A stretch of 41,249 bases of DNA from Candidatus Omnitrophota bacterium (GTDB taxonomy: Bacteria; Omnitrophota; Gorgyraeia; Zapsychrales; JANLHA01), in contig JAGLNJ010000152.1 of assembly GCA_023139575.1 (NCBI GenBank), positions 1-41,249 on the forward strand, written 5' to 3'. A model generated the notes under the pieces. That model was not told where the DNA came from and did no database searches. It worked only from the letters and a program-made list of their open reading frames with translations. Shown here piece by piece: positions 1-41,249 of the stretch (position 1 is the stretch's first letter; each line of letters begins with the position of its first letter). The position numbers and the translations under genes are program-made.

Positions 1-84
1 CTAGGAGAAAACGCTTGCTTTTTTCTATGTAAGGGAATACCATAAATATAGGGCAAATGGATGTAAAGAAAGCGGGGGAGAGAA

Positions 85-153
85 ATGGTTGAATTACTCA
101 TAATTTTAATTTTGCTTACTGTAGTAAATTTTCATAAGGCACCACATATGTAG
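85..153 (+). CDS. possible 22-aa small membrane protein
   Basis: A 22-codon ORF starts at ATG 85 behind a purine-rich GGGGGAG ribosome-binding site at 74-80 and stops at TAG 151-153. The predicted peptide begins MVELLIILILLTVVNF, an almost unbroken hydrophobic stretch that could form one membrane helix, followed by a short polar tail. A terminator-like hairpin lies 38 bases downstream, which would make a compact monocistronic unit. No family is recognised. At this length a chance ORF in AT-rich DNA is quite possible; the ribosome-binding site, hydrophobic pattern and following terminator are the only support. Confidence 0.3.
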   Translation: MVELLIILILLTVVNFHKAPHM

Positions 154-190
154 AATTGAAAGTGTATGGTGTTGTTTATGTTAGGCTAAA

Positions 191-230
191 AAAAGGGTCA
201 ATTTATTTGTAAAATTGGCCCTTTTCTTTT
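191..230 (+). terminator. Rho-independent terminator-like hairpin
   Basis: The arms 191-204 and 211-225 (AAAAGGGTCAATTT and AAAATTGGCCCTTTT) pair over about 14 bases with one G-U pair around a 6-base loop. A T-rich tract follows (TTTTCTTTT, 222-230). The A-tract before the stem could make it work in both directions. It separates the small ORF at 85-153 from the tRNA unit. Confidence 0.65.
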
Positions 231-301
231 GAAAAAAGCGACATCCGTTTAATTGTAATTTTGTTTGTTAAAGGGACGCTGTCATTTTATTTTATGTGAT
301 A

Positions 302-330
302 TTGACGTTTATAAGATGAAATGGTAAAAT
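302..330 (+). promoter_or_regulatory. sigma70 promoter upstream of tRNA-Pro
   Basis: A -35 box TTGACG (302-307) and a -10 box TAAAAT (325-330) are separated by exactly 17 bases. Transcription would start near 337, about 140 bases before the tRNA. A second -10-like TATAAT at 434-439 lies closer to the tRNA but has no recognisable -35 box. Confidence 0.6.
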
Positions 331-372
331 GCCTTGTTTTATTGTTAACTACGCCTGTCCTGCTTAAGGTGG

Positions 373-465
373 CGAAATTAATTTCGACTTATAATTTATA
401 TTCCGCTAGGAAGCGGCGGGATAAATTCCGATCTATAATTTACGGTGCATTGTTCCGTAAATTAT
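373..465. repeat. palindrome and two hairpins in the tRNA leader
   Basis: Three inverted repeats lie back to back. The first is the perfect 14-base palindrome CGAAATTAATTTCG (373-386). The second is a hairpin with outer arms AATTTAT (393-399) and ATAAATT (421-427) and inner arms CCGC (403-406) and GCGG (413-416). The third is a perfect 11-bp inverted repeat, ATAATTTACGG (435-445) and CCGTAAATTAT (455-465), with a 9-base loop. The stretch TATAATTTA occurs in two hairpins, giving a degenerate repeat about 43 bases apart. The role is unknown: RNA processing leader, small palindromic element, or chance in AT-rich DNA. Confidence 0.45.
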
Positions 466-476
466 GGCAGCATTTA

Positions 477-551
477 CGGGGAGTAGCGCAGCTCGGCTAG
501 CGCGCAACGTTCGGGACGTTGAGGTCGTGGGTTCAAATCCCACCTTCCCGA
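477..551 (+). tRNA. tRNA-Pro(CGG)
   Basis: A complete 75-base cloverleaf is present. The acceptor stem CGGGGAG pairs with CTTCCCG with one G-U pair. The D arm is GCGC/GCGC, the anticodon arm CAACG-TTCGGGA-CGTTG, and the T arm GTGGG-TTCAAAT-CCCAC. The anticodon CGG follows U33 and reads CCG. The first pair C1-G72, discriminator A73 and G37 are typical of bacterial proline tRNAs. The 3' CCA is not encoded, because A551 is followed directly by a T run, so the CCA end must be added after transcription. A nucleotidyltransferase gene of that family lies at 4849-6102. Confidence 0.95.
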
Positions 552-616
552 TTTTTTTCAATTTGAGTTTATTTGTATTCTCAATATGCATTTCATCAAC
601 AATCAGGGAGGAATCC

Positions 617-1000
617 ATGACAGAGAACGATCAAAATCAGGATAATCAATCTGTACAAGTTGATCAAAAGCAAGACAGGACATGGGCGATGTTATGCCAT
701 TTGGCTGCGCTGGCAGGGTTTATTTTACCTTTTGGAAATATTATCGGTCCTTTAGTAGTATGGTTGGTTAAGAAGGATGAGATGCCGCAGGTAGACGAGG
801 AAGGAAAGTCCGCTTTGAATTTTCAGATATCCATGAGTATTTATATGGTCGTAGCGGCTTTTACAATTTTTATTATTATTGGTTTTCTTTTGGTGCCGGC
901 TTTAGCGATAACCAACGTGGTTTTAGTTGTCATTGCGGCTGTCAAAACAAATAATGGTGAGAAATTTGATTATCCATTATCATTACATTTAATTAAATAG
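617..1000 (+). CDS. DUF4870-like small membrane protein
   Basis: The 127-residue product matches the Tic20/DUF4870 pattern. A soluble, Asn/Gln-rich N-terminus of about 25 residues is followed by a conserved-looking segment (RTWAMLCHLAALAGF). Next come a helix around the IIGPLVVWLVKKDE turn, the motif EEGKSALNFQISMSIY, and two further hydrophobic segments ending in KFDYPLSLHLIK. These features suggest three or four membrane helices and a cytoplasmic-membrane protein. Start 617 was chosen because the good ribosome-binding site AGGGAGGA lies just upstream; a longer reading from 464 would translate the tRNA gene. Molecular function of this family is not established. It may be read through from the tRNA promoter. 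Confidence 0.8.
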   Translation: MTENDQNQDNQSVQVDQKQDRTWAMLCHLAALAGFILPFGNIIGPLVVWLVKKDEMPQVDEEGKSALNFQISMSIYMVVAAFTIFIIIGFLLVPALAITNVVLVVIAAVKTNNGEKFDYPLSLHLIK

Positions 1001-1017
1001 TAAGTATATAAGCCGTC

Positions 1018-1287
1018 ATGACTGAGGTGCATGTTTTATTCTTAGGGCGAGTGCAGGGAGTAGGTTTTCGCTATACGGCTCAACGTCTGGCCCATGGTTT
1101 GGGTCTAAGTGGTTGGGTGCGGAATCAACCCAATGGCAACGTTGAGTTGGTTGCTGAAGGCGAGAGAGACGTCATCAATCGATTGCTTGCCCGTATTGAG
1201 CATCAATTTGAAGGCAATATTCAGGAAAAACAAGTAAGTTTTCAGCCCTCCCACAATCAGTATCATGATTTTCGTATTGTTTGTTAA
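1018..1287 (+). CDS. acyP: acylphosphatase
   Basis: The 89-residue protein is of usual length for acylphosphatase, which hydrolyses acyl-phosphate carboxyl-phosphate bonds in the cytosol. It has the signature loop GRVQGVGFR with phosphate-binding Arg18. It also has the second motif GWVRNQPNG, whose Asn36 is the catalytic Asn that positions water. The C-terminal part (YHDFRIVC) fits the last strand of the ferredoxin-like fold. Start ATG 1018 lies 17 bases after the DUF4870-like gene, so the two may share a transcript, although no strong ribosome-binding site is visible. The assignment is firm; the physiological substrate is unknown, as is usual for this family. Confidence 0.93.
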   Translation: MTEVHVLFLGRVQGVGFRYTAQRLAHGLGLSGWVRNQPNGNVELVAEGERDVINRLLARIEHQFEGNIQEKQVSFQPSHNQYHDFRIVC

Positions 1288-1371
1288 AGGTTAGTAATTC
1301 TAACGGTATTAAAAATGTCCGGGCATGGTATTCTTTTGCTATCGGTATGCCTACGGTGAATCATAAGGTGA

Positions 1372-3907
<2,536 letters not shown>

Positions 3908-3946
3908 TCTTCTCGCCGCTAACCGTTGACATGGATTTAGTTCATC

Positions 3947-4834
3947 ATGGACGATTTAATCGAAAATTTCATCTCATACCTTTCTATTGAAAGAGGTTTG
4001 GCTGAGAATACTTTATTGGCTTATCGCCGAGATCTCTTGAAATATACCAACTTTCTTAAAGGGCTAGGTATTACATTTCCAGCACATGTAAAAAGAGAGA
4101 AGATCACGCAATTCATTTACGATCAGAAGAAGGCGGGTTTGAATACCAGTTCTATTTGCCGCAGTTTGGCGGCTATTAAAACTTTCCATCGATTTTTGGT
4201 GAGGGAGGATTTGGCAAAAGAAGACCCCACGGATTTGATTGAAACGCCGAAGAAGTGGCAGCGAGTGCCGGATGTCCTGACGCAACAAGAGATTGAAAAT
4301 ATGATTCACGAGTCGCAAGGAAAAAAGTGGCAGCAAATAAGGGACAATGCCATTTTAGAATTGTTCTATGCCAGCGGGATGCGTGTTTCAGAACTAAGCG
4401 GTTTGCAGGTCGGTGATGTCAATTTATCAGTCGGGTATGTACGGTGTATCGGTAAGGGGAAAAAAGAACGCGTTATTCCTATAGGAAAAAGCGCGCGTGG
4501 AGCGGTTGCCCATTACAGCGAGAAGGTAAGAGGAAAACTGATCAAAAAGACAATGACTTCTGATCTATTTGTCAGTCGATTGGGCAGGCGGTTGAGCCGC
4601 CAGAGTATTTGGAAGATCATTAAATTTTATGCCAGCAAAGCGAACATCAAAAAGACGATTAAACCGCATACGTTAAGGCATTCATTTGCAACCCATTTGT
4701 TAGAGCATGGGGCTGACCTGCGATCCGTCCAGGAAATGCTGGGCCATGCTGATATATCAACAACACAAATATATACACATGTTGATAAGGAACGTCTGCG
4801 GACTATTCATAAGCAATATCATCCCAGAGGTTAA
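3947..4834 (+). CDS. xerD: tyrosine recombinase XerD-type
   Basis: The 295-residue protein is the length of XerC/XerD, which resolve chromosome dimers at dif. The N-terminal SAM-like core-binding domain covers about residues 1-90. The catalytic domain has all tyrosine-recombinase residues: Arg146 (ASGMRVSEL), Lys170 or 172 in the beta hairpin (GKGKKERVIPIG), His241 and Arg244 (KPHTLRHSFATHLLEHGADL), His267 (MLGHADISTTQIY) and nucleophile Tyr276. The spacing is nearly identical to that of E. coli XerD. XerC versus XerD cannot be settled without a tree, but the spacing favours XerD. No attachment site or phage gene is nearby, so this is probably the chromosomal Xer enzyme rather than an integrase. 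Confidence 0.9.
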   Translation: MDDLIENFISYLSIERGLAENTLLAYRRDLLKYTNFLKGLGITFPAHVKREKITQFIYDQKKAGLNTSSICRSLAAIKTFHRFLVREDLAKEDPTDLIETPKKWQRVPDVLTQQEIENMIHESQGKKWQQIRDNAILELFYASGMRVSELSGLQVGDVNLSVGYVRCIGKGKKERVIPIGKSARGAVAHYSEKVRGKLIKKTMTSDLFVSRLGRRLSRQSIWKIIKFYASKANIKKTIKPHTLRHSFATHLLEHGADLRSVQEMLGHADISTTQIYTHVDKERLRTIHKQYHPRG

Positions 4835-4848
4835 GGTGAAGTAAGAAT

Positions 4849-6102
4849 ATGAAAATGAGATTAACAAATTTTTCAAAGAGTTTAAGGACGCCCTTAAAAG
4901 CTATCGGCCAGGAGGCGGATAAACAAGGCGTGTCTGTTTATATCGTCGGTGGTATAGTCCGGGATCTATTGTTGAGAAAAAGAAATCTTGATTTGGATAT
5001 TGTTATCGAGGGCAATGCTATTGCTTTTGCTGAGAAATTTGCCAGGAAACAATCAGCCCGCGTTAAGCCCTATACACAATTCGGGACAGCTACTATTTAC
5101 TTAACAAATGGTCTGTCCATTGATGTGGCTATGGCCCGTAAAGAAGTCTATCATCGGCCCGGGGCGTTGCCGAGTGTTACTCCTGGTTCGATAGAGGAAG
5201 ATCTGATAAGAAGGGATTTCACCATTAATGCGATGGCCGTTAAAATTAACGCGAATTGTTTTGGTAAACTGTTTGACCCTTTTGGCGGGCAAAAGGACTT
5301 GACCCTAAAAAAAATACGCATTCTCCATGAAAAGAGTTTTATTGACGACCCGACACGAATTTTAAGAGGGGTGAGGTTTGAGCAGCGGTTTCGTTTCCTT
5401 TTTGATACAAAAACGCTGCAGCTTCTCAAGCAGGCGTTGCAAAGAAATGCCGTTAAAACAGTCAAGCCGGCACGATATTTTGAAGAGTTTCGCAAGCTGC
5501 TTAAAGAGGAGTATCCCCGACCCGCTCTGTTGCGATTAAAGAAATTAAACGGATTCACCTTCTTGGCCAAGAATTTCAATGTGAATGCGCCGTTATTAGG
5601 GCGCATGGAGAAGAACATTGATAGGTTAAAAAGAGATGGTTTTTATCGTCAAAAGGAATGGTCATTGGTTTATCTGGTGGCGCTGCTGAAGGGTCTTGAT
5701 GCGAAAGAGATGAATAGCATTATAAAATATTTTCAGTTGACTAACCATGAAAAGAAAGTTTTGTTAATGAGCCCATTAAGTGATGAAGTTTTTCTAAAGC
5801 TTAGACGGGGTGGGGCGTCGGCGCATAAAATATTCCAAATACTAGAGATATGCGAAGAGGAAATAATTTTCTTTATCCGGGTGCAAACTTCAGCTATTAT
5901 AATAACTCGCTATGTCGATCATTTTCTGAAGAAATCGAGTTGTATAACGTTGAACATGAACGGGAATGATCTCAAAAAGATGGGATCCCCTTCAGGGCCC
6001 AAGATCGGGCGTGTGCTCAGGGCCTTGTTGATGATGAAGATCGATGGGCAATTGCCGTCTCGTCAATCCGAGCTGGCGATGGCCCGCCAATTATTAAATT
6101 AA
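4849..6102 (+). CDS. CCA tRNA nucleotidyltransferase / poly(A) polymerase family
   Basis: This 417-residue class II nucleotidyltransferase has the signature VGGIVRDLLLRKRNLDLDIV, with metal-binding Asp48 and Asp50. It also has the RRDFTINAMA motif at 121-130 for ribose/NTP recognition and the ILRGVRFEQRFRF neck motif. The C-terminal half is helical and would hold the tRNA. The tRNA-Pro in this window lacks an encoded CCA, so such an enzyme is needed. The family includes full CCA-adding, CC-adding, A-adding and poly(A) polymerase enzymes, and the sequence alone does not tell them apart. The FEQRF neck resembles long relatives fused to DHH and CBS domains. Here those domains are absent, but a DHH protein (nrnA) is two genes downstream. 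Confidence 0.88.
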   Translation: MKMRLTNFSKSLRTPLKAIGQEADKQGVSVYIVGGIVRDLLLRKRNLDLDIVIEGNAIAFAEKFARKQSARVKPYTQFGTATIYLTNGLSIDVAMARKEVYHRPGALPSVTPGSIEEDLIRRDFTINAMAVKINANCFGKLFDPFGGQKDLTLKKIRILHEKSFIDDPTRILRGVRFEQRFRFLFDTKTLQLLKQALQRNAVKTVKPARYFEEFRKLLKEEYPRPALLRLKKLNGFTFLAKNFNVNAPLLGRMEKNIDRLKRDGFYRQKEWSLVYLVALLKGLDAKEMNSIIKYFQLTNHEKKVLLMSPLSDEVFLKLRRGGASAHKIFQILEICEEEIIFFIRVQTSAIIITRYVDHFLKKSSCITLNMNGNDLKKMGSPSGPKIGRVLRALLMMKIDGQLPSRQSELAMARQLLN

Positions 6103-6118
6103 TAGAAAGTGCTGCCTT

Positions 6119-6499
6119 ATGGGACGGATGGAAAGAGTGAATCAGATGGTTAAGCGGGAAATCAGTAAGATGTTGCAGCAGGACATCAAAGATCCTCGTT
6201 TGGCTTTCGTCACAATTACGGATGTGGATGTGAGCAAAGACCTTCGTTATGCCCGGGTGAGTTTTAGTGTTTTAGGTGAGGAGAAAAAGATCCATGACGC
6301 CCAAGAGGCTTTGGATCACGCCAACGGATATATACGTAAACTTGTAGGGGACCGTGTGCGGTTGCGTTATACACCGCGTTTTGAATTCTTTTATGATCAA
6401 TCCATTGCATACGGGGCGCGAATTGAGAAGACTTTTGAGGAGATCAGACACGAACGGGAAGGGGAGGCAGAATCAGCGGAAAAGAGGATGGAAGAATGA
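6119..6499 (+). CDS. rbfA: ribosome-binding factor A
   Basis: The 126-residue protein has the KH-like RbfA fold signature: VNQMVKREISKMLQQDIKDP, then FVTITDVDVSKDLRYARV, and RVRLRYTPRFEFFYDQSI near the C-terminal end of the domain. RbfA binds the 30S subunit and assists 16S rRNA 5'-end maturation and cold adaptation. The C-terminal tail is acidic. Start ATG 6119 gives the usual N-terminus; ATG 6128 is an in-frame alternative. The stop overlaps nrnA by four bases (ATGA), the normal coupling in the rbfA-nrnA-truB-ribF cluster. infB, which often precedes rbfA, is not here; the cca-type gene takes that position. Confidence 0.93.
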   Translation: MGRMERVNQMVKREISKMLQQDIKDPRLAFVTITDVDVSKDLRYARVSFSVLGEEKKIHDAQEALDHANGYIRKLVGDRVRLRYTPRFEFFYDQSIAYGARIEKTFEEIRHEREGEAESAEKRMEE

Positions 6500-7485
6500 T
6501 AGCAAAGAATATGGCAGAAGTGATCAAAGTGATCAAGAAGAACAAATCTTTCTTGATAAGCTCACATATCAATCCGGATCCCGACGCCTTGACATCTGAA
6601 CTGGCACTGGCTTTAGTGTTGAGGTCTTCGGGGAAAAAGGTTGCTATTGTTAATGACGCTGATGTCCCGGAGCGTTTTCGTTTCTTTCCCGGAGCTAAAT
6701 GCGCAATGGCTTTTCATCCGGAAATGAAAATCCGCTATGATGTCGCCATTTTGTTGGATTGCGGCGATTTTGGGCGCATCGGCCCTGTTTATCGTTTGTT
6801 AAAAGAGGGCAAGCCTTTAGTCAATATCGATCATCATATTACGAACAATCTTTTTGGTGATTTCAATTTGGTGAAACCAGATGCCTCATCGACGGCGGAA
6901 GTGCTATTCCGGCTTTTTAAAAAGATGAAGTTTCCGCTGACGAAGGATTTGGCTATGTTGCTGTATATGGGCATCATGACCGATACGGGATCTTTTCGTT
7001 ATGATAATACCTCAAGCTACACGCACAAGGCCATCAGTGAGCTCATGCAGTTTGATATTGAAGTCAGCGAGCTTTATCGTAAATTATATGAAGCGATACC
7101 TCTCAATGATTTGATATATTTTTCCAAGGTTGTTAATTCCTTTGAGCCTCTTTGCAAAGGCTTTGTGATTTGTCTTGAATTGCGGAGAAGTGTCGTAAAG
7201 AAATTTTCAGAATCTTTTGATCTGCGCGATAAGATTTTTCGCTACTTAAGAGCGATAAATGGGGTTGAAGTTATTGTTATTCTTACCGAAGTAACCAAAA
7301 ATAAAACGCGTGTGAATTTTAGGTCACAAGAAAAGATTGACGTTGCGCAAGTGGCTTTTAAATTTGACGGTGGCGGACATAGCCGGGCGAGCGGATGTGT
7401 CGTGTATCATGGTCTCAGGGAAGCCCGCCAAAAAGTGTTGCGGCAGATTAAAAAGGAAGTAAAGCAATTAAACGTTTTAAAGTGA
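6496..7485 (+). CDS. nrnA: DHH/DHHA1 phosphoesterase, NrnA-type
   Basis: The 329-residue length suits NrnA, a bifunctional oligoribonuclease and pAp phosphatase that clears short RNA. The DHH-domain metal ligands are visible: His24, Asp28 and Asp30 in SSHINPDPDALTSE, Asp88 in ILLDCGDFGRIG, and the D112-H113-H114 triad in NIDHHITNNLFGDF. Asp162 or nearby in the GIMTDTGSFRYDNTS segment completes the site. The C-terminal DHHA1 domain ends with the substrate-binding GGGHSRASG. The first motif reads PDPDALTS where most members have PDGDAIGS, a small deviation that keeps the ligands. A c-di-AMP or pGpG preference cannot be excluded. Confidence 0.9.
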   Translation: MIAKNMAEVIKVIKKNKSFLISSHINPDPDALTSELALALVLRSSGKKVAIVNDADVPERFRFFPGAKCAMAFHPEMKIRYDVAILLDCGDFGRIGPVYRLLKEGKPLVNIDHHITNNLFGDFNLVKPDASSTAEVLFRLFKKMKFPLTKDLAMLLYMGIMTDTGSFRYDNTSSYTHKAISELMQFDIEVSELYRKLYEAIPLNDLIYFSKVVNSFEPLCKGFVICLELRRSVVKKFSESFDLRDKIFRYLRAINGVEVIVILTEVTKNKTRVNFRSQEKIDVAQVAFKFDGGGHSRASGCVVYHGLREARQKVLRQIKKEVKQLNVLK

Positions 7486-7491
7486 GGAAAG

Positions 7492-8181
7492 ATGTTCATG
7501 GAAGGAATAATTATTGTGAATAAGCCTAGCGGCATGACATCGCATGATGTGGTTGATAAGGTGAGGCATAAATTAAGAATGAAAAGAGTGGGGCACGCAG
7601 GGACGCTGGATCCTTTAGCAACGGGTGTGTTGGTTATGCTGATAGGAAAGGCCACGAAATTATTCAGCCGCTTTGAGAATTTCGGGAAGGCCTATAGAGC
7701 GACGTTAATTCTGGGCATGAAAACCAAGACCGCTGACATTGAAGGGGAAGTCATTTCGCAGACAACGGCTACACATTTCACTCGCGAACAACTTGAGAAT
7801 GTGATGAAAAGTTTTGTCGGCGATATCGAGCAGATACCACCGATGGTCTCCGCTGTAAGATATAAGGGGAAGCGTCTTTATGAGTTAGCCCGTAAAGGGA
7901 TTGAGGTGGAGAGAAAGGCGCGAAAGATCAAGATCTCAGAATTGCGGTTATTGGATTATGCCCCGCCTCGCGCAACTTTTTATCTTGAATGTTCTAAAGG
8001 GACCTACGTCCGGCAATTAGCAGAAGATATCGGTCAAAAGCTGGGTTGTGAAGCATGTATTGCCGAAATTAAGAGGACGAAAGTCGGGCCGTTTGAATTG
8101 CATAAAGCGGTTGATTTACAAGAACTCAATGCCGGGCATGTCCAGAGCTGGAAAGAATCGGCACTATCCCTTAATTCTTAA
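7492..8181 (+). CDS. truB: tRNA pseudouridine(55) synthase TruB
   Basis: The 229-residue enzyme would convert U55 to pseudouridine in the T loop of tRNAs. The N-terminus GIIIVNKPSGMTSHDVV and the catalytic motif VGHAGTLDPLATGVL, with nucleophile Asp40, are diagnostic. Also visible are the QIPPMVSAVRYKGKRLYELA motif and the KGTYVRQLAEDIG motif. It is somewhat short and has no clear C-terminal PUA domain, as in many bacterial short TruB forms. The ribosome-binding site GAGGAAAG sits just before ATG 7492; an in-frame ATG at 7498 is an alternative start. Only 6 bases separate it from nrnA. Confidence 0.95.
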   Translation: MFMEGIIIVNKPSGMTSHDVVDKVRHKLRMKRVGHAGTLDPLATGVLVMLIGKATKLFSRFENFGKAYRATLILGMKTKTADIEGEVISQTTATHFTREQLENVMKSFVGDIEQIPPMVSAVRYKGKRLYELARKGIEVERKARKIKISELRLLDYAPPRATFYLECSKGTYVRQLAEDIGQKLGCEACIAEIKRTKVGPFELHKAVDLQELNAGHVQSWKESALSLNS

Positions 8182-8189
8182 TCAATCCC

Positions 8190-9131
8190 ATGAAAATTGT
8201 CACTCGGGCTAATCAGTTGCAAAAAAAGTATAAAAACCCTGTTGTGGCTATCGGTGTTTTTGACGGACTGCATAAAGGGCATCAAAAGTTGTTGCGTTAT
8301 TGTGTTGCCCGGGCGCGAGAACTAAAGGGCACACCGCTTGTCATGACCTTTTGGCCTCATCCGATTCATGTATTGCGGCCGGACATTTTCCTGCCATTGA
8401 TTATTTCTTTACCCTATAGGCTCATGCTAATCAAAAAGTATGGCATTAAGGTGTGTTGGGTTGTGCGGTTTACCAAGCGTTTTGCACAGCTTTCGCAGGA
8501 GCAATTCATCAAGAAATATTTAAAGAACAAAATACATCCCCTCGAAGTTGTTGTCGGTGATGATTTCCGCTTTGGTCAAAACCGGAGCGGGTCTTTAGAT
8601 GATTTTATTGCAAAAGGGAAAGAGATGGGTTTTACGGTAAAGCATCTGTCGGTATATTGCGGTCATGCGAAGACGGTCAGCAGTACACGCATTCGGCAAT
8701 TGATAACCGAGGGAGAGATTGGCCAGGTTGCCAAGTTGTTGGATCGGCCTTTGGCGATTTACGGGAATGTTATTCGCGGGGACCGAAGAGGGAAGACTTT
8801 AGGATATCCGACAGCGAACATTAATCCGGCTAGAGAAATTATTCTTCCGTCGGGTGTTTTCTTAGTGAAAGTCAAATTGCAAAATAAAATTTATAATGGT
8901 TTGGCCAATATCGGTAGAAGGCCTTCGTTTAAGCGGTCGAACAAAGTAAATATTGAAGTGCATATTCTTGGTTTTCATAAGAAAATCTACGGGCAAGAGA
9001 TTGTCATTGAGATTATTAAGAAGTTGCGTGATGAAAAAAAGTTTTCTTCCAAAGATGATCTTATCAAACAAATCCGCAAGGATGAAAAAAAAGCGAGAAG
9101 TTATTTCTTGAGAAAATATCCCACCAAATAG
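8190..9131 (+). CDS. ribF: bifunctional riboflavin kinase / FAD synthetase
   Basis: The 313-residue protein makes FMN and then FAD. The N-terminal FAD-synthetase domain has the nucleotidyltransferase motif IGVFDGLHKGHQ (residues 21-32), TFWPHPIHVL, and VVGDDFRFGQNRSG. It also has the SSTRIRQLI segment, close to the ISSTxIR adenylate-binding motif. The C-terminal riboflavin-kinase domain (about 185-310) has GDRRGKTLGYPTANI and the LANIGRRPSF loop. Start ATG 8190 follows truB by 8 bases without a strong ribosome-binding site. rpsO, which often comes after ribF, is absent; instead the dcw promoter region follows. Confidence 0.95.
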   Translation: MKIVTRANQLQKKYKNPVVAIGVFDGLHKGHQKLLRYCVARARELKGTPLVMTFWPHPIHVLRPDIFLPLIISLPYRLMLIKKYGIKVCWVVRFTKRFAQLSQEQFIKKYLKNKIHPLEVVVGDDFRFGQNRSGSLDDFIAKGKEMGFTVKHLSVYCGHAKTVSSTRIRQLITEGEIGQVAKLLDRPLAIYGNVIRGDRRGKTLGYPTANINPAREIILPSGVFLVKVKLQNKIYNGLANIGRRPSFKRSNKVNIEVHILGFHKKIYGQEIVIEIIKKLRDEKKFSSKDDLIKQIRKDEKKARSYFLRKYPTK

Positions 9132-9297
9132 TCCTGCCTACGTTCATTTCATACTCACATTTTCTTATTATCAAATATTTTTGTTGGCATAATTAAAAAG
9201 TTGATAAAAAACGCCACTTCTATGTCACAATATATAGGCAATTTAATTATATATAACACAACTTATTGTATTTCAACAAAATAAGTAAATTCAGCTG

Positions 9298-9326
9298 TTG
9301 ACACCATACCCCGATCTGTATATACT
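9298..9326 (+). promoter_or_regulatory. dcw operon sigma70 promoter (PmraZ)
   Basis: A perfect -35 TTGACA (9298-9303) and a -10 TATACT (9321-9326) are spaced by 17 bases, one mismatch from full consensus. Transcription should start near 9333, just at the first MraZ box. The 255-base gap 9132-9386 between ribF and mraZ is otherwise AT-rich, without another gene or clear terminator. Confidence 0.85.
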
Positions 9327-9333
9327 AAACCAT

Positions 9334-9360
9334 GAAGTGGTGAGAAGTGGTGTGATGTGG
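9334..9360 (+). promoter_or_regulatory. MraZ operator: three GTGG boxes
   Basis: Three direct repeats occur at exactly 10-base spacing: GAAGTGG (9334-9340), GAAGTGG (9344-9350) and GATGTGG (9354-9360). MraZ of E. coli binds direct TGGGN-type repeats one helical turn apart in front of mraZ, and Mycoplasma MraZ binds AAAGTG-type repeats. These boxes combine the same GTGG core and spacing. They cover the predicted transcription start of the mraZ promoter, so binding should repress the whole dcw operon. Binding itself is inferred. Confidence 0.8.
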
Positions 9361-9386
9361 AGTAGCTGATACTATAAATCAAAACT

Positions 9387-9824
9387 ATGTTTTACGGAGA
9401 ATACAAACATGGTATCGACCGCAAGGGGAGAATTATTCTCCCCTCGAGGTTCAGAGATATCTACAAAGAGTATGGGATTGAAAGATTTTTCATCACTCGG
9501 GGCTTAGATAAGTGTATTTTTATGTTCAGCGAGGCTGAATGGCGCCTGCAAGAGCAGAAATTTAAGAGCGTATCATTTACCAAGCAGGAATCACGCAGTT
9601 TCAATCGTTTATTTTTCTCCGGTGCCGTAGACGTCATACCTGATAAACAAGGTCGTTTTATTGTTCCTCAATATTTGAGAACATACGCCAACATTAAAAA
9701 GGAAGCCGTTATCATCGGAGTTTCAAATCGCATCGAAATATGGAATCAGCAAACTTGGCAAGATTTTTACAGCAATTGCAATGATTCATTTGAAAGTATT
9801 GCTGAGAACATGCTTGAAACTTAA
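9387..9824 (+). CDS. mraZ: transcriptional regulator MraZ
   Basis: The 145-residue protein is the first gene of the dcw cluster and a DNA-binding repressor of it. Two SpoVT-AbrB-like half-domains are visible: FYGEYKHGIDRKGRIILPSR near residues 2-21, and DVIPDKQGRFIVPQYLR near 77-93. Each has the conserved D-x-K/Q-GR-x-x-x-P core. MraZ forms rings that bind direct repeats, and three suitable repeats lie 27-53 bases upstream, so autoregulation is likely. ATG 9387 has no clear Shine-Dalgarno sequence, and translation may be weak. rsmH follows after 64 bases. Confidence 0.95.
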   Translation: MFYGEYKHGIDRKGRIILPSRFRDIYKEYGIERFFITRGLDKCIFMFSEAEWRLQEQKFKSVSFTKQESRSFNRLFFSGAVDVIPDKQGRFIVPQYLRTYANIKKEAVIIGVSNRIEIWNQQTWQDFYSNCNDSFESIAENMLET

Positions 9825-9888
9825 TCGCTCGATAAACGAGAATTAAAATTAAATGACAGCTTTTTCTATCCATCAAAGAGAAGAAAAC

Positions 9889-10797
9889 ATGACTAAAGTT
9901 GGACATATCCCTGTGATGTACAGAGAGGTATTGGAATATTTGCGGCTTCCTGTCGATGGCTGTTTTGTAGACGGCACGGTCGGGCTGGGGGGACATAGTA
10001 GTTTAGTTGCTGAATCTTTGAGTGAAAACGGGCGTATCATCGGTATCGACCGGGATGAAGAGGCCTTAAAAATAGCTGATGAAAAGCTGAAAGGTTTTAA
10101 GCCTCAGACAACTCTTGTACACGATGATTTTCGTAATATGGATAATGTCCTTGATTCGCTTGGTATTGAAAAAGTAGACGGGGTGCTTCTTGATTTGGGG
10201 ATTTCCAGTTTTCAGCTCAATAATCCACAGCGGGGTTTCAGTTTTCAGGTTGATGGTCCTTTGGATATGCGTATGGATCAGTCCGGATGGCTGTCAGCAT
10301 ATGATTTGATCAACTCACTTTCCGAGCGGGAAATATCCATGATATTGCGCAATTACGGAGAAGAACGTTTTCATAACCGTATCGCTAATTATTTGGTGAC
10401 TCATCGGACCCAACATCCGATTGAATCAACAGGGGAATTACGGGATGCGGTTTTAAAGGCCATGCCTCATCGATATAAACATCATTATAAGCGACAGAAG
10501 ATACATCCTGCCACACGAACCTTTCAGGCCTTTCGCATTGCCGTGAATCGGGAATTAGAGGCCCTGGAGATCGTCCTGGATAAATGCATCGCGTCTCTTA
10601 AAGTCGGGGGACGATTATGTGTGTTGTCGTTCCATTCGTTGGAAGACCGTATCGTCAAACATCATTTAAGAAATGCGGCTAAAGCTAAAAAGATTGATCT
10701 TATCGTTAAAAAACCGTTACGACCGACAGATGAAGAGATAAAGGAGAATCCTCGAGCCCGGAGCGCCAGATTGCGTGTGGCCGAAAAGGCGGGGTAA
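9889..10797 (+). CDS. rsmH: 16S rRNA m4C1402 methyltransferase RsmH
   Basis: This S-adenosylmethionine-dependent enzyme methylates N4 of C1402 in 16S rRNA. The 302-residue reading starts MTKVGHIPVMYREVLEYL, the usual RsmH N-terminus. It contains the SAM-binding motif VDGTVGLGGHS, the IDRDEEAL acidic motif, and LLDLGISSFQLNNPQRGFSF. The C-terminal VLSFHSLEDRIVKHH signature is also present. ATG 9889 is preferred over an in-frame ATG at 9853, because the extra 12 residues are not family-like and the purine-rich AGAGAAGAAAA lies just before 9889. The start of the ftsL-like gene follows the stop by 31 bases. Confidence 0.95.
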   Translation: MTKVGHIPVMYREVLEYLRLPVDGCFVDGTVGLGGHSSLVAESLSENGRIIGIDRDEEALKIADEKLKGFKPQTTLVHDDFRNMDNVLDSLGIEKVDGVLLDLGISSFQLNNPQRGFSFQVDGPLDMRMDQSGWLSAYDLINSLSEREISMILRNYGEERFHNRIANYLVTHRTQHPIESTGELRDAVLKAMPHRYKHHYKRQKIHPATRTFQAFRIAVNRELEALEIVLDKCIASLKVGGRLCVLSFHSLEDRIVKHHLRNAAKAKKIDLIVKKPLRPTDEEIKENPRARSARLRVAEKAG

Positions 10798-10828
10798 TAC
10801 TTTTCGAAAAATTTTTTCAGGAGAAAAC

Positions 10829-11248
10829 ATGAAATTATCAAAATTCTTCCAACTGCTTTTCGTCATTACAGCGCTGTCATTGATCTATATTCATATGCAG
10901 ATGCAGATATTCAGCCTTGCTTATCAGGGAAAGCGCAAGGAGAAGGAGATTATTTCGATTTCCGAAGATAACGGATTATTGACGTATAACATTCTGCATC
11001 TGACGTCATCGCACAATTTGGGCGATAAACTGCTTAATGAAGAGTCGACTCTCCAGTTTTGTGACAATGATCAAGTGATCCAGCTTGTAACAGCAGATAA
11101 AATTAATGCACGGCAGACGATAGAAGAAGGAAAACAGAAAAAACCCACGAATCCATTATTGAGTTTCCTATCACTAAGATCCCACGCTGAAGCGCAGGCC
11201 CAGGAACGAACCACTCTGGCGCGTCCTTGGCAGAGAGTACGAAAGTAA
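10829..11248 (+). CDS. ftsL: FtsL-like division protein
   Basis: The 139-residue protein lies between rsmH and ftsI, the usual place of ftsL. It has a short cytoplasmic N-terminus and one membrane helix at about residues 7-27 (FFQLLFVITALSLIYIHMQM). A periplasmic part follows, with a charged stretch (KRKEKEIISISEDN) that could form the FtsL/FtsB-type coiled coil. Sequence conservation in FtsL is low, so the call rests on size, topology and position. FtsL acts with FtsB and FtsQ to activate FtsW-FtsI. Start 10829 was chosen for the ribosome-binding site CAGGAGAAAAC; the longer reading from 10775 would overlap rsmH. A 79-base gap follows before ftsI. Confidence 0.7.
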   Translation: MKLSKFFQLLFVITALSLIYIHMQMQIFSLAYQGKRKEKEIISISEDNGLLTYNILHLTSSHNLGDKLLNEESTLQFCDNDQVIQLVTADKINARQTIEEGKQKKPTNPLLSFLSLRSHAEAQAQERTTLARPWQRVRK

Positions 11249-11327
11249 TTTTAGAAGAAGGTCATCTTTCCAAAGGGAAATTGAAAGTTGGTTTAATAAA
11301 TCAATCTGAACATGTTGAGTTGGTAAA

Positions 11328-13013
11328 GTGCATATACGAAAACGCGCCCTTCGATTTAGCAGTATTTTTCTTTTCCTTATATTCTGCCTACTCATCTTCT
11401 CTGTAAAATTAATCCTCATTCAATTTTTCCGATCAGAACATCTAGCGTCATTAGCCGAAAAGCAGCAAAATTACGGCATTAAACTGGAGCCGATACGCGG
11501 TCCCATTTACGATCGAAAACTTCGTCCTTTGGCGATTAATATTTCTGTTTATTCCCTGTATGCCAACCCCCGATCCATGACCGAGGAAAATAAGCGCCAG
11601 GCTGTGACGCAATTGGCCCCAATCCTTGAGGGCAGTGCGGGTTTTCTTAAGGGAAGGCTGGCCAGGGATAAATATTTTGTCTGGTTAGCCAGAAAGCTTC
11701 CTATTGATATAGTCAAAGAGATCAAAGCCTTAAAGATACGCGGCCTGGATTTTATCCGGGAGAGTAAAAGGTATTATCCTAATGAATATTTGGCGGCGCA
11801 TCTTTTGGGGTTTGCCGGCATTGATAATCAGGGGTTGGAAGGTTTGGAATTGTTGTATGATAAGTATCTGAAAGGCGAGCCGGGGTGGTCACAGATTCTG
11901 CGTGATGCCCGGCAACGGGAACTTCTTATTGAAAAGAGTTTTATCCCCCCCCAAGACGGGTTCAGTTTAGTCCTGACTATTGACGAAACGATTCAGTTCA
12001 TCGCCGAACGGGCGCTTGATAAGGCCTTTAAAAAACATAATGCCATATCCGCCAGCATAGTCGTCCTAAATCCCCGGACGGGTGAGGTTTTAGCCTTAGC
12101 TAATCGGCCGACGTATAACTTGGAGAATTATGCGAAAAGTGACATTGAGAGTCGCACCAACCGGGCAGTGGTGCATATTTATGAGCCGGGTTCTGTCTTT
12201 AAAATGGTGGCGGCCTCAGCAGCTCTGGAAGAAGAGGCTTTCACAGAGAGTGACAAGATATTTTGTGAAAACGGAGAATATCGAGTGGCCAACCATATTC
12301 TGCATGATTCGCATCCGCACGGCACATTAACTTTTAGTGAGGTCATTGAGCAATCCAGCAATATTGGGACAACAAAGATCGCGCAGAAATTAGGGAAGGA
12401 AGTTTATTATAAATATGCTAAACGTTTCCGTTTCGGCATGAGAACAGGTATTGATCTATTGGGGGAATTGCCGGGGCTTTTAAAACCGCCATCCCAATGG
12501 TCTAAAACATCTATAGGGGCCATTCCCATAGGGCAGGAAGTCACGGTCACGCCACTGCAGCTGGCTAGTGCGATGGCAGCAATTGCAAATGATGGCGTGT
12601 TTATGAAACCATTTGTGGTAAAATACATCAAAGATAATAAGGACGAGCTCATTGAGGCCTTTGAACCGCAGGTGGTTGATCGGGTCATTAGTGATGACAC
12701 AGCACAAAGGGTGAAGAAGATATTATATGGAGCGGTTGAAAGAGGTACAGGACGCCGTACTCAGATTAAAGGGGTGAGTGTGGGGGGTAAGACGGGGACA
12801 GCGCAAAAGGTTGTTGATGGCAAATATTCCCACAGTAAGTTTTATGCTTCATTCGTTGGGTTTGCCCCGGTAGAAGATCCGCGAATAGCTGCAGTGGTTG
12901 TCTTTAATGAACCGCATCCTAGTCATTACGGAGGGACCGTTGCGGCGCCTGTTTTTAAAGAAGTCGTGGAGGATGTCTTAAAATATATTCAATCAAGTGA
13001 TTATAACATTTAA
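11328..13013 (+). CDS. ftsI: division-specific peptidoglycan transpeptidase FtsI (PBP3)
   Basis: The 561-residue class B penicillin-binding protein crosslinks septal peptidoglycan. A basic N-terminus and one membrane helix (about 12-34) are followed by the pedestal domain. The transpeptidase motifs are complete: SxxK at 289-292 (PGSVFKMVA), SxN at 343-345 (EQSSNIGTT) and KTG at 488-490 (GGKTGTAQK). No C-terminal PASTA domain is present. The start is GTG 11328; a stop lies just upstream in frame, so no earlier start is possible, and the ribosome-binding site is weak. The partner glycosyltransferase ftsW is downstream in the same operon. Confidence 0.96.
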   Translation: MHIRKRALRFSSIFLFLIFCLLIFSVKLILIQFFRSEHLASLAEKQQNYGIKLEPIRGPIYDRKLRPLAINISVYSLYANPRSMTEENKRQAVTQLAPILEGSAGFLKGRLARDKYFVWLARKLPIDIVKEIKALKIRGLDFIRESKRYYPNEYLAAHLLGFAGIDNQGLEGLELLYDKYLKGEPGWSQILRDARQRELLIEKSFIPPQDGFSLVLTIDETIQFIAERALDKAFKKHNAISASIVVLNPRTGEVLALANRPTYNLENYAKSDIESRTNRAVVHIYEPGSVFKMVAASAALEEEAFTESDKIFCENGEYRVANHILHDSHPHGTLTFSEVIEQSSNIGTTKIAQKLGKEVYYKYAKRFRFGMRTGIDLLGELPGLLKPPSQWSKTSIGAIPIGQEVTVTPLQLASAMAAIANDGVFMKPFVVKYIKDNKDELIEAFEPQVVDRVISDDTAQRVKKILYGAVERGTGRRTQIKGVSVGGKTGTAQKVVDGKYSHSKFYASFVGFAPVEDPRIAAVVVFNEPHPSHYGGTVAAPVFKEVVEDVLKYIQSSDYNI

Positions 13014-13025
13014 TTCTGAGGCAAA

Positions 13026-14489
13026 ATGAATCTAAAAGAATTGTTAACAGATATTTATCCGTCAGAACTTCCTGAGACATGGCAGCAATTCAATGTTAAG
13101 GAAGTTTGTGACGACTCAAGAAAAGCGGGGGCCGGATCCTTATTTATTGCCTGTAAGGGGGGGACGGAAGACGGAGGAAGCTATATTAAAGATGCTGTCA
13201 AACGGGGTGCCTGTATTGTCATTTGTGATGAAGGTATGCATGAATTGCCTTCTAGTGAGGAGGTCTTATGCCTCAAAGTAGCATCTCCAAACCGAATAAT
13301 GCCGCGTATCATCAACCGTTTTTATGATGATCCTTCAAAGGATATTAAAACGATAGGGGTAACAGGGACAAATGGCAAAACCACCATCAGTTATTTACTG
13401 GAATCGATATTTGAAAAATATCATAAGACCTGTGGTGTTATCGGAACAATCAGCCACCGCGTGGGGATGCTCACGCATGAGTCAAAAAATACTACCCCGG
13501 GTATAGTAGATAATTATGGGTTGATTAGTGATATGGTTGATATGGGGATGAATTATTGCGTGATGGAGGTTTCATCCCATGCCTTAGACCAGGGTCGGGT
13601 AGAGGGCATACGTTTTGAGTATGCTGTTTTTACTAATCTGACCAGTGATCACCTTGATTATCATCAAGACAGAGAGCAGTATTTTCAAGCCAAGGCGTTA
13701 TTGTTTACCGAATACAGTCCGAAGAATTCTGTGCTTAATATTGATGATGAATATGGAAGAAAATTAAGTGAGCATGTAAACACATCAAAATTGACTTATG
13801 CTATCAATGCGCAAGCGGATATCATGGCCCAAGAAATTGAGCTGACTCTTTCCGGGTCAAATTTTCGGCTTGTTACTCCACAGGGTCAGATTAACTTAAA
13901 AACATCAATGGTAGGACAGCATAATATTTACAATATGCTCGCCGCAGTCAGCGTAACTATACAGGAAAATATACCTTTGGGAAATATTAAGGAAGGGATT
14001 GAAGCTCTTTCTTGCGTTCCGGGGAGATTAGAGAGGATTGACTGCGGCCAGAAATTTATTGTTTTCGTTGATTATGCCCATACGGAAGACGCTTTAAAAA
14101 ATGTCCTTACAAGTATAAAAAATGTCAGCACGGAAAAGATTTTCTTGCTGTTTGGCTGCGGGGGTAGCCGTGATAAAACAAAACGTCCTAAAATGGGTAA
14201 GGTGGCCAGTGAATACGCCGATCATGTTATCTTGACGAATGACAATCCTCGCCAGGAAGATCCGCAAGCGATCATTGATAATATCGCAGCTGGTTTTGAG
14301 AAAAGGAATTTTGAAATATTCCCCGATAGGGAGCAAGCCATCAAGAGGATTCTTCAATTAGCCTCAAAAGGGAATATTGTGCTTATCGCAGGCAAGGGCC
14401 ATGAAGATTATCAAATTTTAAGAAACGAAACGATCCCCTTTGATGACCGGGCTATGGTCCGATCGATGTTGTCCGAGTCTTACGGATAA
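13026..14489 (+). CDS. murE: UDP-MurNAc-tripeptide synthetase MurE
   Basis: The 487-residue Mur ligase adds the third stem-peptide residue. The ATP loop GVTGTNGKTT lies at 111-120, and EVSSHALDQGRV at 181-192. The carboxylated-lysine region and the C-terminal motif DNPR at 406-409 (LTNDNPRQEDP) are visible. DNPR is the hallmark of meso-diaminopimelate-specific MurE, while lysine enzymes have a different motif. The organism therefore probably has mDAP peptidoglycan. Start ATG 13026 lies 12 bases after ftsI behind TGAGGC. The next gene, murF, follows after 6 bases. Confidence 0.96.
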   Translation: MNLKELLTDIYPSELPETWQQFNVKEVCDDSRKAGAGSLFIACKGGTEDGGSYIKDAVKRGACIVICDEGMHELPSSEEVLCLKVASPNRIMPRIINRFYDDPSKDIKTIGVTGTNGKTTISYLLESIFEKYHKTCGVIGTISHRVGMLTHESKNTTPGIVDNYGLISDMVDMGMNYCVMEVSSHALDQGRVEGIRFEYAVFTNLTSDHLDYHQDREQYFQAKALLFTEYSPKNSVLNIDDEYGRKLSEHVNTSKLTYAINAQADIMAQEIELTLSGSNFRLVTPQGQINLKTSMVGQHNIYNMLAAVSVTIQENIPLGNIKEGIEALSCVPGRLERIDCGQKFIVFVDYAHTEDALKNVLTSIKNVSTEKIFLLFGCGGSRDKTKRPKMGKVASEYADHVILTNDNPRQEDPQAIIDNIAAGFEKRNFEIFPDREQAIKRILQLASKGNIVLIAGKGHEDYQILRNETIPFDDRAMVRSMLSESYG

Positions 14490-14495
14490 AATACT

Positions 14496-15866
14496 ATGTT
14501 TTCTATTTCTGAAATCAAATCATTAACCAAAGCGGTTGTGCTCCAAGGCACATTAAAAGGGCGCTTCAAAAGAATCACGATAAATTCTAAGGAAGTTTGT
14601 CCCGGCGATTTATTTATTGCCATTAAGGGAGGGCGTTTTGATGGCCATCGTTTTATAAGTGAGGCGATAAAGAAGGGCGCTGTCGCTTGTTTAGTTTCCA
14701 GTAAGGGGGTCAAGGCGCCGAAAAGGGCGGTGTTATTTTACGTTCCTGATACAGAAAAGGCGTTGGGTTTCATTGCGAGAGGGTATAGGCAGCGGTTTGA
14801 CATCCCTGTGATCGCCATAACCGGATCAGCCGGCAAGACCACGACCAAGGATATGGTCGCATCCGTTCTGAGCGCCCGATACAGTGTGCTTTCGAACTTG
14901 GGGTCGCAAAATAATCAAATAGGTGTGCCTTTGACCCTGCTGAAGTTAACGAAAAAAATTGATGTGGCTGTGATCGAAATGGGGACGAATCAACCCGGTG
15001 ATATTAAATGGTTGACATCAATTGCCCTACCGGATATGTCGATCTTGACCAACATCGGGGCATCACATTTGGCAAAATTGAAGTCTAAGCCGGCAGTCTT
15101 TAGGGAAAAATTGAATTTGGTCAAGGGATTAGCAGCAAAAGGGACGGTTATCTTCAATAGGGATGATCCTTTTCTAGTCAAGATTCCTTTATTGGTAAAG
15201 GGCAGGAGCTTTATCAGCTATGGGGTAAAAAGTCGGGCAAAATTTCAGGCAAGACATATCATATTGCAGGCGAATCGGTCGCTACAGTTTTCTGTTGATA
15301 ACAAAAAATATGTTTTATCCTCTCCCGTTCAAGCCAATGTATATAATGCATTATCCGCAATTATTTGTGGTCGATTATTTTCAATTAGCTTTAATAATAT
15401 ATATAAAAAAATTAAAAAAGCATCAATCCCGAAGGGTCGTCAACAGATAAAGAAAGTGGGCCGGATTTGGCTAATTGACGACACCTATAATGCCAATCCT
15501 GTGTCATTCCGAAGCGCCTTGAATACGTTGAGTGATTTTAAGGCTTGTGGGCGGCGCATTTTGGTTTGCTCAGATATGAAAGAGTTGGGGGCAAGCTCCC
15601 ATTTGTGGCATAAAACCATCGGACGGGATATCGGGAAAAGCAATATCGATTATGTCCTTGCTTGGGGAAAGGCGGCCAAACATATTGTTTCAGCTGCCCG
15701 CCCTAAGAAAGACAAGGGTCAGGTTTATCATTTTGAAAAGAGATTTGAACTGCATAAGAAAGTAAGGAGCCTTTGCCGTGACCATGATGTCATTTTGGTT
15801 AAGGGATCGCACAGCATGCAGATGGGAAAGACCGTTGATTTCATATTAAAGCATTTCAAAAAGTAA
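14496..15866 (+). CDS. murF: UDP-MurNAc-pentapeptide synthetase MurF
   Basis: The 456-residue ligase adds D-Ala-D-Ala to the UDP-MurNAc tripeptide. The N-terminal substrate domain has NSKEVCPGDLFIAIKGGRFD. The ATP loop is AITGSAGKTTTKD with Lys114, followed by SNLGSQNNQIGVPLTLL and VIEMGTNQPGDI, both typical of MurF. The ligase C-terminal domain shows IDDTYNANPVSFRSAL and VLVKGSHSMQMG-type signatures. It fits between murE and mraY in the canonical order. The product, UDP-MurNAc-pentapeptide, is the substrate of MraY, encoded 11 bases downstream; the D-Ala-D-Ala supplier ddl is later in the operon. Confidence 0.96.
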   Translation: MFSISEIKSLTKAVVLQGTLKGRFKRITINSKEVCPGDLFIAIKGGRFDGHRFISEAIKKGAVACLVSSKGVKAPKRAVLFYVPDTEKALGFIARGYRQRFDIPVIAITGSAGKTTTKDMVASVLSARYSVLSNLGSQNNQIGVPLTLLKLTKKIDVAVIEMGTNQPGDIKWLTSIALPDMSILTNIGASHLAKLKSKPAVFREKLNLVKGLAAKGTVIFNRDDPFLVKIPLLVKGRSFISYGVKSRAKFQARHIILQANRSLQFSVDNKKYVLSSPVQANVYNALSAIICGRLFSISFNNIYKKIKKASIPKGRQQIKKVGRIWLIDDTYNANPVSFRSALNTLSDFKACGRRILVCSDMKELGASSHLWHKTIGRDIGKSNIDYVLAWGKAAKHIVSAARPKKDKGQVYHFEKRFELHKKVRSLCRDHDVILVKGSHSMQMGKTVDFILKHFKK

Positions 15867-15877
15867 GGAAAAGACCT

Positions 15878-16966
15878 ATGTTTTATTATTTAACCGAGTT
15901 GCGGGAAATCTTTTTTGGCTTTAATGTTTTTCGTTATATTACCTTTCGGGCGGCTATGGCGGCGGTGACAACGTTTTTTTTATGTGTCATTTTCGGCCCC
16001 ATTTTTACCCGTTATTTTAAAGAGCACAAGATTAGAGAAATTGCCAAAAGGGAGGATTGTCCTGACCTTGACCGTTTTCAGGCAGATAAAGAAGGAACGC
16101 CGACGATGGGTGGGATTTTTGTTGTTGGCAGCATTCTTCTTTCAGTCATATTGTGGGCTGATTTGGGCAATCGTTATGTGTTGATGACGTTGTTAACGAC
16201 GGTTTATTTAGCTGTTTTGGGTTATATTGATGATTTCGTCAAACTCAAGAAATTGAAACCGCATGCTCGGGGTTTACGAGCGCGGACAAAGTTTTTATGG
16301 CAGGTTCTATTAGGATGTTTTATCGGTTCTTATGTTTATTTTAATCCTGATACCCCGACCAATCTGGACTTCCCGTTTTTTAAACATATTGTGCAGTTAG
16401 GAATGTTTTATATTCCCTTCGCGGCCCTGGTTGTGATCGGAACGACCAATGCGGTAAACATTACCGACGGGTTAGACGGTTTGGCGATCGGCTGCGTCGT
16501 GATTGTCAGTTCCTGTTTGGCGGTCCTTTGTTATTTGACCGGAAACATTGTTTTCAGTAACTATTTGTTGATTCCCTTCATATCCGGAGCGGGAGAGCTG
16601 ACCGTTTTTTGTGCTGCGATTGTTGGAGCAGGCATGGGTTTTCTCTGGTTTAATTGTCATCCGGCCACGATTTTTATGGGTGACACGGGGTCTTTGTCGC
16701 TCGGGGGGACTATTGGTGTTATTGCTGTTTTTATCAAGAAAGAGATCCTGTTGATACTGCTGGGCGGCGTTTTTGTCATGGAAGCCTTGTCGGTTATTCT
16801 TCAGGTGCTTTCGGTGAAGATGCGCAAGAAAAGGCTCTTCAAGGTTTCACCTTTGCATCATCATCTGCAATTGAGCGGATGGGATGAATCAAAGATTATT
16901 ATCCGATTTTGGATTGTGGGGATTATTTTCGCCTTGTTAACGCTTACCACGTTGAAGATTCGTTAA
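15878..16966 (+). CDS. mraY: phospho-MurNAc-pentapeptide transferase MraY
   Basis: The 362-residue polytopic membrane protein transfers phospho-MurNAc-pentapeptide to undecaprenyl phosphate, making lipid I. Typical MraY motifs are present: GTPTMGG after the first cytoplasmic loop, YIDDFVKLKK with the Asp pair for magnesium, NAVNITDGLDGLAIG, and FMGDTGSLSLGG. The histidine motif SPLHHHLQLSGWDESKI is near the C-terminus. About ten hydrophobic helices can be seen. The stop codon TAA shares its last A with the ATG of murD (one-base overlap), so translation is coupled. Confidence 0.97.
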   Translation: MFYYLTELREIFFGFNVFRYITFRAAMAAVTTFFLCVIFGPIFTRYFKEHKIREIAKREDCPDLDRFQADKEGTPTMGGIFVVGSILLSVILWADLGNRYVLMTLLTTVYLAVLGYIDDFVKLKKLKPHARGLRARTKFLWQVLLGCFIGSYVYFNPDTPTNLDFPFFKHIVQLGMFYIPFAALVVIGTTNAVNITDGLDGLAIGCVVIVSSCLAVLCYLTGNIVFSNYLLIPFISGAGELTVFCAAIVGAGMGFLWFNCHPATIFMGDTGSLSLGGTIGVIAVFIKKEILLILLGGVFVMEALSVILQVLSVKMRKKRLFKVSPLHHHLQLSGWDESKIIIRFWIVGIIFALLTLTTLKIR

Positions 16967-18237
16967 TGGAAATCAAAGGAAAAAGTGTCACGATCATCGG
17001 TGCCGGAAGAAGCGGCCAGGCCGCGGCAAGATTGGTTGCGACCCTGGAAGGAAGGGTGAAGGTCTCGGAATCTGTTACCTTGCACCAAGTAGATCCGTCA
17101 TTTCAAAAATGGCTGCAAGAAAACGATGGGGCGCTTGAGAGTGGCGGCCACACCCAGGTATTTATTGAAGAGAGTGACCTTGTTGTTGTCAGTCCGGGGG
17201 TGCGGCGAGATGCTGAGTGTTTGCGGTGGGCTGAAGCTAAAGGGATTCCTGTCATCGGGGAGGTGGAATTAGCCGCACAATTTTGTCCCTGTCCGATTAT
17301 TGCCGTAACGGGCAGCAATGGCAAAACCACGGTCGTCACCCTGATCACCGCGGTACTGCGGCTAGCTGGTAGAGCCGTGCATTCGTGCGGCAATATCGGC
17401 AATCCATTTTCAGACTACGTCTTGAAGGCCAAAAAAGAAGATTTTGTTGTGTTGGAAGTGAGTTCTTTTCAAATGGAGACGGTTAAAGAATTTCGTCCTC
17501 ACGTCGGTGTTTTGCTTAATTTCAGCCAGAATCATCTTGACCGGCACGCGGACCTCGACGAATATTTTGATATGAAGAAAAGGATTTTCGCGCGGCAAAC
17601 AGAAGAAGATCACGCGGTATTAAACAAAGATGACGAAAGGATCAGGGGGTTGGCTGATGAGTTGGGCGCGCAAGTGACATTTTTTTCCCAAAAGGAAGAA
17701 TGTGGCGCTGCTCAAACGGCAGCGCATAATGCGAATTTTCTGGTCGTGACCAGGGTGGCAGGATTGCTGGGCATCGGGCCGGATGCCTGTAAGGAAGTTT
17801 TTGCCCAATTCCAAGGGGTGGAGCATCGGCTGGAGAAGGTGCGCACTTTCAAAGGCGTTGATTACATTAATGATTCTAAATCTACAACGGGAGAATCAGG
17901 ACGCTGGGCGTTGAATAATGTGCAGCGTCCCGCAATCATGATCTGCGGCGGGCGGGACAAGAATATTGACTTCTCAAGTTTGAAGGAGATTGTTGAGAAA
18001 AAGGTAAAGAGAATGATCGTTATCGGCGAAGCTCGGGAAAAATTGAAAGAGACCTTTCAATCAGTGGTTGAGGTAGAGGAATGTGATCAGCTCAAAGAAG
18101 CCGTCCAGCGATCACAACAATTGGTTCAGGATGGGGATTGTGTCTTGTTCAGCCCGATGTGTGCCAGTTTCGATATGTTCCGTAATTACGAGGAACGGGG
18201 CAGGGCGTTTAAGAAAATTGTTCAACAACTGAATTAA
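16966..18237 (+). CDS. murD: UDP-MurNAc-L-alanine:D-glutamate ligase MurD
   Basis: The 423-residue ligase adds D-Glu to UDP-MurNAc-L-Ala. The N-terminal Rossmann domain starts MEIKGKSVTIIGAGRSGQAA. The ATP loop is VTGSNGKTT (114-122). VLLNFSQNHLDRHADLDEY and VDYINDSKSTTGES match the MurD carboxylate and ligase motifs. LFSPMCASFDMFRNYEERG is the expected C-terminal signature. Start 16966 (TAATG junction with mraY) is preferred over an in-frame ATG at 16909 inside mraY. The central domain is slightly compact, giving a length a little below the usual 440-450. ftsW follows after 7 bases. Confidence 0.96.
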   Translation: MEIKGKSVTIIGAGRSGQAAARLVATLEGRVKVSESVTLHQVDPSFQKWLQENDGALESGGHTQVFIEESDLVVVSPGVRRDAECLRWAEAKGIPVIGEVELAAQFCPCPIIAVTGSNGKTTVVTLITAVLRLAGRAVHSCGNIGNPFSDYVLKAKKEDFVVLEVSSFQMETVKEFRPHVGVLLNFSQNHLDRHADLDEYFDMKKRIFARQTEEDHAVLNKDDERIRGLADELGAQVTFFSQKEECGAAQTAAHNANFLVVTRVAGLLGIGPDACKEVFAQFQGVEHRLEKVRTFKGVDYINDSKSTTGESGRWALNNVQRPAIMICGGRDKNIDFSSLKEIVEKKVKRMIVIGEAREKLKETFQSVVEVEECDQLKEAVQRSQQLVQDGDCVLFSPMCASFDMFRNYEERGRAFKKIVQQLN

Positions 18238-18244
18238 AGAAACT

Positions 18245-19339
18245 ATGCGAAACATTCGAATTTCCATTACGGTTATTACTTCGATACTGATCGTTGTCGG
18301 CATTGTGATGATCTACAGTTCTTCCGGTATTTATGCCATGCATGAAAGAGGGGACAGCCTTTTCTTTTTGAAGAGGCATCTGTTATTTCTTTTAATAGGA
18401 TTGGGCATGGCGCTCGGCGTCATGGCCTTTGATTACCGCCTTTTAAAAAAATACGCCAAGCCCCTTTTATTGTTTGGTTCGTTTTTGCTGATCTTAGTCC
18501 TCATCCCATCAATCGGCAAAGAGATCAATGGGGCTCGACGATGGTTCAAGGTCGGCCCCATTCATTTTCAACCCTCGGAATTTGTCAAAATTGCGATACT
18601 CATCTATGTCGCAGACTTTCTATCCCGCAAGCAAAACAAGATCGCCTCATTCCGCAAGGGGTTTTTACCTTTGTCGATCGTTACGGGTTTTATTTGCTTG
18701 TTGATTCTAAAACAGCCAGATTTGGGGAGTTGTGTGACGATTAGCAGCATTGTCTTCGTTTCGATGTTTATTGCAGGGGGACGAATCAAACACATTGGAT
18801 CTTTGGGTCTCTTGTCCTTGCCGGCTTTTTACTTTCTTATTGTCAGGGTGCCCTATCGATGGGCCCGTATCGTGACCTTTATTGACCCTTGGCGGGACAG
18901 CCAGGGAGCGGGGTTTCAATTGACGCAATCACAAATTGCTTTAGGATCAGGCGGGCTTTTTGGTTTGGGATTGGGAAAAAGTGTGCAGAAACTTTTTTAT
19001 CTTCCGGCCGCGCATACGGATTTTATTTTATCAATTATCGGCGAGGAATTAGGCTTTTTAGGGGCCTTTGCGGTTATCGCCCTGTTTATTACGCTTATTT
19101 GGCAAGGCGCGCGCATCGCGAAACGCACGCAGGATCCTTTCGGATATTTTTTAAGCACGGGTATTGTGATGCTACTGGGCCTTCAGGCCACAGTCAATAT
19201 TGGTGTCAGCATTGGGGCATTGCCAACAAAGGGTTTGCCTTTGCCTTTTGTTAGTTACGGGGGCTCAGCGTTGATTTTTAACATGATGGCAATGGGGTTA
19301 TTGCTGAATATTTCCAGGATTGAAGACCTCTCCCCATGA
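18245..19339 (+). CDS. ftsW: SEDS peptidoglycan glycosyltransferase FtsW
   Basis: The 364-residue SEDS protein has about ten membrane helices. It polymerises lipid II at the septum together with FtsI. Family motifs include GARRWFKVGPIHFQPSEFVK, in the loop with the functional Pro-Ser-Glu. SQIALGSGGLFGLGLGKSVQ, AAHTDFILSIIGEELGFLGA and the C-terminal LPLPFVSYGGSALI are also visible. Position between murD and murG argues for FtsW rather than RodA. The N-terminal cytoplasmic tail is very short. Start ATG 18245 lies 7 bases after murD; the ribosome-binding site is a weak AAAGAAA. Confidence 0.95.
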   Translation: MRNIRISITVITSILIVVGIVMIYSSSGIYAMHERGDSLFFLKRHLLFLLIGLGMALGVMAFDYRLLKKYAKPLLLFGSFLLILVLIPSIGKEINGARRWFKVGPIHFQPSEFVKIAILIYVADFLSRKQNKIASFRKGFLPLSIVTGFICLLILKQPDLGSCVTISSIVFVSMFIAGGRIKHIGSLGLLSLPAFYFLIVRVPYRWARIVTFIDPWRDSQGAGFQLTQSQIALGSGGLFGLGLGKSVQKLFYLPAAHTDFILSIIGEELGFLGAFAVIALFITLIWQGARIAKRTQDPFGYFLSTGIVMLLGLQATVNIGVSIGALPTKGLPLPFVSYGGSALIFNMMAMGLLLNISRIEDLSP

Positions 19340-19355
19340 TTTTTGAGGTAATTTT

Positions 19356-20432
19356 ATGAAAGTCTTAATTGCTACCGGTGGCAGCGGCGGGCACATTTAT
19401 CCCGCTTTGACGTTGGGCCATTATTTGCAAAAGGAAGAAGAGGTTTTCTTGGCCGGCTCATTTTGCCGAATGCCGGATATTGTCAAGGGCCACGGTTTCC
19501 CTGTTTATGAGGTTGGATCGGTAGGTTTGGCGGCAAATTCATTAAAGTCTGTGCTGCGTTTTGCTTATTTTATGTTAAAATCAATATTCGCATCGAAGAA
19601 AATATTGCGTACCGTCAAGCCGGATGTCGTCATAGGTTTTGGCGGCTACGGGGCGTTCCCTGTCGTATTAATGGCCTGTTTGATGGGTATTCCAGCAGTG
19701 ATGCATGAACAAAATGTGGTGCCGGGAAGGGCCAATGCCCTGTTGTCCAAGATGGTCAAGAGAGTGGCAATCAGTTTTACGGAAAGTGACAAATATTTTC
19801 CATCTCATAAGACCTCTTTTACAGGGAACCCTGGCCGATTTAAAGAAAGCACGATTGTCCGCGCCGCCGTTCTAGAAGAATGGCATTTAGACAAGAATCT
19901 ATTCACTGTTCTTGTTATGGGAGGCAGTCAGGGAAGCGAAAAACTGAATATTATATCCGCAGAGGCCTTTAATTTGCTCAAAGATTTTCTGCCTGTGCAA
20001 GTGATTCATATTGCCGGGCAAAGGGATGAAGAGGAAGTCAGAGCGAAATACGAGCGGAAGAGTATTAAGCATTGTGTTTTTTCATTCCTTAATAAAATAG
20101 AAAAAGCTTATGCTGTTGCCGATTTGGTTGTTGCGCGGGCTGGAGCGATGACGGTGAGTGAAATTGCTTATTATGCCTTGCCGGCCATTTTAATCCCTTA
20201 TCCGCACGCTCGGGCGCATCAAAGGGAGAACGCGCAGTTATTAAGCAGTCGGGGTGCGGCCGTTGTTATTGATGAAAAGGATCTGTCGGCCCCAATCCTG
20301 AAAAAGAAAATGATGCTTTTGCGGAACAGTCCGATTGCTGAAGAAGTTTTACAAAGGGCGCATCAAGATCTTTATCAACCTGAGGCATCGTCGGCCTTGG
20401 CGTCACTTTTGCAGGAAACATTGTATGATTAG
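19356..20432 (+). CDS. murG: UDP-GlcNAc transferase MurG
   Basis: The 358-residue GT28 family enzyme adds GlcNAc to lipid I to make lipid II at the inner face of the membrane. The glycine loop ATGGSGGHIYPALTLG is at the N-terminus. VIGFGGYGAFPVV and MHEQNVVPGRANALLSKMVK follow. The second domain holds LVMGGSQGSEKLN and the donor-site segment VVARAGAMTVSEIAYYALPA. IPYPHARAHQRENAQLL is the expected GlcNAc-binding loop. The stop codon overlaps an in-frame ATG (20425) of the downstream metallopeptidase reading frame, but the functional start of that gene is probably after the palindromic insert. Confidence 0.96.
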   Translation: MKVLIATGGSGGHIYPALTLGHYLQKEEEVFLAGSFCRMPDIVKGHGFPVYEVGSVGLAANSLKSVLRFAYFMLKSIFASKKILRTVKPDVVIGFGGYGAFPVVLMACLMGIPAVMHEQNVVPGRANALLSKMVKRVAISFTESDKYFPSHKTSFTGNPGRFKESTIVRAAVLEEWHLDKNLFTVLVMGGSQGSEKLNIISAEAFNLLKDFLPVQVIHIAGQRDEEEVRAKYERKSIKHCVFSFLNKIEKAYAVADLVVARAGAMTVSEIAYYALPAILIPYPHARAHQRENAQLLSSRGAAVVIDEKDLSAPILKKKMMLLRNSPIAEEVLQRAHQDLYQPEASSALASLLQETLYD

Positions 20433-20460
20433 AAAGATGTCTATTCGTGCGGACAGAAAA

Positions 20461-20574
20461 TTTATCCGCCTTCGCAAGACCACCCCACCGTTGGTGAGGT
20501 GGATGGTCACCCTTATTTGGATAAGGCGGATAAATCCTGCGAAGCCTAACACGACAAGTATTTGGCGAAGCAGG
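20461..20574. repeat. palindromic repeat insert between murG and metallopeptidase
   Basis: Two adjacent imperfect hairpins fill the gap after murG. The first has perfect 12-base arms TTTATCCGCCTT (20461-20472) and AAGGCGGATAAA (20523-20534), with an inner near-match CCACCCCACC (20480-20489) and GGTGAGGTGG (20493-20502). The second pairs CCTGCGAAGCC (20536-20546) with GGCGAAGCAGG (20564-20574) around a 3-base internal mismatch. The stretch translates into an Arg/Trp/Pro-rich, non-protein-like sequence, so it looks like a REP/MITE-type palindromic element rather than coding DNA. Copies elsewhere in the genome would be needed to prove mobility. Confidence 0.6.
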
Positions 20575-20583
20575 GTCCATGGA

Positions 20584-21393
20584 ATGGGATCACGGCTATG
20601 GCTGTGGGGCTCCATGTGGTGGGGCGTTGCGTTTTGTCTACTTTTATTATTTCTCGGCCCGAATGAAGTCCTGGCAAAAAAAGAGTGGAAGGAGCATAAA
20701 GCGCGGCATTTCTTAATTTTTTATAAAGATGCGCCAATAGATTTTGTGAAGACCATTGAGGATTCTGCCGAACAGTATTATGATGAAATAACTGACAACT
20801 TGGGGTTTACACGGCACAAAAGCTGGTCTTATGACCGACGGGCAAAGATTTATATTTACAATAATAAACAAGATTATGTCAATGGTGCCAGGCAAATGGG
20901 ATGGTCACACGGCGTGGCTTATGACAAGATCAAGCTCATCGTGACCTATCCTTCGGCGCATGGTTTTTTTGATTCAATTCTGCCGCATGAGTTGGGGCAT
21001 ATCATTTTCCGCGAATTCATCGGCCCATATGCTCGGGTGCCGCGGTGGTTCAATGAAGGGGTAGCAATGTACCAGGAAAAGGCCAAGCGCTGGGGCGCCC
21101 ATAAAACGGTTAAGGAAGCTATCGATAATAAATCATTCATTCCGTTAAGTGATTTGTCGAAAGTGCATCTAGGTCCGATGACCAGTCAGGATATTGTGGG
21201 CCTTTTTTATGCCGAATCAGCGAGTGTTATTAATTATTTGATAAATGAGCAGGGCAAAACACGTTTTACCCGTTTTTGCCGCAAATTAAAATCGGGAAAG
21301 ACATTTCAACAGGCTCTAAGCGCTGTCTATGTGCGCTTCGACCATATCGATGACCTAAATAGGGCATGGAAGAATTATTTGAAAAAATATTAA
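20584..21393 (+). CDS. exported HExxH zinc metallopeptidase (peptidase MA-like)
   Basis: From ATG 20584 the product is 269 residues. A signal peptide is at about 1-31, rich in Trp and Leu and ending NEVLA before KKEWKEHKARHF. The zinc-binding motif HELGH is at 135-139, and a third-ligand Glu158 lies in RWFNEGVAMY. This is the gluzincin pattern of the peptidase MA-like families. The protein should act in the periplasm or at the membrane. The substrate is unknown; a role in envelope or division-protein processing is inferred from its place between murG and murC. The reading frame stays open back to murG (ATG 20425), but that part is the palindromic insert. ATG 20611 is another possible start. 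Confidence 0.82.
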   Translation: MGSRLWLWGSMWWGVAFCLLLLFLGPNEVLAKKEWKEHKARHFLIFYKDAPIDFVKTIEDSAEQYYDEITDNLGFTRHKSWSYDRRAKIYIYNNKQDYVNGARQMGWSHGVAYDKIKLIVTYPSAHGFFDSILPHELGHIIFREFIGPYARVPRWFNEGVAMYQEKAKRWGAHKTVKEAIDNKSFIPLSDLSKVHLGPMTSQDIVGLFYAESASVINYLINEQGKTRFTRFCRKLKSGKTFQQALSAVYVRFDHIDDLNRAWKNYLKKY

Positions 21394-21399
21394 GAAATC

Positions 21400-22782
21400 A
21401 TGAACAAACATTATCATTTTATTGGGGTGGGAGGTATCGGCATGGGGGCTATTGCCTTGCTTGTCCTCGCTAAAGGCCATCACGTTACCGGGTCCGATCT
21501 AAAAAATAGCCAGATGATCAAATCGTTAAAAAAGCAAGGGGCCAAAATATTCCTCGATCATGATGCAAAAAATATTTCCGGAGCAGATTGTGTTGTTTTT
21601 TCTTCCGCGGTAAAAGAAGACAACCCGGAATTGTCTGCTGCGCGGACAGCGCAGATACCCATTATGCAAAGGGCGCAATTATTAGCCCAGCTGATGGAGG
21701 ATCAGATCGGCATTACGGTGGCAGGGGCGCATGGGAAAACAACAACGTCATCGATCATCTCGTTTATCCTGTTGCAGGCTGGTCTTAATCCTACCACGGC
21801 AGTTGGCGGGATTATCCGTAATACGGACACTAACGCTATTTTAGGTGACGGGCAATATTTTGTTTCCGAAGTTGATGAAAGCGACGGTTCGTTTCTGTAT
21901 TTCAAACCGAAATACTCTATTATAACCAATATTGATTTTGAACACGTTGATTATTACAAGAATTGGGATAATATCCTTCAAGCTTATCGGCAGTTTATTG
22001 GACAGACGAATCCGGAAGGGCAAATCATCGCTTGTGGTGAGGATGAAAAACTGTTACCGCTTCTGGCTGAATCTCCTTGTAGTGTTTTTAAATACGGCTT
22101 CGGAGGGAAGAATGATTTGTCTGTTAGAAATGTCGCGTTAGGCGAAGGCTTTAGTGAGTTTGATTGCTGGCTGAAAGGTGAAAAGATCGGCGCCACCCGG
22201 CTTAATGTCCCGGGCGAGCACAATGTTTTGAATGCCCTGGCAGGTGTTGCTCTGGCGATATCATTGGGAATTGATTTTGACGTTATCAGACAGGCCTTGG
22301 ATGAATATCAGGGGGTGCAGCGCCGATTCCAAATGAAGGGGACGGTCAATGACGTTTGTATCGTGGATGATTATGGCCATCACCCCACCGAAATCATCGC
22401 CACTCTCAAAGCAGCGCGGACACTTAATCGCAAACGTATTGTGACGGTCTTTCAGCCACATCGTTATAGTCGGACTAAATTCTTGATGGATCAATTTGTG
22501 GAAAGCCTGCGCTTAAGCGATGAGCTTATTGTGACAGATATTTACGCGGCAAGCGAGCAAGTAATAGAAGGGGTTACCGCTCAGGTTTTGTTAGAAAAAT
22601 TGCAGCAATCGGGATTTGTTGAGGCTCAATATGTCTCTCGAAAAAATTTGCTTTCCCGTCTCAGGCAGATGGTCCAACCTGGTGATCTGGTCATTACACT
22701 GGGGGCAGGGGATATTGTTCAGGTTGGTGAGGAACTGTGCCAGAGTTTAGAGGCGGAAAAGATTTCTGCGAATGGAAGTTAG
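21400..22782 (+). CDS. murC: UDP-MurNAc:L-alanine ligase MurC
   Basis: The 460-residue ligase adds the first stem-peptide residue, L-Ala. It starts with the dinucleotide-like motif HFIGVGGIGMGAIALL. The ATP loop is AGAHGKTTTSS (108-118). YFVSEVDESDGSFLYFKP and NIDFEHVDYYKN are typical MurC/Mpl segments. The ligase domain begins with VDDYGHHPTEI, and FQPHRYSRTKFL is near the C-terminus. The muropeptide ligase Mpl is a relative, but the dcw position and the length favour MurC. The gene begins 6 bases after the metallopeptidase. ddl, not murB, follows after 8 bases. Confidence 0.95.
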   Translation: MNKHYHFIGVGGIGMGAIALLVLAKGHHVTGSDLKNSQMIKSLKKQGAKIFLDHDAKNISGADCVVFSSAVKEDNPELSAARTAQIPIMQRAQLLAQLMEDQIGITVAGAHGKTTTSSIISFILLQAGLNPTTAVGGIIRNTDTNAILGDGQYFVSEVDESDGSFLYFKPKYSIITNIDFEHVDYYKNWDNILQAYRQFIGQTNPEGQIIACGEDEKLLPLLAESPCSVFKYGFGGKNDLSVRNVALGEGFSEFDCWLKGEKIGATRLNVPGEHNVLNALAGVALAISLGIDFDVIRQALDEYQGVQRRFQMKGTVNDVCIVDDYGHHPTEIIATLKAARTLNRKRIVTVFQPHRYSRTKFLMDQFVESLRLSDELIVTDIYAASEQVIEGVTAQVLLEKLQQSGFVEAQYVSRKNLLSRLRQMVQPGDLVITLGAGDIVQVGEELCQSLEAEKISANGS

Positions 22783-22790
22783 GGGTTTTT

Positions 22791-23765
22791 ATGAGTGATG
22801 ACAAAAGGATAACTGACTTGGGCCGAATCGGCGTCTTGATGGGGGGGTGCTCTTCAGAACGGGATATATCATTAAAAAGCGGTAAGGCCATTGTGGCAAA
22901 TTTGACAACTGTTGGCTGCGAGGTGTTAGGCTTAGGTTTTAACACTACAGATCCTGTAGAAATTACCGAGCTGTTAAAAGATAATGATATTGATTTAGTT
23001 TTTATCGCCTTGCACGGAGCCTTTGGGGAAGACGGAAAGATTCAGGCAATCATAGATGGGGTGGGTATCCCCTACACAGGGTCTGATGAGCGAGCAAGCC
23101 GATTAGCTATGGATAAAACGGCAACTCAAGAACTTATGCAGGAGAATAATGTGAAAGTGCCGCCTTTTATGATTATTAAATCTGGAGAATCTATTTCCGC
23201 CGATGATATACTATCGCAAATACAAGAGCTGCCGGTTGTTGTTAAGCCGGCCTGTGAAGGTTCGAGTATTGGCATATCCATCGTAAATGAAAAAGCATCA
23301 TTGGAAGAAGCGATCCAAAAAGCTTTCTCTTTTGGCGGTGATGTTTTAGTTGAGAAATTTATTATCGGAAGGGAATTAACCGTCGGTGTACTTGATGGTG
23401 AGACCCTGCCGATTGTAGAAATCAGGCCGAAAGATGGCTTTTTTGATTTTGATGCCAAGTACCAAAAAGGTAAAACAAAATATATTGTTCCTGCGCCTAT
23501 TGATACGGCTGCAGCGGAGGCCGTGAAGTTGGAAGCGTTAAGAGTGTATCACCTGTTAGGCTGCCGCGATATGGCAAGGATGGATTATATTTTTGATGCT
23601 AATAACCAGGCTTTTTTTTTGGAGGCCAATACGATACCCGGTTTCACAGAAACCAGCTTATTGCCCATGGCAGCTAAAAAGGTGGGGTATGGTTTTCCGC
23701 AGCTTTGTCTGAAGATCGCTCAGGCTGCCTGGCAAAGGAAAAAAGTAAATTTAGGGACAGGCTGA
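22791..23765 (+). CDS. ddl: D-alanine--D-alanine ligase
   Basis: The 324-residue ATP-grasp enzyme makes the D-Ala-D-Ala used by MurF. The N-terminal motif GRIGVLMGGCSSERDISLKS, ALHGAFGEDGKIQAIID, and PYTGSDERASRLAMDK are diagnostic. The central VVVKPACEGSSIGISIV and the C-terminal FLEANTIPGFTETSLLP complete the active site. Start 22791 was chosen because the longer reading (22737) would overlap murC by 46 bases and adds a non-family N-terminus. Between murC and this gene there are only 8 bases, so murB is truly absent at its usual place. Confidence 0.96.
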   Translation: MSDDKRITDLGRIGVLMGGCSSERDISLKSGKAIVANLTTVGCEVLGLGFNTTDPVEITELLKDNDIDLVFIALHGAFGEDGKIQAIIDGVGIPYTGSDERASRLAMDKTATQELMQENNVKVPPFMIIKSGESISADDILSQIQELPVVVKPACEGSSIGISIVNEKASLEEAIQKAFSFGGDVLVEKFIIGRELTVGVLDGETLPIVEIRPKDGFFDFDAKYQKGKTKYIVPAPIDTAAAEAVKLEALRVYHLLGCRDMARMDYIFDANNQAFFLEANTIPGFTETSLLPMAAKKVGYGFPQLCLKIAQAAWQRKKVNLGTG

Positions 23766-23821
23766 TTCATATTTTAGTTAGTTGCCAGCCTATTTAGATT
23801 AATATGTGCGGAAGGAACGAT

Positions 23822-24592
23822 ATGGCTCGACGAAAATCAAAAAAGAATAATGTATTCTTAAAAATTGTAAAAATTGCCGTCATTGCTGTTTTTGTCATTT
23901 TTTTAACTGTAATCGTTATACAGAAGACGATATATATTTTTAAGCATGCCGATCTATTCAACGTGAAGGAGATCTCTCTAGGCCCGTCCATTCAATTTAT
24001 CAAGTCTCGTCACTTAGACCGTTTAAAAGGGAGAAATATTTTTGAGATAGACTTAAAGAAAACACAGCAGCGCTTGGAAGTGCAGTACCCGGAAGTGGAA
24101 AAGCTGCGTATTATCCGGCAGCTGCCTAATAGGGTTTATGTCTTTGCACAAAAACGCGATCCTTTCGCCTATCTATCATTAGGCAGTCAATATGCGATTT
24201 TGGATAATAAAGCGATAGTCCTTGCAGTGACGGCAAAATTATCAAAAGGTGGGATTCCGGTAATCTCAGGTGTAGCGTTGAAAGCAGATGTTATCTTGGG
24301 GAAACCCGTGCGCGATTACCGTGTCCGCTTAGCATTAAGAATTGTCGACCAGCTCCATAAGAATGAACATCTCAAAAGTTATAAAATTACTTCTGTTGAT
24401 GTTGTAAGTGTTTCGCAGATTCTTGTTTACCTGAATAATGATATGAAAATTATTATGGATCAGGATAAAACCAGTCAAAAAATCTCTAAACTAGGCATCT
24501 TTTTGTCGCAGGGCAATATTAAGGATAAGAGTTTCAATTATATTGATTTGCGGTTTAAGGAAATTTATTTAGGTCAGAAAAAAGAGAAATAA
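23822..24592 (+). CDS. ftsQ: cell division protein FtsQ
   Basis: The 256-residue bitopic protein has a basic cytoplasmic N-terminus (ARRKSKKNN). One membrane helix at about residues 15-37 (VKIAVIAVFVIFLTVIVIQ) is followed by a POTRA domain (FNVKEISLGPSIQFIKSRHL to KLRIIRQLPNRVYVFAQKR). The FtsQ beta domain comes after that (RDPFAYLSLGSQYAILDNKA). FtsQ binds FtsL/FtsB at the septum. ATG 23822 has the ribosome-binding site GGAAGGAA and is preferred over ATG 23804. Its place between ddl and ftsA is canonical. A 56-base gap separates it from ddl. Confidence 0.88.
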   Translation: MARRKSKKNNVFLKIVKIAVIAVFVIFLTVIVIQKTIYIFKHADLFNVKEISLGPSIQFIKSRHLDRLKGRNIFEIDLKKTQQRLEVQYPEVEKLRIIRQLPNRVYVFAQKRDPFAYLSLGSQYAILDNKAIVLAVTAKLSKGGIPVISGVALKADVILGKPVRDYRVRLALRIVDQLHKNEHLKSYKITSVDVVSVSQILVYLNNDMKIIMDQDKTSQKISKLGIFLSQGNIKDKSFNYIDLRFKEIYLGQKKEK

Positions 24593-24616
24593 CTTTTTAC
24601 AGAAAAAAATCAAACT

Positions 24617-25855
24617 ATGCTAAAAAAATTCATTAAAGACCAATATTTTTGCGGGCTGGATATCGGCTCGCAAACCATAAAAGCCAGTATCGTAAAGTTG
24701 CAAGATACACAAAAACCTCAGCTTATCGGCGTCTTTGAGGAAAGAACCAGCGGTTATCAGCAGGCCTCTATCATTGATTTGGGGGAGCTGTCTGAGGCTA
24801 TTCATAAAGTCGTCGTTGGATTGAGCAAAAAGGCCAGTATCAAGATCAAAGAGCTCCAGATGGGAATTAGCGGTGAATTGGTCGATAAAAGGTTTGTCTC
24901 CGCGGCGATTCCTTTGGTGGATCGAGGAAGTAAGGAGATCACTGCGAGGGACATCAAAAAGATACAATCTCAAGCAAGGGCCCTTGGTTTGAAAATGGAT
25001 GAAGTTGTTCTACACAATTTTCCGCAATATTACAAGGTTGATGATGTCAATACAGCCCTGAATCCTGTAGGCTTGTACGGCCGCAAGTTGGAAGTGTACA
25101 CTATGCTGATGGTCATTAATGATGCCTTATTAAAGAATCTTACCAAGGCAGTTAATCAAGCCGGCTTTGATGTGGAGCACTATTATTACAGCAGCTTTTC
25201 CTCGACGGATGCTATTTTGTCCAAAGATTATAAACAAAAGGGATGCATCGTGATTAATTTGGGATCACATATTACCGATGTTCTTTTTTTCAAAGATGGT
25301 CATTTGCGTTTTTACGATAAATTTTCATTCGGGGGAGCGCAGGTAACTGATAAGATCGCGGATGTTTTAAATATAACTTTTGACCTGGCTGAGGATATTA
25401 AAAAATCATATGCTCAGGCGGTCAGCACGGATGTTCGCGCTGATGAAGAAATTCTCATTAAAAAAGATCAAGGATATATGCCCATTAAAAAAGAAATAAT
25501 ACTTGAGGCGATTAATCCTGTTATTACGAATATGGTTGATACCATTACTGAATGCATATCCGCATCAGGGGCAACGCGTGAAACGCATTATGGAATTGTC
25601 ATGACAGGAGGCGGGGTGATGCTGCCTGGGTTACCGGAACTGATTGAAGGGAAAACCAACCTTCCTGTTAAGGTCGGCAAGGTTACGATTGCTGCTAACC
25701 GATTGCATAATTCCGCGAAATTTGCTGCTGCGGTGGGGCTGGCCGTGGCACGATTCAACCAAGTTCATCAATCTCCTTTGCAAATGTCCAGCGGTTCCCC
25801 GCTGATGACGCGTATCACATTAAAGGTCAAAGAATTATATCAGGAATACTTTTAA
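24617..25855 (+). CDS. ftsA: cell division protein FtsA
   Basis: The 412-residue actin-like ATPase tethers FtsZ filaments to the membrane. Phosphate-1 motif CGLDIGSQTIKASIV is near the N-terminus, followed by the SHS2-type 1C insert with the ISGELVDKRFVS segment. Phosphate-2 is IVINLGSHITDVLFF, and the adenosine motif is IVMTGGGVMLPGLPEL. The C-terminal tail (TRITLKVKELYQEYF) can form the short amphipathic helix that FtsA uses for membrane binding. It is the last dcw gene here. ftsZ, its normal neighbour and partner, is not downstream; a convergent small membrane gene begins 42 bases later. Confidence 0.95.
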   Translation: MLKKFIKDQYFCGLDIGSQTIKASIVKLQDTQKPQLIGVFEERTSGYQQASIIDLGELSEAIHKVVVGLSKKASIKIKELQMGISGELVDKRFVSAAIPLVDRGSKEITARDIKKIQSQARALGLKMDEVVLHNFPQYYKVDDVNTALNPVGLYGRKLEVYTMLMVINDALLKNLTKAVNQAGFDVEHYYYSSFSSTDAILSKDYKQKGCIVINLGSHITDVLFFKDGHLRFYDKFSFGGAQVTDKIADVLNITFDLAEDIKKSYAQAVSTDVRADEEILIKKDQGYMPIKKEIILEAINPVITNMVDTITECISASGATRETHYGIVMTGGGVMLPGLPELIEGKTNLPVKVGKVTIAANRLHNSAKFAAAVGLAVARFNQVHQSPLQMSSGSPLMTRITLKVKELYQEYF

Positions 25856-25897
25856 AGAATGCTTAAGAAGAAATGAAGGTTGCGAGATGCGGTGGAA

Positions 25898-26233
25898 TCA
25901 TTTTCGGCGCATAAGATTATAACTAATTTCTTTTAGAATGATCCGCAATCGACCCACACCGTTAAACATGAACAATAACCAAAAGGAGTTAAGGATTAGC
26001 AGGAAAATGACCATGGCCATGAAATAGCTCTGTTGCAATAGCAATTTTTCCAACATATTGTTGGGTGATATTTGTGAGGAAAGATCGATGGTTTTTAGGA
26101 CGTTGAAGAAAAAGAGAAAAAAGAATGCCGCCAGGACAAATTCAAAAAACATAACATAAAAATGACGCATCATCCAGCGGGCACATTTATTATCCCAATA
26201 CCTGATTTTATTCATCAAATCCTGATGAGACAT
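25898..26233 (-). CDS. small two-helix membrane protein, unknown
   Basis: The 111-residue minus-strand product has two hydrophobic segments (about 29-46, FFEFVLAAFFFLFFFNVL, and 71-92, FMAMVIFLLILNSFWLLFMF). These are separated by a polar loop, and the C-terminal tail is basic. A good ribosome-binding site (GGGGGAAATA on the minus strand) precedes the ATG at 26233, which supports a real gene. It converges on ftsA and is divergent from the MORN gene at 26417. No family is recognised. It occupies the position where ftsZ would be expected, but nothing in the sequence links it to division. Confidence 0.65.
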   Translation of the reverse strand: MSHQDLMNKIRYWDNKCARWMMRHFYVMFFEFVLAAFFFLFFFNVLKTIDLSSQISPNNMLEKLLLQQSYFMAMVIFLLILNSFWLLFMFNGVGRLRIILKEISYNLMRRK

Positions 26234-26313
26234 TATTTCCCCCTTTGGGCTATGAGTTGACGGACGGATAATCGTTAAAAGAAGCGTGTTTTAAAATAAA
26301 GTGTTTCCCTGCT

Positions 26314-26342
26314 TTTCTTATTATTACAAAATATGTTATAAT
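26314..26342 (+). promoter_or_regulatory. extended -10 promoter for MORN-pcm operon
   Basis: A perfect TATAAT (26337-26342) is preceded by TG at 26334-26335, giving an extended -10 element. A weak -35-like TTTCTT (26314-26319) lies 17 bases upstream. Transcription would begin near 26349, about 68 bases before the start codon at 26417. Confidence 0.55.
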
Positions 26343-26416
26343 TTCAATGTATATAATAGAAAACAATTTTATGCAAATTATAATTCTTCAAAAAAAAGAT
26401 TAGAAAGAAGGGTGTG

Positions 26417-27340
26417 ATGAGAAAAGTTACTGGAATTAAAATAGTTATAACAATTTTAGTTTTTCTCTGTGGTTGTGGAGACGTTAAAGAAGGGGCTAAA
26501 AAGGAGTTTTATCAGAGCGGAGAAATAAAGAGTGAATATACATATAAGGGAGGAGAAAGACTCGGTAAATTTTTTGAGTTCGGCCTGGATGGCAGGCTGT
26601 TAATGGAGGGGGATATTCAAAAGGACGTCATTTATAAGATCGTATATGACTATTTTATTGATGGTAAGTTAAAGGGGAGGGTTGAATTTGTTAACCAGAT
26701 GCGCGATGGTATCACGAAAATGTATTATTCTACAGGCACCCTGCATGTTGAAAAGACCTATCGTAAGGACAAGCTTGAGGGGGTCTTGCGTGAATATTCT
26801 CCGAATGGGACGCTTGAGTTAGAGCGGACTTATAAGGACAATAAATTAAACGGCTCCTCTAAGGAATACATCAATGGGGAGATCAAATTCGAGAATTTTT
26901 ATCGGGACGATAAACTGAATGGGGTGGCAAAGGAATATTATTTTACTGGCGAGATCAAATATGAGAAATCTTATAAAGATGACGTATTGCATGGTTTGTC
27001 CAAGGAATACTCGGAGGCAGGCCATCTATTATATATGGACACTTTTGAACAGGGTGAGCGTATTTCACACAAAGAATTTTATGACAGCGGATCGATTATG
27101 CGCGATACGATTTTTGAGGATGGCAAAGCAGTATGGGTTAAAGAATATTATGATCAGGGCGTTCTGATGCGCGAAAGATTAATTGATAGTGGGCGGCCGA
27201 CTCAGATTAATGAATATTATGAAAATGGAACTGTGCTCTATCGAAAATTTTTCAACGACAACGGCGTTTTAATCAGGATGGAGAAATTCGACCCTCACGG
27301 TAATTTTCTTGATGCGGACAACCGCATTGACCGACGATAA
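26417..27340 (+). CDS. MORN_2-repeat lipoprotein (YwqK-like)
   Basis: The product of 307 residues starts MRKVTGIKIVITILVFLCGC, a signal peptide with a probable lipidated Cys in the CGCG stretch. About ten tandem repeats of roughly 23 residues follow. Each has the pattern KEYY-x-x-G-E-I-K-x-E-x-x-YKDxKLxG (for example VAKEYYFTGEIKYEKSYKDD). This is the MORN_2 repeat, seen in proteins often labelled YwqK-family antitoxins. That label is not evidence for a toxin-antitoxin function, and no toxin gene is beside it. The protein is probably on the outer face of a membrane. GTG 26414 is an alternative start. The methyltransferase gene follows after 2 bases. Confidence 0.8.
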   Translation: MRKVTGIKIVITILVFLCGCGDVKEGAKKEFYQSGEIKSEYTYKGGERLGKFFEFGLDGRLLMEGDIQKDVIYKIVYDYFIDGKLKGRVEFVNQMRDGITKMYYSTGTLHVEKTYRKDKLEGVLREYSPNGTLELERTYKDNKLNGSSKEYINGEIKFENFYRDDKLNGVAKEYYFTGEIKYEKSYKDDVLHGLSKEYSEAGHLLYMDTFEQGERISHKEFYDSGSIMRDTIFEDGKAVWVKEYYDQGVLMRERLIDSGRPTQINEYYENGTVLYRKFFNDNGVLIRMEKFDPHGNFLDADNRIDRR

Positions 27341-27342
27341 AG

Positions 27343-28032
27343 ATGAAAATTTTTATTGCCTCAATCTGGCTTGCCTTATTAGCCTTGCCTTTATATTCTG
27401 CTGAGGGAAATGATTTTACGATGATGAGAAGTAAAATGGTTGACAGCCAGATCCGTGCGCGTGGTATTACGGATCCAAAGGTTCTTGATGCGATGCTTAA
27501 AGTAGAGCGGCATCAATTCGTCAGTGATGACCTAAGTGAAATGGCCTATAATGACTTCCCCTTGTCTATTGGTCATAAACAAACGATCTCGCAGCCCTTT
27601 ATTGTTGCTTTTATGTCTGCTGCTTTAAAGCTTAAGGGTGATGAGCAAGTCTTGGAGATCGGAACGGGATCTGGCTATCAGGCCGCCATCTTGGCGGAAA
27701 TGGTCAAGGCCGTTTATACAATTGAGATCATTGAGGATTTGGCATCCGAGGCAGCAGCACGATTGAAAGAGCTCGGCTATGAAAACATCTTTATCAGGCA
27801 CGGTGATGGTTATAAAGGGTGGAAGGAATTTGCCCCTTATGATGCCATTATTGTTACGGCGGCTCCACCACAGGTTCCCCCTGAATTAATAAATCAGTTA
27901 AAGGTCGGAGGGAAGATGATTATCCCTGTAGGGACGTCTTCCCAGGATTTATATTTTATTGAGAAGAATGAAGCTGGGGTTGTCAGTAAAAAAATTCTCC
28001 CGGTGCGTTTTGTCCCCATGGTAAAAGAGTAA
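27343..28032 (+). CDS. pcm: protein-L-isoaspartate O-methyltransferase with signal peptide
   Basis: The 229-residue enzyme transfers a methyl group from S-adenosylmethionine to damaged isoaspartyl residues. RSKMVDSQIRARGITDPKVL, RHQFVSDD, and IGHKQTISQPFIVAFM are typical of the N-terminal part. EIGTGSGYQAAILAEM is the SAM-binding loop, and DAIIVTAAPPQVPPEL is the later core motif. It differs from most members by an N-terminal signal-peptide-like segment (MKIFIASIWLALLALPLYSA, residues 1-20). If ATG 27343 is used, the enzyme would be exported. An in-frame ATG at 27421 would give a cytosolic form. It is in an operon with the MORN lipoprotein, 2 bases upstream. Confidence 0.9.
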   Translation: MKIFIASIWLALLALPLYSAEGNDFTMMRSKMVDSQIRARGITDPKVLDAMLKVERHQFVSDDLSEMAYNDFPLSIGHKQTISQPFIVAFMSAALKLKGDEQVLEIGTGSGYQAAILAEMVKAVYTIEIIEDLASEAAARLKELGYENIFIRHGDGYKGWKEFAPYDAIIVTAAPPQVPPELINQLKVGGKMIIPVGTSSQDLYFIEKNEAGVVSKKILPVRFVPMVKE

Positions 28033-28118
28033 TAATCGGCTATTTTTCAGCCCGAATCTCATGTGATTCCACGCCCTGTATTATAAGAAAACGCTTTCCT
28101 TAATACCCCTGAACCCTA

Positions 28119-28146
28119 TTGAAAATATAATATAATATTTTATACT
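28119..28146 (+). promoter_or_regulatory. promoter for second MORN gene
   Basis: A -35-like TTGAAA (28119-28124) and a -10 TATACT (28141-28146) are spaced by 16 bases. The predicted transcription start near 28153 is too close to ATG 28158 for normal initiation there, which supports a downstream start for the gene. Confidence 0.45.
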
Positions 28147-28202
28147 TTCTTTGTGATGTGAATTGGTTTATTAACCATAAAATGATGTTATGGAGAGGTA
28201 TA

Positions 28203-28700
28203 TTGAGGAAAGTATATATTATGATTATAGGTGTAGCCTGTTTTTTTGTGTCGAATAATGTTTTTGCTTCCGGCAGAATCCAGGATGGACTTTATTTGAC
28301 ATATGAAGGCGTTAGCACGTTGAGGGTGTTGGAGCAGCATAAAGATTTGCGGAAGAATGGTGTGTATTTTGAGTATTATGACAATGGAGATGTGCGAAAG
28401 TTATTTACCTATAAGGATGATAGGCTAAACGGTGTCGTCAAGAAATTCTTTGATAATGGGCAAGTCGAGTATGAAAGAGAATATAAAGCGGGAAAATTAG
28501 ATGGCCCAATAAAAATTTATTATGAAGGCGGCGGAGTCCGTGCGGAAATGCTTTATGTGGAAGATTCAATTGAAGGGGAAGCCAGGTTTTTTTCCGAACA
28601 AGGATTTTTGACGCAAATAAATGAATATATTGAAGGGAAATTAAAAAGCATCAAGAAATTCAAAGAAAGCGGAGATGTATACGCAGAAAAAGTGTTCTAG
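28203..28700 (+). CDS. secreted MORN_2-repeat protein
   Basis: From TTG 28203 the product is 165 residues. It starts M/L-RKVYIMIIGVACFFVSN, a signal peptide ending near NNVFA before SGRIQDG. Five or six MORN_2 repeats follow, for example YFEYYDNGDVRKLFTYKDDR and KFFDNGQVEYEREYKAGK. TTG was chosen because GGAGAGG at 28192-28198 sits at ideal distance and the resulting N-terminus is a clean signal peptide. The longer ATG 28158 and 28182 starts lack ribosome-binding sites. No lipobox is clear, so it may be periplasmic or outer-surface. It resembles the lipoprotein at 26417 and the one at 37510. Function is unknown. Confidence 0.72.
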   Translation: MRKVYIMIIGVACFFVSNNVFASGRIQDGLYLTYEGVSTLRVLEQHKDLRKNGVYFEYYDNGDVRKLFTYKDDRLNGVVKKFFDNGQVEYEREYKAGKLDGPIKIYYEGGGVRAEMLYVEDSIEGEARFFSEQGFLTQINEYIEGKLKSIKKFKESGDVYAEKVF

Positions 28701-28747
28701 GTAATTTTAGTACATTGTCGAAACTAGGTGACTGTGGGCTGTGTCCC

Positions 28748-28802
28748 GTGGGCATGATGATTATAAAAATATCATGACCGTTGGAAACGGCCCATTCTTT
28801 TT
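28748..28802 (+). promoter_or_regulatory. three-way-junction RNA structure / terminator before metY
   Basis: TGGG (28749-28752) pairs with CCCA (28791-28794) and closes two hairpins that abut almost without linkers. One is CATGAT (28753-28758) with ATCATG (28771-28776), extended by two pairs across a bulge. The other is CCGTT (28778-28782) with AACGG (28786-28790), with loop GGA. The tract TTCTTTTT follows at 28795-28802. The simplest reading is a terminator for the MORN gene; a regulatory leader for metY is possible. It does not match the SAM-I consensus. The rest of the 241-base gap 28701-28941 is AT-rich with a weaker GAGG/CCTC-T7 hairpin near 28803-28837. Confidence 0.4.
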
Positions 28803-28890
28803 GAGGGTAATTTGGGGCCGATGTTCCTCTTTTTTTAATGAATAAGGGGCGGCATTTTTTTATTGCAAAGTCGAGGAAATTAGTTAATAA

Positions 28891-30240
<1,350 letters not shown>

Positions 30241-30263
30241 AAAAGCGCGGAGGATTTTCCTTT

Positions 30264-31115
30264 ATGAATCATGCGGTTTTGTTGATATCTTGTGCGGATA
30301 ATAAGGGTATTAACGCTGCAGTTACGGCATTTATTTTTGAGCATGCAGGAAATATTGTCCATGCTGATCAGCATATTGATGAGCAGTCCAATACTTTCTT
30401 TATGCGCATTGAGTGGGACTTGCAAGGTTTTTCCTTATCGCGGGAGCAGATTGCCGATGCCTTTCAGCCCATAGCGGAAAAGTATTCTATGTTATGGGAA
30501 TTATGCTTTAGTGATATTAACCTTAAGACGGCGATCTTTGTTTCAAAACACCTTCATTGTCTAAGAGATATTCTTATGCGGCATAGGGCCGGGCAATTGC
30601 CCTGTGATATTCCATTGATTATCAGCAATCATCCTGATGCAAAAAGTGTGGCGGAGGATCACGGCATAGCTTTTTATGAATTTTATATCGATTCGGAGAA
30701 TAAACAGGAACAGGAAAAAAAACAGTTTGATGTTTTGCGCTCACATGACATTGATCTTGTTGTTCTGGCCAGATATCATCAGATCCTGACGTCAGATTTT
30801 GTTGATCATTATGTGAGCCGTATTATCAACATCCATCATTCCTTTTTACCTGCTTTTGTCGGCAGCAACCCTTATTTACAGGCACATCAAAAAGGTGTGA
30901 AGATTATCGGGGTTACAAGCCATTATATAACAGCCCAGCTAGACCAAGGGCCGATAATTGAACAAGACACGGTGCGTATAAGCCATCGTAATTCTCTAGG
31001 AGACTTTGTTCGAAAAGGACAGGATTTAGAACGGGTTGTTCTTAGCCGGGCAGTACGGTGGCATTTAGAGCGGAAGATACTTTCCTATGGTAATAAAACG
31101 GTAATTTTTGATTAA
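30264..31115 (+). CDS. purU: formyltetrahydrofolate deformylase PurU
   Basis: The 283-residue enzyme hydrolyses 10-formyl-THF to formate and THF. An N-terminal ACT domain (residues about 3-80, LLISCADNKGINAAVTAFIF) is followed by a formyltransferase domain. That domain has LARYHQILTSDFVDHY, the catalytic segment NIHHSFLPAFVGSNPY with its Asn and His, and TAQLDQGPIIEQD with the catalytic Asp. The ACT plus formyltransferase order distinguishes PurU from PurN. Next to metY, it may balance one-carbon units with methionine synthesis; this is inference. GGAGG at 30249-30253 lies somewhat far (10 bases) from the ATG. Confidence 0.94.
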   Translation: MNHAVLLISCADNKGINAAVTAFIFEHAGNIVHADQHIDEQSNTFFMRIEWDLQGFSLSREQIADAFQPIAEKYSMLWELCFSDINLKTAIFVSKHLHCLRDILMRHRAGQLPCDIPLIISNHPDAKSVAEDHGIAFYEFYIDSENKQEQEKKQFDVLRSHDIDLVVLARYHQILTSDFVDHYVSRIINIHHSFLPAFVGSNPYLQAHQKGVKIIGVTSHYITAQLDQGPIIEQDTVRISHRNSLGDFVRKGQDLERVVLSRAVRWHLERKILSYGNKTVIFD

Positions 31116-31140
31116 ATTTTAACCAGTCGCACTTTTTAGG

Positions 31141-31149
31141 TGTTATAAT
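31141..31149 (+). promoter_or_regulatory. extended -10 promoter for B-box gene
   Basis: TG-T-TATAAT (31141-31149) is a consensus extended -10 element; no -35 box is obvious. The start near 31156 would place the three hairpins at 31172-31282 in a 160-base leader of the gene at 31320. Confidence 0.5.
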
Positions 31150-31171
31150 ACCTATTTTAACTGTTGGCTTA

Positions 31172-31282
31172 CGCCCTGTGGTCTTGCCACAGGGATACCA
31201 TTTCAAAGGGAAAGTGTGAAAACCGTAGGTTTTCAAATCAAGAAAATTCCTTTGAACGCCCTGCGCTCTTGGCGCAGGGATA
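31172..31282 (+). repeat. triple-hairpin leader with repeated CCCTG stem-loops
   Basis: Hairpin A (31174-31194) is CCCTGTGG-TCTTG-CCACAGGG. Hairpin C (31259-31279) is CCCTGCGC-TCTTG-GCGCAGGG. Both have perfect 8-bp stems, the same TCTTG loop, and the same flanks (CG before, ATA after). They are 85 bases apart and differ only by compensated stem pairs. Between them is hairpin B: outer arms TTCAAAGG (31202-31209) and CCTTTGAA (31249-31256), inner arms TGAAAACC (31217-31224) and GGTTTTCA (31228-31235). It could be a structured leader RNA for the gene at 31320 or a REP-type composite repeat. Confidence 0.65.
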
Positions 31283-31319
31283 TTTACAAATTCTCAATAA
31301 ATCATAAACGGTAAAAAAC

Positions 31320-32090
31320 ATGGATTTTTGTTACATACATGCCAGAAGAATTTCTATCGGTAAATGCTTTGTTTGCGACGTACCGCTTTGCGACGAATGT
31401 CGTGCCCTTATTGGAAGTGAGATTCATTGCCGACGTTGCGCCAAAAAAGCCGCGGCAAATATACATACTCAGGCTGCGCGTAATCCCATCGTGGCAGCTG
31501 TTTCATCTTTTATCGTCCCGGGTTTCGGCCAAGTCTATAACGGCCAGATCGGTAAAGGTATCTTTATCACGATAACCAGTTGGTTGGTCTTTCCCTGGTT
31601 ATTTGGTATTTATGATGCGTATAAAACAACAGTAAAATTAAACAAAGGCGAGCTTATGGTCAAACCTTCGCCGGGTTTGATTATGGAAGGACTCATTATC
31701 TTCATCATGATCTTAACGGGGCCGATGCTGGTCTTTTATTCTTCAAAATTTTATTATCTTTTTACGCACACAGTTTTTGATAGCTACACCATTAAAAGAA
31801 AACTGCGCACCATTTCCGATGCCGCAGAGCAATACGCCCGGGAACATAATGTATATCCCATGAAATTTTCTCAGCTTTATTTTGCCGACCCTCCTTATCT
31901 GGATACGCTTTATTGTGACGTGGAGGTGTCCGGCTATATCTATTCATGTGTATTCGGGAATGATGGCTATATGATTACCGCTATTCCTGAAGAAGATATC
32001 CTCGTCGGAAAGAAAACCTTCATGATAACCACAGGCGGCCAGTTAACCGCTGTGGCTCCAAAGCCCATTGATGTCAGGGTTATTGAATGA
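31320..32090 (+). CDS. B-box zinc finger, TM2-like and pilin-like fusion protein
   Basis: The 256-residue protein combines three parts. Residues 4-40 hold a B-box-like zinc finger (C4, H7, C16, C19, C24, C27, H36, C37, C40). Residues about 55-95 form a TM2-like segment with [21 protein letters not shown] third membrane helix (about 118-142) leads into a segment like a type II secretion pseudopilin head. That segment contains [19 protein letters not shown], then [20 protein letters not shown] and a closing GG-containing strand. The zinc finger would be cytoplasmic and the pilin-like part extracytoplasmic. No function is known for the combination. The gene has a structured leader, and its TGA overlaps the ATG of the macro-domain gene by 4 bases. 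Confidence 0.72.
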
Positions 32091-32587
32091 CCCGGATTCA
32101 CGCGCTTCAAGGTGATATCACAAAACTTAAAGTAGATGCCATAGTTAATGCCGCCAACACAAGCCTTTTAGGCGGAGGAGGCGTTGATGGGGCAATTCAT
32201 CGTGCAGCAGGCCCTGAGTTATTGGACGCTTGCCGTCAGTTGGGGGGCTGTGCCACAGGTGATGCCAAGATCACAAAAGGTTTTAACCTCCCGGCTCGTT
32301 TTGTTGTGCATACTGTGGGTCCAGTGTGGCATGGCGGGAAGGAAAACGAGGATGAGCTGTTAAAAAGTTGTTACAAATGTTCTCTTGCATTAGCCATTGA
32401 GCATAATATTGAATCTATCGCCTTCCCGTGTATCAGTACGGGAGTTTATAGCTACCCTAAAGAACAAGCAGCACATATCGCCGTTGCTGTGGTCAATGGA
32501 TTCCTGCAAGAACACCATTATATGAATGAAGTCGTCTTTGCCTGTTTCTCCGCTAAAGATTTAGAAATTTACCGCGCGATTCTTTGA
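32087..32587 (+). CDS. macro domain ADP-ribose hydrolase (YmdB-like)
   Basis: The 166-residue protein is one macro domain. These bind ADP-ribose and remove it from proteins or deacetylate O-acetyl-ADP-ribose. Motifs are [39 protein letters not shown] (with the catalytic Asn and the glycine loop), [15 protein letters not shown], and [17 protein letters not shown], the phosphate-binding loop. The length and motifs match the MacroD/YmdB class. ATG 32087 overlaps the stop of the B-box fusion gene (ATGA), so the two are co-translated. The reason for pairing with a membrane-anchored zinc-finger protein is unknown. Confidence 0.93.
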
Positions 32588-32590
32588 ATT

Positions 32591-32770
32591 TTATTCGTTG
32601 CTGCTATCTTTCAAATTAGCTTTGATAAAATTTTCTGTTTGAACGATGTCACCGATAACGTATCCACCCTGATCTAACTTTTTATTCCAAGAAATCCCAT
32701 AATTCTGTCGATTGATTTCAAATTGAACCTCTTCTTGCTGTGCTTTTTTGTCGCTATGTGATGGAAATTC
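32591..32770 (-). pseudogene. C-terminal remnant of a YceI-family protein
   Basis: On the minus strand a 59-codon open stretch without a start codon ends at TAA (32593-32591). It translates to a segment containing VQFEINRQNYGISWNKKLDQ followed by GGYVIGDIV and ending in LKDSSNE. This matches the last part of YceI-like lipid-binding lipocalin-fold proteins, where an R-x-D/N-Y/F-G-x-x-W-N-x-x-L-x-x-GG pattern is typical. The upstream in-frame codon is a stop (32773-32771), and no N-terminal YceI portion follows to the right, where a plus-strand gene begins. It is therefore a truncated, probably decayed gene. The 290-base gap 32588-32877 holds nothing else clear. Confidence 0.6.
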
Positions 32771-32877
32771 TTACAAAGGTGTTCAGGTAATAATCATTGG
32801 CACAGAATGTAGCTTCTGATAGAATCCTGTGGGTCAAGATTGGGACGGTTAGAATAGTTGTCAAAAGAGGAAAAGTT

Positions 32878-33309
32878 ATGAATAAAATTCTGAAAAAACT
32901 GTTTTTGGGTCATAAAACAAACAAATTCCTCCGGGCGTACATGGCTGAAGTGTCTCAGAATTTGGAAAAATGGCACGTGATCTATCAGCTAAGGAGGTTG
33001 CTCCCTTTGCAGGAAACTGCAATCAAGAGAAGGCGGCAGATGGGGATATTGGCTGTTGATTTGATTTTGCAGTATGAGGAATTTGTGTTAAGTTATCAGG
33101 ACAGGTTTGAGCAGTTTGTTGATTTTCGGGAGCACTATCAGTTGAGTTTGGATCATCTTTCACGCGAATCAGCGCGTCAACTGCATGAAAAGAGAACAAT
33201 GGCATTTGAAAGCCTGGTTGACGCAAGAGATTGTTTAGAGCGGATTCAAGTGTATTTAAAGGAAATGACGTCCGATAGAATTTATGGTGATAAGTTATTG
33301 TGCAAATGA
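32878..33309 (+). CDS. hypothetical helical protein
   Basis: The 143-residue product is basic at the N-terminus (MNKILKKLFLGHKTNKFLR) and then strongly helical and charged. It contains WHVIYQLRRLLPLQETAIKR and DARDCLERIQVYLKEMTSD-type segments. There is no signal peptide or membrane helix. No family is recognised. ATG 32878 has the good ribosome-binding site AGAGGAAAAG; a longer reading from 32797 would run into the noncoding gap. The stop overlaps the ATG of the next membrane-protein gene by 4 bases, so the two are a unit. Confidence 0.65.
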   Translation: MNKILKKLFLGHKTNKFLRAYMAEVSQNLEKWHVIYQLRRLLPLQETAIKRRRQMGILAVDLILQYEEFVLSYQDRFEQFVDFREHYQLSLDHLSRESARQLHEKRTMAFESLVDARDCLERIQVYLKEMTSDRIYGDKLLCK

Positions 33310-33647
33310 CACAAAAAGATATGACGCGAAAACAAAGGGATGGCTTACGCCGATGGTTCATGGCAGTAGTTATGAGTGAGTTGTTTATGTTGTGGCGTCA
33401 TCAGCATTTGGTCATGATATATGTGGGCATTGCTGTTATCTTTTGTGTCGTCGGTTTGAAAAAAAACATCCGGAAAGATTCAAATGAGAGAGCGGCTTCG
33501 GGCCGTGAATTTTCTTCAGCAATTATTGCGTTGATATATGCCGGGATAGCCATGTTGTTGAACGGTTCGCCGTTTCGATTTTTGCTCATACTCTGTTCCT
33601 CGGTGATAATCGTGCCGTATTTGGCAAGCATGTTGAAAGAGAAGTAA
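33306..33647 (+). CDS. hypothetical three-helix membrane protein
   Basis: The 113-residue product has a polar, basic N-terminus (MTQKDMTRKQRDGLRRW). Three hydrophobic stretches follow: a first one with LVMIYVGIAVIFCVVGL, then SAIIALIYAGIAMLL, and FLLILCSSVIIVPYLAS. No family is recognised. It starts in an ATGA overlap with the helical protein at 32878, suggesting a membrane protein plus cytosolic partner; GTG 33300 is an alternative start. The sixA gene follows after 30 bases. Confidence 0.6.
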   Translation: MTQKDMTRKQRDGLRRWFMAVVMSELFMLWRHQHLVMIYVGIAVIFCVVGLKKNIRKDSNERAASGREFSSAIIALIYAGIAMLLNGSPFRFLLILCSSVIIVPYLASMLKEK

Positions 33648-33677
33648 AGAATATTTCTAGAAGAGAAAGGATTTGAT

Positions 33678-34154
33678 ATGAGGTTATATTTGGTTCGTCA
33701 TGGTAAGGCTGTACACGAGCAGCTTGATCCGCAACGTCCTTTGAGTCAGGAAGGCCGGGATGAGGTTAAAGAAATGGCGCAATTTATAAAAGCTTTAAGG
33801 TTAAACCTTGCAGAGGTTTTTCATAGCACAAAACTTCGCGCCAGAGAAACGGCTGTGCTGATCAAAGACGCGGCCTTACCGCAAGCTGAAATCGTTGAGA
33901 AAGAAGGGCTCTGTCCCAATGATAATGTCGATAATTTTATGAAAGCATTGCAGGGCAGGAGGCAGGACTTGATGGTCGTCGGGCACCTGCCTTTTCTGCC
34001 ATGTCTGGCTTCTCTTCTCACGGTTGATGAAGAAAGGACTTTTTTTGCAATGCCCCCCGGCTCAATGGTTATGCTTGAATCCACGGAGGGCAAGGTTTGG
34101 TATGTTACGGGTTTTTTGACGCCGGATATGATTGGATCTAAGGAGTATCTGTGA
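33678..34154 (+). CDS. sixA: phosphohistidine phosphatase SixA
   Basis: The 158-residue protein belongs to the histidine phosphatase superfamily. The N-terminal MRLYLVRHGKAVHEQ contains the RHG motif with phospho-acceptor His8. PLSQEGRDEVKEMAQFI and VFHSTKLRARETAVLI follow, and LMVVGHLPFLPCLASLL holds the second catalytic His. Short SixA proteins remove phosphate from histidine in phosphotransfer proteins such as ArcB or the PTS. The start has GAAAGGATTTG upstream. The TGA stop overlaps the ATG of xseA by one base, coupling it to the exonuclease VII genes. Confidence 0.9.
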   Translation: MRLYLVRHGKAVHEQLDPQRPLSQEGRDEVKEMAQFIKALRLNLAEVFHSTKLRARETAVLIKDAALPQAEIVEKEGLCPNDNVDNFMKALQGRRQDLMVVGHLPFLPCLASLLTVDEERTFFAMPPGSMVMLESTEGKVWYVTGFLTPDMIGSKEYL

Positions 34155-35518
34155 TGGAGGATTTATTTTTTAATAAAGAGGAGTTTCTCACCGTATCGGA
34201 ATTGAATCAGCTGATTCGTGATGTGCTTAATATGGGATTCTCAAATGCGGTATGGGTGTGCGGAGAGATTCAGGGATTTAATCGCAGCAAAGATAAAAGA
34301 CACGTGTTTTTTGAATTATGCGAAAAGGACTCTGATTCCAAAGATATTGTCGTGCGTATCGGTTTGGTCATATTTGCCGGAAGAAAGAAGGCGATCAATG
34401 ATATATTAGCTTCCGCGGAAAACGCCTTTCAATTGAAGGATGATATTGAAGTTAAATTCTTATGCCGCGTAGATTTTTATCCTCCCCACGGGGCGATCCG
34501 CCTGGTCGTTGAAAGCATCGATCCTATTTATACTCTGGGTAAGATTGCGCAGGAAAAACAAAAGCTTATCGCGTTATTGAAAGAGAAAGGGGTGTTAGAA
34601 AAAAATAAAGCCTTGTCGGTTAGTAGAGTGCCTTTACGCATTGGGTTAATTACCTCCTTTGATTCAGCCGCTTATAATGATTTTGTTTCAGAGCTCAAGC
34701 TGAGCCATAATGCCTTTAAAGTTTTTTTTCGTAATGCCCTTATGCAAGGAAAGGCGGCCGAGAAAGATGTGTGCGCGGCCTTGCGCGATTTGATCCAGAT
34801 CGGCAATCTGGATGTTATTGTCATAACACGGGGCGGCGGGTCTATTGCTGATTTGAGCTGCTTTGATTCAAAGGCCATAGCCGAGAATATCGCCCGATCA
34901 CCTATTCCCGTTTTTTGCGGTATCGGACATGAAATCAACATAACGGTGACGGATTTAGCAGCGCATACTTATCAAAAGACTCCCACGGCCATTGCGCGGC
35001 TCCTGGTAGAGAAGGTCAGCATATTTTTAGCGGATATAAATGAGCGCGGCTTGTCTATCATCAAATATTCCCGGCAAAAAATTGAAAACGAAAAGCAGGA
35101 CCTCAAAGATTCCGTCCTTAATCTGCAGACGTTAACTAATGCTTTTTTGAAAATCCATCACCAATTTTTAAGCCGTTTTAGTGACAGCATTATTATCATG
35201 CCTGACAAATATATATTCCGACAGAAAGACGTATTAGTTAATTTAAAAGAACGTCTGTCGCGTAACGCCGTTTACAGAATAAAAGAAACCAGGACAGCAT
35301 TAAATGCTTTTCAACGGATAATTGATATAGCTGACCCGCGTCACACATTGCGCCGGGGTTTTTCCATCACACGTCAGGCGGACGGGCGCGTCCTTAAAAG
35401 CATTGAGAAGGCCGCAGATAAGGAAATGATTGTGACGCAATTATTTGATGGTCAACTGTATAGCGAAATCAGAAAAATTAATAAGGAGGAGAAGTGTGGC
35501 GGACATAAAATACAATAA
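34154..35518 (+). CDS. xseA: exodeoxyribonuclease VII large subunit
   Basis: The 454-residue protein is the catalytic subunit of exonuclease VII, which degrades single-stranded DNA from both ends. An N-terminal OB fold (VSELNQLIRDVLNMGFSNAV, then WVCGEIQGFNRS) is followed by the catalytic core RIGLITSFDSAAYNDFVSEL. VIVITRGGGSIADLSCFD and CGIGHEINITVTDLAAHT follow, then a long coiled coil and the C-terminal DPRHTLRRGFSI. The usual GHETD is GHEIN here, a small deviation. ATG 34154 is preferred to GTG 34151 for distance from AAGGAG. Its last 23 bases overlap xseB. Confidence 0.95.
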   Translation: MEDLFFNKEEFLTVSELNQLIRDVLNMGFSNAVWVCGEIQGFNRSKDKRHVFFELCEKDSDSKDIVVRIGLVIFAGRKKAINDILASAENAFQLKDDIEVKFLCRVDFYPPHGAIRLVVESIDPIYTLGKIAQEKQKLIALLKEKGVLEKNKALSVSRVPLRIGLITSFDSAAYNDFVSELKLSHNAFKVFFRNALMQGKAAEKDVCAALRDLIQIGNLDVIVITRGGGSIADLSCFDSKAIAENIARSPIPVFCGIGHEINITVTDLAAHTYQKTPTAIARLLVEKVSIFLADINERGLSIIKYSRQKIENEKQDLKDSVLNLQTLTNAFLKIHHQFLSRFSDSIIIMPDKYIFRQKDVLVNLKERLSRNAVYRIKETRTALNAFQRIIDIADPRHTLRRGFSITRQADGRVLKSIEKAADKEMIVTQLFDGQLYSEIRKINKEEKCGGHKIQ

Positions 35519-35711
35519 AGCCATAAAGAAATTAGATGATATTATCCAAAAAATTGAGAATGAAGAGATTGATGTTGATGAGTTGGCAGGAAAAGTAAAA
35601 GAAGCCATCAATATTATTCAGACCTGTAAGAACAAAATCGACAAGGCTGAAATGGAAGTAAAAAAAATGGTAAAAAGTTTTGAGAATGAGGCCGCGGAGC
35701 CTGCGGTGTAA
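35496..35711 (+). CDS. xseB: exodeoxyribonuclease VII small subunit
   Basis: The 71-residue product begins with GTG (VADIKYNKAIKKLDDIIQKI) and contains the XseB pattern NKAIKKLDDIIQKIENEEID followed by a DELAGKVKEA helix. The small subunit forms helical bundles on XseA. GTG 35496 is chosen over ATG 35445 because AAGGAGGAG at 35483-35491 is a near-perfect ribosome-binding site and the N-terminus then matches the family. It overlaps xseA by 23 bases. A minus-strand gene ends 3 bases after its stop. Confidence 0.92.
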   Translation: MADIKYNKAIKKLDDIIQKIENEEIDVDELAGKVKEAINIIQTCKNKIDKAEMEVKKMVKSFENEAAEPAV

Positions 35712-35714
35712 CTG

Positions 35715-35912
35715 TTATTCTTTTCTTTTCACGACCATGTAAAGGATGACAGTAATAAAAAGCAATGTGAGGATGATAAGTAAAAGGGCATAATCAGTAA
35801 AAAAGGGATCCTTTAATATCAATCCTTGAATTGATAACAAAACAACTCCCGCCATCATCAGAATGCTTAAGGTCCGGATACATTTGATTTGATCTTCTTT
35901 TTTTAACGGCAT
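35715..35912 (-). CDS. small two-helix membrane protein, unknown
   Basis: The 65-residue minus-strand product starts MPLKKEDQIKCIRTLSIL. It has two hydrophobic stretches (IRTLSILMMAGVVLLSIQGL and YALLLIILTLLFITVILYMV) and ends in a basic KRKE tail. Start 35912 has a good ribosome-binding site (CAGGAG); the in-frame ATG at 35930 does not. It lies 19 bases downstream of the zinc-ribbon membrane gene, so both may share a transcript. No family is recognised. Confidence 0.62.
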   Translation of the reverse strand: MPLKKEDQIKCIRTLSILMMAGVVLLSIQGLILKDPFFTDYALLLIILTLLFITVILYMVVKRKE

Positions 35913-35931
35913 TTTTTCTCCTGCACACAAT

Positions 35932-36660
35932 TTAAAAAGTCGCTATTGAGAATTCGTAGGCTTCAATCTGACTGATCTTCTGGATGAGAATTTGAATCAT
36001 AGGATAACTAATAAATACAGCGATATAAAGCCAGAAGAAGATCGATAGCCCGATAGAAAGAATATCCCAGAACGCTTCCCAGCGAATGTTCCGTTTGTAG
36101 AGATCATTAAAGGCGCAGCGTATGTTTTTCAGTCTTTTTTCATTAGCGAATTTGTCATAAATTTTTTTCCGATAAACAATGCTTCCATTGATAATGTCAT
36201 CCAGGATTTGGAAATATTCAATGTTGTAATCGCATTCTTCTTTGTTGTGGGAATTCTTGACATATTTTGTATTGCAGCGAGAACAATAGCAGGTATAGTT
36301 CATGTGAAACAGGTTGGTAGCAACAACATTGAAAAAAAACCAGGGAAGATTAAAAAAAACAGTGAAGTTTAAGGGGGCGATAAAAAAACGTTTTAATCGG
36401 GGTCCGTGTTTGAGCCGGTTTCGATGCAGATCAAAATCCAGGAACAAACTGCGATTGCCGATATAACTGCGCAAATGATACTGCTTATGAGAATCAGAAA
36501 TCTGCCCATGGTATTTTCCGCTGATATTATCGCGCACGGATTTATGTTCAGACAATTTCAACGCTTGTGGAAGAGAAATGTCCAATAGCTTGCCGTCGCA
36601 TTTTTGGCACTGCATGACACGCTCATGGAAAAATATGTTGCATTCAAGACAGATTTTCAT
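35932..36660 (-). CDS. zinc-ribbon membrane protein, unknown
   Basis: The 242-residue minus-strand product begins with a zinc-ribbon-like CxxC pair (C4/C7 and C18/C21 in MKICLECNIFF and VMQCQKCDG). A second Cys cluster in TCYCSRCNTKY and ECDYN may bind another metal. Two hydrophobic regions are visible, one near residues 89-115 (FFIAPLNFTVFFNLPWFF) and one near the C-terminus (FWDILSIGLSIFFWLYIAVF). No family is recognised. It is divergent from the GDSL lipoprotein gene with a 144-base AT-rich intergenic region. Confidence 0.65.
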   Translation of the reverse strand: MKICLECNIFFHERVMQCQKCDGKLLDISLPQALKLSEHKSVRDNISGKYHGQISDSHKQYHLRSYIGNRSLFLDFDLHRNRLKHGPRLKRFFIAPLNFTVFFNLPWFFFNVVATNLFHMNYTCYCSRCNTKYVKNSHNKEECDYNIEYFQILDDIINGSIVYRKKIYDKFANEKRLKNIRCAFNDLYKRNIRWEAFWDILSIGLSIFFWLYIAVFISYPMIQILIQKISQIEAYEFSIATF

Positions 36661-36778
36661 GGTTTAGATATTTCGAAAGTTTCTTATTAAGTGTAGTTTA
36701 TAATAAAAAATCAATCCTGTCAGTAATGAATTATAAAATTTATACCACTTTAAACTCGTTATGATAACATGAGTGTAT

Positions 36779-36784
36779 TATAAT
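36779..36784 (+). promoter_or_regulatory. possible -10 box for the GDSL gene
   Basis: TATAAT at 36779-36784 lies 20 bases upstream of ATG 36805 in the divergent AT-rich intergenic region. No matching -35 box is seen, and the leader would be only about 14 bases. Confidence 0.3.
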
Positions 36785-36804
36785 TACCAATTATCCCAAA
36801 TCAT

Positions 36805-37419
36805 ATGAAAATAAAAATACTGTTATTTATGATCAGTGCTTTCCTTTTCGCCGGTTGCAGCCGGCCGATCGCCAATCTCAATTCAACCGGAGAGAATGTT
36901 ATCTGTTTCGGTGCTAGCATAACTCATGGTTATGGTGTCGCTCAGGGAAAAGATTTCCCGGCTCTTTTGAGTGAATCTTTAAACGAACCGGTTATTAATG
37001 CCGGAAATCCCGGGGATACGACGCGTCATGCCCTGGATCGTTTAGACCGGGATGTCCTTAACATGAATCCGAAATTGGTTCTCATTGAATTTGGCGCTAA
37101 TGATTATTTTCAGAAAATGTCTGCGATTGAAACTTTCCGGAATCTTGAAAAGTTAATACGGAAAATTCAAGGAGCACATGCGGCAGTTGTTTTGGTGGAG
37201 GTGCGTTTGGGGTTGTTGTCAGACAAATTCGGCAAAAGAATGAAGGAATTAGCTGAGAAAACCAAAGCAGGATATGTTTCCCATGTTATGAAGGGTATTA
37301 TTGCCAATCCTCAGCTTAAAGTAGATAGTATTCATCCTAATGCGAAAGGCTATGAGATCATCGCCAAGAGGATTCACAAGGTTGTTGCCCCCTTATTGCG
37401 GAAGATGAAAAAATATTGA
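36805..37419 (+). CDS. GDSL/SGNH-family lipoprotein hydrolase (TesA-like)
   Basis: The 204-residue protein has a lipoprotein signal (KILLFMISAFLFAGC, lipidated Cys18) and an SGNH hydrolase fold resembling arylesterase/lysophospholipase TesA. Block I reads ICFGASITHGYGV with nucleophile Ser38; here Ala37 replaces the Asp of GDS. The oxyanion blocks NAGNPGDTTRHALDRL and IEFGANDYFQ (block III Asn) follow. DSIHPNAKGYEIIAKRI carries the catalytic Asp-x-x-His pair. All catalytic residues are kept, so it should be active on an ester substrate in the periplasm or outer membrane. The substrate is unknown. Confidence 0.87.
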   Translation: MKIKILLFMISAFLFAGCSRPIANLNSTGENVICFGASITHGYGVAQGKDFPALLSESLNEPVINAGNPGDTTRHALDRLDRDVLNMNPKLVLIEFGANDYFQKMSAIETFRNLEKLIRKIQGAHAAVVLVEVRLGLLSDKFGKRMKELAEKTKAGYVSHVMKGIIANPQLKVDSIHPNAKGYEIIAKRIHKVVAPLLRKMKKY

Positions 37420-37449
37420 TTTTTCCCGTATTTTTCTTTAAATTTTACG

Positions 37450-37455
37450 TATAAT
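37450..37455 (+). promoter_or_regulatory. possible -10 box for third MORN gene
   Basis: TATAAT (37450-37455) lies 54 bases before ATG 37510, a normal leader distance. No clear -35 hexamer is present at 16-18 bases spacing. Confidence 0.35.
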
Positions 37456-37509
37456 GTCTTTTAATAGAAAGTTTTTGCGTCTTTTCCAAATAATTGATAA
37501 GGATAAGTC

Positions 37510-38397
37510 ATGAAGTGTTCCAATACGTTTTCAATTAAACGCTTTTTTCTGGGTTTCGCAGCTCTTTTTCTTTGTTCATCATGTGGAGACGGCATCGGCT
37601 TTTTCGAGAAAACACCTCTTTGTCTTGAGACCCGAAAAAAACACTTTGAAGACGGCACACTCAAGGCGGAATTATGTGTCAGCAGTGGAAAGAAAAACGG
37701 ATTGGCGAAAGTCTATGATAAAGAAGGGAATACTATTCTCGAGGCTATTTTTAAAGCTGATAAAAAGCACGGCCACTTCAAAGAGTATTATCCCAATGGC
37801 GTTCTAAAAAAGAAGGCATTTTACCAAAATGACAAGTTGGAAGGAGAGGTGAAGGAGTTTGATGAGTTTGAAAACCTTCGGGTTGCAAAGCATTATAAAA
37901 ACGGCAAACGGCATGGTTTGATACGGACCTACTTTTGGTCTGGACACGTAGAAAGTATGGCGAAATATATAAATGATGAGGTGCAGGGAACCATAAAAGT
38001 TTTTTTTGATAATGGTCATTTGAAATATGAGCAGGAATATATTGACGGGGTCGCTAATGGGATTTACCGAGAGTACTATGAATCAGGAGAATTGAAAAAG
38101 ACAGCTAGCATGGATAGAGGAAAACAGTACGGAAGAGTTAAAGAGTTTCATCGTAACAGCAGGATTAGAAAAGAGTGGTATGCCGTTGATGGATCGGGGG
38201 AGGGGAATTTCCGCGAGTATGATACCTATGGTTATCTTAGGGCCGAAGGCCAGTATGAACGCGGTTATATCCATGGAGAATTGAGAATTTATAATTTTGG
38301 TGTTTTGGAAAGAATTGACATCTATCGTTATGGATTATTAGAGAGAAAGAATTTTTACAATAGACAAGGACATCTTGAACATGTTAGCAAGCCGTGA
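37510..38397 (+). CDS. MORN_2-repeat lipoprotein, third copy
   Basis: The 295-residue protein has a signal sequence (KRFFLGFAALFLCSSCG) with likely lipidated Cys25, although position -3 is Cys rather than the usual Leu. About ten MORN_2 repeats of roughly 23 residues follow, for example HFKEYYPNGVLKKKAFYQND and IKVFFDNGHLKYEQEYIDG. The repeat type is the same as in the proteins at 26417 and 28203, and the length is near that of the first. It stands alone between the GDSL lipoprotein and a terminator, so it is probably monocistronic. Function is unknown; an envelope adhesion or scaffolding role is only a guess. Confidence 0.8.
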   Translation: MKCSNTFSIKRFFLGFAALFLCSSCGDGIGFFEKTPLCLETRKKHFEDGTLKAELCVSSGKKNGLAKVYDKEGNTILEAIFKADKKHGHFKEYYPNGVLKKKAFYQNDKLEGEVKEFDEFENLRVAKHYKNGKRHGLIRTYFWSGHVESMAKYINDEVQGTIKVFFDNGHLKYEQEYIDGVANGIYREYYESGELKKTASMDRGKQYGRVKEFHRNSRIRKEWYAVDGSGEGNFREYDTYGYLRAEGQYERGYIHGELRIYNFGVLERIDIYRYGLLERKNFYNRQGHLEHVSKP

Positions 38398-38441
38398 AAG
38401 GTGTTAAGGACCTTCGGGTGAGTTATTAAATATGCTTTATT

Positions 38442-38467
38442 AACAACCTTTTCAGGTTGTTTTTTTT
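38442..38467 (+). terminator. Rho-independent terminator after third MORN gene
   Basis: AACAACC (38442-38448) pairs with GGTTGTT (38455-38461) around loop TTTTCA, followed by a run of seven T at 38461-38467. It lies 45 bases after the MORN stop codon and before the TPR gene. Confidence 0.85.
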
Positions 38468-38491
38468 CACACAAGCCGCATTAATTCAGTT

Positions 38492-40474
38492 ATGCCTTCT
38501 ACCAAAAAGAAACAGAACAATAAAAATCAAAAGCATCAAGCGTCGCTGAGCGGGCATGTTCTCCAGGCCGCTTTAATAATCATTGTTGTTGGGTTTGTGG
38601 CCTATCATAATAGCTTTCAATGTGAGTTTATTCTGGATAGTTATTCTAAAATCATTCAGGATCCGCGAATACATCAGTTGTGGCCGATATCGCGGGTTAT
38701 CGAGGAATCAAATAGGCCTATTATTTTTATAACATTTGCCGTTAATTATGCCATCAGTGGAATGAATGTCCTTAGTTATCACGTGTTGAATTTTCTTGTG
38801 CATATTCTGGCCGGGTTGACGTTGTTCGGTATCATAAGGCGGACGCTTGGAGAAACTTATTTGGCAGAACGTTATGGGAGTCGGGCAACGGGGCTGGCGG
38901 CTTTTATCGCTCTTTTATGGGTTATACATCCTCTGCAGACAGAAAGCGTGACGTATATTTATCAAAGATCGGAATCAATTATGTCTTTGTTTTTCCTTTT
39001 GACGCTTTATTGTTTGATCCGCTACTTGGGTTCACAAAAAGGGGTTTGGCAGGCGGCGGCGATTCTGATGTGTGCTTTTGGCATGGCCAGTAAGGCCATC
39101 ATGGTAACAGCACCGATTATTTATCTGTTTTATGATCGCACATTTTGGGCCGGGTCTTATAAAGAAATTCTCAAAAAAAGAAAATGGCTTTACCCGGGGC
39201 TCATGTTGACATGGTTTATTTTAATTAAATTGTTAATGGGGCCCCATGAATCGCAAGGCACTGCCGGTTTCGACATGAAAGATTTAACTGTTTGGCAGTA
39301 TATGGTATCCCAGCCGCAAGTTATTCTTCATTATATACGGCTTGTTTTCTGGCCACATCCTTTGGTTCTTGATTATATGTGGCCCATCGCGCAGGCCCCT
39401 GCAGATATTGTGTTACCGGCGATGTTTATCGGCGGATTGCTTATATTAACTCTTTGGGCAGTAAGGTACAGGCCGGCGTTGGGCTTTTTAGGTGTTTGGT
39501 TTTTTCTTATTTTGGCCCCGACTTCCAGTTTCATACCCATTGCTGATTTGGCTTTTGAGCACCGGATTTATTTGCCGCTGGCCGGGTTCATCACTTTGGT
39601 TGTGTTTCTATTCGATGTCATTGTTTTAGAGAAAGTGCGGAGCCGGAAAAAAAAGAAATATATCATTTTCTTTTTTGTTTTTACGATTGTGCCTGTCTTG
39701 ACCTTGCGGACAATAGCGCGCAATAGAGATTATCAAAATAGAGAGGTGATGTGGAAAGAAGTGGTGAGATACAGCCCCCGAAATTCCCGGGCCCTCTATA
39801 ATTTGGGTTTGACTTATCTTGCAGAACGACGATTGGACGAGGCCCTCGATAATTTTCTCAAGGCAACGGCTATTAAACCGGATTATGTTATGGCTTATAA
39901 CAATATGGGAAATATTTATTATGAAAAAGGCATGAAAGATGAGGCGGTGAGAAATTATGAGAAGGCTTTGAGCTTTGAGGTAATTCATCCGGAAGTCTAC
40001 AATAATTATGGTGTGGTGCTTATGGATACGGAAGATTACGAAAAGGCCGAACAGTATCTTAAGATGGCGAAAGAATACAACCCCAACGCCATTGATGCGG
40101 AGAAGAATCTCGGCAATCTGTATTATCTCACAAATGATTTGGAAAAGGCCGTGTTGCAGTATCAAAAAGTTTTGGCAAGACGGCCGGATCATCATTCGGC
40201 GCGATACAGTCTGGCCACAATTTATTTGACGCAAGGAAAACTCAATCAGGCGAAGAATGAGATGCTTTTCCTGACGCGCAATCAGCCAGAGAGTCCCGTG
40301 GCGCAGAACACCCTGGGGGAGGTTTATCTGCAGCTCAAAGATTATAAAAGCGCGGCCTTTCATTTTCAGCAGGCTTTAACGTCAGATTCGGACTTTAAAA
40401 AGGCTCAAGAGAATTTGGATGTGATTTCGGCTCTAAAGAATGCTTTGCAGGAAGAAACGGAAGGCCAAAAATAA
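38492..40474 (+). CDS. membrane protein with C-terminal TPR array (TMTC-like)
   Basis: The 660-residue protein has a basic, Gln/Lys-rich N-terminus and about ten membrane helices to residue 410. A TPR array of about six units follows at about 430-655, for example YNLGLTYLAERRLDEALDNF and MGNIYYEKGMKDEAVRNYEK. The membrane part resembles GT-C, O-mannosyltransferase-like TMTC proteins, with HPLQTESVTYIYQRSE near residue 146. The first loop reads FILDSYSKIIQDPRI, with one Asp where relatives have Asp-Asp, so catalytic activity is uncertain. It may glycosylate exported proteins or only act as a scaffold. It begins 24 bases after a terminator, and a related gene follows after 9 bases. Confidence 0.78.
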   Translation: MPSTKKKQNNKNQKHQASLSGHVLQAALIIIVVGFVAYHNSFQCEFILDSYSKIIQDPRIHQLWPISRVIEESNRPIIFITFAVNYAISGMNVLSYHVLNFLVHILAGLTLFGIIRRTLGETYLAERYGSRATGLAAFIALLWVIHPLQTESVTYIYQRSESIMSLFFLLTLYCLIRYLGSQKGVWQAAAILMCAFGMASKAIMVTAPIIYLFYDRTFWAGSYKEILKKRKWLYPGLMLTWFILIKLLMGPHESQGTAGFDMKDLTVWQYMVSQPQVILHYIRLVFWPHPLVLDYMWPIAQAPADIVLPAMFIGGLLILTLWAVRYRPALGFLGVWFFLILAPTSSFIPIADLAFEHRIYLPLAGFITLVVFLFDVIVLEKVRSRKKKKYIIFFFVFTIVPVLTLRTIARNRDYQNREVMWKEVVRYSPRNSRALYNLGLTYLAERRLDEALDNFLKATAIKPDYVMAYNNMGNIYYEKGMKDEAVRNYEKALSFEVIHPEVYNNYGVVLMDTEDYEKAEQYLKMAKEYNPNAIDAEKNLGNLYYLTNDLEKAVLQYQKVLARRPDHHSARYSLATIYLTQGKLNQAKNEMLFLTRNQPESPVAQNTLGEVYLQLKDYKSAAFHFQQALTSDSDFKKAQENLDVISALKNALQEETEGQK

Positions 40475-40483
40475 ATAATCGTC

Positions 40484-41249
40484 ATGGGATCAGCGAGAAA
40501 AAAACATAAAAAAGAAAGTTCTTCTGTCCAGGCTTCGCCATCACAGGCAGGGCAAGGGGTATTGCTGTGTCTGGTTCTGGCCGTGACGTTTTTGGCGTTT
40601 GTGCCTACGCTGAATCATTCCATCGCAGTTTGGGATGACGATGGACATCTACGCAAGAATGAAGATGTTCGCTCTTTGAGCCTCTCAAATATCAAAAGAA
40701 TTTTTACGAATACTGTTAATGCCACATACATTCCCTTAACAACTTTATCGTTCGCGTTGGAATATCATTTTTTTAAATACAAGCCTTTTATATATCATTT
40801 TAATAACATATTGTTACACTTGGGGGTGACGGCCCTTGTTTTCTTTTTTGTCAAGCGTTGCGGGGCGTCGGTGCGGGTAGCGGCTTTAGCAGCCCTTATT
40901 TTTGGCATACACCCCATGAAAGTTGAGTCGGTAGCCTGGGTGACAGAGCGCAAAGATGTCTTGTATGCTTTCTTTTACATGTTGGCCCTTCATCAATATT
41001 GGAGTTACCTGGAAGAGGGGAGAGCTCGGCCGTACATGCTGTCTTTGGTATTCGGTTTATTGAGCATACTTGCCAAGCCGATGGCGGTAAGTTTACCTTT
41101 GATTTTTTTTGTTTGTGATTGGATGTATCGACGGAGAATTACCTGGTCCATGGTTGTTGATAAGGCGGGGTATTTCCTTTATATCATCCCCATTGCCTGG
41201 ATAACATACACGCAGAACGCGCGGGCAGTGGGCCATAATCTTTATGACG
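40484..41249 (+). CDS. TMTC-like membrane protein, 3' end beyond window
   Basis: A partial reading frame (255 codons, open at the window end) starts MGSARKKHKKESSSVQ. It continues with membrane helices and is clearly related to the gene upstream. HPMKVESVAWVTERKDVL near residue 142 matches HPLQTESVTYIYQRSE at about the same position in that gene. The first loop has VWDDDGHLRKNEDVRS, keeping the acidic pair expected of GT-C enzymes. LAKPMAVSLPLIFFVCDW is another typical segment. The tandem arrangement and 9-base gap indicate an operon of duplicated genes. A C-terminal TPR array is expected but lies outside the window. Confidence 0.8.
   Translation, partial: MGSARKKHKKESSSVQASPSQAGQGVLLCLVLAVTFLAFVPTLNHSIAVWDDDGHLRKNEDVRSLSLSNIKRIFTNTVNATYIPLTTLSFALEYHFFKYKPFIYHFNNILLHLGVTALVFFFVKRCGASVRVAALAALIFGIHPMKVESVAWVTERKDVLYAFFYMLALHQYWSYLEEGRARPYMLSLVFGLLSILAKPMAVSLPLIFFVCDWMYRRRITWSMVVDKAGYFLYIIPIAWITYTQNARAVGHNLYD

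Follow-up and report, generated by a model that had tools for sequence, protein, structure and literature searches.

Two small hairpins with identical loops lie directly upstream of a gene in a Candidatus Omnitrophota genome (assembly GCA_023139575.1, contig JAGLNJ010000152.1; the 41,249 nucleotides analysed are referred to as the window), and their stems differ by paired changes on both arms. The question raised by this locus is whether the hairpins form part of an RNA that regulates the gene or have another origin. The initial annotation preferred a leader RNA motif of a new kind, with two sites for a ligand or protein, and offered a REP-sandwich element as its second guess. Our analysis indicates with high confidence that positions 31162–31287 are instead a palindrome-associated transposable element (PATE), a non-autonomous derivative in which the left end of an IS200/IS605-family insertion sequence is fused to the right end and tnpA has been lost (Table 1). 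As a gene-less transposon relic with a promoter-like box on one side and a gene on the other, it would be a mobile element of an ordinary sort, and no new RNA switch need be invoked.

Table 1. Coordinates of the element, its presumed parts and the neighbouring host features in the window.
Feature	Positions	Strand	Description and basis
Whole element (probable PATE), 126 bp	31162–31287	+	Common to C172:5240-5375 at 96%; flanks unrelated on both sides
Left cleavage/target pentamer TTAAC, presumed	31157–31161	+	Host DNA abutting the left end; presumed from flank comparison and IS200/IS605 biology
Right terminus TTTAC, presumed right cleavage site	31283–31287	+	End of homology in C60, C172, C128 and the Muricauda insertion sequence
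Hairpin 1 (left-end palindrome)	31174–31194	+	CCCTGTGG-TCTTG-CCACAGGG; closing pair G-C; matches left end of the G178 tnpA element
Hairpin 2 (right-end palindrome)	31259–31279	+	CCCTGCGC-TCTTG-GCGCAGGG; closing pair C-G
Middle structure, outer stem	31202–31256	+	TTCAAAGG (31202–31209) with CCTTTGAA (31249–31256); none in the G178 left end
Middle structure, inner hairpin	31218–31234	+	GAAAACC-GTA-GGTTTTC; in G178 just 5' of the tnpA start codon
Extended −10-like box TGTTATAAT	31141–31149	+	Host DNA outside the element, 12 bp 5' of the left end; direct reading
Downstream host gene (initially a B-box fusion)	31320–32090	+	Only a DUF5683 match, sub-threshold

The structures themselves were found where the initial annotation had placed them. 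Two perfect 8-bp stems with a TCTTG loop start exactly 85 bp apart, compared with a mean of 0 such stems in 200 mononucleotide shuffles of the window, and the third structure reported between them is present as an outer stem enclosing an inner hairpin. Of the "two or three" compensated inner pairs that had been described, the compensation holds for two (T-A to C-G and G-C to C-G) and there is no third. The region folded at -54.3 kcal/mol (z = -5.4), a value equalled by none of 200 shuffles.

A search of the same genome with the region returned a near-full-length copy on contig C172, 96% identical and located between divergently oriented genes. C136 holds a truncated copy, and C128 and C144 each hold a short copy with a single hairpin, of the same sequence as hairpin 2. 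The copies, among which the window copy is labelled C60, thus occupy unrelated sites, near full length in C60 and C172 and partial in the other three. Further variants on C131, C149 and C168 were recovered with a pattern search for the hairpin skeleton. Upon alignment of C60 and C172, similarity starts at TGTTGG, preceded by a short T-rich run whose last bases are AC, and ends after TTTAC; since the flanks outside these limits are unrelated, the element was delimited to 126 bp. No listed open reading frame of at least 80 aa overlaps it, and it is too short for a transposase gene. Palindromes lie near both termini, the distance from hairpin to terminus being 12 bp on the left and 8 bp on the right, and by inspection neither a target duplication nor terminal inverted repeats were seen in the C60 and C172 flanks. 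The pentamers 5' of the left ends are TTAAC (C60 and C144), TTGAC (C172) and ATAAC (C128), and C144 is without the exact TTTAC terminus. A different dispersed palindrome, of the GGATTCCCGCC...GGCGGGAATCC type, was also observed near element copies (L008:1153-1172 and L007:3150-3175).

The single-hairpin copy on C128 is informative in its composition. Its left part resembles hairpin 1 (10/12 positions) more than hairpin 2 (5/12), while its hairpin and terminus are exactly those of hairpin 2 (21/21 and 8/8), and it is therefore the product expected from deletion between direct repeats. Terminal-only versions arising from deletion between palindromes have been described for the HqIRS46 PATEs of Haloquadratum (PMC3119063).

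The two halves of the element could each be matched to an insertion sequence that still carries a transposase gene. A protein search across 384 genomes of the phylum led to a decayed IS200 tnpA in a genome of the same class (G178:C208), where the left end is identical to hairpin 1 plus the inner hairpin at 56 of 63 positions (7e-18), the inner hairpin lies directly 5' of the tnpA ATG and a right-end hairpin, GCCCTGTGCTCTTGGCGCAAGG, follows 3' of the gene. When GTDB contigs were scanned for the hairpin together with its foot and tail sequences, three records were returned, one of them in Muricauda yonaguniensis. Here an intact tnpA of 159 aa is followed, 24 nt past the stop codon, by a hairpin with the terminus ATATTTAC, which together are identical to hairpin 2 and its terminus at 33 of 35 positions; a left-end hairpin is found upstream of the gene too. 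The encoded TnpA was assigned through NCBIfam to the IS200/IS605 transposases (8e-32) and also matches the transposase of ISHp608, the structure of which is solved (9e-15). As the left half corresponds to the left end in G178 and the right half to the right end in Muricauda, the window element can be read as the joined ends of such an insertion sequence with the gene removed. A plasmid search with the Muricauda TnpA returned distant homologues only, and an exact-pattern scan of viral contigs gave no match.

In the genome of the window, twelve Y1_Tnp matches were found, and tnpA genes on C131 and C159 are flanked by the same hairpin type, each with an internal stop. This genome, which is 89.6% complete, yielded no intact autonomous partner having the exact ends on both sides. 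At its ends the C159 element has two hairpins (L040:1154-1175 and 1679-1700) whose loops are mutual reverse complements (TCTCTG versus CAGAGA), as though one palindrome had flipped. Another tnpA of this genome has a hairpin family of its own, with CCCCACCTTTCAAGGTGGGG at both ends (L038:12-31 and 521-542), and yet another has CCACGGGCTTGCCCGTGG upstream (L041:339-356).

The earlier proposal that the hairpin structure is under selection was borne out by covariation. Across 18 hairpin units, 94.9% of stem cells were paired and 12 were double-changed, a level reached in 0 of 500 shuffles. The closing pair is G-C in the left-end hairpins of the window, C172, G178, two G210 copies and a Draconibacterium metagenome-assembled genome (MAG), and C-G in the right-end hairpins of the window, C172, G178 and Draconibacterium. 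The Muricauda element has C-G at both ends, and this difference between ends is therefore a feature of a subgroup. Judged from the sequences compared, the paired changes mark left-end versus right-end palindromes and not two equivalent binding sites, and the paired stems fit selection for folded DNA recognised by TnpA, for which no RNA function is required.

The distribution of the element outside its own genome was patchy. Searched with the element DNA, the 384 genomes of the phylum gave further matches only in G178, G210 and G211. Two-hairpin relatives without a transposase gene were found in G210, in the Draconibacterium MAG and, in large number, in the HGW-Nitrospira-1 MAG (G388; stretches L108-L127), where 1.7 Mb held 108 matches to the hairpin model and a single Y1_Tnp gene, of 304 aa, was found. 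Left-type and right-type hairpins in like orientation were present in 10 of 20 stretches fetched from this MAG, with copies ending in ...TTAATGAATAAGCAAGAACT (or variants) and TTCTTCAC (or close variants). Many of the matches there come as a left and a right hairpin spaced 100-280 bp apart around a variable middle part, and several contigs start about 55 bases 5' of a copy. The left end of the single copy on C149 (L038:4013-4063), TTTAATGAATAGCCAAGAACT, is nearly identical to the left end of the HGW-Nitrospira-1 family, which suggests exchange between phyla. A hairpin with a 17-bp stem at G042:C73 (9666-9691) was initially read as chance or a terminator; a second match on the same contig (413-465) has 17 nt of the left end in common with G178, and on that account may be a genuine terminal copy. 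No empty target site was found among the genomes compared, the nearest of which belong only to the same family.

A course of events consistent with these observations can be proposed from the biology of IS608 and ISDra2 (PMC6006769), from which we infer that transposition occurs in trans through single-stranded intermediates, with TTAAC and TTTAC as the cleavage sites. A Y1 (HUH) TnpA supplied in trans would bind both hairpins on single-stranded DNA of the lagging-strand template and cut on the left after TTAAC and on the right after TTTAC. The excised single-stranded circle would then go in beside a new TT(A/G)AC target, which would not be duplicated, and prior to insertion the site in the window would have read ...TATAATACCTATTTTAAC joined straight to AAATTCTCAATAAATC... 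The stems would stay paired because TnpA reads the hairpins as folded DNA, and the two inner pairs would differ because hairpin 1 descends from the left end and hairpin 2 from the right. The middle hairpin would be a descendant of the tnpA leader, and deletions running from one direct repeat to the other would have left the single-hairpin copies.

The position of the element next to a gene was considered further. The extended −10 that had been noted just upstream is present as the box TGTTATAAT, yet no −35/−10 pair passed the scan and no −35 partner of the box was found; as a promoter it is thus unproven. A palindrome, TAGGTGTTATAATACCTA, overlaps it at 31137-31154 and is a possible operator of the downstream gene. 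With the box 12 bp upstream and the ATG 32 bp downstream, the element may be transcribed, and an incidental effect on the leader of the gene is possible. The same placement, and the location of C144 likewise upstream of a gene, would agree with a relic whose hairpins were co-opted here as a leader modulating the gene; we regard this as very unlikely, given that the locus is not conserved and that removal of the element leaves about 44 bp between the box and the start codon, an ordinary spacing, so that simple insertion is sufficient to account for the layout. We give a similarly small chance to the more specific case in which the PATE serves as a transcribed 5' leader and all three of its hairpins, that of the former tnpA leader among them, tune the gene, possibly through binding of a trans-encoded TnpA.

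A second alternative is a REP/BIME of the RAYT (TnpA-REP) type, that is a domesticated transposase with dispersed REP hairpins. The hairpins are indeed intergenic and dispersed, single as well as paired, as in REP/TnpA-REP systems (PMC6006769), several Y1_Tnp genes occur in the genome of the window, and the HGW-Nitrospira-1 MAG combines its 108 model matches with only one Y1_Tnp match. However, the GT[AG]G guide is absent from the hairpin foot, the feet being TACG and AACG on the + strand with none on the - strand, and the hairpin-flanked transposases are of the IS200 type (NF033573) with a YIENQ-like end and not YIxxNP. Moreover, the C131 protein scored 30 bits against the REP_Tyr_transpos cut-off of 80, and the element has two distinct, defined ends with a terminal TTTAC. 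A classical REP was rejected, as neither a GT[AG]G foot nor a flanking TnpA-REP gene was found, and REP-type origin is highly improbable overall. The REP-sandwich guess, a mobile element, came close.

The preferred idea of the initial annotation, a cis-acting leader RNA that controls the downstream gene as a riboswitch or as tandem hairpins bound by protein, could draw on the promoter-like −10, the sense orientation directly 5' of the gene and the strong fold, but is left with almost no likelihood by the copies at unrelated loci, one of them between divergent genes, by ends that are transposon ends, by a search of the window against Rfam that returned just one tRNA at gathering score and no RNA family for the hairpins, and by the search of related genomes that the annotation had called for, in which the hairpin model matched none of six same-family genomes although four of these hold a good homologue of the gene, with upstream regions that by inspection are without the hairpins.

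Read as a PATE, the element can be placed among known systems. PATEs of Haloquadratum walsbyi such as HqIRS46 (PMC3119063) are likewise short and transposase-less, with direct near-terminal palindromes, IS605-type-related ends, no target duplication and terminal-only forms produced by deletion between palindromes; the window element differs in sequence and host, in having ends that match IS200-type tnpA elements and in having kept the inner hairpin from the leader of tnpA. With the IS200/IS605 elements IS608 and ISDra2 it shares a subterminal hairpin of about 21 nt at either end, a TT(A/G)AC-like left flank and a TTTAC-like right end, and an HUH-Y1 TnpA adjoins matching hairpins in G178, Muricauda, C159 and C131. 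It differs from these in being without tnpA and tnpB and in that its transposition is presumed. A bacterial ends-only IS605 derivative has also been reported as a PATE-like sequence in Halanaerobium hydrogeniformans (PMC7290912), which unlike the window element is about 271 nt long, keeps part of tnpB and was reported in one copy.

The hairpins with paired changes within one locus can be explained without an RNA regulator, as the two ends of a single mobile element, and the case cautions against taking such structures in MAGs for riboswitch-like leaders. The same ends were found in the genome of the window, in other genomes of the class, in Bacteroidota and, with about a hundred model matches, in a Nitrospira MAG, making this family a usable case for the spread of ends-only IS200/IS605 elements.
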